Below are positions 1 through 64,000 of a DNA stretch of 64,000 nt, piece by piece. Below the pieces are notes generated by a model. The model saw only the letters and a program-made list of their open reading frames with translations, was not told the origin of the DNA and ran no database searches. The stretch covers positions 6,510,001 to 6,574,000 of the forward strand of contig NZ_CP043761.1 in the NCBI RefSeq assembly GCF_008386395.1, in the 5' to 3' direction. The translations under genes were made by a program, and so were the position numbers. Position 1 is the first letter of the stretch. Every line of letters starts with the position of its first letter. Origin of the DNA: Paenibacillus sp. 37 (GTDB lineage Bacteria; Bacillota; Bacilli; Paenibacillales; Paenibacillaceae).

Positions 1-933
1 CTCTTGGGGTTTCAACAGCTTCACGAGCGAATAACTCTTCGATGTTGAGAGCTTGGCTGCATCCGAGTTCAGGTCCACAGTTTGTCCGGAAGGGTCCATC
101 AATTGCACTTCCACCGGCTTCGAGGACATAATCGAGATGTTTGCTTCCAGCACACTGTCATTTGGCACGTTCACGGTAACTTCCTGATAACTGCCGTTTC
201 CTGTTACAGAGGGCAGCTTCACCACATTGAGTTTGGCATGATCGGCGAAGATCTCACTCAGAATCTGTGGCAGATCATCCGGCGTATCGGTAATGAATGA
301 CTTGCCTCCGGTCTGCTTCGCGAGGTCTGCGAGTGCATCCTTGTTCAACTTGCCATCCGCGTTCAGTCCTATTGTATACACCGGGATACCTTGATCCTGT
401 GCTTCCTTCACGGATTTCGCCAGATCAGCGTCGGATTGTGCCTGTGTACGGCCTTTGGTTTTGTTAAAATCATTGTTGCCATCCGCCAGCAGCACGATCA
501 TTGGCGAGTGAGACGGATCTGCACCATGATTCAGTATGTTGACGGCTTCGGCGACACCAACTGAGACATCGGTGTATGGCCCCCGGCCGAGCTGATCAAT
601 AAAATCCTTCAGGCTGCTCTTGTCCGCATCGGACTGAATCGTAAGCATAGCCTTTTCCCGCTCCACCTGATCGGTATAAGCTACAATCCCTACCTTGTCC
701 CCTTGAACGGGTAACATATCAATAAACATTTTCATGGCTTCATTACTGATCTTGTCACGGTCACTTGTATTCATTGAGTTACTTACATCGGCTACAAGTA
801 CCGCATCGATTCCGCTCGTCTGTGCCTGAGCCGCTGCAGCATGTGGCAGCAACGCCTGAGGTAGCAGTATCGTTAGAATGGCCAGCAGAACCATCGTTCC
901 GCTCAGCCAGCGTATTTTGCGTGTCCGCAGCAT
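1..933 (-). CDS. von Willebrand factor type A domain protein, exported (3' part outside window)
   Basis: The reading frame is open from an ATG at 933 to the window edge (311 codons), so the C-terminus is missing. An AAGGAG ribosome site lies about 8 bases before the ATG. Residues 1-36 form a signal peptide or N-terminal anchor (basic start, then a run of Leu/Ile). A VWA domain begins near residue 42: the MIDAS metal site is visible as DVSNS, with the later Thr (YTDVS) and Asp (LLADGNN) positions also present. VWA proteins of this kind bind ligands or cell-surface partners through a divalent metal; the target here is unknown. After the VWA domain the chain continues into a beta-rich segment (about residue 240 onward). 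Confidence 0.88.
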   Translation of the reverse strand, partial: MLRTRKIRWLSGTMVLLAILTILLPQALLPHAAAAQAQTSGIDAVLVADVSNSMNTSDRDKISNEAMKMFIDMLPVQGDKVGIVAYTDQVEREKAMLTIQSDADKSSLKDFIDQLGRGPYTDVSVGVAEAVNILNHGADPSHSPMIVLLADGNNDFNKTKGRTQAQSDADLAKSVKEAQDQGIPVYTIGLNADGKLNKDALADLAKQTGGKSFITDTPDDLPQILSEIFADHAKLNVVKLPSVTGNGSYQEVTVNVPNDSVLEANISIMSSKPVEVQLMDPSGQTVDLNSDAAKLSTSKSYSLVKLLKPQE

Positions 934-1195
934 TAGGTGTACTCCTTCACGTTTGAGATTAAAATGGGAATAGTTTATTATAGGCGTCAAGCCTTAAGGA
1001 AATCTTAACAGTCTACTAATAAATTCTGAAAAGCACCCCTATCTTGAGTTACAGTTTTGTAATGACTGACAAAAATCGACGATTTCATGCCCTGAACTGG
1101 CACAAAAGTACCAACTATGGAAATATGATATAGTTATTGCCAGCAAACTGCAATATAACAGCGCTTGTTCACCAAGCCATAGAAGGGAACGGATT

Positions 1196-1339
1196 ATGGT
1201 TACATACGGATGCCTCGCCATATTGTTTCTTTTTGTCATCATAAAGGTAATTTCACTCCAGCTTCATCGGCGAAAACCGGTCTCCCGCGAAGACACGGAT
1301 CGTACCCTCTACACTATTCTGAATGGTGAGCGTGATTGA
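1196..1339 (+). CDS. small single-pass membrane protein (47 aa)
   Basis: A short frame not usually called: ATG at 1196, TGA at 1337-1339, 47 residues. A GAAGGG ribosome site lies about 8 bases upstream. Residues 4-21 are strongly hydrophobic (CLAILFLFVIIKVISL), followed by a basic stretch (HRRK) and a polar, acidic tail, which is the pattern of a one-pass membrane protein with the tail in the cytoplasm. Its stop codon lies 2 bases before the ATG of the following zinc-ribbon membrane protein, so the two are probably co-translated. I do not recognise the family. Its reality rests on the ribosome site, the hydrophobic pattern and the tight coupling to the next gene. Confidence 0.6.
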   Translation: MVTYGCLAILFLFVIIKVISLQLHRRKPVSREDTDRTLYTILNGERD

Positions 1340-1341
1340 GC

Positions 1342-2274
1342 ATGAGTACTAAACTAGTCGTATCCATAAGACCATTTCATCGAACGACCTATGCCTATGA
1401 AAAGTTGCAAGTCTGCACACGTTGTGGCCAGTATACCTGCCTGTGGGAAGATGAGTGCACGGCCTGTGGCCGGGGTACCCTGATTTCAGTTCAGGCAAAA
1501 GCGACTTCCCGTGTGAAACGTCGAATTGCACGCGACCTGTTCATTACCCTATTGTTCGGTACAGCGGCCACCTATTTTGGTGAGGCCATAGATCAGACCA
1601 TGGCAGCGGCCAGCGTTTCCCTGTTGCTTCTGGCCTTACTGATCTTCATGCAGAAACGTTCGTTCGAGGTAGAGCAGCAGCGCGAGTTGAAGCGCACGTT
1701 GCAACAGGACGAGGAACTCATCCGTCAGGGCATCAACCGCAACTGGGCCCTGGTCGCTGAAGCCCGAAAGCAGGATGAAGCACTGGCCTATGAGATGCTT
1801 CGCGAGATCGGCTCACTCGTCTACAATGACCGGATTCGACTGCAACAGGTTGCGCTATTACAATCCTTTGTCCTGCGCAGTGATATGGATTTGCAGCTCA
1901 AACCCTTGCTGCTGCACAGCTTCGAGCGGCTGCTCGCTGAATATATCGGTGAGATTGCACGGCTCAAACCGGATTTGATCCGAGAAGACGCGATTCGTTA
2001 TATCGCTACCTATGAAGTGAACATTTTACAGCTCCACAATGGAATTCAGATACTTACAACCGTAGCTGCTGCTGCAGTGCGCAAGAGTAAATATATTGAG
2101 TTATTCCCTAGTCTTATTACCCGCTACGCCCGCTTTATGCCCAAGGATCGCTTCATGAGACTTTATCACACGATTGAACGCTACCCGAGCAAGGCACGCG
2201 GGGGATTGGCAGAGTCGGTAGGTCGGGTGTATAACGAGAAATATCGGGATCAATACGCAGATGTTCAGCTGTAG
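1342..2274 (+). CDS. zinc-ribbon and two-helix membrane protein of unknown function
   Basis: The preferred start is the ATG at 1342 (310 aa); a TTG at 1336 would overlap the preceding small gene. The N-terminus carries a zinc-ribbon-like four-cysteine site (C25xxC28 and C39xxC42). Two hydrophobic segments follow, at roughly 62-82 and 86-104. The remaining 200 residues are soluble, charged and alpha-helical, beginning with an EQQRELKRTLQQDEEL coiled-coil-like stretch. I do not recognise the family or a substrate. It follows the 47-residue membrane protein almost without gap and is closed by a terminator at 2416-2460, so the pair forms its own two-gene unit. Confidence 0.75.
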   Translation: MSTKLVVSIRPFHRTTYAYEKLQVCTRCGQYTCLWEDECTACGRGTLISVQAKATSRVKRRIARDLFITLLFGTAATYFGEAIDQTMAAASVSLLLLALLIFMQKRSFEVEQQRELKRTLQQDEELIRQGINRNWALVAEARKQDEALAYEMLREIGSLVYNDRIRLQQVALLQSFVLRSDMDLQLKPLLLHSFERLLAEYIGEIARLKPDLIREDAIRYIATYEVNILQLHNGIQILTTVAAAAVRKSKYIELFPSLITRYARFMPKDRFMRLYHTIERYPSKARGGLAESVGRVYNEKYRDQYADVQL

Positions 2275-2415
2275 GGATGATATATTGAGAAAGAAAAACG
2301 TAGTTTAGTGCAAACTCACTCCGTGTATCTAGACGAATGGAATTTCAACTACCCCTGCATGCACATCGGCAACAGGTATCAAATGTTATGATTCTAATGA
2401 TATAAGAATTCATCC

Positions 2416-2460
2416 AAAAACACCCCATCCTTAGGTCTAGGATGAGGTGTTTTGAATTTT
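2416..2460 (+). terminator. rho-independent terminator
   Basis: AAAACACC(C)CATCCT pairs with AGGATGAGGTGTTTT around a short loop, then an AT-rich stretch ending in TTTT. It closes the zinc-ribbon gene about 140 bases after its stop; the symmetric A and T tails may let it work in both directions. Confidence 0.75.
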
Positions 2461-2614
2461 ATGGCAGTCTGCCAAGTACTATGCGAAGTACATGGACAGG
2501 AAGAAAAACTAGATGGCGAATATCTAAATGGCATCTTCCATGGATCAAGCAGGCGCGCAAACAGGCACTCGCAGATGACAAAAAGAATAAGCGGAAAGAA
2601 TCATCTGTCCTGTT

Positions 2615-2651
2615 GAAAAAGGGCCGCGACGTGGTTCCGCCCGCGACCCTT
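2615..2651 (-). terminator. rho-independent terminator of the RNA helicase gene
   Basis: Read on the minus strand, AAGGGTCGCG pairs with CGCGGCCCTT (10 bp, one G-U pair), followed directly by a T run. It lies about 115 bases beyond the helicase stop codon. Confidence 0.8.
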
Positions 2652-2694
2652 GATCTGAGGGTTCGATACATCTGTACCCGACCCCTTTCCTACG

Positions 2695-2759
2695 TGCCAT
2701 GCCAAACGCTGTGGCATGGCATAGTGCCTGCGCAAGTGCGGCTGCATCGCCGCTTGCGC
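2695..2759 (-). other. two hairpins in the helicase 3' untranslated region
   Basis: Between the helicase stop (2767) and its terminator lie two strong stems: GCGCAAG/CTTGCGC with an inner CGGC/GCCG at 2730-2759, and a perfect 10-bp inverted repeat TGCCATGCCA/TGGCATGGCA at 2695-2721. Neither is followed by a T run, so they look like transcript structure and not terminators. The function is unknown. Confidence 0.55.
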
Positions 2760-2766
2760 CAAGGCT

Positions 2767-4374
2767 TTACCGTCCGCGACGAGAATCGCGACGGTCGCCC
2801 TTCGCCGGTCCGCGTCCTGCGGATTCCGGACGGCGAGAGCCTTCGCTGCTGCGCCCGGAGGTACGCTTGTCGGCGCTACGGCCAGCCCAGCCGCTGCTAG
2901 CTGCACCACGTCCGCCTTGGCCCGCTGCACTGCGACTGCTGTCGCTGCTGCGCGCGGAACCACGACCTGCGCTGCGCTCGTCGCCACTGCGACCCGCACC
3001 GCGTCCACCTTGACCTGCTGCTCCGCGACTGCTGTCGCTGCTGCGGCCACCGCTACGACCACCACTGCGTCCGCCTTCACTGCGTCCACCTTCGCCTCCG
3101 CGGGAACCACGACCTCCACGTCCGCCATCTCTGCGATCGTTACGGCCTGCACCCCGACGTGCGCTTCCTGTTCCGGAAGAGCGTCCGCCTGAACGTTCGT
3201 CATCACCCTGACTGTTGATGGAACGTCTAGCTGCTCCAGTTGAAGCAATTGGACCTTCGCTTGTCCACTGGATACGGGACAACTTCTGGTCAATACCTTG
3301 TTCAATACGTGCAAGTTCCGGTCTGTCATGTTCTGTTGCAAACGTTACAGCAAGACCTGTACCACCTGCACGGCCCGTACGACCGATCCGGTGAATATAA
3401 CTTTCCGCATCATGCGGCATATCGTAGTTAAATACATGCGTAACGCCTTCAACATCAAGTCCACGTGCAGCTACATCTGTAGCAACCAGCACTTGCAGTT
3501 TGGCATCACGGAACGCTTTCATTACGTTCTCACGCTTGGATTGGGACAGGTCTCCATGAAGTTCATCACTTGCATAACCTGCTTCACGCAGATCTTGGTT
3601 CAGCTTGGATGCACGACGCTTGGTCCGGCAGAAAATAATCGCCAAGTATGGGCGATACGTATCAATCATGCCCCGAAGCGCTTCAAGCTTGCCGCTATCC
3701 GTACATTCCAGTACCTGCTGACGAATCTGTTTGATCGGAATAACAGATTGAGAAGATACCTTCACATCTTCCGGATCTTTCATGTAGGTCTTCGCCAGGT
3801 TGCGAATGCCCTTAGGCATCGTTGCTGAGAACAGCATTGTCTGACGTTTATGTGGGAGCTCGCTAAGGATCGTCTCCACATCGTCCAGGAAGCCCATGTG
3901 CAACATTTGGTCGGCTTCATCCAGCACCAGTTTTTTCACATTATCCAGCTTCAACGTGCCACGGCGCAAGTGATCCAGCAGACGACCCGGTGTACCAATA
4001 ACGATCTGGGTACCGTTCTGCAATTTACGCAGTTGCTTGTCCACATCCTGCCCGCCGTATACGGCAAGCACATGCAGTTTATCGTCGTTTGCCGTGAGCT
4101 TTTTTGCTTCTTCCGTAATTTGCAGCGCAAGCTCACGCGTAGGCGCAATAATCAACGCTTGTGGCGAACGGTCGGATACATTAATTTTCTGAATAATCGG
4201 CAGCAAAAATGCCAGCGTTTTCCCTGTTCCTGTCTGTGCCTCGGCGATAATATCGCGTCCACCCAGCAGTACCGGAATCGAACGCTCCTGTACCGGAGTC
4301 GGCACGGCGATGCCCTGATGTTTCAGGATCTCGCACCATTCCGGGCGAATGCCCAGTTGTTCAAAGTTTGCCAA
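2767..4374 (-). CDS. DEAD-box ATP-dependent RNA helicase with long Arg/Gly-rich tail
   Basis: An RNA helicase that unwinds RNA duplexes with ATP, typically in ribosome assembly, mRNA decay and cold adaptation. The order of motifs is complete: Q motif (PTPVQ), Walker A AQTGTGKT at 46-53, DEAD at 152-155, SAT at 183-185 and HRIGRTGR in the second RecA domain. From about residue 385 to 535 the chain is a low-complexity basic tail of SGGR, RGG and GGRG units, an RNA-binding type of tail seen in CshA/DeaD-like proteins. The start is a TTG at 4374 with GAGGTG seven bases upstream. The tail is GC-rich and repetitive, so large spurious frames appear on the opposite strand. CshA-like is my best family guess; a precise name is uncertain. 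Confidence 0.95.
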   Translation of the reverse strand: MANFEQLGIRPEWCEILKHQGIAVPTPVQERSIPVLLGGRDIIAEAQTGTGKTLAFLLPIIQKINVSDRSPQALIIAPTRELALQITEEAKKLTANDDKLHVLAVYGGQDVDKQLRKLQNGTQIVIGTPGRLLDHLRRGTLKLDNVKKLVLDEADQMLHMGFLDDVETILSELPHKRQTMLFSATMPKGIRNLAKTYMKDPEDVKVSSQSVIPIKQIRQQVLECTDSGKLEALRGMIDTYRPYLAIIFCRTKRRASKLNQDLREAGYASDELHGDLSQSKRENVMKAFRDAKLQVLVATDVAARGLDVEGVTHVFNYDMPHDAESYIHRIGRTGRAGGTGLAVTFATEHDRPELARIEQGIDQKLSRIQWTSEGPIASTGAARRSINSQGDDERSGGRSSGTGSARRGAGRNDRRDGGRGGRGSRGGEGGRSEGGRSGGRSGGRSSDSSRGAAGQGGRGAGRSGDERSAGRGSARSSDSSRSAAGQGGRGAASSGWAGRSADKRTSGRSSEGSRRPESAGRGPAKGDRRDSRRGR

Positions 4375-4519
4375 TCGTTACACCTCTGTATATTCATTTA
4401 GATAAGTCCATTTCATAATGACTCAGTATCAGTATCTGCCATCAAGACTAGTTTTCCTTATATCAATCATGATTATGAAATGAATTTTTTAAAAAGCAAT
4501 CCACTCGTTGCTCTTCTTC

Positions 4520-4549
4520 TCCATACCCTGTAGTTTACACGTTAGTCAA
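4520..4549 (-). promoter_or_regulatory. candidate sigma-A promoter of the helicase gene
   Basis: On the minus strand TTGACT is followed 18 bases later by TATGGA. This implies an untranslated leader of about 140 bases before the TTG start, which is common for cold-inducible helicases. Prediction from hexamers only. Confidence 0.4.
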
Positions 4550-4713
4550 GCAAAACAAAAGGGGATACAGCGTTACCCCCTAACTTGTAGCACAAAATTC
4601 CAAGATCAGCGTAACTTGTATCGACCAAGTGACTTTAAATCGAGTAGTAAGAGACTCTAGATCTGCCTTCAGGTTGCTGATCTGTGGATATGACCTAGCA
4701 TGCCTCAGGCTCT

Positions 4714-4768
4714 AATAAAAAACAGCGACGCCCTCTCCCCGATTTCCGGGAAAGGTGCGCCGCTGATT
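4714..4768 (-). terminator. rho-independent terminator of the SulP gene
   Basis: On the minus strand CAGCGGCGC pairs with GCGTCGCTG (one mismatch), with a T6 run straight after. It lies about 50 bases after the SulP stop and separates it from the helicase promoter. Confidence 0.75.
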
Positions 4769-4820
4769 ATAAATTATCTTTTTATGTTATCTATTCGTTG
4801 TTTACTTCGTTCCAACCAAG

Positions 4821-6272
4821 TTACGAACCGTGCCCGCCTGCTGTCGCAAATCCACTCCGTTCAAGAATACGAGAGCTTTCCTCGTTTAACCCGCGCAGGT
4901 GCACGGTTTTGCCCAGCTTCGCGTATTTGAACTTCACTTTGCCGATAGCCACAACCGCGGTATTATCCCAGATATGTGACCCTCCGAAATCAATCGTGAT
5001 TTCCTTCGGATCGGCCTCTGCATCGAACTCCTCCACAAAGCGGGACGAGGAACCAAAGAAGATTGGTCCGTGAACCCGATATACTTTCTGCCCTTGCTCT
5101 TGGCTCGCCTGTACGTGGATCTTGGTCTGTTTCCAGCCAAAATGCAGCACACTGAGCACAACGCCGACCATAACCCCGATCGACAGATCGTGGGTATAGA
5201 CTACAATCGCCACCGTCACGATCATCACAAAGGCTTCCGCGCGCGGCACGCGAGTTATATTTTTGATAGAACTCCAGTCGAATGTCCCGATACACACCAT
5301 AAACATTACACCGACGAGCGCCCCCATCGGTACCTGTTTCACCACACCGCTAAACAGCAGCAACAGGATCGCGAGAAACGCACCCGCAGTAAACGTAGAT
5401 AATCTTCCACGTCCGCCAGATTTCACATTAATGACGGATTGCCCAATCATCGCACAGCCGCCCATCCCACCAAACAAACCGTTCACAAAATTCGCGATAC
5501 CCTGACCACGTACTTCACGGTTCTTGCTGCTCTTGGTCTCGGTCATCTCATCCACGATGGTTGCGGTCAGCAGAGATTCCAGCAAACCAACCAGTGCCAT
5601 GGTGAATGAATAAGGCAGCAGAATCATCAGCGTGTCCCAGGTCCACGAAATATTTGGCAAGTGGAACATCGGCAGAGTGCTCGTTATATTTCCCATATTA
5701 CCTACCGTTCTTACGTCCAGATGGAACACCACGGTAATAATCGTCATCACGATAATTGCAATCAGTGGAGCTGGAACGCCTTTGAAAAACCGTGGCAAAA
5801 TATATACGATCGCCAGCGTGCCCGCCACCATCGCATACATTATCCAGTTCGCTCCCGTGAAGTGGGTTAACTGCGCCATAAAGATGAGTATAGCCAGCGC
5901 GTTAACAAATCCCGTCAGTACCGAATGAGGCACAAACGTAATAAACCGTCCAACCTTAAATATGCCCAGCAGAAACTGAATAATGCCCGTCAAAATCGTC
6001 GCTGCAAAAAGATATTCCACGCCATAATCCTTGACGAGTCCAACCATCAGTACCGCCATGGCACCTGTTGCCGCAGAGATCATGCCTGGTCTTCCACCTG
6101 CAATTGAGATCACAATCGCAATCGTAATCGAAGCGTATAATCCGACCATCGGATCAACACCTGCAATGATGGAGAAAGCAATGGCTTCCGGAATTAACGC
6201 CAGCGCTACCGTAATGCCTGCCAGCACGTCTCCGCGAATGTTGCCAAACCATTGTTGTTTTAAAGTATTCAT
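4821..6272 (-). CDS. SulP family inorganic anion transporter with STAS domain
   Basis: A membrane transporter of the SulP/SLC26 family, which moves sulfate, bicarbonate or related anions. At 483 residues it is full length for a short bacterial SulP. The N-terminus shows the family motif region ([26 protein letters not shown] written in parts: [23 protein letters not shown]), followed by some ten to twelve hydrophobic segments to about residue 375. A C-terminal STAS domain (about 390-475) starts with [18 protein letters not shown] lies about 11 bases before the ATG. It is a single-gene unit with its own terminator. The substrate cannot be told from sequence. Confidence 0.92.
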
Positions 6273-7069
6273 ATGTTCTTGCCGTTCCTCCTACGTGTAT
6301 CAACTCAATTTGTCTTATCACCTGATGGGTAACGATACGGTTCATCACTGACCCATTACAACAGACAGCACAAATAGCAGAATGCTGTTCGCAAAATTCA
6401 TCTAATCGTGGTTAAATAATATCCTTTCTACAGTATAATCAATTCCGCGTACTTCACTGTTCCCAAGCTTGATCTTGGCCTGTACCTCAAATTGCGAATC
6501 CGGAATCTTTTAGCATGAGAGTTAGGCTATCCAACATTATTTCTGAACATGCCCCATCCGTTCCTATGTGTTTCGCTTGCTTCCGTCCAAATCCGTTTTC
6601 TTTTCCTTGCCTTCAGGGCGTCATGAACAGAGCATGACACCTATAGTTTTCCCCTCTCAGAAAAACTGGGTCCGTTAATGTACTGACCTATTATTATAAC
6701 TATAGGATGTAATATGTACTAACACTATTAAGCTGAAAAAATAATATCATACCTCTTAAATTCTAATTTTTTTGTTAATTTACTCAAAAATACTCTATTT
6801 TGAACAAAATAATACCAAGCAGTTCCCATTGCAGGATATATCAGCGAGGATGTTAGTTATTCACCCTTGTAGATCCCATAAACAAAAAAACCTTGCTTGT
6901 TTGGTAACACGGAAGAGTCACCAACCATGCCAACAAGAAAGGTATAAAGAAGCTCTCCCGCTTTATCGCTGATTATGTGCTGATGTATAGTGGTTTCACA
7001 CAGGCTCCATTGCTGGCATCGTCATTCATGCTTCGTTGCTTCCTTAACTTCAGTTGCATATAACAACGT
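6273..7069. other. 797-base stretch without a convincing gene
   Basis: This holds the upstream region of the SulP gene and the 3' end of the lasso operon. All frames here are short and lack ribosome sites. A long leader for SulP is possible, but I recognise no riboswitch class in it and no clear terminator for the lasso operon. Confidence 0.5.
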
Positions 7070-8284
7070 TCACTTTTTGTTTGGAGTATTTTGGGGCCGA
7101 CGTGACAACAATGTCGAGTATTCAGTAATAAAAGCCTTATAGCTCGAGCTGACTTCCAGTTTTCGGTACATATTGACCTTTTCCGTAAAGCGATAGACAT
7201 CCTTGCTCGGAAAATAAATGCTCATTCCTTCTCCCTTGGGGTGTTCAGGAGACTTCATGTTATAAACAACCGCTTTTTGAATTGTTTTTTTGACGCGGTC
7301 CGCCTCGGTCTCAGCTTTCATTCTTTTGCCGATCAAGGTAAACAAATCAGCAAGATCCACCAAATCGGCCTCGTCCGCATAATCCTCGGCTTGATCCCGG
7401 GCTTTTCTCAAATGACTTATTCCCTTTGTCATAGCTTGGGGCTCTAACAATCTTTTGCTGAATGACTCGACTGCCCTCATAACCTCTTCCATCCGATCCA
7501 GTCGAATGATTGATTGCTGAAGGTCCTCCTCTTCGCCGTTTTCCTTCGACTGTTCCAGATATCCTTGAGCAATAGTTCTGCCCAACTCAAGGGTGGAAAT
7601 CCCGGGCTTTTCTTGAACTGCCTTCAGCATTTTTGTATAATCCCACCCATTCTGATTCGTGTAATCGACAGAGGCAAGCATATATTCCCCATAGTTCCTA
7701 AGTGCATAGGCCACCTCCACACTTGCCATTTTGCAATTATCGAAGCCAATGAGTTCAAATTTAATTCCCGTTTCGTTATAGGCGCGTCCAATTCCTTTTT
7801 GAAGCTCGGTCAAGCTCATTTTTTTATTTCCATAGTGCTCGTCGCCGCCGTATCCATCGATCGGTCCAAGACCGTGCCCCCAGAACATAAGCACATGCTT
7901 CCGAGCTGGATATTCACGGGTTCCCCAGCGAATGAAATCTGTAAGGGAATTGGATGTATCCATATTTTGTGAGCCTGCGTTATCCAGAAGGGCCAACCTC
8001 CCCTTTTCAACACGCCATCGTTGATTCAGACCGGACTCAATGGACGAATGGTCCCAGCTTCGAGCCCCTCCTGTCTGAACAACAACATTTACATTGCTGG
8101 AAGAGCCTACACTCATCATTTCCTTCAAGTCATCGCTTGCCATATGAAAATCACTTTCCATATCTGAGCCAATCATATAGATGAGAAAGGTGTAATCGGC
8201 CTGCCGATCGGATGCTTTTAGTTCAGATATAGGAAGAAACGAGACAAGCAGAATGAACACAAACAGCTGTATTGTTCTTTTCAT
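7070..8284 (-). CDS. secreted clostripain-like cysteine peptidase (family C11) in the lasso operon
   Basis: Family C11 peptidases cut after Arg or Lys. From the preferred ATG at 8284 (AAGGAGGG upstream) the protein has 404 residues. It begins with a signal peptide (MKRTIQLFVFILL...ELKA, residues 1-24), so it should act outside the membrane. The catalytic dyad is visible: His137 in FWGHG and Cys184 in GFDNCKMAS. The gene starts 23 bases after the acetyltransferase stop and is the last gene of the lasso peptide operon, without a terminator in between. A basic peptide product with many Lys/Arg residues and a peptidase of this specificity in one operon invites a link (tail trimming, turnover, or leader debris), but that is inference. 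It is not part of the standard lasso toolkit. Confidence 0.87.
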   Translation of the reverse strand: MKRTIQLFVFILLVSFLPISELKASDRQADYTFLIYMIGSDMESDFHMASDDLKEMMSVGSSSNVNVVVQTGGARSWDHSSIESGLNQRWRVEKGRLALLDNAGSQNMDTSNSLTDFIRWGTREYPARKHVLMFWGHGLGPIDGYGGDEHYGNKKMSLTELQKGIGRAYNETGIKFELIGFDNCKMASVEVAYALRNYGEYMLASVDYTNQNGWDYTKMLKAVQEKPGISTLELGRTIAQGYLEQSKENGEEEDLQQSIIRLDRMEEVMRAVESFSKRLLEPQAMTKGISHLRKARDQAEDYADEADLVDLADLFTLIGKRMKAETEADRVKKTIQKAVVYNMKSPEHPKGEGMSIYFPSKDVYRFTEKVNMYRKLEVSSSYKAFITEYSTLLSRRPQNTPNKK

Positions 8285-8307
8285 TGCCATCCCTCCTTGT
8301 TTCCGCT

Positions 8308-8769
8308 CTACACTTTAATATTAGCGATATGCCATAAAGAAAAATAACCGTCTTCATCGGGAGCTTCGTTCTCCAGTACAAAACCAGTAGACTGAAAACA
8401 CTTCAAACAAGCAGCGTTGTCAGCTTCAATTCCGGCGTACCATTTATGGATCGTTTCCAGTTTGGGAAGCTGCATAGCTTTTTCAACCACTGCTCTGCCG
8501 TAGCCCCTGCCTCGAACCGACGGATCGACAACGATGGCAATGCTTCCCGTATTCTGCTCCTCCTGCTCAATCATAATTACACCTACGGCTTTACCCTCCG
8601 AGAACGCTACCCACACGTCATAACCAGGATGCTGCTCCACGTGCTGATGCCACTCGTCTAAAGGAAGCATTCCCTCCAAGCGCCGATGAACCTCTGCATC
8701 CTTAAACCACTCCTCCAGCATCGCCAGATCTCTTACCGTAAACGGTCGCAAATTGTCAATCACGCTCAT
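8308..8769 (-). CDS. GNAT family N-acetyltransferase of the lasso peptide operon
   Basis: Transfers an acetyl group from acetyl-CoA to an amine. It has 153 residues and one GNAT fold; the acetyl-CoA loop is visible as VDPSVRGRGYGRAVV (R86-x-x-G-x-G). The C-terminal part shows the usual N-x-x-A-x-x-x-F-x-x-x-G-F pattern (NAACLKCFQSTGF). The start has AGAGGTGAG six bases upstream. It follows the second ABC exporter by 14 bases. The lasso core has five lysines and a free Arg/Lys-rich tail, so the obvious substrates are lysine amines of the peptide. Two readings exist: a resistance enzyme that disarms product inside the producer (my recollection of the lariocidin system), or a tailoring enzyme as in albusnodin. 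Confidence 0.88.
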   Translation of the reverse strand: MSVIDNLRPFTVRDLAMLEEWFKDAEVHRRLEGMLPLDEWHQHVEQHPGYDVWVAFSEGKAVGVIMIEQEEQNTGSIAIVVDPSVRGRGYGRAVVEKAMQLPKLETIHKWYAGIEADNAACLKCFQSTGFVLENEAPDEDGYFSLWHIANIKV

Positions 8770-8783
8770 TTCATCTCACCTCT

Positions 8784-10589
8784 TTATCTGTATTTTTGAG
8801 CCTGCATATTGTACAGTTCGGCATACCCTGCCCCATTCACCAGCAATTGATTATGAGTTCCCGTCTCCATGATTCTGCCCTGTTCCATATAGACTACATA
8901 ATCTGCGTGTCGTGCAGTGCTCAACCGATGCGAGACGATGACCACCGTCTTGTTCTTCATTAAATCCCGCATTCGTTGGAACACGTCTTCCTCCATGAAC
9001 ACATCAAGCGCAGAAGATGGTTCGTCCATGATCAGCAATCCGGCAATATCCTTTCTCATAAAAGCACGGGATAATGCAATCCGCTGCCATTCTCCTCCTG
9101 AAAGGCTTCTGCCTCCGAATAGCCTGCCTAGCTGTGTATCATATTTTTGCCCCAGCTTGTGGATAAATTCGTCTACTCCGCCCAGCTTGGCAGCTCTTTC
9201 GATTATCTTTTGCTCGTTAACAGCCGCAAGATTACCTAGTCCAATATTGTCCCGAAGATTCATTTCATAGCGCACAAAATCCTGGAATACGGCCGTAGCC
9301 TGTGTCCGATAGGCAGCGATATCATATTCGCACAGCGGAATACCGTTGTAAAACACCACTCCTTCATTAGGATCAAAGAAGCGCAGGAGCAGTTTGACAA
9401 GCGTGCTTTTACCTGACCCGTTTTCACCGACCAACACGGTCACTTTTCCAGCAGGGATGATAAGCTCTGGGATATCCAGAACAACCTTGGTTTCATCATA
9501 CCGGAAACGGACCCCTTCCAGCCGGAAGCCCTCTTTGACAGACACCGCCGGAGGGCATGGGCCTGACTCCATTTCATTCTCGCTATAGAGAAAGGAACGA
9601 ATCTTCTCCAGATGTCTGGCTTCTCTAGGACCAATCGCAAAAGCTGCAAACAATTCATTCATTCCCTCATTCAACTGAATAGTGGCGCCAATAAATAAAA
9701 AGATGTCCCCTGCTGTGAAGTGGCCGGAAAGCGCATGTCCAACTAGATATATAATGATGAGACCGGCGGCCAGCGACTGGAGCACAGACCACAATAATTG
9801 ATGGAGAGCCAGTTTCCGTTGGTCGGCTGAAAGTGTAAGCAGAAGCTCTCGTGATGTGTTCAGATATCTCTCCTTAAAAAAAGGAACAAGACCAAATACC
9901 TTCAGCTCTCCGGCTGTTTCAGGCCTGAGCGGCGTACCAGCGTAATACTCAGCACGCCGCCTTAATTCCTGGACCTCCTCGCGTCCTTCAAAGGTAGCGT
10001 TGTTGAGCTTCGCTTCCCAATACAGCTTGGGAACGACCAACGCCAGCAAGACAATCGGGGCCCAGGGAGCGATCGTTCCAATCATTATACTCCCGGCTGC
10101 AATCACGACCAGTCCTCCGATGGTCTGAGAAATAATCGTTAACCACATTGTAACGAAGTATTCGTTATATTGAATAACCCGAGTTTTTGTATGGAACCCT
10201 GCCTTTTCAAAAGGAGCAATATCCGGAATCGACATTGCTTTGCTGATCAACAACTCATCAATATGTGCTTGAAGTTTTGCAGTCAACAGGCGTTTGTGCA
10301 TCTCTGATACGGGTTGGAGGGCATCCACAACTAATGTTAGCCCAATATACAACAGCACCATCCAAGCCAGCGCATCCCATGATGCAAGAACAAACGGCTG
10401 CTCAGCCAATCTGTCAATGATCTTGGCACTCAGCCACACAAGCAGCGGACCAAGCAATGCCTCAAGCACTTTAATGGCAAAAACGGTACACACTTTTACT
10501 GGCGAGCATGTCCATAACAAGGACAGTCCAAACAAAACGGAGGAAGCCATATGTCGTCGCCTGGCTGTGATTCGTTGCAATGCTATCAC
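8784..10589 (-). CDS. ABC transporter, fused membrane and ATPase domains (second lasso exporter half)
   Basis: A half-transporter of the type that exports peptides: about six membrane segments (to residue 320) and then an ATPase domain with Walker A GENGSGKST, signature LSGGE, Walker B GLLIMDEP and switch His (VSHRLS). I place the start at the GTG at 10589, which overlaps the stop of the preceding exporter gene (GTGA) with GGGGAGGAG eight bases upstream (601 aa); an in-frame ATG upstream would cut far into the neighbour. With two half-transporters made by coupled translation, a heterodimer is likely. Its role in the cluster is export of the finished lasso peptide and thereby self-protection. 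Confidence 0.92.
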   Translation of the reverse strand: MIALQRITARRRHMASSVLFGLSLLWTCSPVKVCTVFAIKVLEALLGPLLVWLSAKIIDRLAEQPFVLASWDALAWMVLLYIGLTLVVDALQPVSEMHKRLLTAKLQAHIDELLISKAMSIPDIAPFEKAGFHTKTRVIQYNEYFVTMWLTIISQTIGGLVVIAAGSIMIGTIAPWAPIVLLALVVPKLYWEAKLNNATFEGREEVQELRRRAEYYAGTPLRPETAGELKVFGLVPFFKERYLNTSRELLLTLSADQRKLALHQLLWSVLQSLAAGLIIIYLVGHALSGHFTAGDIFLFIGATIQLNEGMNELFAAFAIGPREARHLEKIRSFLYSENEMESGPCPPAVSVKEGFRLEGVRFRYDETKVVLDIPELIIPAGKVTVLVGENGSGKSTLVKLLLRFFDPNEGVVFYNGIPLCEYDIAAYRTQATAVFQDFVRYEMNLRDNIGLGNLAAVNEQKIIERAAKLGGVDEFIHKLGQKYDTQLGRLFGGRSLSGGEWQRIALSRAFMRKDIAGLLIMDEPSSALDVFMEEDVFQRMRDLMKNKTVVIVSHRLSTARHADYVVYMEQGRIMETGTHNQLLVNGAGYAELYNMQAQKYR

Positions 10590-12547
10590 TGGATATGCTC
10601 CTCCCCTTGAAAAGATTTTCCCTGCAAACGGAACATGGTGGCATACTCCCCATTTTTGCACATTAAGGCCTCATGGCTACCTTCTTCCACAATACAACCA
10701 TTTTTCAGGACAAGTATTCGATCTGCTAGTTTAACCGTGCTGAACCGATGAGAAATCATGATCACCGTTTTACCTTTTGTCATTTTTTGAAACTGATTGA
10801 AAATCTCATATTCAGCCCGAATGTCAAGGGACGCAGCCGGTTCATCCAGAATGACCAGACCTGCTTGACGAACCATCGCTCTGGCTAACGCCACGCGTTG
10901 CCATTGTCCACCTGAGAAATCAGTACCTCCCCATTCGGGGCCCAAGAGGGTTTCGATTCCATGAGGCAGCGCCGAAACGATCTGGTCCAGCCTTGAATCT
11001 TGAAGTGCCTGATTTATCTCCCTGTCGCTCAGTTGTGTGTTCGGGCTGCCGATCATAATGTTCTCGCGCAGGGATAACTCGTATTTTCCGAATTCCTGAA
11101 AAACAACCGAGATATGCTCTCTCAGCTCCCTGACATCAAACGAGCGAATATCCACCCCGTTGATTTTAATCTCGCCTTCGCAAAACTCATAGAAGCGGCA
11201 CAACAGCTTGACAAGTGTCGTTTTACCCGACCCATTGGCGCCAACAATCGCGATGCGCTCCCCGGGCGATATGCTGAAACTGATATGGTCAAGAACCCAG
11301 GGGGAACGTTTATCTTCACTCTCATAAACATCCTCAGCATAGTCGTGGACTTCGTCCTCGTTTTCGTCATCAATTTCCTCACTGTCCAGGTCCAGGTCGA
11401 AATCATCAGCTGCTTCCTCGGAAGCAGCACTCTCCTGTTCCTGGTAAGGATACTTGAAGCTTACTCCCTTGAATTCTATAGATAGGGGGCCAGCATTCAC
11501 TGGAATGGGATGTGAAGGCTTCTGGATATCTTCCTCTGCATTCATAAATAAGACGAAATCATTTCCCATTCTCCAGATATCAATCGTGTCTGCCCCTTCC
11601 TTGGCAATCTCTCTTAAGGAAACAGACAATTGAAACACAGCCCCTAAATACAGAGCAATATCCCCCAGCGAAATCGAGCCCGATCCAGATTGACTTACTA
11701 CCCAAAAGTATGCTCCTCCTGCCACCATACCCGAAAAAAGACCGGTAAAAACCGTTCCTTTGGCGCTTTTGGCCTGGATCATTCGAAATTGTTCATACAG
11801 CAGAGCAAACGTGTGTTGATAGATGTTATGGAAATGGCTGCCCAAACCAAACAGGCGAATTTCCTTGGCGGCACGTCGACTAATCACGAGGCTTCGAGTA
11901 TAATCCAATCTTCTTCTTATAACTGCATATTCTTTGGCATATTGCCATTCCATCTCGTTGTAACGGTTCTGCATGAACGCAAAAGGAGCGGTTGACAGCA
12001 CCAGAATGATGGACAGCATCGGAGAGAGCACGGCAATCAGCATAATAATACCAATAGCTGAGAACACAGACGTGCACATACTTGCGCTGAAGTTCAGGAG
12101 CTGTGCAGGCAACCAATTGGAGCGATCCCGCAGCGCTTCCAGCCGGTTTCGGTGTTTCTCCTCTTCAAAAAAGCGCATGCCGGGAATACGTTCGAAGGCA
12201 TCCAACAAAACACTGTTCACGGTAATGACGGATCGCTCCGATAGCAGCATTTTAAGCCAGGTTTGTGCGGCGTTCACGATGCTAAGCAAGACCAGACTAC
12301 AAGCATAGACAATAGACCACCGTGCCGCGTATGATCCTAATCCGTTTGGCGCAATTCCATCGATGATTTGTTTAGAGGCATAGAGCTGAAGTGCTGGAAC
12401 AGCACCCTCAATGAATATGAACAAAATGATTAGCAAGGTTAACACCGGACCAGATTGCCATAACATTCGCACAAGCAAATGGGTCGTTTGCCGTGTTCGT
12501 TGTGCTCTGCTGCACCGTTCTTCATGATCAAACATGTGTTTCTCCAT
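10586..12547 (-). CDS. ABC transporter with acidic insertion in the ATPase domain (first lasso exporter half)
   Basis: A 653-residue half-transporter: membrane domain to about residue 320, ATPase domain from about 355 with Walker A GANGSGKTT (436-444), signature FSGGQ and Walker B LVILDEP. Unusual is residues 370-412 (bases 11312-11440): 23 Asp/Glu in 43 positions and hardly any basic residue, inserted right after the A-loop tyrosine (SFKYP) and before PWVLDHISF. Typical family members have a few residues here. The gene starts 34 bases after the cyclase stop and overlaps the next exporter gene. It probably pairs with that protein to export the cationic lasso peptide. Contact of the acidic segment with the cargo is my inference. 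Confidence 0.92.
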   Translation of the reverse strand: MEKHMFDHEERCSRAQRTRQTTHLLVRMLWQSGPVLTLLIILFIFIEGAVPALQLYASKQIIDGIAPNGLGSYAARWSIVYACSLVLLSIVNAAQTWLKMLLSERSVITVNSVLLDAFERIPGMRFFEEEKHRNRLEALRDRSNWLPAQLLNFSASMCTSVFSAIGIIMLIAVLSPMLSIILVLSTAPFAFMQNRYNEMEWQYAKEYAVIRRRLDYTRSLVISRRAAKEIRLFGLGSHFHNIYQHTFALLYEQFRMIQAKSAKGTVFTGLFSGMVAGGAYFWVVSQSGSGSISLGDIALYLGAVFQLSVSLREIAKEGADTIDIWRMGNDFVLFMNAEEDIQKPSHPIPVNAGPLSIEFKGVSFKYPYQEQESAASEEAADDFDLDLDSEEIDDENEDEVHDYAEDVYESEDKRSPWVLDHISFSISPGERIAIVGANGSGKTTLVKLLCRFYEFCEGEIKINGVDIRSFDVRELREHISVVFQEFGKYELSLRENIMIGSPNTQLSDREINQALQDSRLDQIVSALPHGIETLLGPEWGGTDFSGGQWQRVALARAMVRQAGLVILDEPAASLDIRAEYEIFNQFQKMTKGKTVIMISHRFSTVKLADRILVLKNGCIVEEGSHEALMCKNGEYATMFRLQGKSFQGEEHIQ

Positions 12548-12581
12548 TCTTCTGCACCTTTATCATCGAAATGTCCTTGGA

Positions 12582-14588
12582 TCAGGCATGAAAATACAAG
12601 CGTTTCTTCTCATTCATATTGACCTCCTCAATGTCTCCGAGCATCCTTGCCGGAGAAGGTCTGGAGCGGTTGAGCACATGTTCTTTGCCACGACTCATCT
12701 CCTGCAGCCAGATCTCCAAGTCGATAACAGAGCGCATATATTGGTAACCCATACCCAAATCATTATTCGGGTCCTCCGAACGGATCGCCATAGCGACTAG
12801 ATGTTTCCACCACGATCTCTGGTCAATAATCCCCAGTTCCGTAACATACACACGCTTTCCGCTCGCGAACAATTGCAAAATATGCTGGCGGTCATTCAAA
12901 AAGCTTTTCCTGGCCATATGGGCATAGGTTGTTTTGGAAGACCTGTTATAGACATACGAAGGCAAGATATCTGTGAATGCTTTTCGAAGCAACAGCTTGG
13001 AACCGGCATAGCTTTCTTGCTCACCCTTGAGGAGATCAAAGTGCTGCTCTGGCGGAACCGAGAACGAAAACTCGATTATGCGCCTGTCCAGAAACGGATG
13101 ATACGCAGGCAAGGTCACACCTACAGCATCCATGTATCTTGCACGAGGCCACAGAAAGTCGTAATGATAACGCTTCCCCCAGTAGTTTAGCGGCCTGCTT
13201 TTGCGATATCGGTGAACCTCCTCCGCATTCATCTGCCGTTCTCTCTGGAGATGTTCATTGGTAAAGAATTCGGGCAAGTCATATTCTGTATCCGACCATA
13301 ACAGCTTGTAGTACCATTTTTCACCAAAATAAGGCAAGAATGGAGCCAAACCATATTGAAATCCCTTTTTCAGCATAGGTCCTACTCGATTGCCAGCCCA
13401 TTCCCGAAGTTCACGAATACCTTCCCGATAACGCTTTTGCCGGAAATAAGAATCAATGACAGCAACTTCGCCGCTATATACAAAGTCTCCGCCTTCACCT
13501 GTCAAAACGGCAGCAGTCCGAAATTGCCGAGCCAGCACCGTAAATGTCTCATTCACAAGCGAATTGGCTCGAGGGTCTGGACCATCCACAAACCATAGCG
13601 GGTCCCTGCCAATTTCGGCATTGGGTATTCTGGCCGTTTCGTCCGCATGAATGATCAAGCCGGGAATGCGCAGATCCCTCATCATTTTTTTGACGAGATC
13701 CTTATCATGGCTTGGCATCATATCCGGTTCCGCAAAAGAAATGTTAACAGCCAGAATCTGCTCTTGGTTCCCGCTGGCAATGGCGGCAGCTACAACCGCG
13801 GCTGAGTCGAGCCCTCCGCTCAATTCAACCATTCGTTTGTTGCCATTAAAGCGTTCCTGGGTCACCTGCTCCAGCAATTGACGAAATTGGGGGACAGCAT
13901 CTTCCGTGAGCTGTGGCTTGCTTGTCAGTTCCCGCATTCCCCAGTAGCTTTGAACTTTCACCTGGTGATTGTTCCACCAAGCAATGGAGGCTGTGGGAAG
14001 CTTGCGAATGCCTTTAAAAAAAGTCCGCTCTTCCAGTCCGTTCTCCCCTACAGCAAAGCCAGAAGTCGGATACATTCGGCACACGTCTTCATCGACCTCA
14101 AAAGGAATATCCTGAAGCAACAAAAGCACGCGTAGATCATTGGCAACAAACCATTCATTTCTTGGGCTAATCCAGTAATAAACGGGTCGGGTTGCATAGC
14201 TATCCGTAGCAACAATTAAACTGCTTCGTTTCTGGTCCCAGTACACCAGTGTAAATTCCCCTTGGGACTTGCATAGTTGATATTCAGGTTTCTCTTGCAG
14301 CAAACGATACGCCTGCTCCTGCTGATCAGATGAAAGGGACGGGAAATCATCGGCATGGGCTTGCAGCTCGCCGCTGGCCCAGCCATCCAGAATGATGGGA
14401 AAATCAAGACGGATATCCGCCGAAGTACTGGAAGCCTGTGCTCCATAACCGTAGGAGAGCGTTGCTAAATGGAACGTATCTTCCGTATAACCATTCACAC
14501 CGGTAACCCTTGCCCACCTTTTAATTGAATCCATCCAATCCAACCAAATACTTTGATTTTGGCCTTGCATAGCGATCCATATCTTCAT
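12582..14588 (-). CDS. lasso peptide cyclase (asparagine synthetase-like C protein)
   Basis: Activates the side-chain acid of core residue 8 as an AMP ester and joins it to the freed N-terminus, closing the lasso ring round the tail. The protein resembles asparagine synthetase B: an N-terminal glutaminase-like half without the catalytic Cys at position 2, then an ATP-pyrophosphatase half with the PP-loop SGGLDS at 257-262. I choose the ATG at 14588 (668 aa), which overlaps the B2 stop (ATGA); a GTG at 14606 is possible but has a poorer ribosome site. The order B1-B2-C downstream of the precursor is typical of Firmicute lasso clusters. Confidence 0.94.
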   Translation of the reverse strand: MKIWIAMQGQNQSIWLDWMDSIKRWARVTGVNGYTEDTFHLATLSYGYGAQASSTSADIRLDFPIILDGWASGELQAHADDFPSLSSDQQEQAYRLLQEKPEYQLCKSQGEFTLVYWDQKRSSLIVATDSYATRPVYYWISPRNEWFVANDLRVLLLLQDIPFEVDEDVCRMYPTSGFAVGENGLEERTFFKGIRKLPTASIAWWNNHQVKVQSYWGMRELTSKPQLTEDAVPQFRQLLEQVTQERFNGNKRMVELSGGLDSAAVVAAAIASGNQEQILAVNISFAEPDMMPSHDKDLVKKMMRDLRIPGLIIHADETARIPNAEIGRDPLWFVDGPDPRANSLVNETFTVLARQFRTAAVLTGEGGDFVYSGEVAVIDSYFRQKRYREGIRELREWAGNRVGPMLKKGFQYGLAPFLPYFGEKWYYKLLWSDTEYDLPEFFTNEHLQRERQMNAEEVHRYRKSRPLNYWGKRYHYDFLWPRARYMDAVGVTLPAYHPFLDRRIIEFSFSVPPEQHFDLLKGEQESYAGSKLLLRKAFTDILPSYVYNRSSKTTYAHMARKSFLNDRQHILQLFASGKRVYVTELGIIDQRSWWKHLVAMAIRSEDPNNDLGMGYQYMRSVIDLEIWLQEMSRGKEHVLNRSRPSPARMLGDIEEVNMNEKKRLYFHA

Positions 14589-15049
14589 CCCAGAGATAGC
14601 ACCCACCTCTCGGCATATTCGCTCATATTATATATTTTCAATACCTTCAAATCATTTCCTTTATGATTGGGGTCAATGGTCCGACCGTCTTCCAGACGCA
14701 CCCATGCGTGAGAGAACAGTTTTTCATCTATCTTTTTCACACCGATCAACAAGTCACTTTCATAGCCAGCACTGAACAAAATGGCCTGAACTGTCATAGC
14801 TATGGATACACATGAGGTGATGAGATGATCATTTTCATCCATTTCATACATCATCTGCCCCAGTCTGCACAATTCGTCCGTCTCAATCCGATTCGCTTCC
14901 CTTCGGCCTGCGCTTACATGAAGAGGGTACATATGTATTGCAATTTTTTCATAAGCATCCACAAAATCCGTCTCCAGTAGTAACAGGCGGACAAAAGCAT
15001 GAACCGTTGTGAAATACACCTTGTTATGGATAGGAATGGCCTTACTCAT
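14585..15049 (-). CDS. lasso peptide leader peptidase B2 (transglutaminase-like)
   Basis: Removes the leader so that the first core residue gets a free amine for cyclisation. It has 154 residues, the usual size of the stand-alone protease half. The Cys-His-Asp triad of the transglutaminase-like fold is visible: Cys80 (ITSCVSIA), His114 (FSHAWVRL) and Asp126 (RTIDP). The start overlaps the B1 stop (ATGA at 15049-15046), and the stop overlaps the cyclase start, so B1, B2 and C are translationally coupled. B2 proteins act with the B1 recognition protein, which fits the fixed stoichiometry. Confidence 0.94.
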   Translation of the reverse strand: MSKAIPIHNKVYFTTVHAFVRLLLLETDFVDAYEKIAIHMYPLHVSAGRREANRIETDELCRLGQMMYEMDENDHLITSCVSIAMTVQAILFSAGYESDLLIGVKKIDEKLFSHAWVRLEDGRTIDPNHKGNDLKVLKIYNMSEYAERWVLSLG

Positions 15050-15315
15050 GAGACATCGACCTTGACCAGTTTTTTAGCCGAGAGTTCCTGAATTGCATTT
15101 TGCAAAATAACGGTTAATTCTGCTTCGGATTGATCAAATTCGCTTTTCCATTTACTCAGAATTTGGTTGAACTCCCTTGTTCCAGTCTCCAGTTCCAGCC
15201 ACAGCTCCATCAACGCGCCCTCGAGCCCAAAATATTCACCGTTATTGATGTCCAGCACGATACATTCCTCACTTAATGACGTGGTGGCAGTTTCCTCGCT
15301 TCGGGCAATTTTCAT
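15046..15315 (-). CDS. lasso peptide RiPP recognition element B1 (PqqD-like)
   Basis: A small PqqD-fold protein that binds the leader peptide and presents it to B2 and C. I choose the ATG at 15315 (89 aa) because GAGAGGGG lies about nine bases upstream; a TTG at 15336 would start inside that ribosome site. Family marks are the N-terminal beta hairpin with IVLDINNGEYFGLEG, then a helical half ending in LSAKKLVKVDV. It follows the precursor gene after a hairpin at 15364-15387, which suits much higher precursor than enzyme output. Confidence 0.92.
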   Translation of the reverse strand: MKIARSEETATTSLSEECIVLDINNGEYFGLEGALMELWLELETGTREFNQILSKWKSEFDQSEAELTVILQNAIQELSAKKLVKVDVS

Positions 15316-15363
15316 GCCTGCAACCCCTCTCTGCAAGGTAATATGTAGTATATGGAAATGACT

Positions 15364-15387
15364 AGAGAGAGCCGCAAGGCCCTCTCT
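15364..15387 (-). terminator. hairpin between precursor and B1, probable partial terminator or mRNA stabiliser
   Basis: On the minus strand AGAGAGGGCC and GGCTCTCTCT form a 10-bp stem (one G-U pair) with a TTGC loop. No T run follows, so full termination is unlikely. Such hairpins behind RiPP precursors typically raise precursor mRNA over downstream genes. Confidence 0.6.
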
Positions 15388-15411
15388 GGTGAACTTATAA
15401 TGCCTTTGAAA

Positions 15412-15528
15412 TTAACCACGTTTTACTCCACGACCGAATTTTCCATCTCCCGGCTTACTTTTCTTGGAGAGAGTTACTGTTAGGAAAGCACCATAACTCT
15501 TCAAAGGAGCCATTTGAACTTTACGCAT
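15412..15528 (-). CDS. lrcA: lasso peptide precursor (38 aa), lariocidin-like
   Basis: A 38-codon gene: ATG at 15528, TAA at 15414-15412, GGTGG ribosome site about eight bases upstream. The leader (20 residues) carries the lasso recognition pattern L9-x3-G13-x5-T19, with Thr at the penultimate leader position. Cleavage after Leu20 gives the core SKKSKPGDGKFGRGVKRG (18 residues). Ser1 as N-terminal nucleophile and Asp8, the only acidic residue, define an 8-residue macrolactam ring; the tail GKFGRGVKRG threads it. The core has five Lys and two Arg. Size, Ser1-Asp8 ring and charge agree with my memory of lariocidin, an antibiotic from Paenibacillus that binds the small ribosomal subunit; I could not compare residue by residue. 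The gene is followed by a hairpin and the B1-B2-C genes. Confidence 0.92.
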   Translation of the reverse strand: MRKVQMAPLKSYGAFLTVTLSKKSKPGDGKFGRGVKRG

Positions 15529-15694
15529 ATACTTCACCACCCCTCTACTTGAAATATATTACATTTTTAATATATCATAGAAATAATGGGTTTTGTCCGA
15601 AGACAATCCCCAATAACCGCCAAGATTCCACAAACCTGCTTTTTACGGTTATTTTACGGTCCGAAAAGAAAATAATACATACGAGGTGCATATC
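15529..15694. promoter_or_regulatory. divergent promoter region of lasso operon and its regulator, with repeated sites
   Basis: TTTTACGGT occurs twice at 15641-15649 and 15652-15660, 11 bp apart (one helical turn). AATAACCG (15612-15619) and CGGTTATT (15646-15653) form an 8-bp inverted repeat with centres 34 bp apart (about three turns). Towards the precursor a TATGAT-like -10 (15574-15579, minus strand) lacks a good -35, as expected for an activated promoter. These are candidate binding sites for the adjacent response regulator. Confidence 0.5.
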
Positions 15695-16321
15695 ATGCTG
15701 AACGTAATTCTGGTAGACGATCATAAAGCATTCACCTGTGGAATGAAGCTCATTTTGGAACAAAACCATATGAAGGTAACCGTACTTCATTCAGCCCTTG
15801 AAACGCTGGACTTCATAAAAGAGCAGGCCAATGCAATAGACCTTTACCTGTATGACTTGTCTATGCCGGACCTCAACGGGATTGAACTGGCAACTAAAAC
15901 GATGGAGATCATTCCTGATGCAAGAATCATGCTTTTCTATTCCCAAGAGGATATGATTCAGCTGTTTCAAATGTCCGTCCAAGCAGGCATCCGCGGATTT
16001 ATCGACAAGTCTTTTTCAGCACAGCAGGTGCTCACAAGCATTTCCATGTGCATGGAAGATGCGGTTGTCTTTTCTCTGGATTTCTTTAAATCGATTCTCA
16101 CTCCGACAGCTTCCTTTAACGCGCCTGAAACTATGCTGACCGAGTTCGAAATTAAATTGCTACAACAGGTGGCCAAAGGAGAAACCAATAAACAAATTGC
16201 GGAATCTCTTTTTATGTCTACTCGAAATGTCGAATATCATCTGGGGCGTGTTTATCGAAAGTTGAGGGTCAGCTCCAGAAGTTATGCCGTTCATAAATGC
16301 AAGATTCTTAAATTGATATAA
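15695..16321 (+). CDS. NarL/LuxR-type response regulator, probable activator of the lasso operon
   Basis: A two-domain regulator of 208 residues. The receiver domain (1-120) has the acidic pair Asp8-Asp9, the phosphorylation site Asp54 (LYDLSMPDLNG), Ser83 and Lys105, so phosphorylation should work. A LuxR-type helix-turn-helix follows at about 145-205 (LTEFEIKLLQQVAKGETNKQIAESL in parts: KGETNKQIAESL, VEYHLGRVYRKL). The ATG at 15695 has GAGGTG six bases upstream. It is divergent from the precursor gene and shares its promoter region. No histidine kinase gene is nearby, so the signal comes from elsewhere. Size and layout recall ComA, the competence and quorum regulator of Bacillus; control by population density is only a guess. 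Confidence 0.87.
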   Translation: MLNVILVDDHKAFTCGMKLILEQNHMKVTVLHSALETLDFIKEQANAIDLYLYDLSMPDLNGIELATKTMEIIPDARIMLFYSQEDMIQLFQMSVQAGIRGFIDKSFSAQQVLTSISMCMEDAVVFSLDFFKSILTPTASFNAPETMLTEFEIKLLQQVAKGETNKQIAESLFMSTRNVEYHLGRVYRKLRVSSRSYAVHKCKILKLI

Positions 16322-16456
16322 GTCCACGAGAGGTGCCTAATCCGTACCCATTTTGGAAGCATGCATGGATTCAGCCGGAATTATATTAGCTTTCATCGCT
16401 CACGTATTGTTAAATACTGTCCTGAATATGGCATTCTCCAATAAACGGGTAAAAAT

Positions 16457-16511
16457 AAAGCAAGACCCGCAAAGATCCTTTACCAGGATCTTTTTGCGGG
16501 TCTTGCTTTTA
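16457..16511. terminator. bidirectional terminator
   Basis: A long hairpin with arms AAGCAAGACCCGCAAAGATCCT and its near-complement (written: left arm from 16459, right arm to 16511, loop TTACC) and A/T-rich flanks. It closes the response regulator gene (+) and the AarF gene (-). Confidence 0.85.
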
Positions 16512-16513
16512 TG

Positions 16514-18135
16514 CTAGAATCTTCCTGATTTGAATATCGAATAGAGCAGGAAAGCCACCATCAGAATCGCCACCAGGAAACCAATCTCAATGACCGGAAT
16601 ATCCCACAGCATCGTGGACTGATGACTGATCGACGAACCGATAATCAGGCCCACCATGATGATACAAAAGGCGAGCAGCACGATACTGAAGGACAGCCGA
16701 TTACTGATCTGATCCATTCTGCGCATGAGTGCATCCAGTTCAGGGACACTGATCTCCAGCCTCAGCTTGCCTTTGCTAATAATGGATGATAATTGCCTTA
16801 ACTGCCCTGGCAGACCAATGACACTCTCGGCCATATCAGCCGCACTGCGGAACAAGCGATTCTTGATTCTTCCGGCGCTAAAACGTTCCTTGATCAGCTT
16901 ACGGCCAAAGGGCTCGGCCATATCTACAATGCTCAATGAAGGATCAAGATGTTCAATCACACCTTCCATCGTAAGCAACGATTTACCGAGCAGCAGAATA
17001 TCCGCAGGCATGACAACCCGGTGCCTCTGAGCTACGCCGAACAAGTCATTCAACGCCTGACCCACACTGATCTTGGAAAAGGGAATATCGTAATATTTGC
17101 TACGCAACTTGTCCAAATCCACATGAAGACCACGCAGGTCCATGTCATCTGGCATCATGCCGAGCTTCTCAATCGCCCGGATCATACTGTCTGTATCTTT
17201 GCGCATTAACCCAATAATAAGCGAAGCGAGCTGCTGTTTCATCTCATCACTCAGACTGCCCACCATACCGAAGTCTATAAAGGCAAGACGTCCATCCTTT
17301 AATACCATCAGATTGCCCGGATGTGGGTCAGCGTGAAAGAATCCCTGAATAAAAATCTGATTTAATAATGAATCCACCAGCCGCTCGGCAATGTTATTCA
17401 GATCATGACCGCGTCTGACCAGTTCTTTACGATCATTGAGTTTGATACCTTCGATATACTCCATAGTGAGCACACGGGACGAAGTCTGATCCCAGTAAAT
17501 TGTCGGGATTTTCACCTTGTTGTCCTGTTGGTATTGCTGTGCAATCTTTTCCGCATATTCTTCGACCATTTGCGGAATCTGATATTGCTTCACCCATTCC
17601 CAGCGCTTCTCGGCCATGGCTGTCAGTTCACGCAAGATATCCAGGTCACGCTGCACAATACGCGATATGCCCGGCCGCTGAATCTTGTGGCTACCAATTC
17701 ACCGCTTTGAAGTTTGCCCAGATGTACCTGTCCAATGCTGGCCGCAGCTACAGGGGTATCCTCGAACCGGGAAAAGATCTCCTCCAGCGGTGTATCCAAT
17801 TCCTGTTCCAAAATACCCCGTGCCGTCTCGGACGAGAACGGCGGGACCTGATCCTGCAACTTCACCAACTCACGAATGACAGACTCAGGCAACAGATCTG
17901 CCCTTGTGCTTGCGAGTTGCCCCAGCTTAACGAAAGCTGGCCCCAGCTCCTGCAGCACAAGCCTGATGCGTTCACTCAGCGTTTTGGTGGTGTGTGCTTC
18001 ACGCGACATCCACCGTCTGGGCAGAGCCAGTAACTGGAACAAACCCAGCTCCTCGACCATATAACCGAAGCCATGACGCACGAGCGCCATGGCAATTTCA
18101 CGGTATCTGCCGACATGTTTGATTCGCACTGCCAT
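16514..18135 (-). pseudogene. AarF/ABC1/UbiB family kinase-like gene, broken by a one-base frameshift
   Basis: Two frames together make one AarF/UbiB protein (about 540 residues). The first (18135 to 17623, ATG at 18135) carries the N-terminal motifs: KLGQLASTRADLLP, the QDQVPPFS region and AAASIGQVH. It then runs into nonsense after GELVAT. The second (up to 17656) continues with the kinase core: IQRPGIS, HADPHPGNL, FIDFGMVG, and two C-terminal membrane helices. At 17684-17687 the sequence reads ...GCCACAAGATTCAG; one more A would give VATKIQRPGIS, restoring frame and the ATP-binding Lys of the VA-x-K motif. So a single A is missing, in a short A run. This is either a recent mutation or a base-calling error. 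UbiB-like kinases act on membrane lipid or quinone pathways. The upstream phasin-like gene ends directly before it. Confidence 0.85.
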
Positions 18136-18516
18136 CTACTCGATCTCGTTTCCTTTGAGAGGAGGAGGAACTTCAAGTGGAGCTGGGGATTCATCAGGTT
18201 GAAGCTGTGGTGAGTGGCCCAGTTCGGCAAGTTTTTTCTCCAGAACGGCAACGCGCTGTTCCAGACTGGTTACATCACTTTCGGATGCCACACCAGCTTC
18301 CTGAAGCACACGCTTGACCTGTTCTTGAATCATTCTCTTGAACTGGCCTTGCTCTTCATCGCCCCGTTCCAGCAGGCGTTCAACCAAAGCTTTGGATTCA
18401 CCGGGCGCAAGTTCCCCGCGCTTGACCAAATCATCCACGGTTTTCTCAATTTTTTCTTTGCTTACGACAGTAAGACCAAGCCCTAACGAGATCGCCTTTT
18501 TGAACAAATCGCTCAT
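18136..18516 (-). CDS. phasin-like / PHA-regulator-type coiled-coil protein
   Basis: A 126-residue protein from the ATG at 18516 (GAGGAGG eight bases upstream; the ATG at 18525 is too close to it). The sequence is helical and charged: LFKKAISLGLGLTVVSKEKI, then KTVDDLVKRGELAP-type text and a coiled coil with SLEQRVAVLEKKLAEL, and a proline-rich end. This pattern is known from phasin and polyhydroxyalkanoate-regulator families. Its stop touches the start of the AarF gene, a gene pair often seen in bacilli. It may partner the AarF protein; the actual role is not clear. Confidence 0.7.
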   Translation of the reverse strand: MSDLFKKAISLGLGLTVVSKEKIEKTVDDLVKRGELAPGESKALVERLLERGDEEQGQFKRMIQEQVKRVLQEAGVASESDVTSLEQRVAVLEKKLAELGHSPQLQPDESPAPLEVPPPLKGNEIE

Positions 18517-18588
18517 TTTTGTCATCCTCCTCTTCGTTGATCTCTATATTATACCCCTTACACTCCGCATGCAAAAATGTCAGTTCGA

Positions 18589-19227
18589 TCAGACGTAACG
18601 TGCAGCCCATTTGCCTGCTTGCAGAAGTAACTTGCGGTACGTTTCGTGTGCAAAAGACGGTACATGGTGACCTGGCATCAGATAAACAATACGTCCAATA
18701 CCATATCGATGAGCCCAAACCGCAGGCTTTGGTCCATCTTCAGATTGATATTCCAGCAATATCTTCGTTTCGGCAAAAGAACCAAACTCGAACTGATACG
18801 GCTCTTCTTCCATTGTGAAATTCGAAATGCCCTCCGTCACGGGATGGCTTTCCGCCGTTACAGTGAATTCAAGCGGTGCATACGCCGGATGATGCAGGAA
18901 CTTGGCACCGATCATCTGTTTGAGCTCATAACGATTTTGGAGCGAAATGCCGTTATGTATAATGACCAGTCCACCTCCATTACTTACATAGGACAACAAA
19001 CCTGCTGTCTGCTGTGGAGAGACTTTACCCTTCCAATCGTCCATGTATGAGATACATACATCAAATCCGGTTATATTTTCTTGCAGCAGCATATTCCGGT
19101 TCTCACTGCACTGCACAGTCATAGTATCATGGAAAATTCGGCTAATCTCCGCATCCACCCCCTGAAGCGGGTGCCAATCCGGATGTGTATAATCACCAAG
19201 TAGTAATGCTTTTTTACGATGATCCAT
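18589..19227 (-). CDS. ThuA-like domain protein
   Basis: A 212-residue single-domain protein with a glutamine-amidotransferase-like fold of the ThuA (trehalose utilisation) family. Visible marks are KALLLGDYTHPDWHP at the start, the FDVCISYMDDWKG strand, GGGLVIIHNGI (GG and His of the loop) and GRIVYLMPGHHVPSF near the end. Such proteins occur in sugar degradation, where some may be keto-disaccharide hydrolases or isomerases, but biochemical function is mostly unknown. AAGGAGA lies eight bases before the ATG. It stands alone: the next gene on the same strand begins 43 bases further upstream in a separate family. Confidence 0.85.
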   Translation of the reverse strand: MDHRKKALLLGDYTHPDWHPLQGVDAEISRIFHDTMTVQCSENRNMLLQENITGFDVCISYMDDWKGKVSPQQTAGLLSYVSNGGGLVIIHNGISLQNRYELKQMIGAKFLHHPAYAPLEFTVTAESHPVTEGISNFTMEEEPYQFEFGSFAETKILLEYQSEDGPKPAVWAHRYGIGRIVYLMPGHHVPSFAHETYRKLLLQAGKWAARYV

Positions 19228-19269
19228 TCCATCAATCTCCTTTCTTGTTCACCTCACTGTATCAATCAA

Positions 19270-19992
19270 CTACCAGGGGAGCTTCTCTCCCTTGTAGTCC
19301 ACATATGCGGGCTGATCTCCTTTAAACTGTTCATGGCGGTCGATAAGTACTGCGATATGCTGTGCAGATTGCTCGGGCGTGAGATCCGCAGCAACATCCA
19401 ATTCGCCCCTCATATAACTTTGTACCCAACCGGGATGCACAAGCATCACTTGTCCGCCTTCATTCTTCAGACCATTGTGCACAAGACGGGCCTGCATGTT
19501 CAAAGCAGCTTTGGACATACAATAGGCATACCACCCATCCCGACTGCATTGCTCTATACTTCCAGCCTCGGAAGAGATATCAACAATCAGCTTGACCTGT
19601 CCTTGAAGAAGGAGGGGTAACAGGGAATGAGTCACACGCAGTGTACCTAAGGTGTTCACATTAAATACTTCAGCCATCTCCGCCATATTCAACGGCCCGC
19701 GGATATGATCCGTAATACTTCCTAGTATAGCCGCATTATTGATCAGCATATCCAGATGATTCGTATCCAGCTTCAATGTCTCCGTGAACAGAGCTACCGA
19801 CAGGTCGTCCGCGATATCCAGTTCGATGGCGCGCAGATGGTCAGGATATCCTTCTGCAAGCTTACGAATTCCCTCGGAATCTTCCACGTCCAGACCGGCC
19901 GCATACACAAGATACCCTCTCTTCAGCATCTGTGCCGTCAAAGCCAATCCCAATCCCCGGGCAGCTCCCGTTACACATACGGTTCTCATCAT
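19270..19992 (-). CDS. short-chain dehydrogenase/reductase
   Basis: An NAD(P)-dependent oxidoreductase of 240 residues. The Rossmann motif TGAARGLG lies near the start, INNAAI in the middle and the catalytic YAYCMSK (Tyr-x3-Lys) at about 153-157 with the Ser (DISSEAGS) before it. The start is the ATG at 19992, since GGGAGGG lies just before it and the upstream ATG at 20010 precedes that site. The sequence resembles C-factor/carbonyl-reductase-like SDRs; the substrate is unknown. The gene precedes the ThuA gene on the same strand with 43 bases between, so they may be co-transcribed. Confidence 0.9.
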   Translation of the reverse strand: MMRTVCVTGAARGLGLALTAQMLKRGYLVYAAGLDVEDSEGIRKLAEGYPDHLRAIELDIADDLSVALFTETLKLDTNHLDMLINNAAILGSITDHIRGPLNMAEMAEVFNVNTLGTLRVTHSLLPLLLQGQVKLIVDISSEAGSIEQCSRDGWYAYCMSKAALNMQARLVHNGLKNEGGQVMLVHPGWVQSYMRGELDVAADLTPEQSAQHIAVLIDRHEQFKGDQPAYVDYKGEKLPW

Positions 19993-20177
19993 GATGTCCC
20001 TCCCTCGCATAATGATTCTATTCTTTTATTCATTCCACATATTCATCTGAAAACCTTTAATTCAGAATCGGATCGCCAACTTCACGACCAAAGACTCATT
20101 AGGTAAAAGAAAGATTAGAGCCATTCTGCTTATTGAATTCAGCTATCTATTTGAGCTATAAAAAGCTGCTATTATCC

Positions 20178-21677
20178 CTACATATCTCGCTCCTGCCGAT
20201 AGACTAGACAGTGCTCCACCCATCTTCGAGCGGCTGCCGGATAAGAGCCCAGATGAACGTGCGTATACCCCGCCACAATGTTGCCTGCGGCATATCCCTC
20301 TTGCTTCAAGCCAAGTAATCCCTTGGTCTCATACGCATAAGGGATCGTTTCTTCATCACGATAGGTCATTGTGGAATAATGAAATTCATGACCCCGAAGT
20401 ACTTCACCCTTTTTCAGCAAAAAGGAATCCTGAACGCTACTGGCTTCACGGTATCCAAGCGCAGCCCGCTTCTTCTGCATCTGCACCTGTGCGGGGATAA
20501 TCCCCGCCATGTGGAAGGTGGCACCCTCGCGGTCGGTCAACGTTTCTCCAAGCACCATGTAACCACCACACTCGGCAAATAAAGGCATGTTGGATTGTGC
20601 TGCCTGTCGAAGTCCTTCCAAGAACCCTTGGTTACCGGCAATCTCTGCTGCAAATTCCTCAGGAAATCCACCACCCAAATAGATGCCATCCACATCCATT
20701 GGAATATCTTCACCAGCGAGCGGACTGAAGTATTGTAATCGGGCCCCGGCTGCTTCGAGCAATTCCAAATTATCGGGGTAATAGAAATTAAATGCTGCAT
20801 CGCGCGCAACGGCAATAACAGGCCGTACCACATATGGTACATGTCGATTATTAACGTTGGTCACTGAATCGGAATGTGAATCGTAATTTGAGCCTGATTC
20901 AGCCTGATCTGAATCCGTGTGGGCAGTGGTTGAAGGGCTCATTTCTTCTACATTTAGCGGCGGGGCACTTGCTGCCAGATCCAGCAGAAGATCCAGATTG
21001 GTGCCTTCCATCAGCACATCGGCAGCACGTTGGAATAATGGTTCCAGTTCGCCGCGCTCAATGGCAGGCACCAGTCCCAGATGTCTCTCCGGGATAGACA
21101 TGTCTTCGTCCCGCTTCAGCCAGCCAACCACCGGAATGCCACACATCTGCTCAATGGCTTTTTTCACAATGGTATAATGACCCACACTTCCACAACGGTT
21201 GACAATCACTCCGGCAATATGTAATTCAGGCTCCAACTGTTGAAAACCTAATACAATCGCAGCTGCACTACGAGCCATGCTGCGTACATCCACGACCAGG
21301 ATCACAGGGGTTTGCGTGACCAGAGCAATCTCTGCAGTTGAGCCTGTATTGCTGAGTGGATCTTTGCCATCGTAGAGGCCCATAACGCCCTCAATAATGG
21401 ATATATCGTGTCCCGCCGATGCCTTCCTGAACGTATCTCTCACATACTCAGGCGATGTCATCCATGCATCCAGATTACGTGACGGTCTGCCCGTGACGGC
21501 GGTATGGTATGTCGGATCAATATAGTCCGGGCCGCATTTGAACCCTTGTACACTCAAGCCACGCTGAGCTAGTGCTCTCATTAGCCCCAAAGTTACTGTC
21601 GTTTTCCCTGCACCACTTCCGGTGCCTGCAATGATCAGTCGGGGTCTGGCGTTACGATCTGCAATGGTCATCGTCAT
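20178..21677 (-). CDS. cbiA: cobyrinate a,c-diamide synthase
   Basis: Amidates the a and c side chains of cobyrinic acid (or of hydrogenobyrinic acid) with glutamine and ATP in cobalamin synthesis. The N-terminal dethiobiotin-synthetase-like half starts with IIAGTGSGAGKTTVT (Walker A). The C-terminal amidotransferase half has the nucleophile Cys in FAECGGYMVLGE and the His in YTHVHLGSYP. A Ser/Thr/Asp-rich linker (about 250-285) separates them and is longer than usual. I choose the ATG at 21677, close behind AAAGGTG; the ATG two codons later is spaced better and equally possible. Only HemD lies nearby as a tetrapyrrole gene, so the rest of the cobalamin pathway must be elsewhere. Confidence 0.92.
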   Translation of the reverse strand: MTMTIADRNARPRLIIAGTGSGAGKTTVTLGLMRALAQRGLSVQGFKCGPDYIDPTYHTAVTGRPSRNLDAWMTSPEYVRDTFRKASAGHDISIIEGVMGLYDGKDPLSNTGSTAEIALVTQTPVILVVDVRSMARSAAAIVLGFQQLEPELHIAGVIVNRCGSVGHYTIVKKAIEQMCGIPVVGWLKRDEDMSIPERHLGLVPAIERGELEPLFQRAADVLMEGTNLDLLLDLAASAPPLNVEEMSPSTTAHTDSDQAESGSNYDSHSDSVTNVNNRHVPYVVRPVIAVARDAAFNFYYPDNLELLEAAGARLQYFSPLAGEDIPMDVDGIYLGGGFPEEFAAEIAGNQGFLEGLRQAAQSNMPLFAECGGYMVLGETLTDREGATFHMAGIIPAQVQMQKKRAALGYREASSVQDSFLLKKGEVLRGHEFHYSTMTYRDEETIPYAYETKGLLGLKQEGYAAGNIVAGYTHVHLGSYPAAARRWVEHCLVYRQERDM

Positions 21678-21773
21678 ATTCACCTTTTCTTCGAGATAAC
21701 AGAAACTTCTGATCGAAGCACTATCAAGGATGTACATTCGTGTTTTAGTTGTAACGTATACATTCTATAATCT

Positions 21774-21804
21774 AAACAAAACCGCATCATATAGCGATGC
21801 GGTT
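21774..21804 (-). terminator. rho-independent terminator of hemD
   Basis: On the minus strand AACCGCATC and GATGCGGTT form a perfect 9-bp stem followed by TTTGTTTAG. It lies about 75 bases after the hemD stop, before the cbiA start region. Confidence 0.75.
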
Positions 21805-21877
21805 AAGCTTAATGCACACTTTTTATTCATGAAGCGACGCCAAAAGCTTTTTGTCGAACTGATCTAAAAGCAGGCCA

Positions 21878-22708
21878 CTAATCTCTAATCTTGACCGCAC
21901 GCCCTGCTGCAAAGTAACGTCCAAGCTCAACGATGAGTGCTCCCATCTTCTCTTCCTCCGGAATGACCAGTGCCTCAATGCCTTCTTCACGCATGGAGTT
22001 TGCGGTAACTTTACCTACAGACGCCGGAATTACACCTTGTCTGAAGGCTGCAAGCAACAGCTCAAGCTTGTCCTGGGAGGCCGCATATTGCGTCAGAAAT
22101 CTGACCTGCGGCCCACTTGTGAACGCAACAGCATCTACTTCGAAATTTAGAATTTCATTCAATAACTGTTCCAGTTCTGCCTCTTCTGGCGGTACATGGC
22201 GGTAAGGAAGCACTTGTCTGACGATTGCACCTTGTTCTTCCAACCATGCAACGAGTTTGGGAGCTGTCTCCCCATGAAGCTGCAACATAACTTTTTTCCC
22301 TGCGAGATCATGTGGGTTGAATTCTCGAATGAGCCCGTCCGTACTACCGTCATCATCTCGTACCAGCGGTGTTAACTTGCGCTTTTTGAGCGCATTCACC
22401 GTCTTGTATCCCCTTGCCGCAATTGAGGATTCCGATAATACATCCAACAATTGGCCTGCCACTTCCATATCCTCAGCCATTTCAAATAATGCATCCAATC
22501 CCATACCCGTAGTTAATACCGCCCAGTCTGGCGGGTCTGATATCCAGGATACCAGCCCATCCCTGATACTCCGATCATCCAGGAATACGGTCCCCTGTGC
22601 CGGTCGCACAAGCGGGATTCCACCCATTTTTTCAACCAGTACGGACATTTCTTTCGACTTTCGTGGTCCTGTCAATGCTACACGCACACCTGCCAAATGT
22701 TGAGCCAT
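21878..22708 (-). CDS. hemD: uroporphyrinogen-III synthase
   Basis: Closes hydroxymethylbilane to uroporphyrinogen III with inversion of ring D, the branch point to haem, sirohaem and cobalamin. It has 276 residues, a usual length, with the two-domain layout of the family: RVALTGPRKSKEMSVLVEKMGG at the start (first 20: RVALTGPRKSKEMSVLVEKM), the linker near residue 130, and the conserved VDAVAFTSGPQVRFL strand (about 195-210) and later PASVGKVTANSMREEG. GGGGGG lies seven bases before the ATG. It is transcribed alone and ended by the hairpin downstream. Next to cbiA it hints at tetrapyrrole use, yet hemABCL are absent here. Confidence 0.85.
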   Translation of the reverse strand: MAQHLAGVRVALTGPRKSKEMSVLVEKMGGIPLVRPAQGTVFLDDRSIRDGLVSWISDPPDWAVLTTGMGLDALFEMAEDMEVAGQLLDVLSESSIAARGYKTVNALKKRKLTPLVRDDDGSTDGLIREFNPHDLAGKKVMLQLHGETAPKLVAWLEEQGAIVRQVLPYRHVPPEEAELEQLLNEILNFEVDAVAFTSGPQVRFLTQYAASQDKLELLLAAFRQGVIPASVGKVTANSMREEGIEALVIPEEEKMGALIVELGRYFAAGRAVKIRD

Positions 22709-22838
22709 TCATGTTCCCCCCGTTAGTTCAGCCGAATGTTCATCAGTCTGACTACAGTATACAGGGTACTTCTGCGAAGGGAAACTGTGCTTTCCCTCTT
22801 TTTGCCCGTTCATCTATAAGGATTTTTGATGGAATGCA

Positions 22839-24041
22839 TCAGGAAGGCTGGAGTTCTCCGCCATGAGAATCTTTCCGCCTTTTCTCTCCATCCTTCTCCG
22901 AATCAGCCGATTTTTGTTCCGGCTCATGTTTCTCTTTCTTGGACTGGTCTCCCGATCTCTGTTGGGTAGATTCTTTTTTATCCTTTTTGCGAGGACGAAG
23001 GAAAAGAAACAGCACAATAGGGAACAACACTTCAAAAACAATGGCAATCCATGTCCATTCCCGAGTGAAGCGATTGAGCTGAATGGCATTTCGGAAGAAC
23101 CAGAATGCACAGACAAATCCGACGAGGGCAATCGGGCCTGTCAATACCTTTCCCGATACGTTCGAAATCATTCGCTTCAATCCCCAGCAGACAAAGTACA
23201 GGTCAAATGCAATCTTCGTGATCATGGTAGGCAAGGTTGCCGCTGCCAGCGCAAGGTCAAACCGATCCAAGAAGTCACTGATTTGCAATTGTCTTGCCAG
23301 TTCATAGGAGGGATACACCAACCTTGAAGCGATAGGAACTCCAATGGAGGTAATGGTCTCAACAAGGATTAGCATCATCAACAAGGCTGACAATATAATG
23401 CCTGACACAACCGACTTAAATCGAAAATCACTGCCCTTGATAACAAAAGGCAATGCAATCATCTCTCCGTAAAACGAAAATATGTACCAACTCCCCTTGC
23501 CAACTCCCGCAACATCAACGTGAAAATACGGCATCAGGTTATCCATATTGATCTGTTGAATGAGCATGAAAGGCACAATCACGGAGTTTAAGAGAAACAA
23601 TGTCACATACAACTCCGACATACCGATCAAGGAGCCGAGCCCACCTCTGACGATAAAAACTCCCATAACGATCAGTGATAACGCAATGATGGAGATCGGT
23701 GTGGTCTCTAACAACGTTATGCTGATATAATCACCCGTTAACCGGATATCCCTCGCAAACACAAAGAAAAAAAATAGAATGTACATCAATCCTGCGAGCC
23801 TTCCCAAAAAGGGAAATCGCCCAGCAAGGGCTTGAAATAGATCCTGATCCGGAAATCTCCGCTGAACCCGACTTAACATCCACATGGATGCGAGCATCAC
23901 CACGACTACAGGTATGTACGAGAGATAAGCGTGTTGTTCCGCATAGTAGATAGCTTGCGCGTGTGGCTGAATTAACGTACCTGAAATACTGAGCAGCAGT
24001 ACGAGCAGGATCATTTGACGGTGTGTCACTCTCTGATTCAT
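22839..24041 (-). CDS. spore germinant receptor B subunit (GerAB/GerKB family permease)
   Basis: An integral membrane protein of the amino acid/polyamine/organocation superfamily that forms the germinant-sensing part of a Ger receptor in the spore inner membrane. It has 400 residues, about ten hydrophobic segments, and the family-typical start with MNQRVTHRQMILLVLLLSIS. The last 55 residues are a Lys/Glu/Ser-rich soluble tail (KKDKKESTQQRS...), longer than usual for this family. AAAGGAGG lies before the ATG. It is the last gene of the A-C-D-B operon. Confidence 0.93.
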   Translation of the reverse strand: MNQRVTHRQMILLVLLLSISGTLIQPHAQAIYYAEQHAYLSYIPVVVVMLASMWMLSRVQRRFPDQDLFQALAGRFPFLGRLAGLMYILFFFFVFARDIRLTGDYISITLLETTPISIIALSLIVMGVFIVRGGLGSLIGMSELYVTLFLLNSVIVPFMLIQQINMDNLMPYFHVDVAGVGKGSWYIFSFYGEMIALPFVIKGSDFRFKSVVSGIILSALLMMLILVETITSIGVPIASRLVYPSYELARQLQISDFLDRFDLALAAATLPTMITKIAFDLYFVCWGLKRMISNVSGKVLTGPIALVGFVCAFWFFRNAIQLNRFTREWTWIAIVFEVLFPIVLFLFLRPRKKDKKESTQQRSGDQSKKEKHEPEQKSADSEKDGEKRRKDSHGGELQPS

Positions 24042-24097
24042 GAATTACCTCCTTTCCCTCTCGCGAATTCGCAAACCGAATGTTTGCTGTCCATAGC

Positions 24098-24319
24098 TTA
24101 TGGCATTGGCAGTAAGCGCTGGATAACGTGGCTTATCCATACCGACACATATAAGGTTTTACTCAGATGGGTTACATAGAACCAAATGCCCGTCCCCAAT
24201 AAAATCAGGCCATAAGATAGCCATCGATTAATGACAGCCGCTTGTTTCAAATGTCTGAAATCCATGATGATCACCACGATCGCCATGGCCAAGTAGGTAT
24301 ATAACAGCGGCTTAATCAT
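24098..24319 (-). CDS. small two-helix spore germination protein (D-subunit type)
   Basis: A 73-residue protein with two membrane helices (about 5-22 and 34-52) and short polar ends. The start is the ATG at 24319, overlapping the C-subunit stop, with GGAGGAGG nine bases upstream; the upstream TTG is less likely. Small two-pass proteins encoded inside gerA-type operons have been described in Bacillus as D subunits that modulate the germination response. Position and topology fit that role; the sequence itself is too short for a firm family call. Confidence 0.72.
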   Translation of the reverse strand: MIKPLLYTYLAMAIVVIIMDFRHLKQAAVINRWLSYGLILLGTGIWFYVTHLSKTLYVSVWISHVIQRLLPMP

Positions 24320-25511
24320 GCACAATGTCCTCCTCCACTACGCCGATAGGTTTATTGCTCACCCCTACATTTTCGATAATGACATGGGGGGTAACCGTTA
24401 CCTTGACTTCAGGATATATGTCATTCCATCGATCCTTCATTTTGTCCCACTCCGCTGGCAAATGTTGATGAATGGACCGCCCAACTCCAAGAATGTCGGC
24501 GTGGTATTTCTCCTGCACCAGACGGACACCTTCGTCGATGTCCGATTTGATTTTCTCGTGAATCGCTTCATTTAACTTCACAATCTCGTTCTCACGCCGA
24601 TCACCATAATTGGATTCGTTATCTACAAGAACACCCTTTGCATATAGCTCAATGTTCACGACCACCTTGTCATCTTTGATATATGGATGTAGTGAGGCGT
24701 TGTTCTCGTTCAGCTTGATGAATATATTTCCTTCTCCGCCAGGGGCTTTGACCATAATTTCTGGCGCATTGGCCTCTCCCATAGCCAGAATCAATGCATC
24801 TGCTGGAGCCTTATCAATCATGCCAACCAGCTTGTCTTTTTTGAAAATGGCCAATCCATCCAACTTAATGTTTGATTTGGGGTCCTTCCAACCTTCTGGA
24901 ACATTGCTCACTTTCGAAGCAACCGGCAGGAATGGATCCACACCATCACTAAGAATGGCATCAATAAATGTTTTAAGTGATCGTGGATTCCGCATGTTTA
25001 GGAAGCACAACTCGCGCACCATCTCGGATGGGAACTTCTCTATAGGGGCATCCGTATCCATGACTTTATATGCCGCGCCTTTCGTCACAACTGGTAATGC
25101 AGAGAATCGGTTGAGCGGGTAGCGTGTAAACAAATCAAGCATCGGAGCCACGCCGTCCCGGGCGAGATCCTCTCCAATAAGCATGGTACGGCGGTGTGCA
25201 TAATAAATCTTTCGTGAGAGTGATTTTTGGCCTTCAAGTGTAGTCCCTCTGAGTGTCTTCGCGGTATTGGACAACATGAACCACGATTTATCCCCGCTTG
25301 TCCCCCCGCCACCTCCAGAACTCCCGGTAGAACCGGATTGGCCAGGCAGAGCAATCTGGAGACTGGATCTGTAATTGTCCTGCTCCTTATCAACAGCTAT
25401 ACCAATCACAAAGGCAATATCATTAATTTCCTTACGATCCCAACAGCCTGCTATGAAAATGGTACATAGCAGTAACATCAACACATTGCGGAATTTACGA
25501 ATAAGAAACAT
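24312..25511 (-). CDS. spore germinant receptor C subunit (Ger(x)C lipoprotein)
   Basis: A lipoprotein of 399 residues on the outer face of the spore inner membrane, needed for Ger receptor function. The signal sequence (MFLIRKFRNVLMLLLCTIFIAGC) ends in a lipobox with Cys23, followed by the family-typical WDRKEINDIAFVIGIAVD. The start is the ATG at 25511, five bases after the A-subunit stop; GGAAGGATGG upstream is shared with the end of that gene. The Gly/Ser-rich loop after residue 55 (GSTGSSGGGGGT) is low complexity. It lies between the A and D subunits in the operon. Confidence 0.93.
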   Translation of the reverse strand: MFLIRKFRNVLMLLLCTIFIAGCWDRKEINDIAFVIGIAVDKEQDNYRSSLQIALPGQSGSTGSSGGGGGTSGDKSWFMLSNTAKTLRGTTLEGQKSLSRKIYYAHRRTMLIGEDLARDGVAPMLDLFTRYPLNRFSALPVVTKGAAYKVMDTDAPIEKFPSEMVRELCFLNMRNPRSLKTFIDAILSDGVDPFLPVASKVSNVPEGWKDPKSNIKLDGLAIFKKDKLVGMIDKAPADALILAMGEANAPEIMVKAPGGEGNIFIKLNENNASLHPYIKDDKVVVNIELYAKGVLVDNESNYGDRRENEIVKLNEAIHEKIKSDIDEGVRLVQEKYHADILGVGRSIHQHLPAEWDKMKDRWNDIYPEVKVTVTPHVIIENVGVSNKPIGVVEEDIVHD

Positions 25512-25515
25512 GGGT

Positions 25516-27111
25516 TCACCATCCTTCCTCAGCTTCAGGCGAACCATTGATCTTGTCTTTCATCCGTTTCTGGTTATCCTGAACCGTAGAAGGACGATTG
25601 ATCATTTTCCACCATGGCACACGAATAAGAATATCCTTGGTATCTGTCTTACTGTACGGGCTAAGACCTGACAGATAAGGTACACCAAACGAAGTCATCT
25701 GTGTCAGATGCACCGAGATCAGGACCAAGCCGATGACGATACCATATAGTCCAAGCATACCCGCCAATAACATGATCGGAAATCGCAATAGGCGTACGGT
25801 AATCGCAAAGTTAAACCGCGGTATCGTAAAGGAAGCTATGCCTGTCATGGATACGATAATAACCATCGGTGCAGACACAATCCCCGCCTGAACTGCGGCC
25901 TGCCCGATCACGAGCGCACCGAGAATACTGACTGCTTGACCAACTGTTTTCGGTAACCTGACCCCCGCTTCACGGAGGGCTTCGAACGATAGCTCCATGA
26001 TGAGGGCTTCCACCAAAGCCGGGAAAGGGATGGCTTCACGAGCCCCGGCAATACTGAGTATCAGTGTCGTAGGTAACATATCCTGATGAAATGTGGTAAT
26101 GGCGATATACAGCGCTGGAAGGAAAAGTGCAATAGCTACGAACAGAAACCGTATCCAACGCAACAGATTACTGATGAAGAATCGTTCATAGTAATCCTCA
26201 CTGGCCTGAAGCATCTGCCACATCGTGACTGGCGCAATTAACGCAAAGGGAGTACCGTCTACTAAAATGGAAAATCGTCCTTCCAACAAGTTACCTGCTA
26301 CTGTATCCGGGCGCTCGGAATAGTGCATCTGTGGGAATGGAGAATACGGGTGGTCTTCAATCAGTTCCTCAATATAACCCGTCTCCAGAATGCCATCGAT
26401 CTTTATTTTTTCCAGACGTTTCTTAACATCTTGAATCGTTTTTGGATCGGCAATACCTTCCAAGTAGGTCAGCACAATATCTGTCTTGGTGTCTGTTCCA
26501 AGAGTCATACTCACCATCTTGAGAGCAGGTGTTTTCAGCTTGAATCGCAATAAGGCCGTATTCACACGGAGCGTTTCAGTAAATCCCTCCCGCGGTCCCC
26601 GAATCACGGATTCCGTCTGCGGTTCCTCCACACCACGTCTGACGCCACCTTTGACATTGAACATCCAGGCTTTGTTACTTCCATCGACCACCAGAAGTGC
26701 GGAGGATGCCAGCACCCCTTCTGTCGCAGCAGCCCAAGTATCCACTCGCTTCACCTGTGTCAGCTCAACGGTTGTATCATCCAGTGGAACATCAGGTTCA
26801 TCTGTACGCTGCTGCACCAGCCCTTGAATAATCGGCCGCAGCATGTGTTCCTGGATATCAGCCGAATTAACAATACCTTCGATGTAGACGAGAAGTCCTT
26901 TCACTTCAGGCGTAATCATGACGTTGCGAAAAACCACATCCGAGCATTCGGAGAAGATCTCCTTTACCGCCTGAATCTGAATTTCATGTACTGCACTAAT
27001 CGGCTGCCGAAGAAAAGGCGGGGACGGCAGTCCTAAAGGAATATGTTTTTTTTCTTCTGAAGCTCGTCCCGGTTGTCGGGACTTGTGTTTCCCAGATGTT
27101 TTGTCCGCCAT
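25516..27111 (-). CDS. spore germinant receptor A subunit (GerA family)
   Basis: The A subunit of a Ger-type germinant receptor, 531 residues. The N-terminal soluble domain (to about 290) contains the family motifs FSECSDVVFR, LLVYIEGIVNS and DIVLTYLEGIADP; the C-terminal half has about five membrane segments with EREAIPFPALVEALIMELSFEALREAG-like text (seen as AREAIPFPALVEALIMELSF). The first 45 residues are basic and Pro-rich. It is the first gene of the A-C-D-B operon; expression in the forespore is expected for this family. The germinant is not predictable. Confidence 0.94.
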   Translation of the reverse strand: MADKTSGKHKSRQPGRASEEKKHIPLGLPSPPFLRQPISAVHEIQIQAVKEIFSECSDVVFRNVMITPEVKGLLVYIEGIVNSADIQEHMLRPIIQGLVQQRTDEPDVPLDDTTVELTQVKRVDTWAAATEGVLASSALLVVDGSNKAWMFNVKGGVRRGVEEPQTESVIRGPREGFTETLRVNTALLRFKLKTPALKMVSMTLGTDTKTDIVLTYLEGIADPKTIQDVKKRLEKIKIDGILETGYIEELIEDHPYSPFPQMHYSERPDTVAGNLLEGRFSILVDGTPFALIAPVTMWQMLQASEDYYERFFISNLLRWIRFLFVAIALFLPALYIAITTFHQDMLPTTLILSIAGAREAIPFPALVEALIMELSFEALREAGVRLPKTVGQAVSILGALVIGQAAVQAGIVSAPMVIIVSMTGIASFTIPRFNFAITVRLLRFPIMLLAGMLGLYGIVIGLVLISVHLTQMTSFGVPYLSGLSPYSKTDTKDILIRVPWWKMINRPSTVQDNQKRMKDKINGSPEAEEGW

Positions 27112-27220
27112 ATGCCGCCCCTCCGTTCTTGTTTTTATACAAGGTAGCTTGTGCCAGACAGCTGGGAATTATGTGGTCTTTTTTGCAAAATTACGATTAA
27201 ATTCTCTGAGTACAGACAGC

Positions 27221-27249
27221 AAAAAGGCCTCTGTATTTAACAGAGACCT
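27221..27249 (-). terminator. rho-independent terminator
   Basis: On the minus strand AGGTCTCTG pairs with CAGAGGCCT (one G-U pair) and TTTTT follows. It ends the 111-residue unknown gene upstream of the germination operon. Confidence 0.75.
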
Positions 27250-27283
27250 CTGGGATGTTCCAAGTTCTATAGGTACTTATAAG

Positions 27284-27619
27284 TTAATCCGCAAAATAAT
27301 CTTCAGGCACATAACGAATCTCCGACTTCGCATAGATGCTTAGCGTGTGACTCTCCCTGTCGTACACAACCCGCTCACCTTCTACGTAGTACCAGTGTTT
27401 CAAAAGGGGCTGGTCCTTACGTTGGACGAAACGAAATACGTTCAGTTCTTGTCTAAGCTCCATTATCTGTTCCACAATCTGCTCGTCCAGACCCGTAACG
27501 GTAAATATGAAGCCTGTACCTTCCTGTTGGAACCGATAGGACAGCGCATCTGTTTTGCTATTAGCTAATCCTCGCCCGGTCACCGCATGTTTAACCATAA
27601 ACCATTCCTGTTGCGCCAT
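27284..27619 (-). CDS. conserved-looking hypothetical protein (111 aa)
   Basis: A soluble protein of 111 residues with GGAGGG nine bases before the ATG and its own terminator, so very likely real. It looks like an alternating alpha/beta domain (GFIFTVTGLDEQIVEQIMEL, then KHWYYVEGERVVYDRESHTL). I recognise no motif or membrane segment. It stands between the pirin gene and the germination operon on the same strand, but a terminator separates it from the latter. Confidence 0.7.
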   Translation of the reverse strand: MAQQEWFMVKHAVTGRGLANSKTDALSYRFQQEGTGFIFTVTGLDEQIVEQIMELRQELNVFRFVQRKDQPLLKHWYYVEGERVVYDRESHTLSIYAKSEIRYVPEDYFAD

Positions 27620-27663
27620 ACGTGTATACCCTCCTTCATCTTGGAGTTCATTTCATCAGCCAT

Positions 27664-28362
27664 CTACGGCAAATCAATAATCATATAGAACGTATCTTCG
27701 TTTCCTTGCAGTTCGATTGAATCCCGCTGTTCCACACGAGCCGTGTCGCCTTCGTTCAACAGGTACTCTCCATCCAACCCCAGCTTGCCTTCGATGGAGA
27801 AAATGTACATCCGGCGGCCCGAATCCTGATTAAAGGTTAACGTTTTGTCTTTGGCTAATCGTCCAAGATAGATCGTCATATCCTGATGAATGGTCGCAAC
27901 TCTTGGTCCCCCAACTGGGGATACAATCGGCACGAGTGCTCCTAATGCCGCTGGATCAAATGATGTGGTCTCATACGAGGGCTCCAATCCTTTTGTCTGT
28001 GGCATGAACCAGAGCTGAAGCAAACGTACTTCTTCGGTATCGGATGCATTATGTTCGGTATGAATCATGCCACTGCCTGCTGACATCCGCTGAATACCAC
28101 CAAAGCCTGTAACGGCTACATTCCCCAGGTTATCTTCATGTCGCAACTTGCCGTTCAGTACGATGGATACAATCTCCATGTCACTATGTGGGTGAGCCCC
28201 AAAACCGCGACCAGGAGCAATCACATCATCGTTAGCTACCCGCATGGGTCCAAACGCCGTATTCTCCGGGTCCTGGTATTCTCCAAAGGAAAAGCTGTGA
28301 CTGCCACGAAGCCAACCTCGATCGAAGCTGGAGCGGGAATCGGATGGAATGATGTTAATCAT
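27664..28362 (-). CDS. pirin family protein
   Basis: A cupin-fold protein of the pirin family (232 aa from the ATG at 28362, which has AAGGAGGGTG six bases upstream). The N-terminal domain carries the metal ligands: His pair in GAHPHSDMEIVS, a further His and Glu in MSAGSGMIHTEHN. Pirins bind iron or other metals; some are quercetin dioxygenases, others redox-linked regulators. The C-terminal domain ends with a short cupin half (GDTARVEQRDSIELQGN). Apparently single-gene. Neighbouring DoxX and BlaI genes may hint at redox or stress links, but nothing in the sequence proves it. Confidence 0.9.
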   Translation of the reverse strand: MINIIPSDSRSSFDRGWLRGSHSFSFGEYQDPENTAFGPMRVANDDVIAPGRGFGAHPHSDMEIVSIVLNGKLRHEDNLGNVAVTGFGGIQRMSAGSGMIHTEHNASDTEEVRLLQLWFMPQTKGLEPSYETTSFDPAALGALVPIVSPVGGPRVATIHQDMTIYLGRLAKDKTLTFNQDSGRRMYIFSIEGKLGLDGEYLLNEGDTARVEQRDSIELQGNEDTFYMIIDLP

Positions 28363-28561
28363 AAGATGCACCCTCCTTATTTTTTCTTAGTAGCATACTT
28401 ATTCTCATTGTAACAAAACTCAGGCATGTCGTCCAAACGAAAAAAGCTCTCTACCGATCAGCCCGGTTCGCAAATCAATTCCCGAACCGGCCTGGCCAAT
28501 AAAGAACCTCGTCACAAGACTAATCCTGCACTTCATTATTTTTTAGCAATCGTTAGTCAAT

Positions 28562-28975
28562 TCAAGCACTCACATTCTGGCGAGCGTTCCCTTGTCTGGA
28601 GAACAGATAATCCACGGCCAGGAAACGGCTTCCGGTGAAGAGCAGTGTCAGGGAACCCGCCAGCAGCAGGTAATCTAACTCGGTACCGCTCAGGAACGGC
28701 TCACCCACTTTGGCTGTAAACAGAACGCCAACCATCACGATGGCAAAGAGGGCAGCAAACACACGTGTTCCCAGACCCAGAATCATCGCCGCACCACCTA
28801 CCAACTCGATGATGGCTACAACGGATGCAAGAAATCCGGGAATACCAATACTTTCGAAAAAACCTACTGTACCGCTGATTCCACCTTCGAATTTACTCCA
28901 GCCGTGCAATACAAAGATCAAACCGATCATAATCCTGGAGAAAAGTAATCCAATCTCTACACTTTTATTATTCAT
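28562..28975 (-). CDS. DoxX family membrane protein
   Basis: A small four-helix membrane protein of the DoxX/DoxD type (137 aa). Family marks are the start LLFSRIMIGLIFVLHGWSKF, GIPGFLASVVAIIELVGGAA and LGLGTRVFAALFAIVMVG. Related proteins assist redox balance or thiosulfate:quinone chemistry; the role here is open. The ATG at 28975 is preferred over the one at 28981, because AAAGGAAG lies at the right distance. It starts 50 bases after the M56 peptidase gene on the same strand and may share its transcript. Confidence 0.88.
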   Translation of the reverse strand: MNNKSVEIGLLFSRIMIGLIFVLHGWSKFEGGISGTVGFFESIGIPGFLASVVAIIELVGGAAMILGLGTRVFAALFAIVMVGVLFTAKVGEPFLSGTELDYLLLAGSLTLLFTGSRFLAVDYLFSRQGNARQNVSA

Positions 28976-29024
28976 GTTCATCTTCCTTTCTCATTATATT
29001 CGACTTCACTTTAGCCCAATTAAT

Positions 29025-29885
29025 CTATCCGATGGACCAAACAAACAAGATAGACAGCAATAGAAAAACAGTAGCCGACATCAAAACAGCATAACGTGGC
29101 AATCTCAGCGTCACGTCCTGTTCGGGGTCCAGCAGACGTGAAATGCGGACATTCACCGACGTATCCGAAAATGAGGACTGAACGGTCAGTTCCTTTGCCC
29201 CCCTAGGTTCAGGACAAGCACGAAGCAGCTTGAGCAAAGCACTGCCAATGCCTGCCACATTGCCCGTACGTTCAATGGCCTCATTGTCTGCCAGAATTTC
29301 CCTAACGATATTGTAATGTTTCGAAGTATGCTTCAATACGGGAATATACGGCATCATGATTGCAAATACCGATAACAGTGTCGTCTTCAGAGGATCACGG
29401 TGCCACAGATGATGTACTTCATGATAGACAACCGCTACCTCCTCTTCCGCATCAAGCATGTCCAGCAGCCCAGTGGAAAGTACAATATAGGGTCTCCATA
29501 GACCAATGGTAAATGCCACGGGTGAAGGCTTGTCCACCACAATGAAACTTGGCTGTCCCAGATCATGATATGTGGACTCCAGCTCGCGGGATAGCGCCCG
29601 AATCTCCATAGAGCGGAGCTTGCGGATTGCTGCCCGTGTTTTCATCATGCGAACCGTAAGCAACCAGCCTGTTCCCGCAAATGTCAGCAAGACCAGTGCC
29701 AGCAAGAAATGTCCCACGGATAACCAGCCCAAGCGACTCATCCAATGATTGCAGAGCCAGAGCAGATTAAACGGGATATCCCAGCCAAAAATTTTGTACA
29801 TCGCGTACATGAACATCTGCATGAACACGAGTAACGGAATGCCAAACCCGACGGTAAACAAAAGTTTCGAGCGGGTCTTCCACAT
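29025..29885 (-). CDS. M56 family membrane metallopeptidase (BlaR1/MecR1-like sensor)
   Basis: A membrane zinc peptidase of 286 residues partnered with BlaI-type repressors. Several hydrophobic segments surround the site YHEVHHLWHRD (HExxH with Glu further on in REILADNEAIE). In known systems such a protein senses a signal and cuts the repressor. Unlike BlaR1 there is no extracellular penicillin-binding domain, only a single C-terminal membrane helix. The start is the ATG at 29885, just after the repressor stop at 29887; the ATG at 29936 would overlap the repressor gene by 50 bases. The signal is unknown. Confidence 0.9.
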   Translation of the reverse strand: MWKTRSKLLFTVGFGIPLLVFMQMFMYAMYKIFGWDIPFNLLWLCNHWMSRLGWLSVGHFLLALVLLTFAGTGWLLTVRMMKTRAAIRKLRSMEIRALSRELESTYHDLGQPSFIVVDKPSPVAFTIGLWRPYIVLSTGLLDMLDAEEEVAVVYHEVHHLWHRDPLKTTLLSVFAIMMPYIPVLKHTSKHYNIVREILADNEAIERTGNVAGIGSALLKLLRACPEPRGAKELTVQSSFSDTSVNVRISRLLDPEQDVTLRLPRYAVLMSATVFLLLSILFVWSIG

Positions 29886-29886
29886 C

Positions 29887-30303
29887 TTAATCGCTATCCT
29901 TTTTCCATTGTTTGATCTTCTGTTCCAAGCGTTCAATCAGACCCGCATCTGCTTCGTCCAGCGCATCCAGCATATGATTCAATGCCAAAGCTCCGAATTC
30001 ATCCACCAACTCATGTGACAGTTCCTTGGATTGGTCGTTCATAAACTCCTCCTTGCTCTGTACCGGTTGGTACAAAGATGTTCTGCCCTTTTGTGACTTT
30101 CCGAGAAGTCCCTTGTCTACGAGCCGGTTCATCACGGTCATGACTGTATTAAAATTGACGTCTTTGTCTTGTTCAAGTGCAGTCTGCACTTCACGGATGC
30201 TACTGCCAGGACGAGCCCATAAAATGTCCATAATCTTGGCTTCCAGCGGACCGAAAAATCGGTTGAGCCCACGCTCACCCACTTTGAAATTGTGTATTCT
30301 CAT
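29887..30303 (-). CDS. BlaI/MecI/CopY family transcriptional repressor
   Basis: A winged-helix repressor of 138 residues. The DNA-binding domain (about 15-85) shows the family pattern GPLEAKIMDILWARPGSSIREV (first 20: GPLEAKIMDILWARPGSSIR) and NFNTVMTVMNRLVDKGLL. The C-terminal part is the dimer helix region, where family members are cut by the M56 partner. It lies directly upstream of the M56 gene. A perfect palindrome at 30320-30336, 17 bases before its ATG, is the likely autoregulatory operator. The basic sequence VGERGLNRFFGP before the first helix extends the usual N-terminus slightly. Confidence 0.92.
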   Translation of the reverse strand: MRIHNFKVGERGLNRFFGPLEAKIMDILWARPGSSIREVQTALEQDKDVNFNTVMTVMNRLVDKGLLGKSQKGRTSLYQPVQSKEEFMNDQSKELSHELVDEFGALALNHMLDALDEADAGLIERLEQKIKQWKKDSD

Positions 30304-30319
30304 GTTCTGACACCCCTCA

Positions 30320-30336
30320 CACTACCCATTGTAGTG
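30320..30336. promoter_or_regulatory. candidate BlaI-type operator
   Basis: CACTAC-CCATT-GTAGTG: a perfect 6-bp inverted repeat with 5-base spacer, directly upstream of the repressor ATG. Its ACTACA half-site is close to the TACA/TGTA cores known for BlaI-family operators. Confidence 0.6.
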
Positions 30337-30413
30337 CCATCAAATGAGAAGTCAACCTCTATGTCAGCTATTTTATGTAAATGATTTGTAAATTTGTTTT
30401 CCATTTCAGTAAA

Positions 30414-30463
30414 AAAGGCCAAAGACCGGGAGTTCCGCACGTTTGCGGTTCTGCCCGGTCTTC
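30414..30463 (-). terminator. rho-independent terminator of the catalase gene
   Basis: AAGACCGGG and CCCGGTCTT form the outer stem, CCGCA/TGCGG the inner one; on the minus strand a TTTTTTA run follows shortly after. It lies about 50 bases after the catalase stop. Confidence 0.8.
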
Positions 30464-30511
30464 AACGAATATTAGTCCGTATGATGTTGTAGAACATGGT
30501 CAAAATGTGCT

Positions 30512-31978
30512 TTATTTTCCATCCTGTGACGGCATATGTGCAGAAATATCCACGCCGAGTCCATGAGCCAAACGTCCGCCAAGTTGCCCATCCGCCCGGA
30601 AGAAGTGGCATAGAGCACGCATTTGAATATCAACAGATACGCCCTTAAGGTCATTGATCAGATTATCAAGCAAATGCTGCTGCTCTACAGGAGTAAATGA
30701 ACGGAAAAGCTCCCCTGCCTGCGTGTAATCATCCGTCTTCTCGATTTTCTCTCTTGTAACATGCCCTTGCAACGGAACCTGACTGTCCCGGTATGCCGGA
30801 TCTTCTTGCGGGCTGTTTCCTGAACTGTTGGGTTCATAGTTCACCGGAGATGGGTCCTGATTCACATTCATGAGTCCATCACGCTGATGATTACGAACGG
30901 GTGCGTACGGGCAATTCACCGGAATTTGTAAATAGTTCGTTCCAAGCCGGTGACGCTGTGTATCTGGATAGGAGAATAGACGTCCTTGCAGCAATTTGTC
31001 TTCGGAAGGCTCAATTCCTGGTACAAGCGCACTAGGAGAAAAGGCCGCCTGCTCCACTTCAGCAAAGAAGTTTTGTGGATTCCGATTCAGGGTCATGGTG
31101 CCCACCGTATGGAATGGCAATATATCTTCAGGCCAAGCTTTGGTTGGGTCGAGTGGATCAAAAGAAAAATCATCCATTTGCTCAGGCTTCAGGAGCTGTA
31201 CTTGAAGCTTCCACTGCGGGTATTGCCCGTTCTTGATATGTTCATGCAGATCCCGGGTAGCATGATTAAAGTCTTGCCCCTGTACCTCGGCAGCTTCCTG
31301 ACGTGAAAAGCCGCGAACCCCTTGTGCAGACTCCCACTTATATTTTACATAGTGGACCTGCCCCTGTGCATTAATCCATTTGAAAGCATGTACGCCGAAA
31401 CCATCCATCTCCCGATAACTTGCCGGTGTGCCCAGATCTGAGAACAACCAGGTCATCATATGTGTTGATTCAGGTGAGAGGGTCATAAAGTCCCAATAAC
31501 GAGCAGGTTCCTGAATGTTTGTATCTGGAGCTGGCTTCAGGGAGTGAACCATGTCGGGGAACTTCAACGCATCACGAATGAAGAACACAGGCAGATGGTT
31601 GCCGACGAGATCATAGTTGCCTTCCCGTGTGTAGAATTTGACGGAAAATCCACGTGGATCTCGTGCAGTCTCTGGTGATCCCGTACCATGAATAACGGTT
31701 GAAAAACGAACCAGCACATCCGTCTCCGTACCCTGATTTTGCAGGAAGTCCGCTGTTGTATAAGCCTTCATACTTTGCTCTAGCGTGAATACGCCATGAG
31801 CACCTGCTCCTCTCGCATGTACGACTCTTTCGGGAATACGTTCACGGTCAAAGTGGGCTATTTTCTCAATGAGATGGTAGTCTTCAAGTAGTGTCGGCCC
31901 TCTTCTGCCTGCTGTGCGAGAATTCTGGTTATCACCTACAGGTGCTCCCTGATTCGTAGTCATACGTTCTGTCATCAT
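30512..31978 (-). CDS. katA: haem catalase
   Basis: Breaks down hydrogen peroxide to water and oxygen in the cytoplasm. At 488 residues it is a small-subunit monofunctional catalase. Key residues are visible: distal His54 (RVVHARGAGAHG), Asn127 (LVGNHLPVFF) and the haem ligand Tyr337 (RLFSYPDTQRHR). GAGGAGG lies before the first ATG. Two 15-bp PerR-type boxes lie 80-112 bases upstream, and perR itself is transcribed in the same direction 1.1 kb upstream, so peroxide induction through PerR is likely. Confidence 0.95.
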   Translation of the reverse strand: MMTERMTTNQGAPVGDNQNSRTAGRRGPTLLEDYHLIEKIAHFDRERIPERVVHARGAGAHGVFTLEQSMKAYTTADFLQNQGTETDVLVRFSTVIHGTGSPETARDPRGFSVKFYTREGNYDLVGNHLPVFFIRDALKFPDMVHSLKPAPDTNIQEPARYWDFMTLSPESTHMMTWLFSDLGTPASYREMDGFGVHAFKWINAQGQVHYVKYKWESAQGVRGFSRQEAAEVQGQDFNHATRDLHEHIKNGQYPQWKLQVQLLKPEQMDDFSFDPLDPTKAWPEDILPFHTVGTMTLNRNPQNFFAEVEQAAFSPSALVPGIEPSEDKLLQGRLFSYPDTQRHRLGTNYLQIPVNCPYAPVRNHQRDGLMNVNQDPSPVNYEPNSSGNSPQEDPAYRDSQVPLQGHVTREKIEKTDDYTQAGELFRSFTPVEQQHLLDNLINDLKGVSVDIQMRALCHFFRADGQLGGRLAHGLGVDISAHMPSQDGK

Positions 31979-32057
31979 ATCGTCCTCCTCTAATGGGTCT
32001 CACGGCTGTTATATATCTACTATTAAAATCATATTCGGCTTCGGTTTAAATATACAT

Positions 32058-32090
32058 TTAGACTTGATCTAACTGTTAAATTGATTCTAA
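32058..32090. promoter_or_regulatory. two tandem PerR-type boxes upstream of catalase
   Basis: TTAGACTTGATCTAA (32058-32072) and TTAAATTGATTCTAA (32076-32090), each a 7-1-7 dyad similar to the Fur/PerR-type box TTAGAATNATTCTAA. Nearly the same sequence stands before dps and perR in this window. Confidence 0.7.
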
Positions 32091-32245
32091 CATGTCCCAC
32101 TCTACTCTTGCATGAGGTTCACATGAGATTAAGATGAGGTTCTTCAACACTTCATGAATGAACTATGAACATGTTTTAAGGGAATGATTCTGATCTGCCT
32201 ATCTATTAGGGAGTACCCGAAAAAGCATGAAGTGAAAGATAAACT

Positions 32246-32275
32246 TTAGGCAAAAAAAAAGCGGACTAATCCGCC
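32246..32275 (-). terminator. terminator overlapping the stop codon of the winged-helix regulator
   Basis: On the minus strand GCGGA-TTAG-TCCGC is followed by T9. The TAG stop of the regulator gene forms part of the loop, so coding end and terminator coincide. Confidence 0.8.
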
Positions 32276-33072
32276 AGGCGGTAGCCCACTCCTCTTACTG
32301 TTACAATATATTGCGGCGAAGACGCGTTATCGCCCAATTTTTTGCGCAAGCTTTTGATATGAACATCGACCACATTACTTCCACCCGTAAAATCCGTCTC
32401 CCAGATATCGCTGAGCATTTCCTCACGGGAAATGACTGCACCTTTGGCATCAATCAGCTTGAGTAAAAGATCATATTCGGTCTTGGTTAGATGAATCCGG
32501 TTATTATCGCGCTGCACACTCATCCGTTCACGATCAAGCCACAGATCTTTAAATCCGATACGGTGCCCTTCCTCAGGCAAAAACCCACGGTTGGGCAACG
32601 CAGGACTGTTGCCAATCATGCGCTGCACCCGGTATAGAGCTTCCTGCGGGCGTGCAGGCCAAACCAGCAATTCCTCTTGAAGCATCGGTCCACTCGCGCT
32701 ACCAATCATCTTCTCACCAACCAGATACAGACAAGGGGTTGTATGCTCAGCCTCACGATTCAATCGGCTGCTAATGCCGGCAAATGCATCGATAGTTCCG
32801 GCCACAGACAGGTCATAGATCAACAGATCAAAGACAAGACGCTCATGTAGATCCGGTTCCCAGCGATGAAAAACCAGTACATCAAAGCAGCTATCCGTTA
32901 AGGCTTTTACCAGTTCATGAACCTGCCCCGGCATCGGGCTGATCAGAATAACACGCCGTGTAACAGGACAATTGTCCACAAGCGGTGCTGCATCGGACAA
33001 GGCTGGTTTAACCCTTAGGGGTAAACGGCGGCCAGGCAGTTTTATTTTTACTTGATCCGTTTGTTTCTGCAT
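32266..33072 (-). CDS. winged-helix response regulator with atypical receiver (OmpR/PhoB type)
   Basis: A DNA-binding regulator of 268 residues. The C-terminal domain (about 170-267) is a clear OmpR-type winged helix: LTKTEYDLLLKLIDAKGAVI, REEMLSDIWETD, VVDVHIKSLRKKLG, VRGVGYRLAD. The N-terminal part resembles a receiver (RRVILISPMPGQVHELVKAL, DLLIYDLSVAGTID) but lacks the usual acidic pair and has a poor Lys region, so regulation by phosphorylation is doubtful. The start ATG overlaps the perR coding end by 25 bases with GGAGGTG ten bases upstream, so it is translated from the perR transcript. No kinase partner lies nearby. The target genes are unknown; peroxide response is suggested by context only. 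Confidence 0.85.
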   Translation of the reverse strand: MQKQTDQVKIKLPGRRLPLRVKPALSDAAPLVDNCPVTRRVILISPMPGQVHELVKALTDSCFDVLVFHRWEPDLHERLVFDLLIYDLSVAGTIDAFAGISSRLNREAEHTTPCLYLVGEKMIGSASGPMLQEELLVWPARPQEALYRVQRMIGNSPALPNRGFLPEEGHRIGFKDLWLDRERMSVQRDNNRIHLTKTEYDLLLKLIDAKGAVISREEMLSDIWETDFTGGSNVVDVHIKSLRKKLGDNASSPQYIVTVRGVGYRLAD

Positions 33073-33449
33073 TCCCCGCAGACACCTCCAAAGACCACAT
33101 GAGCATGATCGATTGCATATCCGGTTTCTTCAGCTACCTGTTTCATCCATTGTGGAGGAACCTCTGTCATCACCTCGTCCACTTTGCCGCACACTTCACA
33201 CATAATGTGCTGATGATCATCCATACGGGCATCGTACCTGCTTGCTGTCTCTCCGAGTTTAAGTTCCCGTATCAATTCTTTGTCCGTCAGATAACGAAGA
33301 GAATTATACACCGTACCATAGGCCAGATTATATCCTTGTTCCACGAGTCGATTCATGACATCAGCAGCTGTCGGGTGATCCTCTGAATGGCGCACCACAT
33401 CATATACCGCTTGCCGTTGTATCGTCAGATTTAAAGTTCTCACAACCAT
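33048..33449 (-). CDS. perR: Fur family peroxide-type regulator
   Basis: A metal-dependent repressor of 133 residues, winged helix then dimer domain. The two structural zinc CxxC pairs are visible (MCEVCG and GVCGECRN). The regulatory site shows YDARMDDHQH, with the Asp and His pair expected in PerR/Fur. At the place of PerR Asp104 I read a Glu in CGKVDEV (Asp is one residue earlier), which is a Fur-like feature, so PerR is assigned mainly from context: boxes at its own promoter, at catalase and at dps. The ATG lies only a few bases behind AAAGGAG. It is co-transcribed with the winged-helix regulator. Confidence 0.82.
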   Translation of the reverse strand: MVVRTLNLTIQRQAVYDVVRHSEDHPTAADVMNRLVEQGYNLAYGTVYNSLRYLTDKELIRELKLGETASRYDARMDDHQHIMCEVCGKVDEVMTEVPPQWMKQVAEETGYAIDHAHVVFGGVCGECRNKRIK

Positions 33450-33540
33450 TTCTCCTTTATTATTGATCCGTTTTATATAAAATCAGACACTGATCTTCTA
33501 CTTATGATGGTCTTCCCAAAAAGAAGGAATACATTTTGAT

Positions 33541-33555
33541 TTAGATTAAGTATAA
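33541..33555. promoter_or_regulatory. PerR-type box in the perR promoter region
   Basis: Reads TTATACTTAATCTAA on the minus strand (7-1-7 dyad), about 92 bases upstream of the perR ATG. It implies autoregulation. A further dyad, ATATTGA-AG-TCAATAT, lies at 33566-33581. Confidence 0.65.
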
Positions 33556-33715
33556 ATCTCATTGTATATTGAAGTCAATATCACTCTAACATCCTGTATA
33601 TGCAAATAAAACATCTTTCCCAGCAATCCCCTCATAAATTTGGGATAATATGGTTCGCTACAGCACCAATTTTCAGATAAAATATAGGGATGTGCGTAAA
33701 AAGGGGGAATGTCGG

Positions 33716-34828
33716 TTGTTTAGCACTTTTTTCATTAATATCTGTGTCATGATTACGTTTATGTATGTGTCCGGGATCATCGCAAAGTTCTATAGTATCC
33801 GATTGCCTTTTCCCTCGTTACGTGTTCAGTTGATCGGCGGCTTATTATTCGGTATATATGGCACAGTACTCATGAACTATTCTTTCCCTCTGAACGAAAC
33901 TACGATTGTAGATCTACGGCATCTGGCCATCGTTACGGCAGCGGTATATATGGGAGGATTGGCTTCGGTCGTTACGGGACTCATGATCTCGGTCCTTCGT
34001 ATTCTGATGTTCGGCTTATCATCCTCTGCCATAGATGCAGGATTTGTCATGACTCTGATCGGACTGTCCGGTGTATACTTCGCCTATGCTCCCTGGTCCA
34101 GACTGACCAAAATAATTACAATGAATCTGCTTGGCATGACATTAATCTTTATCATCCTTATATTGAATACAGACAGCATGAATTCATTAATGAAGATATA
34201 TCCGTTACAAATGACAATTTCCTTTGCCGGTGGATTATTTATCTATTTCATCGCAGAATTCATTAATAAATCCAATGAAATGTTATTTCTATTGGAAAAA
34301 AGAGCATCTACCGATCATCTTACCAACCTGAGCAATCGACGACAGTTCGAAAAATCACTTCAACTGGAACTCCAGCGTGCGAGGGATTACCAACAGAAGC
34401 TTTCCTTGCTTGCCATTGATATTGACCGATTCAAAAAGGTAAATGACACCTATGGTCATTCCGCCGGCGATGCAGTCCTGAAGCAACTTGGACAACTGCT
34501 CGTTGAGCATGCACGTTCTGCTGATATCGTGTCACGAAACGGTGGGGAAGAATTCGCCATTCTCTTGCTCGACTGTGGGCACCGTCAGGCCGTGGCTACC
34601 GCCGAATCTATCCGACAGGCTGTAGAGAAATACCATTTTGCTCTGCCCGACGGACACACGACACGTCTAACCATCTCCATTGGTGTAGCCGTGTATCCCG
34701 ATCATTGTGATGATCATGACGATGACGACTTCTTCGAACAGGCCGACCGTGCTTTATATGAAGCGAAGAATACAGGGCGTAATCGTGTGTGTGCCTTACC
34801 ACTTCGCTCTCTGCCTCTTACGCTTTAA
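33716..34828 (+). CDS. diguanylate cyclase with 5TM sensor domain
   Basis: Makes the second messenger cyclic di-GMP from GTP. The N-terminus has five to six membrane helices of the 5TMR-LYT type (to about residue 190), the C-terminus a GGDEF domain with the active-site loop RNGGEEF, LTNLSNRRQF at its start and DIDRFKKVNDTYGH for metal and base binding. I prefer the TTG start at 33716, since AAGGGGG lies eight bases upstream and the protein then begins right at the first helix; the ATG at 33650 has no good ribosome site. The insertion CDDHDDDDFF near the end is acidic. Single gene, closed by a shared terminator. Confidence 0.9.
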   Translation: MFSTFFINICVMITFMYVSGIIAKFYSIRLPFPSLRVQLIGGLLFGIYGTVLMNYSFPLNETTIVDLRHLAIVTAAVYMGGLASVVTGLMISVLRILMFGLSSSAIDAGFVMTLIGLSGVYFAYAPWSRLTKIITMNLLGMTLIFIILILNTDSMNSLMKIYPLQMTISFAGGLFIYFIAEFINKSNEMLFLLEKRASTDHLTNLSNRRQFEKSLQLELQRARDYQQKLSLLAIDIDRFKKVNDTYGHSAGDAVLKQLGQLLVEHARSADIVSRNGGEEFAILLLDCGHRQAVATAESIRQAVEKYHFALPDGHTTRLTISIGVAVYPDHCDDHDDDDFFEQADRALYEAKNTGRNRVCALPLRSLPLTL

Positions 34829-34869
34829 AGCAAGATCCAACCTTTCAATGAATCTAACCTTTCAACGTT

Positions 34870-34921
34870 CTCCAAAAAAGGGATGTCTCTTTCGCCTATT
34901 CAGGCGCACAGGACATCCCTT
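34870..34921. terminator. bidirectional terminator
   Basis: AAGGGATGTC and GACATCCCTT form a perfect 10-bp stem with an inner CGCCT/AGGCG stem. A T6 run follows on the minus strand. It serves the aldo/keto reductase (-) and the diguanylate cyclase (+). Confidence 0.85.
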
Positions 34922-34969
34922 GCTTTATGGATTATTATATTTCATCTCAGCTTGTGTGCTGACAGGAGA

Positions 34970-35917
34970 TCAAGCAAGGATGCCCTCAATCTCCTCGATA
35001 ATGGCAGCATCCAGCTTCACGCCAGATGCAGCCGCGTTCTCTTTTACCTGCTCGGGACGACTCGCCCCTACAAGTGCACTGGATACATTATTTTGGCGCA
35101 GAATCCAGGCCAGGGCCAGTTGGCCAACCTTCAGATCCAGCTTGTCCGCCACTTCAATCAGTTGACGGACTTTCCCGATACGATCCGCATTGATCTTTCC
35201 TTCGTCCCATCCTAACTTGGCAGCACGGCTATTCTCTGGGATATCGGAAACGGACGTATATTTCCCGGTCAATAGACCTTGAGCAAGCGGGGAGTATACA
35301 ACTTGTCCGATGCCTTTACGCTCGCCGAGCGGGATTATTTCATTTTCGATATAACGGTCAAACATGTTGTACACCGGCTGATTGACCACGATACGATCCA
35401 GAAGCAGACGATCTGCTGTACCCAACGCAGCTTCCATCTGAGCCGCTGTCCACTGGCTGACGCCTACATATAACACTTTGCCTTGGCGTACCAGATCATC
35501 GAGCGCGCGGAGTGTTTCTTCAATTGGTGTTTCGGTATGATAACGATGGCAGTAATAGATATCCACATATTCAACGCCCAGGCGCTTCAAGCTGGCTTCA
35601 CATTGCTCCTTGATATGTTTGCGAGACAACCCCTGGTCATTCGGACCATCACCCATTTTGCCAAATACTTTGGTTGCGAGTACATAAGAGTCACGGGAAT
35701 ATGCTTTGAGCGTCTGCCCCAGCAGTTCTTCTGCTGCACCCCGTTCGTATACATTGGCAGTATCAAAAAAGTTAATGCCTTCATCAAATGCAGTTTCAAT
35801 TGATTTCACCGCATTCTCACGTTCCACATATCCTCCGTACGTCAGCCAGCTTCCCAGGCTGATCTCGCTTACTTTCAGTCCGCTTCCACCTAATCTGCGA
35901 TAATCCATTGATTGCAT
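34970..35917 (-). CDS. aldo/keto reductase (potassium-channel beta-like group)
   Basis: An NADPH-dependent oxidoreductase with a TIM-barrel fold, 315 residues. The catalytic tetrad is visible: Asp52 and Tyr57 in FFDTANVYERG, Lys in VLATKVFG and His in DIYYCHRYH. The C-terminal cofactor region has SALVGASRPEQVKEN. Similar proteins reduce a range of aldehydes, such as methylglyoxal. The gene is single; no partner suggests a substrate. Confidence 0.92.
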   Translation of the reverse strand: MQSMDYRRLGGSGLKVSEISLGSWLTYGGYVERENAVKSIETAFDEGINFFDTANVYERGAAEELLGQTLKAYSRDSYVLATKVFGKMGDGPNDQGLSRKHIKEQCEASLKRLGVEYVDIYYCHRYHTETPIEETLRALDDLVRQGKVLYVGVSQWTAAQMEAALGTADRLLLDRIVVNQPVYNMFDRYIENEIIPLGERKGIGQVVYSPLAQGLLTGKYTSVSDIPENSRAAKLGWDEGKINADRIGKVRQLIEVADKLDLKVGQLALAWILRQNNVSSALVGASRPEQVKENAAASGVKLDAAIIEEIEGILA

Positions 35918-36011
35918 ATCCTCCTCTGTTGGTTATAAAGATGAAGTTCACTTTCTATTGTAACGTAACCAGCTCGGAATAAAAGGGCTTTGGCTCAGAA
36001 AATGGAAAATG

Positions 36012-36037
36012 AAAAAAAGCGCACCTATAAGGTGCGC
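36012..36037 (-). terminator. rho-independent terminator of the hybrid kinase gene
   Basis: GCGCACC-TATAA-GGTGCGC, a perfect 7-bp stem, followed by T7 on the minus strand, 25 bases after the stop. Confidence 0.85.
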
Positions 36038-36061
36038 CGAATAAAGATCTATGATCATGAT

Positions 36062-37699
36062 TTAAGGCAAAGTAATGCTCAATGCATTCAACAGATCTGC
36101 CTGTCTGACCGGCTTGGTCAGAACAGCATCAAAGGCTTCTGCTTCATGCAATTCAATATGCATCCCATAAGGAACAAGAACAATGACGGGCAGATTCTCC
36201 AGTCGCTGTTTCAGTTCATGTACAAAATCGACCGCGCCGCCTTCCAGTAATCCCATATCCACAACGGCTACATCAGGCATAAATCCTTCCTTGATCCAAT
36301 CATGCGCTAATGTCACACCCGAGGTCATGTGTACATCCATCTCCCACCTGCGCATCAGGGAAGAGACGCCTTGCAAAATGTCAGGGTCCTTGGCAAGTAA
36401 CACCTTTTTGCCTTTTAACCGCTGCTGAACACTTGCGAGTTGAGGTAACTCCCAGTATCTGCGCAATGGAAGGGAGATGTTGAATTCCGTCTCATTTTCC
36501 TTCACACTACTCACCTGAATACGGCCATGCATGAGAATGGCAAGATTCTGGCTTACAGCTAAACCCAGATTGCTTCCAATCAGTTTTTGGATATTCAAAT
36601 TTTCATCTTGGCTGTTAAAGGTTGGTGTCTTCTTGTCCGATAACATCTGACCCGTGTACTTCACCTTGAGCTGAAGTGTACCGGTCTCCTCCAATTCTTC
36701 TCCGTTCACCACTGCTGTGATCAGAACGGAACCTTCACGCGTTGAATCGAGAGCATACTGAATGACGTGTGCAAGCAACTGTCCAATCTTGACTTCATCA
36801 CCAACAAACACTTGAGATACATTCAGTTCAAGATTTAATCCCAGCTCAATGTTCTTGCCCGTCGCAATCCCGGCATAGAGATACACGGTATTCTCAATGG
36901 TGCCTACCAGATCAAACGGATCATCATGTATAACCGTTTTACCTGCTTCATTAATGTTGAAATTCATCATATTATTCAGCAAGGAAAGCAAAATATTTCC
37001 GCTTGTCTCAATCATGTTCACATACTCGGACTGCTCCTCAGGCATATCCGGTGTGCGCATCAGATCTGTCAGTCCCAAAATACCGTTCAAAGGATTGCGA
37101 ATCTCGTGACTCATTAGCTTCAACATCTGTGTTTTGGTCATAGCCTCAGATTCGGCACGTTCTTTCTCTGCCTGGAGCTGTTCTTGCATTTGTTCCGAAT
37201 CACTCAATTTCCGCTCCTGAACATGCAACGTGCTTTCCAGATCAACAACATAACCCAGGAATACAGCCATCGCCTTCAGTGTCTTCATATCAGTTTCGCT
37301 GATGATATAACCAGGATCATCCATCAGACAGATGGTACCAAATGTTTCGCCCGATCTTCTCATAATAGGCACGCCCACGAAAAAGCGATTGCCTAGTCCG
37401 CTCGTAACGCCCATGGATCGTGTCATCGGATGTTCACATGTATCCTCGATCGTAAGAACGCTACCTTTGTCTTTTAAGACCAGGCTGCAATATGAATCCG
37501 TAAATGGAAGTGCACTGCCTTTAACAATTAGCTCTTCCGTACGATTAAAGGCTTCCAAAATGAAATTTGTCACCCCGTCATTCGTGGCAACAAAGATGGT
37601 ATTGACCTTCAATATACCGCTTAATACATCTACGATATGGGCCGCAGCTTCCTTTATATCTTCATAGAAGCCTTTCGTAATGCCTTCTGCCGTCCCCAT
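36062..37699 (-). CDS. GAF-HisKA-receiver hybrid kinase with degenerate ATPase domain
   Basis: A soluble signalling protein of 545 residues from the ATG at 37699 (AGGGGTGG just upstream; a GTG at 37726 precedes that site). Domains: GAF-like sensor (about 10-150), coiled coil, HisKA with His198 in LMSHEIRNPLNG, an ATPase-like region and a receiver (about 430-545) with Asp in VAVVDMG and Lys in LTKPV. The ATPase part seems worn: the N box lacks its Asn (VIQYALDST) and no D-x-G-x-G loop is visible (VKYTGQMLSD instead). So it may not phosphorylate itself and could act as a scaffold or as a receiver for another kinase. No receiver-only partner gene is adjacent. Confidence 0.82.
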   Translation of the reverse strand: MGTAEGITKGFYEDIKEAAAHIVDVLSGILKVNTIFVATNDGVTNFILEAFNRTEELIVKGSALPFTDSYCSLVLKDKGSVLTIEDTCEHPMTRSMGVTSGLGNRFFVGVPIMRRSGETFGTICLMDDPGYIISETDMKTLKAMAVFLGYVVDLESTLHVQERKLSDSEQMQEQLQAEKERAESEAMTKTQMLKLMSHEIRNPLNGILGLTDLMRTPDMPEEQSEYVNMIETSGNILLSLLNNMMNFNINEAGKTVIHDDPFDLVGTIENTVYLYAGIATGKNIELGLNLELNVSQVFVGDEVKIGQLLAHVIQYALDSTREGSVLITAVVNGEELEETGTLQLKVKYTGQMLSDKKTPTFNSQDENLNIQKLIGSNLGLAVSQNLAILMHGRIQVSSVKENETEFNISLPLRRYWELPQLASVQQRLKGKKVLLAKDPDILQGVSSLMRRWEMDVHMTSGVTLAHDWIKEGFMPDVAVVDMGLLEGGAVDFVHELKQRLENLPVIVLVPYGMHIELHEAEAFDAVLTKPVRQADLLNALSITLP

Positions 37700-38063
37700 G
37701 ATCCACCCCTTTTGTCTTAGCTGCACTTTCTAATCTGTATATCAGAATGTTTAATCACGTACAAGGGTTCATCAAGAATCCGAATAGCTGTCACAATCTA
37801 TACTTATATGATTAACACCGTAGAAGTAAAAGAGAATCATTCTGCCTGCCGATAGCCCGTTGTCGGACAAAAGCAGGTCTTGAACTGATCGTTTAAAAAC
37901 GGAAAATGTATTGCAAATCGCCTTTTCAGATTGATTAAAGTCCATCTTGTCCGACTTTGTATAATTATCCTTGCAGGCAACTAGCAATTATACGCTTCTA
38001 CTCAGACTTTGGGAACCTTTATCCGCAGCAATTAAAGGAAAGTCCATTTTGTTCTGTAAGCTG

Positions 38064-38079
38064 TGTGATCATTATCACA
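38064..38079. promoter_or_regulatory. Fnr/Crp-type palindrome upstream of nrdD
   Basis: TGTGA-TCATTA-TCACA, extended by one more pair on each side (38063-38080). This is the classic Fnr-type box of bacilli. At about 110 bases before the ATG it suits anaerobic activation of the oxygen-sensitive reductase. Confidence 0.75.
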
Positions 38080-38090
38080 CCCAAAAAACC

Positions 38091-38131
38091 ACATATAGTT
38101 TATAAATGGATAATACGAATCTACATATAGT
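38091..38131. promoter_or_regulatory. pair of NrdR-like boxes upstream of nrdD
   Basis: ACATATAGT occurs at 38091-38099 and again at 38123-38131, exactly 32 bp apart. Paired sites about 31-32 bp apart with an ACA-TATA-GT core are the mark of the ribonucleotide reductase repressor NrdR. Confidence 0.65.
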
Positions 38132-38180
38132 ATTTAACGTGAATTGAATGATACCAAAATCATTTTAGGAGGAACCTTAC

Positions 38181-40142
38181 ATGAACATGCTTGAGTATGC
38201 CACTCCACCGGCATCCGATCCATTATCCGACCTGGGAAGACGAATTATTGGCGCAGAAGACGCCGATACGCTGAGGGAAAATGCAAATCTGAACGGGGAC
38301 TCCTTCAGCGGTAAGATGAGCAGGCTCGGTTCAGAGACCGCCAAGTGGCATGCTCTGCGTCATGTGTTGCCGGAAGAGCTTGCCCAAGCTGTGGAGAACG
38401 GAGATCTGTATGTACACGATCTGGATCAGTATGCACTTGGAACGACCAACTGCATCTTTATCCCGTTTGACCGTCTCCTTGCTTCAGGTTTCAATACAGG
38501 CAACGGATCCGTTCGCACACCTCAGACGATCATGTCTGCAATGGCCCTGGTTGCGATCATCTTCCAATCCCAGCAGAACAGTCAATATGGCGGTGTATCG
38601 GCCAATAAGATTGACTGGGATCTGGCCCCTTATGTACAACGATCATTCCGCAAACATTATCGCAAAGGACAACGGCTCTTTGGTGAAAATGTTCTGATCG
38701 GGGATGAACAGGTTCATCTGGATAGCATCGAAGCGAAGAATCAATGTCCGCGGGCATATGCCTTCGCCTATGAAGAGACTGAATTGGAGACAGGACAAGC
38801 TGCTGAAGCACTGATTCATAACCTGAATACGATGAGCAGCCGGGCAGGTGGGCAGATTCCATTTACTTCACTGAACTATGGATTATGTACGTCAGCAGAA
38901 GGCCGGTTGGTATCACGCTCATTGCTGGAAGCAACCATTCGTGGCCTGGGCAACGGGGAGACTCCCGTGTTCCCTCAACATATTTTCCAATGTAAACAGG
39001 GGATCAATCAGGCTCAAGGTGAGCCGAACTATGATTTGTTCCGGCTCGCAGTCACCTGTTCATCCCGGCGGATGTATCCTAACTTTGTCAATGTGGATGC
39101 CTCTTTCAATCTGCCTTTCTATCATCCGGAAGATCCGGATACGATCATCGCAACTATGGGATGCCGCACACGTACACTGGCTGACCGGTTTGGTCGCAAT
39201 CGTCAAAGTGGTAAAGGTAACCTGTCCTTCAACACCATTAACCTCGTGAAGCTCGGCATCCGGTTTGGCATCTGCCAGGGCAACAGAGCGGTTGCTGATC
39301 GGGCGGGATTCTACACTGCACTGGAATCCGTGATGCAAAATGCTGCGCATGGTCTGTTGCATCGGTACCGTATCCAGACTGTTCAACCTGCTAAGGCGTC
39401 AGATTTCATGATGCGGGAGGGTGTATGGGAAGGCGGGGAGCAACTTGCTCCGAATGAACCCGTTGGGGATCTGCTCAAACATGGTACGTTATCCCTGGGT
39501 TTTATTGGCCTGGCAGAATGTATGACAGCTCTCTATGGACGCCATCATGGACAGGACCCTCATGTACACCGCGAAGCGCTCAACATTATTCGGACCATGA
39601 GAGAGTTCTGTGACCGGATGAGCGAGCAGCATAACTTGAATATCACCCTGTTTGCCACACCTGCTGAAGGGTTGTCCGGCAAATTCACGAAGATCGACAG
39701 AGAGCGATACGGCCTCATTGCCGGGGTTAATGATCGTGAGTATTATACGAACTCATTCCATATCCCGGTATACCACACTCTTCCAGCTTATCGGAAGATT
39801 GAACTGGAGGCCCCATTCCACACTTTATGTAACGCGGGTGCGATCTCCTATGTGGAGCTTGACGGAAACGTTCGGGCCAACACCACAGCTTTCCTGCGAA
39901 TTGTGCAGTATGCACTGGCGCAGGATATCGGTTATTTCTCCATTAATCATCCGATTGATCGCTGCCCTGCTTGTGGTTATGAAGGCGTCATTGGGGATGT
40001 ATGCCCAGGCTGTGAAGCCCACGAGAACCATGTACACTTCCAGCGGTTACGCCGCGTAACTGGCTATCTGACCGGAGATTACAAAGTACGCTTCAATGCT
40101 GCGAAGCAGGCCGAAGTGCGGGATCGGGTGAAGCACCGGTGA
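38181..40142 (+). CDS. nrdD: anaerobic ribonucleoside-triphosphate reductase
   Basis: Makes deoxynucleotides from ribonucleoside triphosphates without oxygen by glycyl radical chemistry. The radical loop is RRVTGYLTGD with Gly628, and the zinc site has two CxxC pairs (C595/C598 and C608/C611). At 653 residues it is shorter than most: the N-terminal ATP-cone, which senses ATP and dATP, appears to be absent, as the catalytic domain begins within 60 residues. AGGAGG lies before the ATG. It overlaps nrdG, its activase. Fnr-type and NrdR-type sites lie upstream, so expression should rise without oxygen and fall when nucleotides are ample. Confidence 0.95.
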   Translation: MNMLEYATPPASDPLSDLGRRIIGAEDADTLRENANLNGDSFSGKMSRLGSETAKWHALRHVLPEELAQAVENGDLYVHDLDQYALGTTNCIFIPFDRLLASGFNTGNGSVRTPQTIMSAMALVAIIFQSQQNSQYGGVSANKIDWDLAPYVQRSFRKHYRKGQRLFGENVLIGDEQVHLDSIEAKNQCPRAYAFAYEETELETGQAAEALIHNLNTMSSRAGGQIPFTSLNYGLCTSAEGRLVSRSLLEATIRGLGNGETPVFPQHIFQCKQGINQAQGEPNYDLFRLAVTCSSRRMYPNFVNVDASFNLPFYHPEDPDTIIATMGCRTRTLADRFGRNRQSGKGNLSFNTINLVKLGIRFGICQGNRAVADRAGFYTALESVMQNAAHGLLHRYRIQTVQPAKASDFMMREGVWEGGEQLAPNEPVGDLLKHGTLSLGFIGLAECMTALYGRHHGQDPHVHREALNIIRTMREFCDRMSEQHNLNITLFATPAEGLSGKFTKIDRERYGLIAGVNDREYYTNSFHIPVYHTLPAYRKIELEAPFHTLCNAGAISYVELDGNVRANTTAFLRIVQYALAQDIGYFSINHPIDRCPACGYEGVIGDVCPGCEAHENHVHFQRLRRVTGYLTGDYKVRFNAAKQAEVRDRVKHR

Positions 40143-40648
40143 ATCTATATGGTTACATCCCGGAATCGGTGAATGAAGGGACGGGCCTGCGTGCCGTGTT
40201 GTTCATCAGCGGATGTCGTCACGCCTGTCCGGGTTGCTTCAGTCCGGATTCATGGAGCTTTCGAGCGGGTGAGCCCTTTACAGAGGAGCGGCAGCAGCAG
40301 ATTCTGCATGAAGTGACGACCCATCCGTTGCTGGATGGCGTTACGTTGTGTGGTGGTGATCCCTTTTTCTCGGCAGCAGAATGTACGTCCTGGGTCCAGC
40401 AGCTCCGCGCTGCACGTCCTGATCTGACGGTATGGGCCTACACGGGATTTGAATATGAAGAATTGATCACCGACCCTGCGAGAGCAGAGCTTGCCCGGTT
40501 ATGCGATGTGATTATTGACGGTCGATACGTTGAAGCGGAGCGTGATGTCTCTCTGCCCTTCCGCGGCAGTCGAAATCAACGATTGATTGATGTCAGTGCA
40601 ACAATAGCCACTCAAACCATCGTTACAATGCAGCTCAGTATGCTGTAA
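40139..40648 (+). CDS. nrdG: anaerobic ribonucleotide reductase activating protein (radical SAM)
   Basis: Creates the glycyl radical on NrdD by cleaving S-adenosylmethionine at a [4Fe-4S] cluster. It has 169 residues, the usual size. The cluster motif is C26-x3-C30-x2-C33 (SGCRHACPGCF), followed by the GGDP motif (LCGGDPFF). The start is a GTG at 40139 that overlaps the last codons of nrdD, so both are co-translated. A terminator follows at 40681. Confidence 0.95.
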   Translation: MNLYGYIPESVNEGTGLRAVLFISGCRHACPGCFSPDSWSFRAGEPFTEERQQQILHEVTTHPLLDGVTLCGGDPFFSAAECTSWVQQLRAARPDLTVWAYTGFEYEELITDPARAELARLCDVIIDGRYVEAERDVSLPFRGSRNQRLIDVSATIATQTIVTMQLSML

Positions 40649-40680
40649 ACATTGGTTCTATTCCTCTCACCAACTAACAA

Positions 40681-40713
40681 GGCACGGGTCCCCAGCGGAC
40701 TCGTGTCTTTTTG
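40681..40713 (+). terminator. rho-independent terminator of nrdDG
   Basis: GGCACGGGTCC pairs with GGACTCGTGTC (one mismatch, one G-U pair) and T5 follows, 33 bases after the nrdG stop. Confidence 0.8.
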
Positions 40714-40864
40714 GCGTATAGCGGTCTGCTTTAAGAAATAGGTTTTATCCATTCTCCCTATTTCCTTCTCTATTGCATGACGATATATAATATAGGTAGT
40801 TATTAAGTTAGCATTTAAAATTTAACCGTTTACATAAGGTAACCAGGGAGGAATCATCTTTTAT

Positions 40865-41704
40865 ATGGATATTGTTCAAGCATTGATTACATGTATGCCT
40901 TTCTTTCGAGATACGATTCGTCAGGATGTAACCCTCTCCGTTATTGATCATGAGAAATTCCTATATTTCTCAGCAGGGGAATCGTTAAAACAACTAAATT
41001 ATCAACCCGGCGATCCTCTATTGGATGGAAATCGAAACTTTGCTGATCTCAACGGCGGTACAGTCAAACGATTCGATCACTACCCTAAAGATTTATTTGG
41101 GGTTCCTTTTGACGTGGCTTTTATCCCCATTAAAAATGAACAAGGTGAAGTCATCGCCCTGTTTAATCTGCTCTACAGTATGGATGACCAGGACCAGCTG
41201 CAACAACTCATGGATGTTACCGAAAATCTGACCAATCAGTTAATTGACAGTGTACAGCATGTAGCTGCCCACTCCGAGGAACTCAGTGCTACCACCGAAG
41301 AGATCCGGAACAACTCCAAACAAGCCGTACAGAAATCAGGAAATGTCACTCAGGTCGCCAGTTTCATACGTGAAATCTCCGAACAGACCAATCTGCTCGG
41401 CTTGAATGCAGCCATTGAAGCGGCTCGTGTAGGTGAAGCAGGTGCAGGTTTTGGCGTTGTTGCCAAAGAAATTCGCAAACTGTCTGTGGATACCAAGGAA
41501 GCCACGGCACGTATTGAAGATTCTCTTCTATCCGTTCGGCAATCCATTCAAGGCATGGAGAATGAACTGGGTGAGATCACTGCAAGCTCCCAAGAGCAGG
41601 CTGAACTCGTAAACAATTTCATGAGCACAATTGAGCAGCTGAATGAAACCAACAAACAATTGAAGCACTTTGTGCAAAAAATGATTACGTTTGACGGAAA
41701 ATAA
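40865..41704 (+). CDS. soluble methyl-accepting chemotaxis-type protein
   Basis: A cytoplasmic receptor of 279 residues, short for the family and without membrane helices. The N-terminal 115 residues look like a PAS-type sensor domain ([18 protein letters not shown]). Then follows a shortened signalling domain with the conserved hairpin tip [21 protein letters not shown] and flanking coiled coils. It should bind CheA/CheW and signal to the flagellar motor or a related system. AGGGAGG lies about 14 bases before the ATG, a rather wide spacing. No other chemotaxis gene lies near. It is closed by a terminator shared with the glycosidase gene. Confidence 0.9.
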
Positions 41705-41751
41705 AATACGTGAGATGGCATAAAAAGTACGTTTCATATTAAACAACAAAC

Positions 41752-41782
41752 AAAAGCCTCCGAATGCATTCGGAGGCTTTTT
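41752..41782. terminator. bidirectional terminator
   Basis: AAAAGCCTCCGAAT pairs with ATTCGGAGGCTTTTT, a near-perfect palindrome with T/A tails on both sides, between the chemoreceptor (+) and the glycosidase (-). Confidence 0.88.
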
Positions 41783-41797
41783 CATTAGCTATTCAAC

Positions 41798-44620
41798 TTA
41801 ACGAATCTCGAAGTGACTGATACGTACACCTGCCGACAGCACAATGTATACATCCTGCGCGCCTGATGCACCTGTGAGTTCTGCCTTCACGGTAGACCAC
41901 TGCTGGGCTTCACCTTGTACCAGTTCCACACGTCCTGCGAGTGTACCATCCGGTGAGCCGAGTCGAACTTCTAACACAGCGCCTGCTTGTTCTGCGGAGA
42001 CACGCGCTTCAATTGCTGCTGCCCCACTACCCAGATCGGCATCCTTGAAAGCAATCCATCCTTGCTCTCCAACTACACGGACAGCACTTCCGCCCTCTTT
42101 GCTCTCATCCAGATCAACATTTAGGTAAGCATCATAATTCTCAGCACGAGTAGCCACACCCAGATTACGGGCAGGGATCGTCTCTCCTTCTACCGTCAGG
42201 TCTGCAACCAGCTGGACATCAGAGGATGACTTGGCAACCATGATGGAGTAAGTTCCACTCTCCACGACATACCGATCACGAGTTACATCCCAGATTGCCA
42301 GTTCCTTAACAGGCAAGGTGAAGCTGACTTTAGCTGTACCTCCCGCTTCAATATGAAGACGACGGAATCCTTTTAACGTTTTGAGTGGACGTTTCACCCG
42401 GGATTTGCCTGCACGAACGTACAACTGTACAACCTCGTCACTGGCAATTGAACCGGTATTGGTTACATCTACAGTTACCGTAACGCTGCCCTCTGTACCC
42501 ACTTGAGCTGGGCTAAGTTCCAAATTGCTGTATTTAAACGTTGCATACGTCAGACCATGTCCAAACGGATACAATACATTACCTTCAAAATATTGATATG
42601 TCCGACCGGATTGAATGATATCGTAATCCTTGATGTCGGTCAGTTGATCTGCGGATTGTACCCATGTCATGTTCAGACGGCCGGCCGGCGCATAATCGCC
42701 ATACAATACGTCAGCTACTGCGTTACCCAGTTCCTGTCCTGCGTGTGAAGTATACAATACCGCAGGGATGTTCTCCTGAACCCAATTGGACGTGAACGGA
42801 TAACTACCTACAATGACGACTACCGTGTTCGGGTTTGCGGCATAGACCGCCTCAACCAGACGTTGCTGGGATTCGGCCAGATCCAGACTTGGACGATCAA
42901 TTTCTTCTTTACCATTTACAAGCGGATTATTACCAACAAAAACAATTGCCGTTTCTGCAGCCTTGGCAGCTTCTACTGCTTCTTCAAGTCCATTCACAAC
43001 CACATCCTGCTTGAACGTCTCTGTGGCACCGAAGGTTTTCAGTTCTTCGGACACCGCAAATGCATCGTTTCCACCATTAGGTGCAGTCACCGTTTTGCCA
43101 TTCCAAGTGGTCAGACCTAAACTTCCGTCCTGTTGTGGCAACAGGTGGAATACTTCCTTCACGAACCAGCCGTACACTTCATCAGCGGAAGCCGTTACGG
43201 TCTCTTCATCTGTGGTCAGATATTTGCCGTTGCTTTCGGCCTGCAAGGTATAACTTCCGAAGCCCCAGTCGGACACCATAAACGTCTCCGCTTCTCCCGA
43301 AGCAACAACAGGTGATTTCTCACCATCTGCCAGTCCAATCTTCTTCCCATTGGCTACGGAAGTTAACGTAATGCGATCATTTCCATCCTTGAACGATACT
43401 TTATCGCTGCCTACTTTGCCAAGGATCGCCTCAAGCGGGGATACGTTATACGGCATGGTGCCTGCATACCAGTCACGATAGACCGTTCCACCCAATTGAC
43501 CAATCACAGCCACTTTACCAGCTTTTGTTTTGTCCAGTGGGAGCGTGCCTTTGTCGTTTTTGAGCAATACTACTTGTTCTCTCGCGGCTCTGAGGGACAA
43601 TTCTTTTGCTTTCTCCGTCATCATGGACTCTTCACCAATAGCAGCGTACGGGTTGCCTTCTTCCGGATCGAACTCACCCAGGCGGAAACGCACACGGAAC
43701 GTATTAAACAACGCCTTGTCGATGTCATCCATCGTGAGTGTACCTTGTTCCAATCCTTCACGCAGGGCCTGTTTGGACAGATCAGCATCATCGGTGATGC
43801 TATCAATTCCTGCCTTCACAGACTCTACCGTACCTGGTGTGTGGGAATCATAGTATTTATGATCATTCTTGATGCCCATGACGTCGCCTGCATCACTGAC
43901 AACGAAACCATCCATGCCCCATTCGCCTTTGACAATCTCGTTCACAAATGGATGCAACAACGCTGGCGTACCATTAATGGAGTTGTACGCAGTCATCATG
44001 GACTGTGCGCCGCCTTCCTTAAATGGCTTCTCGAACGCTTTAAGATAATATTCACGCATGTTGCGCGGATCAATGCTGGACGAACCGCTTCCACGATCCA
44101 CTTCGTTATTATTCGCAAGGAAATGCTTCAAGGTAGCGACCGCTTTGTAATACTTCGGATGGTCGCCCTGAATTCCTTTGACCAATGCTGTTGTCAGCTC
44201 GGCTGTCAGTTCCGGATCTTCACCATACGCCTCTTCATTCCGTCCCCAGCGCGGGTCACGTTCCATATCCACTGTAGGTGCCCACAGCGTAAGACCGTTC
44301 ACTGCCGGATTGCGTTTATAAAATACACGTGCCTCGTCTCCGAGCACGGAGCCAATCTCCTTCATCAGATCCGCATCCCACGTGCATGCAAGCCCCACTG
44401 GTTGCGGGAAAGATGTTGCTTCGCCAAGCCAGGCCAAGCCGTGTGCCGCTTCTGTTCCGTGTTTGTATGCAGGTACACCCAAGCGATCTACTGCTGGCTG
44501 ATATTGCAGCATGGATTCAATTTTTTCATCTTCCGTCAAGCGGGATACAAGATCTTTCACGCGTAAGTCTAACTCTAGTGCTGTATCTTGAAACGGATAT
44601 TTCGTTTGGTTGGTCGTCAT
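41798..44620 (-). CDS. glycoside hydrolase family 3 enzyme with fibronectin III and CBM6-like domains
   Basis: A 940-residue enzyme that splits beta-linked glucose or xylose from oligosaccharides. The family 3 barrel shows VDMERDPRWGRNEEAYGEDP, the KHFLANN motif and the nucleophile Asp in GFVVSDAGD. The second domain follows (AVIGQLGG...), interrupted near residues 410-540 by an inserted beta-rich domain. A fibronectin III-like domain (about 690-790) and a C-terminal CBM6-like domain (about 815-940) follow. No signal peptide is visible, so it works in the cytoplasm on imported sugars. Single gene with AAAGGAG before the ATG and a cre-like site upstream. Xylosidase and glucosidase cannot be told apart here. 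Confidence 0.92.
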   Translation of the reverse strand: MTTNQTKYPFQDTALELDLRVKDLVSRLTEDEKIESMLQYQPAVDRLGVPAYKHGTEAAHGLAWLGEATSFPQPVGLACTWDADLMKEIGSVLGDEARVFYKRNPAVNGLTLWAPTVDMERDPRWGRNEEAYGEDPELTAELTTALVKGIQGDHPKYYKAVATLKHFLANNNEVDRGSGSSSIDPRNMREYYLKAFEKPFKEGGAQSMMTAYNSINGTPALLHPFVNEIVKGEWGMDGFVVSDAGDVMGIKNDHKYYDSHTPGTVESVKAGIDSITDDADLSKQALREGLEQGTLTMDDIDKALFNTFRVRFRLGEFDPEEGNPYAAIGEESMMTEKAKELSLRAAREQVVLLKNDKGTLPLDKTKAGKVAVIGQLGGTVYRDWYAGTMPYNVSPLEAILGKVGSDKVSFKDGNDRITLTSVANGKKIGLADGEKSPVVASGEAETFMVSDWGFGSYTLQAESNGKYLTTDEETVTASADEVYGWFVKEVFHLLPQQDGSLGLTTWNGKTVTAPNGGNDAFAVSEELKTFGATETFKQDVVVNGLEEAVEAAKAAETAIVFVGNNPLVNGKEEIDRPSLDLAESQQRLVEAVYAANPNTVVVIVGSYPFTSNWVQENIPAVLYTSHAGQELGNAVADVLYGDYAPAGRLNMTWVQSADQLTDIKDYDIIQSGRTYQYFEGNVLYPFGHGLTYATFKYSNLELSPAQVGTEGSVTVTVDVTNTGSIASDEVVQLYVRAGKSRVKRPLKTLKGFRRLHIEAGGTAKVSFTLPVKELAIWDVTRDRYVVESGTYSIMVAKSSSDVQLVADLTVEGETIPARNLGVATRAENYDAYLNVDLDESKEGGSAVRVVGEQGWIAFKDADLGSGAAAIEARVSAEQAGAVLEVRLGSPDGTLAGRVELVQGEAQQWSTVKAELTGASGAQDVYIVLSAGVRISHFEIR

Positions 44621-44992
44621 ATGGAATCTCCTTTGGTTATCGGTAGTTAATTAAAATGATAGCGAATACATATCTAACAAAAAATCGGGGGTTAATTCTG
44701 ATGAAATATTTCTTCTTCTGGATAGATTAACCCTTTTATAATCAACGTTTACAGGTGTAAAACTTGTTCTCCTTTTTAAAACCTAAAACGATTTCGGTAA
44801 TCTTATCATAAAGCATGTTTAGCAAAAAAAACAGAGGCTCTGCGCAGGAAATTGTGAACATCCCCTCTGCAAAATCTGAACAGCACCGTTTTTTCCTGGC
44901 ATAGTCTGGCAATCATGGATAAGAGTACAACGATGTGCACTGAACGATAAGCGAATCAACCGAATGGAGATAAATAAGGAGGAAGAAGAAAA
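44621..44992. other. divergent promoter region of glycosidase and FAD-Rieske genes
   Basis: A 372-base stretch without a gene. It carries both promoters. TGTAAACGTTGAT on the minus strand (44741-44753) resembles a catabolite-response (cre) site for CcpA upstream of the glycosidase gene; its last positions deviate from the consensus. Confidence 0.4.
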
Positions 44993-46537
44993 ATGAGCGA
45001 CAATCAGCAGTCCAAGACGGGTCTGCCCCCGGTCCCCGAATCGCTGTGGCGTGCTACGCATCAATTCGATGCCTATCCAAAACTGACCGAAGATATCACC
45101 GCTGATGTAGCGATTATTGGTGCCGGTATTGCCGGCATTACTACAGCCTATTTGCTGGCGCAGACGGGTATGCGTGTGGTCGTACTAGAGGCTGGAAAAG
45201 TGTTGGATGGCACGACCGGTCACACCACGGCTAAGGTATCTGTACAACACGGCGTCATATTTGATGAGATTATGCATCACTTCGGACAAGAACAGGCTCG
45301 GATGTACTATGAAGGCAATGCCGATGCCGCGAAGTGGATGCGCAATCTGGTGAAGGAAAAACAGATTGATTGCCAGTGGGCAGAGGAAGATGCCTACGTC
45401 TACATTCAATCGGAGGAAAACATCAAAAAACTGGAGATCGAGCTGACCGCCTATAACAAACTCAATATCCCTGGTGAGTGGGTAGACCCACTCCCTATTC
45501 CAGTTCCCGCTAGGGCAGGTATTCGCATGCCAGGTCAGGCACGCTTTGATCCGTTGGCCTATCTGCACTACTTGCTCGATTCCGCTGTGAAACAAGGGGT
45601 ACAGATCTACGAGCATACGACAGTTACGGATGTAGAGGAAGACGCTTCACTGCATGTACGAACCTACGGCGATGGACCATCTGTAACGGCTGAACATGTC
45701 GTCGTAGCTTCTCATTTTCCCGTCTACGATCCCGGATTTTATTTCACACGATTACACGCCGAACGATCCTACGCTGTATTAGTCGAACCGGAGAAACCCT
45801 ATGCGGGCGGCATGTACATCTCGGACGATACACCGTACCGCTCCTTGCGTACCGTCTTACATGACGGTAAGGAACTTATCCTCTTTGGCGGCGAAAATCA
45901 CAAAACAGGACAAGGCATCTGCACCTTCGGTCATTATGAACGCCTGGAGCAGTTTGCAGCGGAGACATTTGGTATCCGCAACATTCCTTTTCGCTGGTCA
46001 GCCCAGGATCTGATCTCCATTGACAAGGTGCCTTACATTGGACCGATTACCGGAAGACATGAAAATGTTTATGTCGCGACTGGATTTGCCAAATGGGGAA
46101 TGACGACGGGTACAATGGCAGGACACCTTCTTGCGGATCGCATCACTGGACGTGACAACCCTCATGCTGCCATATTCGATCCGGCAAGATTCAAAGCTGA
46201 TCCGGGCATGAAGCACTTTATTGTGGAGAATTTGAATGTAGCCAAGGAATTAATCTCCGGTAAAGTTGGCATTGTACACAAAAAGGTTAGCGATATTGGT
46301 GAAGATGAAGGAGCCGTCGTTCGTCATAATGGCAAACGTGCTGGCGCCTACAAGGACACCAGTGGCAAGCTGTTTCTGGTGGATACCACCTGCACCCACC
46401 TGGGTTGCGAAGTCGAATGGAACGAGGGCGAGCGTTCGTGGGATTGCCCATGCCATGGTTCCCGCTTCGATTATGCAGGCCATGTCATTGAGGGCCCTGC
46501 TGTGGAAGACCTTAAAGTTCTGGATGCACAAGAATAA
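44993..46537 (+). CDS. FAD-dependent oxidoreductase with C-terminal Rieske domain
   Basis: A fusion of 514 residues. The first part is a DAO-type flavoprotein: dinucleotide motif IIGAGIAGITTAYLLAQTG (residues about 40-58) and the motif region YVATGFAKWGMTTG near 360. The last 80 residues are a Rieske [2Fe-2S] domain with C467-T-H469 and C485-x2-H488 (CTHLGC and CPCHGSRF). The layout is known in bacilli (YhfW-like). It should pass electrons between an amine-type substrate, FAD and the cluster; the substrate is unknown. AAGGAGG lies upstream. The gene stands alone and has its own terminator. Confidence 0.9.
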   Translation: MSDNQQSKTGLPPVPESLWRATHQFDAYPKLTEDITADVAIIGAGIAGITTAYLLAQTGMRVVVLEAGKVLDGTTGHTTAKVSVQHGVIFDEIMHHFGQEQARMYYEGNADAAKWMRNLVKEKQIDCQWAEEDAYVYIQSEENIKKLEIELTAYNKLNIPGEWVDPLPIPVPARAGIRMPGQARFDPLAYLHYLLDSAVKQGVQIYEHTTVTDVEEDASLHVRTYGDGPSVTAEHVVVASHFPVYDPGFYFTRLHAERSYAVLVEPEKPYAGGMYISDDTPYRSLRTVLHDGKELILFGGENHKTGQGICTFGHYERLEQFAAETFGIRNIPFRWSAQDLISIDKVPYIGPITGRHENVYVATGFAKWGMTTGTMAGHLLADRITGRDNPHAAIFDPARFKADPGMKHFIVENLNVAKELISGKVGIVHKKVSDIGEDEGAVVRHNGKRAGAYKDTSGKLFLVDTTCTHLGCEVEWNEGERSWDCPCHGSRFDYAGHVIEGPAVEDLKVLDAQE

Positions 46538-46591
46538 CCCACATTTAGTGATTAAACCTGTAAACCAAAGAAACAAAAGTTCATCTCACAG

Positions 46592-46638
46592 ACCGGATCG
46601 GAATCCGCCTTCAGACGGAAGTAACCGATCCGGTTTTT
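46592..46638 (+). terminator. rho-independent terminator
   Basis: ACCGGATCGG pairs with CCGATCCGGT (inner TCCG-type stem CCGCCT/AGACGG), then TTTTTGCG. It ends the FAD-Rieske gene. Confidence 0.82.
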
Positions 46639-46834
46639 GCGTATGCTGAATTATAGCTAAACAGGTAGCTTCAGCTAAGCATCCGTATTAAACGAACTTA
46701 TTATCGATCAATCGTGATACGGAACTATTTTAAAGTCACTACCTTGCATTAAACAGTACTGGATGCTATGATGAATTCACCACTACTGAACAATATACAA
46801 TAGCGATAAATGAAGCTACGAAGGAGGAACCTGT

Positions 46835-47164
46835 GTGAATGTGAACATCCAGTTCAAAAAGGGAGTATTAGAGCTGTGCGTCCTGGTATTAATTAACCGC
46901 CAGGATCGGTATGGCTACGAACTGGCTCAGGCGGTCTCCAAACATATCGAAGTTGCTGAAGGTGCACTGTATCCCTTGCTGCGCCGGCTTGTGAATGACG
47001 GTTACTGCACCACCTACCTGCAAGAATCAAGCGAAGGACCGCCGCGCAAGTATTACCGACTATCCGATACAGGTCGCGACTACATGACGGCACTGACGAC
47101 AGAATGGAATGAATTTGTGCGCAATGTCGCAAATCTGATTGAGGAAGGAATCCCCAATGAATAG
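46835..47164 (+). CDS. PadR family transcriptional regulator
   Basis: A winged-helix regulator of 109 residues. It shows the family pattern FKKGVLELCVLVLI, YGYELAQAVSKHI, EGALYPLLRRLVNDGY and the wing with GPPRKYYRLSDTGRDYM. The start is a GTG with GGAGG about eight bases upstream. PadR proteins repress envelope and stress genes. It is the first gene of a three-gene operon with a DUF1700 and a DUF4097 protein; this trio is common in Firmicutes and in related cases responds to envelope stress. Confidence 0.92.
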   Translation: MNVNIQFKKGVLELCVLVLINRQDRYGYELAQAVSKHIEVAEGALYPLLRRLVNDGYCTTYLQESSEGPPRKYYRLSDTGRDYMTALTTEWNEFVRNVANLIEEGIPNE

Positions 47165-47750
47165 ACAACAATTTATGAAAGCCATGGAAATTCATCTACG
47201 GCCGATGGACCCATTCGAACGGGCTGAGTTGCTCGCCGACTATGATCAACATTTCGAGCTTGGACTACGAGAAGGCAGGCTGGAAGAAGAGATCGCTCGG
47301 GAACTCGGACAGCCTGAAGAAATCGCCAAGGAAGCACTCGGTGATCGTTATGACATTCATACGCCGGGTTCAGATGCGTTCTATGCACCGACGTATCGCG
47401 AGATGCGGTCACCCAGAAACAACACCGGAGCCACTCGCAAATTTTTCACAGCCATCGGCCTGTTATTCCTGAATCTGATCCTTGGCATTCCTCTTGGTCT
47501 CATGATGTGGTCGGTATGGCTTGTTATTGCCAGCCTTTCCTTGCTGGTAGTGGCTCCTGTAGCAGCAGTTGTGGACTTTGTATTCCTGGGCCAACTCGAT
47601 AAACCGGAGATTTTCGTTGCGATTGGCGCTTTCGGTGTCGGCATTTTGTTTGCCATCGCATCGAAGTATGTCTTTAGAACCTTCAAAATCGTTACTCTTC
47701 AATATATTAGATGGAATAAAAACACGATGAAAGGAGATGTTTCCGCATGA
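47157..47750 (+). CDS. DUF1700 family membrane protein
   Basis: A protein of 197 residues: an N-terminal cytoplasmic helical part with the family motif EHFELGLREGRLEEEIARELGQPEEIAKE (seen as FELGLREGRLEEEIARELGQ), then three to four membrane helices from residue 80. I start at the ATG at 47157, overlapping the PadR stop, with GAGGAAGGA seven bases upstream. Members pair with PadR regulators and DUF4097 proteins; the N-terminal part may bind the regulator. The exact function is unknown. It overlaps the next gene by 4 bases. Confidence 0.9.
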   Translation: MNRQQFMKAMEIHLRPMDPFERAELLADYDQHFELGLREGRLEEEIARELGQPEEIAKEALGDRYDIHTPGSDAFYAPTYREMRSPRNNTGATRKFFTAIGLLFLNLILGIPLGLMMWSVWLVIASLSLLVVAPVAAVVDFVFLGQLDKPEIFVAIGAFGVGILFAIASKYVFRTFKIVTLQYIRWNKNTMKGDVSA

Positions 47751-48646
47751 GCACTAAAAAATGGCTTGCGCTCGCCGTGATATGTATCGGAATAGGTTTA
47801 CTCGGGACATCCATCTATGGCGTTCAGTTCGGGGATGAACGGGAGCATTATTCCAAACGATGGGATTTCAAAGCAGATGAATTGCAGAACATTATCATGA
47901 ATGCTAATTTCAGTGCAGATATTGAATTTGTTGTAAGCCCGGATTCGAATGGTTATATCGAAGTGGATGGAAAATGGGACCCTGCTGTAGTCAAAAGCTT
48001 CGAACAGGCCACCTTATCCAACGACACATTCCAACTGGCGCAGACAGAACGTGAACGATTGCAATTTTTCACCTTGTACTGGAATGATCAAGACTCCACA
48101 ATAACCGTTGCCTTGCCTGAAGGACACCAGTTAAATGAGGTTAAGCTGGACTCCTCTTCAAGTGACTGGGATCTGACAGGTCTAAATGCCAAACAGCTTG
48201 AGCTGAATAATACCTCAGGTTCCATACGTCTGGAAAACATCAAGGCGCCCAATATTGAATTGGTTCTAACTTCTGGCGACATTAACGCTTCAATGATTGA
48301 TGGAGACATGACCGTGAAACAGACATCCGGAAGCTTCACGGCAGATCAGATTGCCGGTCAAGTAAACAGTAAGATTAAATCAGGAGATATTGAGATCACT
48401 GAATTAAACGGCGCAGCTGATGTTCAATTCACTTCGGGTAGCATTCATATTGAACAGTCCCATTCCGCCCCGATTAATGCGTCTGGAACATCAGGAGACA
48501 TTTTCATTCAAGCTGCACCTGATTTTGACGGAATCTACGACGCTAAGGCTACTTCCGGAAGTGTCGATGTACCTGAATCGCCAATGGTAAGCCGGGAAAT
48601 GATCAAGGCCCGTACCTCCTCTGGCAGCATCGAGATTACCAAATAG
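47747..48646 (+). CDS. DUF4097 family beta-repeat protein with N-terminal membrane anchor
   Basis: A protein of 299 residues. Residues 4-24 form a membrane helix or signal anchor (KWLALAVICIGIGLLGTSIY). The rest is a beta solenoid of repeated units: NNTSGSIRLE, LTSGDINAS, KQTSGSFTAD, KIKSGDIEI, QFTSGSIHIE, GTSGDIFIQ, KATSGSVDV, RTSSGSIEI, each about 20-24 residues apart. DUF4097 proteins of this type accompany PadR/DUF1700 pairs; an envelope-sensing or adhesin-like task is likely but unproven. It starts within the DUF1700 stop (ATGA). Confidence 0.9.
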   Translation: MSTKKWLALAVICIGIGLLGTSIYGVQFGDEREHYSKRWDFKADELQNIIMNANFSADIEFVVSPDSNGYIEVDGKWDPAVVKSFEQATLSNDTFQLAQTERERLQFFTLYWNDQDSTITVALPEGHQLNEVKLDSSSSDWDLTGLNAKQLELNNTSGSIRLENIKAPNIELVLTSGDINASMIDGDMTVKQTSGSFTADQIAGQVNSKIKSGDIEITELNGAADVQFTSGSIHIEQSHSAPINASGTSGDIFIQAAPDFDGIYDAKATSGSVDVPESPMVSREMIKARTSSGSIEITK

Positions 48647-48723
48647 TGATGAAGCAAATTTCCGAACTGTGGGTAATATAGTATAATCAAATGCCAGTCC
48701 AATTCTAAGGAGGAATTATCCAC

Positions 48724-49443
48724 ATGGAACTTAAAAATAAAACAGCTATCATCACAGGTGCCGGTAAAGGCATCGGTCGTGCCATCGCTGAAGCACTTGC
48801 CAAAGAAGGAGTACACCTCGGCCTTATCGCTCGCACCGCTTCCGATCTTCAGGCTCTGCAGCAGTCTCTTAGTCAAGAATACGGTGTGAAAGTAACCAGT
48901 GCTGTGGCAGATATCTCGGATCGCACACAGGCGGAAGCCGCTGTAGCAGCCATTGAGATGGAACTCGGCGCGGTGGATATTCTCATCAATAATGCGGGTA
49001 TCGGAAAGTTCGGGACATTCATGGAGATGGAGCCCGAAGAGTGGGAGCGCATCCTGCATGTTAACGTTATGGGTACATATTACGTTACACGCGCTGTCCT
49101 TCCAAGCATGATCAAGGAAAGTAGCGGCAGCATTATCAATATTGCTTCCACTGCAGGTGAACGCGGATTCGCTACAGGTTCGGCATACTGTGCATCCAAG
49201 TTTGCGCTACTCGGCATGACCGAATCTCTGATGCAGGAAGTGCGCAAGTCCAACATTCGTGTGACCGCACTGACCCCAAGCACCGTTAATACGGAGCTTG
49301 CGACCAATGCCGGACTGAAAATTGGCGACGAAGATCGCATGATGCAAGCGGAAGATGTAGCTGAACTTGCACTCGCAACGCTCAAGCTGTCCGACCGTGT
49401 CTTTGTCAAAGCAGCAGGCATCTGGACGACTAATCCACAATAG
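48724..49443 (+). CDS. 3-ketoacyl-ACP-reductase-like short-chain dehydrogenase
   Basis: A 239-residue SDR, similar to FabG-like reductases. It shows TGAGKGIGRAIAEALA at 13-28, INNAGIGKFG in the middle, and the catalytic Ser-Tyr-Lys in NIASTAGERG and SAYCASKFAL. AGGAGG lies nine bases before the ATG. Reduction of 3-oxo groups of acyl chains or small ketones with NADPH is expected. It stands alone, 77 bases after the envelope operon, and ends at a shared terminator. Confidence 0.92.
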   Translation: MELKNKTAIITGAGKGIGRAIAEALAKEGVHLGLIARTASDLQALQQSLSQEYGVKVTSAVADISDRTQAEAAVAAIEMELGAVDILINNAGIGKFGTFMEMEPEEWERILHVNVMGTYYVTRAVLPSMIKESSGSIINIASTAGERGFATGSAYCASKFALLGMTESLMQEVRKSNIRVTALTPSTVNTELATNAGLKIGDEDRMMQAEDVAELALATLKLSDRVFVKAAGIWTTNPQ

Positions 49444-49481
49444 ACAGTGTGCTTCTGATCTTTTCAGTTCGTTAGAAATAT

Positions 49482-49550
49482 AAAAGGACGTTTCCCATTG
49501 TACATGTATGCAGGTTCGCATGTTCATGACTTGGGAGCCGTCCTTTTTTA
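49482..49550. terminator. bidirectional terminator
   Basis: AAAGGACG and CGTCCTTT with inner TCCCA/TGGGA form a long hairpin with T6 on the plus strand. It closes the SDR (+) and the XRE-cupin regulator (-). Confidence 0.78.
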
Positions 49551-49552
49551 TT

Positions 49553-50092
49553 CTATAAATGATCCAAACCCAATTCTTTGGACACCGCAATGAGTACCAC
49601 CGCAGGCTCCTCACCGATATTGGTCACTTCATGAGGCACTATTGCATTCCAGGTAAACGAATCACCCACTTCAAGAACTTCCACATCTTCGCATTGCTCC
49701 GCACGAATCTTGCCTTGCAACACCAGATGGCTTTCCTCCCCGGCATGTTTGCTTACCCCGGTCGATGCACCTGGCGGCAACTCCACAATGGACATACGCA
49801 TCGCACCTTTGGCTGTAAGCTGCTGCACTTTGATCTGTCCGCTTCCGGCCGTTGTTTCTTTGCGCTCGTTCTTGCGTACCACGTTCATCCGTTGCTCTGG
49901 TGTCAGCAGCAAATAAGGAAGTGGCACTTCCAGATAATCCGCAATACTTTCAAGCGTAGCAATGGAAGGTGACGTTTTGTTATTTTCTACGTTGCTGATA
50001 AAACCTTTGGACAACCCCGTGCCCTCGCACATCTGCATGATCGTAATCTGTTTCTGTTTGCGGATCGTACGAATAGCCAAGCCAATATCCAT
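49553..50092 (-). CDS. XRE-family regulator with C-terminal cupin domain
   Basis: A 179-residue regulator. Residues 1-65 form a helix-turn-helix (IGLAIRTIRKQKQITIMQMC, LSKGFISNVENNKTSPSIAT). Residues 100-178 form a cupin (VELPPGASTGVSKHAGEESH, then VGDSFTWNAIVPHEVTN), which would bind a small ligand. I choose the ATG at 50092 (GGGGAGGGAC upstream) instead of an earlier one without a ribosome site. Such regulators often control amine, amino acid or sugar genes, but the target is unknown; a VOC gene lies just upstream on the same strand. Confidence 0.9.
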   Translation of the reverse strand: MDIGLAIRTIRKQKQITIMQMCEGTGLSKGFISNVENNKTSPSIATLESIADYLEVPLPYLLLTPEQRMNVVRKNERKETTAGSGQIKVQQLTAKGAMRMSIVELPPGASTGVSKHAGEESHLVLQGKIRAEQCEDVEVLEVGDSFTWNAIVPHEVTNIGEEPAVVLIAVSKELGLDHL

Positions 50093-50159
50093 ATTGCGTC
50101 CCTCCCCTTCTATTGATCTATATAAGACACCAGACGTAAGCTTAGCTACTTCAGGTTGT

Positions 50160-50525
50160 CTATTCGGCGCTTGCCTCAACAAATATAATCCGATTACCAA
50201 ACGGATCTGTCACGGTCATTTCTCTTGATTGCCAAGGGGTCTCCTCTATACCAGGTCTCGCATTTTTGTACTCTTTCTGACGAAGTGCACCATGGAATGT
50301 ATCCAAGTTATCAGTTTCCACGCGCAAGGCAGCTCCAGGTGTACAATCTCCATGATGTTCGGATAAATGAATCACGATGGAATCGAGCGAAACCTGCATA
50401 TATAAGGGCATATCCGGTTCAAAGCGATGTTCCCAATCCAATTGAAACCCTAGATATTCAAGGTAGAACTCTCTAGCTTTATTTTCATCAAATATTCTCA
50501 AAATAGGCACGATACTTTTTAACAT
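50160..50525 (-). CDS. VOC superfamily (glyoxalase / bleomycin-resistance-like) protein
   Basis: A 121-residue single-domain vicinal-oxygen-chelate protein. It starts with KSIVPILRIFDENKAREFYL, a typical first strand and helix, and ends with VTDPFGNRIIFVE, a hallmark of the family. The metal ligand positions (His in IVIHLSEHHG, Glu in FVEA) are present. The group includes lyases, dioxygenases and drug-binding proteins; the sequence does not decide. The start is the ATG at 50525 (CAAGGAC nine bases upstream). It precedes the XRE-cupin gene on the same strand. Confidence 0.85.
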   Translation of the reverse strand: MLKSIVPILRIFDENKAREFYLEYLGFQLDWEHRFEPDMPLYMQVSLDSIVIHLSEHHGDCTPGAALRVETDNLDTFHGALRQKEYKNARPGIEETPWQSREMTVTDPFGNRIIFVEASAE

Positions 50526-50752
50526 CCTGATCACGTCCTTGGGAATAAAATATGAACCATGCGCAGCGGCTTATCTATTAACTGTTTTTAACTTTTTTTA
50601 TAAACAACATATATTCATCATACAAAAAAAGTATTGACCCTACAATGAAACCATGATAAATTTTGTTCATAAATAAGAATATTTATTTCATATTGGTGAA
50701 CTTTATTGTCAGAACGATATATTAACTCATTCCTCATCAGGTGGTGTTTTCA

Positions 50753-51430
50753 ATGAATTCTCCTTATATACATGAAGTCCGATTACCGTCTCATTACAAT
50801 CCAGATCAACGTTATCCTGTGATTTTCGCCTTACATGGCATGGGATCGGATGAACAGGATATGCTTCGTTTGATGGAGCCCCTTCAGTCTGATTTTATTA
50901 TTGTCGCCATCCGTGGACCTATCGTTCAGGGTGGAGGTTATGCTTATTTTCAGATCAAAAGCATTGGAAATCCCATCCGTGAATTATATGATGCCTCCGT
51001 GCAGGGACTGCAACAGTTGATTGTTGATCTGTCTGCCCAATATGCGATTGATCCCACGCGGCGTTACATCGCCGGATTCAGCCAGGGCGCCATTATGGCA
51101 ATGACCCTATCACTGATCATGGGAGATGCCATTAAAGGCATAGTAGCGATGAGTGGGTACATCCCGCAATTTGTGAAAGACGAGTACAAGCTGCAACCCG
51201 ATTCGGAGCTGTCTGTGTTCATCTCACATGGGGATCAGGATCATCTATTCCCGCTGCAACTGGGCGAAGATAACGCCAATTTCTTCCGTCAACATACGAA
51301 TCACGTCACATATGTACCTTACAACGGTGGGCATCAAGTGACCCCCGATCTATATCAACAATTCCAACAATGGCTTCGGACGGATGCAAATCTGACTACC
51401 GAAGACCCGAAAGGACTGAATTCAAAATGA
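50753..51430 (+). CDS. alpha/beta hydrolase, carboxylesterase/phospholipase type
   Basis: A 225-residue serine hydrolase. The oxyanion region is FALHGMGSDEQDM, the nucleophile elbow GFSQGAIM (Ser), then the Asp in ISHGDQDHLFP and the His in NGGHQVTP. It resembles the small esterases of the YtpA/YpfH type. No signal peptide is present. The start is the ATG at 50753 behind AGGTGGTG. It overlaps the following dioxygenase gene by 4 bases, so both are made together, possibly in the breakdown of an aromatic ester. Confidence 0.9.
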   Translation: MNSPYIHEVRLPSHYNPDQRYPVIFALHGMGSDEQDMLRLMEPLQSDFIIVAIRGPIVQGGGYAYFQIKSIGNPIRELYDASVQGLQQLIVDLSAQYAIDPTRRYIAGFSQGAIMAMTLSLIMGDAIKGIVAMSGYIPQFVKDEYKLQPDSELSVFISHGDQDHLFPLQLGEDNANFFRQHTNHVTYVPYNGGHQVTPDLYQQFQQWLRTDANLTTEDPKGLNSK

Positions 51431-52197
51431 TGCCATCCCTGTTTGTTGCTCACGGTGCCCCATCACTGGCACTGGAGGAGAATGCGTACACCGAATTCTT
51501 GCAGAAACTTGGACGGGAACTGCCAAAACCCAAAGCAATCGTGTTGTTCTCTGCTCACTGGGAATCCACAACTCAGCTTGTATCCTCGGTAGCCAACTAT
51601 GAGACCATTTATGATTTCGGCGGTTTCCAGCCCGAGCTGTATCAGATCAAGTATCCGGCTCAAGGACAGGCAGAGACCACAGCCGAGGTGGAGCGTTTAT
51701 TTGCAGAAGCCGGGATTGCGGTACAGACCGATGACGTCCGTGGCCTGGATCATGGCGCATGGGTCGTTCTTCACCTGCTCTACCCGGATGCGGATATTCC
51801 CGTAATTGCCTTGTCTGTAAATCGCTATCTGACAGGTGAACAGCAATATCAGGTCGGACAGGCGCTCGCTTCCTTGCGTGAGCAAGACATTCTCGTCATT
51901 GGCAGCGGCGGAACCGTTCACAATCTGCGTCGATTGAACTGGGAAAGTAACGGCGTTGACCCGTGGGCATCAGAGTTCGACAACTGGCTACAGGACAAGC
52001 TGGTGAGTTGGGATACGGAGTCTCTCTTCTCCTATGAGAAACTGGCACCTTCAGCTCAAGCCGCCGTGCCTACGCCGGAGCATTTTGTACCGCTGTTACT
52101 CGCCATGGGTGCGGGAGATCAGAACAAGCGTGCATCGCTCCTGTTCCAAGCCTATCAGTATGGCAACCTGAGCTTGTCCTGTTGGAAGTTTGATTAA
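51427..52197 (+). CDS. class III extradiol dioxygenase-like protein (LigB/DODA family)
   Basis: A 256-residue enzyme of the LigB superfamily that opens catechol-type rings with a non-haem iron or zinc. Ligands are visible in FVAHGAPSL (His), FSAHWES (His) and GLDHGAWVVL (His). At the C-terminus EHFVPLLLAMGAG completes the site. Members include YgiD-like DOPA dioxygenases. The start (ATG at 51427 or the next codon) overlaps the stop of the esterase gene; an esterase followed by a ring-cleaving enzyme suggests one pathway, but no further pathway gene lies nearby. Confidence 0.9.
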   Translation: MMPSLFVAHGAPSLALEENAYTEFLQKLGRELPKPKAIVLFSAHWESTTQLVSSVANYETIYDFGGFQPELYQIKYPAQGQAETTAEVERLFAEAGIAVQTDDVRGLDHGAWVVLHLLYPDADIPVIALSVNRYLTGEQQYQVGQALASLREQDILVIGSGGTVHNLRRLNWESNGVDPWASEFDNWLQDKLVSWDTESLFSYEKLAPSAQAAVPTPEHFVPLLLAMGAGDQNKRASLLFQAYQYGNLSLSCWKFD

Positions 52198-52247
52198 AGA
52201 GGACTATGTGAAATGAAATAAGAATATTAACACTCGCTACTCCGATA

Positions 52248-52397
52248 ACAGAACAACCTTCCGATCGCTGTTATCCCCAGATTTTTTTATTTACTTTATA
52301 TAAAGGTGAAAATCTGGGGATAAGCGTATGCTTCCGATGTAGCTTTCTTGCAGAAAGCTTTTAGGCGAACACTTCGCTTCTTCAGGTTTTTTCTGTC
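52248..52397. repeat. structured intergenic repeat, copy A (150 bases)
   Basis: Related to copy B at 55256-55363. Outer arms ACAGAACAA and TTTTTCTGT enclose a perfect 15-bp stem (TTATCCCCAGATTTT with AAAATCTGGGGATAA), an extra hairpin AGCTTTC/GAAAGCT found only here, and a short GCGAA-CAC-TTCGC stem. The conserved text is ACAGAACAAC, GATCGCTGTTATCCCC and GGCGAACRCTTYGCTTC. The function is unknown. Confidence 0.7.
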
Positions 52398-52449
52398 CTC
52401 TACGTTTTCGTGTAAAAAGCTAGTTTCACTTATATAGTAGATAAATAAT

Positions 52450-52490
52450 AAAGCTAGGGATACAGGGATTGCCCCTGTATCCCTAGCTTT
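52450..52490. terminator. strong bidirectional terminator-like hairpin
   Basis: An 18-bp perfect stem, AAAGCTAGGGATACAGGG with its complement, loop of about 5 bases, then TTTATTTGTTTTT on the plus strand. It follows repeat copy A after the dioxygenase gene. Confidence 0.8.
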
Positions 52491-52513
52491 ATTTGTTTTT
52501 AGGAGCGACTTTC

Positions 52514-52582
52514 ATGAAGGTTGTAGATGTTGATTGGGATGGAGCCGGGTGTACTGATTATGCAACAACCGCCTTTAAATAA
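52514..52582 (+). CDS. possible 22-residue mini-ORF
   Basis: ATG at 52514 with AGGAG eight bases upstream, TAA at 52580-52582, 22 codons (MKVVDVDWDGAGCTDYATTAFK). It is acidic and has no known motif. The ribosome site is good, but so short a frame may be chance or the remains of a gene. Confidence 0.2.
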   Translation: MKVVDVDWDGAGCTDYATTAFK

Positions 52583-52726
52583 TGAGACCATTGTAGTATG
52601 TAAGCAAGGACTCCGGTTTCTTGTGTGCTTTTTCGGATTATAACTATAATATGAGGTGAAATCAGGCACAGTTTGCTCGCATAACAGTCACCATATTATC
52701 TGAATAGTTCATAGGGAGGGAATTGC

Positions 52727-53323
52727 ATGCCAGAACAGCGTATATATGAATTGATGGATGAACTTGATGTTTTACTAGAAGAGAAGGTACAAGATGAGGA
52801 AAACCGGGAGCTTCTGGAGGCATATCGCCAGTTTGAAGGTGTGACGGATGAGCAGCTTGACGCATTCGAGCAGGAACATGGCATTCGTTTGCCTGCTGAT
52901 TTTCGTGCGTTTTATAAACGTAAAGATGGGAGCGGTTATGGCTTTCACGTCTTGTATCCAAGCCTTGAGGACGGACGGGAAACTGAGCCATTTTATCTGT
53001 TGTCCCTGGAAAGGATTCAAAAGGAGCAATCCACGCTGGTGGAGAACCGCATGGATGATTATTTTACCGAAGAAGAGATCGGAGAACTTGATCCCCGAAT
53101 CAAACCCTACCTTTTTCAGAAAAAATGGGTTACGTTTGGCATGCTCGGAGGTGGATCACTGTATCTGATGTTCGACTTTGATCCGACAGAAGAAGGTACG
53201 TACGGGCAGATTATTATGTACATACATGATCCGGATTTTGTATATTATGTCGCTGGGACGTTTACGGAACTATTGGAACAGTCCAATCGGAACTTACGTG
53301 CCTTGGAGGCCATCGAGTACTGA
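52727..53323 (+). CDS. SMI1/KNR4 (SUKH) family protein
   Basis: A 198-residue soluble, acidic protein. The SUKH fold is shown by VTDEQLDAFEQEHGIRLPADFRAFYKRKDGSG in parts (EQEHGIRLPADFRAFYKRKD), followed by FYLLSLERIQKEQ and a later FGMLGGGSLYLMFDFDP and MYIHDPDFVYYVAGTF. SUKH proteins often serve as immunity proteins for contact-dependent toxins, but many are orphans; no toxin gene lies near here. AGGGAGGG lies seven bases before the ATG. Confidence 0.85.
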   Translation: MPEQRIYELMDELDVLLEEKVQDEENRELLEAYRQFEGVTDEQLDAFEQEHGIRLPADFRAFYKRKDGSGYGFHVLYPSLEDGRETEPFYLLSLERIQKEQSTLVENRMDDYFTEEEIGELDPRIKPYLFQKKWVTFGMLGGGSLYLMFDFDPTEEGTYGQIIMYIHDPDFVYYVAGTFTELLEQSNRNLRALEAIEY

Positions 53324-53466
53324 AATGCGCATGATGATATGGCCTTTTTTGCATAATGCTGGGATATGTCAAAGCGGTTATAATAACATTTAGTGGAAAT
53401 GCACATGCTGTATAGATAAACTGCCTTTTCTACACCTAATACATTGATCTGGGAGGAACATACGAA

Positions 53467-54468
53467 GTGGCTGAACAACCGAAGTCTGAGAGCTTTATGT
53501 CTCTCGTCAAAAAAGGAAACACATCCTCCGCCGTAGCGATGGCTGGTAATGCTGTTCTTGCTGTGTGCAAAGGGGGAGCCTTCTTATTCAGTGGCAGTGG
53601 TGCCATGTTCGCTTCGGCGATGCATTCACTCGCTGATGCCATTAACCAAGGGTTTGTATTTGTCGGAAGTGTGCTGTCCGAGAAAAAACCTACACGCCGC
53701 TTCCCGACAGGATTCGGACGGGTCATTAACATTTTCTGCATGATCGCCGTGATTGTCGTGACGATTATGGCCTATGAAACGATCCATGAAGGCATCCATC
53801 TGTTGCAGCATCCTGTTGGTCATACCGGCGGTCTCTGGATTAATATCGGAGTACTTGTTCTGAACATTGTCATTGACGGGGCCATTCTGATCAAAGCGAT
53901 GAAGGAAATCCTAAAAGAAGCACGGGCACCTCAAGCCGCCGGATTTGCCTTGGTCCCTGCTGCGATCAAAAATGTAGGCCGTGCTGCGCCACCAACCCGT
54001 CTCGTATTCTACGAAGACGTTGTCGCTGTACTTGGTGCCACGCTCGCATTGATCTCTGTCGTGGTCATTGCCTTGACCAATTTTGCACTGCTTGATGGCA
54101 TTGTAACCACGATTATTGGATGTTTGATGATCGCTGTAGCCTTCCGGGTTGGTTACGATAATATGATCGGATTGATCGGTGTTGCGGCTCCCCAGGATAT
54201 TGAGGACAAAGTGTCCCAAACCATTCTGGCAGACACACACGTTGCCGATATTCAGATGATGCGTATCATTCAGGAAGGCCGTTATTATCATGTGGAAGGT
54301 CTGATTGAACTGACCAAAGGACTCAGCCTCGCCGATGCAGATGACATCAAGTTCCGTATTCAGGAGAAACTGATGACCAACCCCGACATCGCCGACGCTG
54401 CCATCTCCATTATTGAGGATGACGGCGTGAACAGCTGGGGCAAGAAACATTCGGATGTGGTGAAATAA
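53467..54468 (+). CDS. cation diffusion facilitator (metal efflux protein)
   Basis: A membrane antiporter for divalent metals such as Zn, Fe or Mn, 333 residues. The transport site is visible as ASAMHSLADAINQ (His-x3-Asp) in helix 2 and EDVVAVLGATLALI in helix 5; about six membrane helices. A cytoplasmic C-terminal domain (about 240-333) follows. The start is a GTG at 53467 with GGGAGGA upstream. A long loop with APQAAGFALVPAAIKNVGRA lies between helices 4 and 5. The metal cannot be assigned. Single gene, ended by a terminator. Confidence 0.9.
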   Translation: MAEQPKSESFMSLVKKGNTSSAVAMAGNAVLAVCKGGAFLFSGSGAMFASAMHSLADAINQGFVFVGSVLSEKKPTRRFPTGFGRVINIFCMIAVIVVTIMAYETIHEGIHLLQHPVGHTGGLWINIGVLVLNIVIDGAILIKAMKEILKEARAPQAAGFALVPAAIKNVGRAAPPTRLVFYEDVVAVLGATLALISVVVIALTNFALLDGIVTTIIGCLMIAVAFRVGYDNMIGLIGVAAPQDIEDKVSQTILADTHVADIQMMRIIQEGRYYHVEGLIELTKGLSLADADDIKFRIQEKLMTNPDIADAAISIIEDDGVNSWGKKHSDVVK

Positions 54469-54499
54469 TAAGCTTCATTTTTGATAAAAAGAATGACAG

Positions 54500-54527
54500 A
54501 ACCCACTCTCAACAGAGTGGGTTTTTA
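54500..54527 (+). terminator. rho-independent terminator
   Basis: ACCCACTCT-caac-AGAGTGGGT followed by TTTTAG, 32 bases after the cation efflux gene. Confidence 0.88.
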
Positions 54528-54578
54528 GCCTGTTCAACTATACTCTCATCTACAGAGAGGTATTTGCCCAAAATGCTT

Positions 54579-54598
54579 ACCTAGACTTTGGTCTAGGT
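54579..54598. promoter_or_regulatory. perfect inverted repeat, candidate operator
   Basis: ACCTAGAC-TTTG-GTCTAGGT, an 8-bp perfect dyad 125 bases upstream of the next gene, in the promoter area. Compact dyads like this suit MerR- or TetR-type regulators; no such regulator gene is adjacent. Confidence 0.5.
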
Positions 54599-54722
54599 CA
54601 ACTTTAACTCCAAAGACGGAGGATAGACTTTTCCAGTTCATGGTATGCTGTGAATAACGAAAGTAATTGCTCTACATACAGCCGTTCGGAAAATTGATTT
54701 TGTATTGAAAAGGAGAGATATT

Positions 54723-55223
54723 ATGGCTAAACGTACGATCTTTGCGCCTGTTCTCATTTTGCTGGGCGTGTACCTGATTCTGAACCAGGGAGGTTCACTC
54801 GGTCCGGGTACGATCTTTGCGACCTTCTGGCCCACGTTATTCGTGATTCCATTAGGACTGTTCTTCCACTGGCTCTACTTCTCCATGATTGGCAGAGGGG
54901 TTGGACTTCTGGTTCCTGGTGGGTTGCTACTCACGGTTGGTATCGTCTGTCAGATCGCCATGCTGTTTAACAACTGGGGTACGATGTGGCCGGGCTTCAT
55001 TCTGGCTGTAGCTGTTGGTTTGTTCGAATTGTATTGGTTCGGTGGTCGGAACAAATGGTTGCTAATCCCCATCAACATTCTGACGGTTATCTCGTTGCTG
55101 TTCTTCGCTGTGATGTCGATTGGCACGATGTTAAGTAGCTTGAGCTTTATCCAGCCTTTTGTAGCGATTGTGCTGATTATGGGTGGGGCGTGGATCATGG
55201 TGGGTCGCAAAAAGCGTATGTAA
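54723..55223 (+). CDS. four- to five-helix membrane protein, LiaI/LiaF-like region
   Basis: A 166-residue integral membrane protein with helices at about 5-22, 35-55, 60-85, 93-112 and 120-158. The first two resemble the N-terminal membrane part found in LiaI-, LiaF- and DUF5668-type proteins (FAPVLILLGVYLILNQGG, TFWPTLFVIPLGLF). The start is the ATG at 54723 (AAAGGAGAG seven bases upstream). A perfect dyad lies upstream, so it may be switched by an unlinked regulator. The function is not known. Confidence 0.78.
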   Translation: MAKRTIFAPVLILLGVYLILNQGGSLGPGTIFATFWPTLFVIPLGLFFHWLYFSMIGRGVGLLVPGGLLLTVGIVCQIAMLFNNWGTMWPGFILAVAVGLFELYWFGGRNKWLLIPINILTVISLLFFAVMSIGTMLSSLSFIQPFVAIVLIMGGAWIMVGRKKRM

Positions 55224-55255
55224 CCCTTTATTCGTTTCCACTTGATCACTGCGGT

Positions 55256-55363
55256 GACAGAACAACTTCGGATCGCTGTTATCCCCGGATTTTTTTGAAT
55301 CCCATCTGAAATGGGAAATCCGGTGATAAAGGCGAACGCTTTGCTTCCTTCGTTTGTTCTGTC
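55256..55363. repeat. structured intergenic repeat, copy B (108 bases)
   Basis: Outer arms GACAGAACAA and TTGTTCTGTC pair perfectly. Inside, TTATCCCCGGATTT pairs with AAATCCGGTGATAA (one mismatch), topped by CCCAT/ATGGG, then a GCGAA-CGC-TTTGC stem. Against copy A, the A-T pair in the inner stem has become G-C (CAGAT/ATCTG to CGGAT/ATCCG), a compensatory change. Confidence 0.7.
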
Positions 55364-55428
55364 CCCTCCGTTAACGTGTGCACGAAAAAAAACATAACCT
55401 ACGCTATTGCTCTGAAGTAGGTAATATA

Positions 55429-55480
55429 AAAAGGGTTGCTGCTCGTCATTCATTGAAATGACGAGCAGCAACCCTTTTTG
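55429..55480. terminator. bidirectional terminator
   Basis: AAAAGGGTTGCTGCTCGTCA and its complement form a stem of more than 20 bp with T5 on either side, between the membrane protein (+) and potD (-). Confidence 0.88.
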
Positions 55481-55522
55481 TTTTTTTCATAATCTAACGA
55501 ACTGTGCACACGTTATTGGCGG

Positions 55523-56596
55523 TTATTTGCTATGCATTTTAAACTCCAGGAACAGGTCGTTATAATGCGAGAGCATTTTTTTGCCCAGATTATCATAGAC
55601 CTCCAGCTTGCCTGTCAGTGCCTCGTCTGGATAAAAGCGCTCATCCTCCGAGATGTCCTCTGGCAGCAGTTTAAGCGCCTCGGCGTTTGGCGTGGAATAC
55701 CCGACATACTCCGCATTCCGGGCCGCATGGTCCGGGTCCAGCATGAAGTTGATAAACTGATGTGCCCCTTCAATATTACTCGCCGTCTTCGGAATAACCA
55801 TGTTATCGAACCAAAGGTTCGAGCCTTCTTCCGGCACCATATAATCCAGCTTGTCGTTCTCATCCATAATCTCCGATGCATCCCCGGACCATACGAGCCC
55901 AACTGCCGCTTCCTCGTTCGCAAGCAGCATCTTGATCTCGTCACCAACAATTGCTCTGACGTTTGGTGTCAATGTAGACAGCTTTTTCAGCGCTTCTTGC
56001 AAATGGTCTTCGTTGGTATCATTCAGAGAATACCCAAGACTGTTTAATCCCATCCCAATGACTTCTCGTGCGCCATCAAGGAGCAGGATTTGATTTTTCA
56101 GACGCGGGTCCCACAGGTCATTCCAGCTATCAAATGTCAACCCATCCACCAGTTCGGGATTGTACACAACCCCCACCGTTCCCCAGAAATACGGGATGGA
56201 ATACTTGTTGCCTTCATCAAAGGACAAGTCCATGAACCGCGGATCAATGTTATCCAGATGGGTTAATTTGCTATGATCGAGTGGAACGAGCAGGTCTTCT
56301 TCTTTCATTTTGCTAATCGCATATTCAGAAGGAATCGCCACATCAAACGTGGTTCCGCCCTGCTCAATTTTGGTTAGCATGGCTTCATTGGAATCAAACG
56401 TCTGATAGATAACCTTAATGCCTGTCTCGTCCTCAAACTCCTTGAGCAGATCCGGGTCGATATAATCGCCCCAGTTATAGATAGTCAGTGTGTTGCCGCC
56501 AGAATACCCCTGACTCTTGTTCAGATACGAAGCCAGAATCATCAGGGCAAACGCGGCCACAAAAACAAGCGCAAATGTCCGTACCAGTTGCTTCAT
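55523..56596 (-). CDS. potD: spermidine/putrescine-binding protein
   Basis: The extracellular solute-binding protein of the polyamine ABC importer, 357 residues. A membrane anchor or signal (MKQLVRTFALVFVAAFALMI) is followed by the family text LTIYNWGDYIDPDLLKEFE, then FDVAIPSEYAISKM and YSIPYFWGTVGVVYNPE. There is no lipobox Cys, so it is held by the uncut N-terminal helix or released. Acidic and aromatic residues in the site suit polyamines. It starts within the potC stop (ATGA) and is the last gene of potABCD. Confidence 0.93.
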   Translation of the reverse strand: MKQLVRTFALVFVAAFALMILASYLNKSQGYSGGNTLTIYNWGDYIDPDLLKEFEDETGIKVIYQTFDSNEAMLTKIEQGGTTFDVAIPSEYAISKMKEEDLLVPLDHSKLTHLDNIDPRFMDLSFDEGNKYSIPYFWGTVGVVYNPELVDGLTFDSWNDLWDPRLKNQILLLDGAREVIGMGLNSLGYSLNDTNEDHLQEALKKLSTLTPNVRAIVGDEIKMLLANEEAAVGLVWSGDASEIMDENDKLDYMVPEEGSNLWFDNMVIPKTASNIEGAHQFINFMLDPDHAARNAEYVGYSTPNAEALKLLPEDISEDERFYPDEALTGKLEVYDNLGKKMLSHYNDLFLEFKMHSK

Positions 56597-57402
56597 GGTC
56601 GCAGCCCCTTTCCTCCGGGAGGTATCCGTGTTGCACGGCGGTTAATGAAGTAATATCCGACTACCAGCAGCACCGTGAGCAGGAATAACAGGGTAGACAA
56701 AGCATTGATGGATAACGAAACGCCCTGCCTTGCTCTGGAGTATATCTCTACCGAGAGTGTGGAGTATCCATTACCCGTGACAAAGAATGTTACTGCAAAA
56801 TCATCGAGCGAGTACGTCAAGGCCATGAAAAATCCGGCAAAAATACCTGGTTTCACGTATGGCAGCACCACACGCGTCAGAATCTGCCATGAACCAGCGC
56901 CCAGATCGCGTGCCGCATCCATCAGTGTTGGACTCATCTCCTGCAGCTTTGGTAGCACCATGATCACGACAATGGGCACACTGAATGCAATATGAGACAG
57001 CAGCACCGAAGTGAAGCCCAGTTTGATACCAATCATGGTGAACAAAATCAGGAATGACGCACCAATGATGACATCCGGACTAACGATCAGCACGTTATTA
57101 AGTGACAGCAACGTGTTCTTGGTCCGTTTGCGACGCACATGGTAGATCGCCAGTGCTCCTGCTACACCGAGGATCGTTGAAATCGCTGATGACAGGAGCG
57201 CAATGATAAATGTATTCAGCACAATGATGAGCAACCGTGTATCGGCGAACACCTCTCTGTACCATTCAAGTGTGAATCCTTCGAAGCTGCGCATGTGACC
57301 GCCGCTGTTGAAGGAATAGAAGATCAGATACGCAATCGGTGCGTACAAAATGGCGAATACAACGGCCAGATAGACGTTAGACAGCTTTCCGTTTCTTCCC
57401 AT
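56593..57402 (-). CDS. potC: spermidine/putrescine ABC transporter permease
   Basis: The second permease of the importer, 269 residues with six membrane helices. It shows the family start YLAVVFAILYAPIAYLIFYSFN, and the ATPase-contact loop EAA-type motif MDAARDLGAGSWQILTRVVLP. The start has GGAGGTG upstream and lies inside the end of potB (26-base overlap). It pairs with PotB. Confidence 0.93.
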   Translation of the reverse strand: MGRNGKLSNVYLAVVFAILYAPIAYLIFYSFNSGGHMRSFEGFTLEWYREVFADTRLLIIVLNTFIIALLSSAISTILGVAGALAIYHVRRKRTKNTLLSLNNVLIVSPDVIIGASFLILFTMIGIKLGFTSVLLSHIAFSVPIVVIMVLPKLQEMSPTLMDAARDLGAGSWQILTRVVLPYVKPGIFAGFFMALTYSLDDFAVTFFVTGNGYSTLSVEIYSRARQGVSLSINALSTLLFLLTVLLVVGYYFINRRATRIPPGGKGLRP

Positions 57403-58210
57403 TACGCACCTCCTTCTTGCCTGATCCAGTCAGGAACATAATAATCGCCATCGCAATAATCAAAAAGACGGCAATCGTTGAACCCATCCCCCAGTCCTGG
57501 GTGACGAGAAAATGCTGTTCAATCGCTGTTCCCAGCGTAATTACACGGTTTCCCGCAATCAGGCGGGTAATCATGAACAGAGACAGCGCAGGAATAAATA
57601 CAGCCTGACAGCCTGATTTCACACCGCTAATCGTCAGCGGAAAGATCACCCGGCGGAATGTTAGCCACGATGAGGCCCCCAGATCACGCGCCGCATAGAT
57701 CAACGATGGGTTCATCTGTTCCAGCGCATTGAAGATCGGCAGAATCATGAATGGAATGAAGATGTACACCGAGACAAAGATAAAACTGAAGTCGGTGAAC
57801 AAAATCTGCTGTGTACCAATACCCACGACTTCAAGCAGGGAGTTGGTCAGACCATACGTTCCGAACAGGCCAATGAAGGCATACGCTTTTAGCAAAAGAT
57901 TGATCCAGCTTGGCAGAATGATCAGCAGTAACCACAGCTGCTTGTGCTTCGTCCGGGTCAGCATATACGCCGTCGGGTAGGAGATCAGCAACGAGAAGGC
58001 CGTAATCAGAAATGCATACCAGAACGAACTGAGCGTCATCTGCAAGTACACCGGTGTAAAGAACCGGGCGTAGTTGCCAAACGTGAAGTTACCCTCCACA
58101 TCGAAGAATGAATAATAGATGACCAGCAGAACCGGCGCCACAACAAACAACACCATCCATAATACATATGGAATCAGATACGCATTGCGTGTGCTGGCCT
58201 TAGTCTGCAT
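57377..58210 (-). CDS. potB: spermidine/putrescine ABC transporter permease
   Basis: The first permease of the importer, 277 residues with six helices. It starts with [20 protein letters not shown]; the EAA-type loop is [21 protein letters not shown] (given from IYAARDLG). The ATG at 58210 overlaps the last codons of potA; a longer frame upstream lies inside potA and is not used. AGAGG lies six bases upstream. Confidence 0.93.
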
Positions 58211-59309
58211 GAGCGGCCTCTTGGTAGGCTTCGAGTCGTTTGTCGAACTCTTCTTCGGTCTCGTTAAAGCGCATGACGTGTACAGCTTCTGGGTCAAAAT
58301 AGAGTCCAATCCGCGCACCAACAACGGCTTTCTTCGTTGAATGAACCAACCACTCATTGCCAGCATCATCGTACGTGGATATCTCGTAATGCACCCCGCG
58401 GAATAACTGGGAGTCCACATTAACCTTGAGCTTACCTTGGTCTTCGGTTGTAATCTCCAGATCCTCTGGGCGAATGACAATCTCTACCGGCTCGTCCCGC
58501 TGGAGACCCTGATCGACGCACTCATGCTGTGCGCCGGCAAACTCCACCACAAAGTCCTGCTTCATTTTGCCCGATACAATGTTCGATTCACCGATAAAAT
58601 CTGCTACAAAGCGGTTAATTGGCTCATCATAGATATCATTCGGTGTACCACTTTGTTGAATCACGCCACCATTGAGGACAAAAATCTCGTCGGACATCGC
58701 CAAGGCTTCTTCCTGATCATGCGTAACAAAGATAAACGTAATACCCAACCGCTGTTGCAGCTCCCGCAGCTCGTACTGCATCTCAGTCCGTAGCTTCAGA
58801 TCGAGTGCCGAGAGCGGCTCGTCCAGTAGCAGAATTTCAGGTTCGTTCACAATTGCACGTGCAATCGCAACACGTTGTCGTTGTCCGCCGGACATTTCGC
58901 CAATTTCCCGGTTTTCATACCCGGACAGATTGACAAACTTGAGGGCTTCCAACACTTTGCTGCGAATTTCAGCCGTTTTCATCTTTTTGATCCGCAAACC
59001 AAAGGCTACGTTCTCAAATACATTCAAATGTGGAAATAACGCATAATCCTGAAATACGGTATTCACCTGCCGCTGATGGGCAGGCACTCGGTTGATGAGC
59101 GCACCGTTAAAATAAATACTGCCCTGTGTCGGCTCCGCAAAACCGGCAATCAGCCGCAATATCGTTGTTTTCCCGCAGCCCGATGGCCCGAGAAGCGTAT
59201 AAAATTTACCCCGCTCAATCTCAAAGCTGACCGCCTTCAATACGGCTTCATCCTGATCGTATTGCTGAGTCACCGCTTCGAAGCGGATAATCGGTTGTTG
59301 TTCTGACAT
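58200..59309 (-). CDS. potA: spermidine/putrescine ABC transporter ATP-binding protein
   Basis: The ATPase of the importer, 369 residues. Walker [10 protein letters not shown], signature [14 protein letters not shown], Walker [13 protein letters not shown], switch His in [11 protein letters not shown]. The C-terminal TOBE-type domain (about 280-360) holds [12 protein letters not shown] and is the place of regulation in this family. It is the first gene of the potABCD operon, whose genes all overlap. Confidence 0.95.
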
Positions 59310-59564
59310 GCCTCACATCGCCCCCTTATACTTGAGGTACCTCTTCATTCTGTACACTTTCGTTCAAGCATCCTTATAGATAACCCATCTATTATATATG
59401 ATTCAGGTATATCCGCAATGGTTTTGATGTAAACACCACTTGTCATTTCTTCTTATTTTCATAAATCCTGCATACATTACGGGTATATGTCGATATCTAC
59501 GCATTCCTTTGGGAAGTGAAGCACGTTTGGGATTCCATTTTATGTGTGAAAGGAGTCTTGGCTC

Positions 59565-60791
59565 TTGGATATTCGTCGTAACCTGCCCTTGCTGATGACC
59601 ATTTGTTTCCTGAGTCAGATGGGCGGATTCATGATCCTGCCTCTGTTCCCTTTGTTTATTGAGGAATTCGGCCTGTCCGGCTGGATGATGGGGGTTATTT
59701 TTGCTCTTTTTTATGTGGGGAAAGTGATTGGTGGCATTCCTGCTGCGGCAATTTATAGGAAACTCGGGGGTAAACGTGCTCTCATCCTCATGCTGTTACT
59801 GCTCGCTGTCTGCATGGGTGGCTTCGCTCTGTCTTCTGCTGCGGTGTTGTTCGGCCTGCTCCGACTGCTGCAAGGGCTCGCTTCCACCGGGCTTACCGTG
59901 GTCGTGCGTTCTATCATAGGAGATGGAGGCAATGTGGAGAACCGCGGACTGTACAATGGGTATATCAGCAGTAGTGAGGGTGGCGGTATGGTGCTCGGTC
60001 CGGTCATAAGTGGCTGGCTCGCGCTGCACTGGCCCTTGTCGGTGCCTTTTCTGCTTGTTACGTTATGTTGTCTGATGGCTGTGGTCGCTGCGATGGGGAT
60101 GAAGACGACGGCACCTCCTTTACCTTCAACAACTTCTGATGCACTGCATACGCAAGGTACGGATATCTCCCAATCCAATCAAGCTCCCGACTCGACAATG
60201 ATTAGCCCAACTATAGAGCTTACCCAGCGTCAACAGCTTCTCGGCTACGGTACAGTACATTTTCTGGAGATGAGCGCCTATGCGGTATTTCTCACCTATT
60301 TTGCACTGTATGCAGCTCACATCATGCATTGGGACCCCTTTGCAACCAGTCTCGCCTTCACCGTATCCGGGATTTCTACGCTTGCCGCTGCTCCCTTTGT
60401 CGGTTATCTCTCTGACCGGTTAGGCGATCGTCTGTTGCTTTGTATGCTCGGCATGTTCCTGATTGGCATCGAAGTTGCTGTATTTCTAAGCACGTCCTCC
60501 CATCTATGGGTCTACGTTGGTATGCTGATTGGAGGGGTTGGCGGGGCATGTTACATGGATTCGTTCTTTGCTCATATCGGTGATCATATCCCCGATGAGA
60601 GTCGAAGCTCCGTCATAGGCAAAATTGTCTCTGCGGCTGAGATCGGCTCCATTATATCCCCACTGGTTGCAGCACTGCTTATGGAAGTTGGATCGCTTTA
60701 CTCCGTGTTTGTGTTCAATCTGGTGCTGATTGCTGCTGCCATTGTAGTTCAGGCTGTGATGCGGAGTCAGTACAGGACAAGACGACTGTAA
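59565..60791 (+). CDS. MFS transporter (drug or metabolite efflux type)
   Basis: A membrane transporter of 408 residues with twelve expected helices. The loop 2-3 motif appears as AAIYRKLGGKRALILML, and the helix 8-9 loop as GYLSDRLGDRLLL. A long polar loop between the halves (about residues 190-222: TTSDALHTQGTDISQSNQAP) is typical. The start is a TTG at 59565 behind AAAGGAG. The substrate is unknown. It is divergent from potA. Confidence 0.88.
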   Translation: MDIRRNLPLLMTICFLSQMGGFMILPLFPLFIEEFGLSGWMMGVIFALFYVGKVIGGIPAAAIYRKLGGKRALILMLLLLAVCMGGFALSSAAVLFGLLRLLQGLASTGLTVVVRSIIGDGGNVENRGLYNGYISSSEGGGMVLGPVISGWLALHWPLSVPFLLVTLCCLMAVVAAMGMKTTAPPLPSTTSDALHTQGTDISQSNQAPDSTMISPTIELTQRQQLLGYGTVHFLEMSAYAVFLTYFALYAAHIMHWDPFATSLAFTVSGISTLAAAPFVGYLSDRLGDRLLLCMLGMFLIGIEVAVFLSTSSHLWVYVGMLIGGVGGACYMDSFFAHIGDHIPDESRSSVIGKIVSAAEIGSIISPLVAALLMEVGSLYSVFVFNLVLIAAAIVVQAVMRSQYRTRRL

Positions 60792-60854
60792 ATGCAAAAG
60801 GGAGATGTCCCACAAGTCATGAACATGACGGAGGACACCCCTTCATTGGCATAA

Positions 60855-61319
60855 TTATTTTCCTAACAATGTTGCGATGTGCACTGCATTTTCTTGGATT
60901 TTACTTTTTAAGTAAGGGTCAGTCCTGTCAGGTAATTCGGTTGGTTTGTAAAACTTTGCTTCAAGAACTTCCACCCCATCTGGCTTCAATTCTCCCTCAT
61001 ACTCCGTGCAAACATAACCAATGACCACATTGTAGTATTCATGCCCGTTTCTTAATTTCGTATATAACTCTTTTCCTGAGAAGACGCCATACAGATGAAG
61101 TTTCTTAATCTCTATCCCAATCTCTTCTCTGACCTCTCGTATTGCAGACTCTTCCACCGATTCGCCGAGCTCCATAAATCCACCCGGTAGTCCCCAAGTG
61201 TCATCCAGATGTCGAACCAATAGAATCTCACCCGTCTTATTCAAGATCAAAATACTCGGTCTTACCAAAATAACAGGAGCATTACCAACCATTCCTCGCA
61301 ACGTTTCAATGTAACCCAT
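60855..61319 (-). CDS. NUDIX hydrolase
   Basis: Hydrolyses nucleoside diphosphates linked to another group. It has 154 residues with the NUDIX box GGFMELGESVEESAIREVRE-EIGI (GG-x5-E-x7-REVREEIG; catalytic Glu residues present). Before it lies WGLPGG. The enzyme is typical of housecleaning hydrolases; the substrate is not predictable. It ends near a weak hairpin at 60797-60843 (TGTCC/GGACA stem). Confidence 0.92.
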   Translation of the reverse strand: MGYIETLRGMVGNAPVILVRPSILILNKTGEILLVRHLDDTWGLPGGFMELGESVEESAIREVREEIGIEIKKLHLYGVFSGKELYTKLRNGHEYYNVVIGYVCTEYEGELKPDGVEVLEAKFYKPTELPDRTDPYLKSKIQENAVHIATLLGK

Positions 61320-61444
61320 GGATTGTTCCCTCCCTTATGTGAAGCCATGACCTCATTATAGGCATGTTATATATTTCCATATAGAGAAAGAATCTTCTTC
61401 GTTTTTTCCTATTTTTAAAGCTCTTCCTTTGAAAAAAAGATCAC

Positions 61445-61482
61445 AAAAAATAACCCGTCTGCACAATTAATGTGCAAACGGG
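61445..61482 (-). terminator. terminator overlapping the nitric oxide synthase stop codon
   Basis: On the minus strand CCCGTTTGCACA pairs with TGTGCAGACGGG (one mismatch), then TTATTTTTT. The TAA stop (61469-61467) lies in the loop. Confidence 0.85.
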
Positions 61483-62681
61483 CATTTCATTGGTGCATCT
61501 CCGGCCTGTGGCTGGGGATGCTCTACCTGTGCATTCTGCTGCTCGCTGCTTCGCAGCTCTGCGGCAGATGCCACGCCATCTTTCAGCGTATACGCCTGAT
61601 CCTGATGGAAAAAGTTCGGCTTCACAATCTCATTGCGATAGGAGCTGTGGAAAATATGCGTTGTCGCCGGAGATACCGGCGGAATCAGCCACACCCAATC
61701 TCCAGTCAGCTCACGTCCAGCCTTCTCTTCCCGCTGTTCAAACATCGCAAATTGCGCTGCCGCCGTGTGGTGATCCACAATGCTCACACCTGCTTTTTTG
61801 AACGAATGCAGCACAGCGACATTCAACTCCACCAACGCCCGGTCCTTCCACAAAGTTGTTTCACTTGACGTATTCAACCCAAACGCTGCCGCCACCGCAG
61901 GCAGCTTGTTATACCGGAACGTGTCCGCCAGATTACGGGCACCGATCTCGGTACCCATATACCAACCATTAAACGGCGCTGCCGGGTAGGATATACCACC
62001 AACCTCCAGACGCATATCAGCGATCATCGGCACACCGTACCAGCGCATGCCAAGCTCAGCAATCTCCTTCTGCTCCGGGTGCTCAATCATCACTTCCACA
62101 ATCTCTTCTTCGGGTATAACATACCACTCTGGCGCTTGTCCTTGTGCCTGAATTATGAGCGGTAACACATCATAAGAGCCACCTGCTCCCTGCCAGCCAA
62201 GGGACATGGCCGCCTTGGTCAGCTCCACGGAAGCAGGATCTCCAATAACGCCTTGCTCTGTCTCATATCCTGCATATCGAATAAGCTGATGATTCCAGAG
62301 ACGTACCAGAGCTCCATTTGGTCCATCCGGTGGAAGGATCGTAATCATCGGAATGACCTTGCCTCCGTTGGATGCCACATGAATATGGTTCAACACAGCA
62401 TCCGCTGCCGTTCCTGCTGTATCGGCATGACGAGCATCCACGATCCGCAGTTTATCCCAGAACAGCCGCCCGATGCAACGGTTGCTGTTCCGCCAGGCCA
62501 TTTTGCAACCTTGTTCCAATTCTTCTGTGGTATGCACATAGGTACCTGTTGCTTCGATCTCGCCCATAACGGCAACAAGCCGGGCCTGCGCGTCTTCACG
62601 CGAATGGCCCAGCTCTTCATAACATGTATATATAAACCGTTCAGCTTCTTCCTGCAATTGTTCCAGGTCTGACCGCATCAT
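61467..62681 (-). CDS. nos: bacterial nitric oxide synthase oxygenase
   Basis: Makes nitric oxide from arginine in two oxygen-dependent steps; bacterial forms lack the reductase half and borrow electrons from other flavoproteins. The haem-ligand Cys69 lies in AWRNSNRCIGR and the arginine-binding Glu245 in GWYMGTEIGARN. At 404 residues it is about 40 longer than Bacillus forms of about 360: a polar C-terminal extension (from about 378) ends in MKCPFAH. This Cys-Pro motif looks like a haem regulatory motif. Two adjacent ATGs lie behind GGTGG. NO of this origin protects against oxidative stress and antibiotics, which suits the neighbouring dps gene. Confidence 0.93.
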   Translation of the reverse strand: MMRSDLEQLQEEAERFIYTCYEELGHSREDAQARLVAVMGEIEATGTYVHTTEELEQGCKMAWRNSNRCIGRLFWDKLRIVDARHADTAGTAADAVLNHIHVASNGGKVIPMITILPPDGPNGALVRLWNHQLIRYAGYETEQGVIGDPASVELTKAAMSLGWQGAGGSYDVLPLIIQAQGQAPEWYVIPEEEIVEVMIEHPEQKEIAELGMRWYGVPMIADMRLEVGGISYPAAPFNGWYMGTEIGARNLADTFRYNKLPAVAAAFGLNTSSETTLWKDRALVELNVAVLHSFKKAGVSIVDHHTAAAQFAMFEQREEKAGRELTGDWVWLIPPVSPATTHIFHSSYRNEIVKPNFFHQDQAYTLKDGVASAAELRSSEQQNAQVEHPQPQAGDAPMKCPFAH

Positions 62682-62805
62682 TCATTCCACCATTCTGTAC
62701 ATCTTGGATGCCATCATTATACGGCAAGCGCACCGGATTTGTAAGCGAACGGATACTTTGTTCACGGACTCTACATATCGTTGTCAGGATGAAGGGTGAC
62801 TTTGC

Positions 62806-63285
62806 TTATTTGCCCAGAAATGCGTTTAACATCCAGACCTCTTTATCCAGCGCAGCGGTGAATCCAATTAGCATATCTTCCGTTGCGTTATCTTCTGCTT
62901 CTCCCGCTTCGTGAATGCCTTGATGAATCACTTCTACCATTGTACGCAGATCAGCAACCACCGACTCTACCATACGCTCAGCAGACAACTGGCCTTGTGC
63001 CTCTTCAATTGGAGACAGACGCAGTTGTTCAGCCATTGTAGCCACCGGACGTCCACCAATAGCCAGCAAACGTTCTGCAACTTCGTCCATATTTGCCGTA
63101 GCCAAGTTGTACAACTCTTCGAATTTGGCATGCAGTGTGAAGAAATGAGGTCCTTGGACATACCAGTGGAAGTTATGCAGTTTCGTGTACAATACGGACC
63201 AACCTGCAATCTGACGGTTCAGGACATCTTGAAGTGCTGTGGCATTGTTAGCAAAAGTGTTGTTTCTAGTTTGGATTGTGCTCAT
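62806..63285 (-). CDS. dps: Dps-type DNA-binding ferritin
   Basis: A mini-ferritin of 159 residues that stores iron with peroxide as oxidant and shields DNA. The ferroxidase residues are visible in LHNFHWYVQGPHFFTLHAKF (His-x11-His) and in the following ELYN region. The N-terminus MSTIQTRNNTFANN is short and only slightly basic, so DNA binding may be weak. A PerR-type box lies 77 bases upstream of the ATG, so it should rise with peroxide together with catalase. Confidence 0.95.
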   Translation of the reverse strand: MSTIQTRNNTFANNATALQDVLNRQIAGWSVLYTKLHNFHWYVQGPHFFTLHAKFEELYNLATANMDEVAERLLAIGGRPVATMAEQLRLSPIEEAQGQLSAERMVESVVADLRTMVEVIHQGIHEAGEAEDNATEDMLIGFTAALDKEVWMLNAFLGK

Positions 63286-63644
63286 GGAATTTATCCCCTC
63301 TCGAATATAAAAATAGAATTTGAATGATTGTAATGGCGTTGCTTTAATTCATCATTTTAATTTAGACTTAATCTAAATCTTGTTTTAATTATAACACTGC
63401 ATATACGGTTTGGGAAGGCTTTTGTACGGTCTTATAAATGAAGATTCCATGAAGTACAGCTTCATAGAAACGATGGCAAAGGCAGTTAACAAAGTGAGAG
63501 TTGTAAACAAACTATTCCTCAACGATTGGAGCTATGATAGACTCATCTGATTGGGTTTCCATATCTTTTTGGAGTAGGATGATACCATCATAAGGAACGT
63601 TGCCATTGTAGGAAGTTAACTTAGTCACGATTGCGGAGGTAAAC
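63286..63644. other. promoter region between dps and the cupin gene
   Basis: A 359-base stretch without a gene. It contains the PerR-type box for dps at 63362-63376 and the upstream region of the cupin gene. I see no further structure. Confidence 0.6.
63362..63376. promoter_or_regulatory. PerR-type box upstream of dps
   Basis: TTAGACTTAATCTAA, a 7-1-7 dyad nearly identical to the first catalase box (one base differs) and close to the perR box. Confidence 0.75.
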
Positions 63645-63995
63645 ATGAGGATATTTCAATTTAAACGAGAGTCCGGGAAGAAGATTACCAAATTCGATTC
63701 TAATTTCGTCATGTCACGTATTACGCAGACCGACAAAACAGCTCATATCGGGTGTATGCACTTGCCCGAGGGTGGAGTAGTAGGTTATCACCAAGCAGTG
63801 GTTCCTCAACTCCTTTTGATCGTCAGCGGAGAAGGCTGGGTTAGAGGCGAAGCAAATGAATACATCAAAGTTCATTGTGGCGAAGCGGTTCTGTGGGATA
63901 CACATGAATGGCACGAAACCAAAACAGAAACTGGACTCATGGCCATTGTAATTGAAAGCAAAGAGTTAGACACCTCATTATTAATGCCTTTATAG
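63645..63995 (+). CDS. small cupin-domain protein
   Basis: A 116-residue single-cupin protein. It shows the first cupin motif as EGGVVGYHQAVVPQLLLIVSGEG and the second as VHCGEAVLWDTHEWHETKTE, with metal-type His residues (YHQ, HEWHE). GGAGG lies eight bases before the ATG. Small cupins bind ligands or act as isomerases and dioxygenases; nothing here specifies the substrate. It ends just before the window edge. Confidence 0.85.
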   Translation: MRIFQFKRESGKKITKFDSNFVMSRITQTDKTAHIGCMHLPEGGVVGYHQAVVPQLLLIVSGEGWVRGEANEYIKVHCGEAVLWDTHEWHETKTETGLMAIVIESKELDTSLLMPL

Positions 63996-64000
63996 AAGGT

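Follow-up and report, generated by a model that had tools for sequence, protein, structure and literature searches.

The lrc gene cluster of Paenibacillus sp. 37

The window (the whole 64,000-nucleotide stretch of the Paenibacillus sp. 37 genome that was analysed, whose numbering is used below unless a contig or locus is named) contains a complete lasso peptide gene set, A-B1-B2-C-D1-D2-E-F, arranged as one minus-strand run from 15528 to 7070 (Table 1). All genes named lrcA, B1, B2, C, D1, D2, E and F in the report on lariocidin (PMC11451635) are present, with the D1/D2 exporter, the GNAT LrcE and the clostripain LrcF all in the cluster.

Table 1. Features of the lrc locus and its divergent regulator
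Feature	Position	Strand	Evidence and remarks
lrcA, lariocidin precursor	15412..15528	-	NF050021, 4.1e-22; core identical to printed lariocidin
lrcA, leader part	15528-15469	-	20 residues
lrcA, core part	15468-15415	-	18 residues, then stop
lrcB1, PqqD-like leader-binding protein	15046..15336	-	PF05402, 25.5 bits (cut-off 23.4)
lrcB2, transglutaminase-like leader peptidase	14585..15049	-	PF13471; NF033537, 37.5 bits (cut-off 33)
lrcC, asparagine-synthetase-like lasso cyclase	12582..14606	-	PF00733; 94% identical in P. polymyxa ISL-58
lrcD1, ABC exporter half	10586..12547	-	PF00005, PF00664; acidic linker, residues 368-413
lrcD2, second ABC exporter half	8784..10661	-	PF00005; frame from GTG 10661 overlaps lrcD1, start uncertain
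lrcE, GNAT acetyltransferase, self-resistance gene	8308..8769	-	PF00583; role per PMC11451635, PMC13352647
lrcF, clostripain-family peptidase, trims Gly18	7070..8290	-	PF03415, 2.6e-38; role per PMC11451635
LuxR/NarL-type response regulator, divergent	15686..16321	+	PF00072, PF00196; end gene of conserved unit 7084-16321

The lrcA gene consists of 38 codons and a stop, encoding the leader MRKVQMAPLKSYGAFLTVTL followed by the core SKKSKPGDGKFGRGVKRG. An earlier note on this DNA, made from the sequence alone, had placed a 38-codon lasso precursor gene ahead of complete B1, B2 and C genes; this was borne out, with the coordinates right and all of these genes on the minus strand, which the note had left unstated. 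The tract aggggtggtga lies directly 5' of the lrcA ATG, and an in-frame GTG at 15540 is a less likely start because this ribosome-binding tract overlaps it. The leader has the spacing L9-x3-G13-x5-T19 with Thr penultimate, as had been read before. P-x-L is a wider element of lasso leaders; it is absent from the LrcA leader, which has P-L instead. The core carries Ser1, a single Asp at position 8, seven Lys/Arg residues and no further acidic side chain, in agreement with the earlier counts, thus combining the small N-terminal residue and the Asp/Glu at positions 7-9 of a lasso precursor.

The NCBIfam model NF050021 ('lariocidin family lasso peptide') scores LrcA at 77.8 bits (cut-off 40) and has this single match across the 7.6-Mb genome (7.62 Mb, two contigs), which places lrcA beyond chance; the core-domain model NF050022 is also above its cut-off. 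A chance open reading frame or a different lasso precursor at this position is ruled out by the exact match of the core to lariocidin. The description of the gene as easily missed is fair at 38 codons, but NCBIfam models for lariocidin precursors now exist. B1, B2 and C all score above the Pfam cut-offs, while among the NCBIfam lasso models only that for B2 is above its cut-off, those for B1 (NF033536) and C (NF033535) falling below theirs. The lrcB1 frame opens at TTG 15336, and the internal ATG of MKIARS is the likelier start.

Identity with lariocidin and proposed maturation

A text search for the core across 5.39 million open papers found it printed in one, where SKKSKPGDGKFGRGVKRG is letter for letter the lariocidin of Table 1 (PMC12427821). 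Its monoisotopic mass minus one water, computed from the sequence, is 1870.065 Da, compared with the reported 1870.06 Da (PMC11451635), and Ser1, Lys2, Pro6, Gly7, Asp8, Phe11, Arg17 and Gly18, the lariocidin residues named in PMC11451635, all agree with the LrcA core. The earlier note had suspected lariocidin and proposed comparing the core with the published sequence; the two are identical, and the suspicion is confirmed by the printed core, the computed mass, the named residues and NF050021. The window thus almost certainly contains the lariocidin biosynthetic cluster, and the earlier interpretation is supported. The peptide itself is an already published, known antibiotic, and its high basic charge, rightly singled out before as unusual, is no longer new, being a stated property of lariocidin (PMC11451635).

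Work on Paenibacillus sp. M2, whose peptide has the same core, has shown ring, structure, target and activity, including a threaded ring, 30S binding, translocation block and miscoding (PMC11451635). In the proposed pathway, LrcB1 would bind the leader and LrcB2 would cut after Leu20, and LrcC would close the ring around the threaded tail by coupling the Asp8 side chain to the amine of Ser1, which would use up the only acidic side chain and leave the seven basic residues. The product would be exported by LrcD1/D2, and acetylation by LrcE would protect the producer. The latter role is a hypothesis in PMC11451635, and acetylation as lariocidin self-resistance is stated as demonstrated in a 2026 review (PMC13352647). 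LrcF is reported to take off Gly18, and the second ring of LAR-B to join Arg17 to Lys2 (PMC11451635); Gly18 removal would likewise lead to LAR-B and LAR-C here. Lariocidin would then act on the 30S subunit beside the decoding centre, blocking translocation and causing miscoding.

Relatives and natural core variants

NF050021 matches 4/75 genus genomes and 5/295 family genomes (a sample that left out G050), three of the latter five being also on the genus list. Six cores were compared, from the window genome, G028 (P. polymyxa ISL-58, locus L005), G035 (L010), G050 (L011), G288 and G094. The window genome and ISL-58 share SKKSKPGDGKFGRGVKRG, G035 and G050 share SKKSKPGDGKNGRGVKRG, G288 has AKKNKPGDGKNGLGVKKG, and G094 has the 17-residue AKKSKPGDGKFGRGKKG, its boundary set by analogy. 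KPGDGK is invariant in all six. Phe11, which stacks on U531 (PMC11451635), is replaced by Asn in three of the six natural cores, and Arg17, the ring partner in LAR-B, is missing from those of G288 and G094. Some of these variants may figure in PMC11451635, since 29 lrc-like clusters are mentioned there.

The B1, B2, C, D1, D2, E and F proteins are 87-97% identical in the three genus relatives (L005, L010, L011). By a search at 1e-3, the G094 stretch contains no lrcE or lrcF homologue, and for this reason immunity in G094 may be of another kind. NF050022 has two matches in 398 phylum genomes, one in the window genome and the other in G592; the latter was rejected, as it scores below the family cut-off and overlaps a longer ATPase-like open frame in a different reading frame.

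The acidic linker of LrcD1

The linker of LrcD1 (46 residues) contains 23 acidic residues and one basic residue. Net acidic residues were counted in 40-residue segments upstream of the nucleotide-binding domain, and the maximum per protein is 18-24 in six of six LrcD1 proteins, compared with 1-6 in the six LrcD2 proteins and 3-10 in ABC proteins of other lasso loci of the genus (n=8). The controls come from seven fetched lasso loci, six of them with an ABC protein and one (L058) without any passing the motif filter. Of the seven (L054 to L060), control precursors were read in three (L054, L056, L060) through the paeninodin-family model; two home-made precursor patterns, one giving two implausible matches and the other none, were discarded in favour of this model.

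The charge difference suggests that the acidic linker may dock the +7 lariocidin cargo. It is also quite possible that the tract is a neutral disordered linker with no tie to the cargo: low-complexity linkers drift easily, and among the LrcD1 proteins both sequence and length of the linker vary while the charge persists. Against a neutral linker stands the consistency of the acidic charge in LrcD1 compared with LrcD2 and the eight other lasso ABC proteins, although the six LrcD1 are not independent cases because they are related and come from one bacterial family. A search of the open literature for an acidic linker in a lasso-peptide ABC transporter gave no match.

A unit at two chromosomal sites

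The response regulator and lrcA-F form a 9.24-kb unit, complete in 4/75 genus genomes and located at two chromosomal sites. Window positions 7084-16321 align with G035 end to end at 94%, with differing flanks; the alignment runs out at the regulator gene's 3' end on one side and slightly before lrcF ends on the other. The ubiB/sulP site was examined at 30 loci from the 75 genomes: the ubiB and sulP sides adjoin without the unit at 26, the unit is present at three (window genome, ISL-58, G050), and a remnant is found at one (G019). G035 is among the 26 empty loci, its unit being located elsewhere. This distribution suggests that the lrc unit moves between species. In L010, inspection by eye of the frames next to the unit (110 aa or longer) showed no integrase or transposase.

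In ISL-58 (L005 7772-8144 and 17535-17751), the ubiB 3' end is duplicated at both unit edges (95-96% identical, 9.6-9.8 kb apart), possibly a trace of insertion or recombination. In the window, the UbiB-family gene beside the unit (16514..18135, minus strand) is broken into two overlapping frames of 170 and 380 aa; the match lies in an open frame of 394 aa, compared with 552-580 aa in the remaining 74 genomes of the genus, and the matched part falls 48 nt short of that in near relatives. This break may be a real lesion or an assembly error.

Lone lrcE-like genes

A DNA search with the whole unit over the 75 genus genomes (best four or fewer candidates per genome, E up to 1e-8) matched 12 genomes: four with the complete unit, four with part of it and four with lrcD1 only. 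The last group shows just a 65-bp lrcD1 match (E about 1e-8), which is read as general ABC similarity. In each of the partial carriers (G019, G043, G009, G010), the matched part spans lrcE wholly or nearly, and no partial carrier without lrcE was found in the 75 genomes at this sensitivity, which older scraps would escape. NF050021 matches none of the four, and no KPGDGK-like peptide occurs in their fetched stretches.

The G019 remnant, at the ubiB/sulP site (L044 3215-4735), consists of D1 and D2 scraps, an open 151-aa GNAT frame and a truncated lrcF; the GNAT stops a few residues short of the window LrcE, and one stop lies inside the match. In G043 (L053 9360-10093), a 118-bp regulator scrap, an open 155-aa GNAT frame and short D2 and F edges lie in a stretch collinear with G035 on both sides, ending at the same acetyltransferase and YgjP-like genes. 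G009 and G010 carry a GNAT between the same two neighbours, with no other lrc trace beside it; they count as one case, since they are 97% identical to each other and share these neighbours, and their GNATs may be acquisitions rather than losses.

Compared with the full-cluster GNATs, those of G019 and G043 give dN/dS values of 0.05-0.18 in the seven pairs out of eight that were computable, with G043 synonymous changes near saturation; among the full-cluster LrcE of the genus, values are 0.16-0.26 in five of six pairs and 0.53 in the sixth, which has few changes. The values therefore give no sign of relaxed constraint on the G019 and G043 GNATs. The two clear decay cases (G019, G043) are suggestive, short of proof, of a lariocidin immunity gene that can outlast the production genes.

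A rather less probable alternative, still to be taken seriously, is that the lone lrcE-like genes are ordinary GNATs with another substrate and say nothing about lariocidin immunity. GNATs are varied and common, G009 and G010 lack further cluster traces, and the G019 frame ends a few residues early. However, the G019 and G043 GNATs are flanked by lrc scraps, and the complete cluster occupies the corresponding site in a relative; LrcE matches at 1e-15 are rare (8/75 genus genomes); and the four lone GNATs are 71-90% identical to the window LrcE, nearer than the LrcE of the G288 cluster (42%). In the wider family, a GNAT match at 1e-20 occurs in 14/295 genomes, down to 37% identity. A search of the open literature for lasso peptide self-resistance by an acetyltransferase in Paenibacillus gave one paper, on Bacillus mycoides by its title.

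A broader reading is put forward tentatively: the lrc unit could be a travelling production-and-immunity cassette in which selection keeps lrcE on decay, allowing lineages that stop producing to stay protected from their neighbours, with the LrcD1 acidic linker as a cargo-docking device for polycationic lasso exporters.

Regulator and expression

The divergent regulator of the window is 94-95% identical to those beside lrcA in L005, L010 and L011, which are divergent too. Each of the six clusters has a LuxR-type regulator with a receiver-like domain adjoining lrcA; those of G288 and G094 are encoded upstream of lrcA in the same orientation and have no match to the window regulator at 1e-3, the receiver domain in G288 scoring just below the Pfam cut-off. 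The lariocidin-like cluster of G094 has its own histidine kinase in addition to the response regulator upstream (L013 14418-17819, minus strand). From this gene context, we infer that the response regulator controls the lrc cluster. It would be dispensable for biosynthesis as such, because the version rebuilt for Streptomyces, under synthetic promoters, contained only lrcA to lrcF (PMC11451635); in that report the word 'regulator' occurs in the reference list only.

We likewise infer, from the gene content, that the strain of the window produces lariocidin. That the cluster is silent or inactive in the strain despite its intact sequence, for example kept off by the regulator, is improbable: the regulator is an orphan divergent from lrcA with no kinase gene directly beside it, and no promoter-like site on the minus strand came out of a sigma-70-type scan of 15300-15800 (a consensus scan, which carries little weight in either direction), but all lrc frames are open and the genes are closely similar to those of the relatives.

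Other features of the genome and window

Three condensation-domain frames of 5025, 1128 and 6348 aa lie at C1:6120103-6161130, in an arrangement that we take to be the polymyxin synthetase layout. This layout is compatible with strain M2, the source of published lariocidin, which also carries a colistin cluster (PMC11451635), and would fit relatives too. Next to another lasso cluster, the window genome also encodes two acidic-core precursors of paeninodin type in tandem (L054 8687-8960; C1:2050686-2050960), and elsewhere it has a third lasso-like cyclase and B2 pair (C1:6684999-6686654). Within the window, a DEAD-box helicase-like frame has a tandem 93-nt repeat (2890-3075) in the region of its C-terminal tail.

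Implications

The window provides a complete lariocidin cluster, and the same core is encoded by P. polymyxa ISL-58, a named relative. Natural analogues altered at positions 1, 11 and 17 point to the ribosome contacts that vary in evolution. Should the products of the lone lrcE genes acetylate lariocidin, relatives of the producer would already carry protection against this new antibiotic class separately from its production, which would bear on how the reported low propensity of lariocidin for resistance is read. The remaining interest thus lies in the decay pattern, the LrcD1 linker and the natural variants. Lone-lrcE decay, unit mobility, the linker and Asn11 were not found in the accessible lariocidin text; variants or lone lrcE may be covered in the 2025 Nature lariocidin, triculamin-evolution or 2026 ACS Infect Dis acetyltransferase papers.

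Comparison with known systems

The closest known system is the lariocidin cluster of Paenibacillus sp. M2 (PMC11451635), which has the same 18-residue core, the same mass as computed here and, by gene names, the same lrcA-B1-B2-C-D1-D2-E-F set, with no known difference at the level of core, mass and gene types compared. The clusters of P. polymyxa ISL-58, G035 and G050 contain the same eight genes and adjacent regulator, with 93-94% DNA identity over the unit; ISL-58 differs in one leader residue of LrcA, core position 11 is Asn in G035 and G050, and the unit of G035 occupies another chromosomal site than that of the window genome.

The triculamin family likewise comprises basic antimycobacterial lasso peptides, shares the NF050022 core-domain model, has a core that differs from that of lariocidin at five positions (PMC11451635) and involves self-resistance via lysine acetylation (PMC13352647). 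By contrast, the triculamin precursor equivalog NF050031 gives LrcA only 19.1 bits (cut-off 65). The paeninodin-type lasso peptides of the genus, found in the window genome as well, are also encoded beside cyclase and B2 genes, but their four cores from three loci have net charges of -2 to -4, compared with +7 for the LrcA core, and the ABC proteins of these three loci, with net acidic counts of 8, 10 and 4 per 40 residues, lack a strongly acidic tract.
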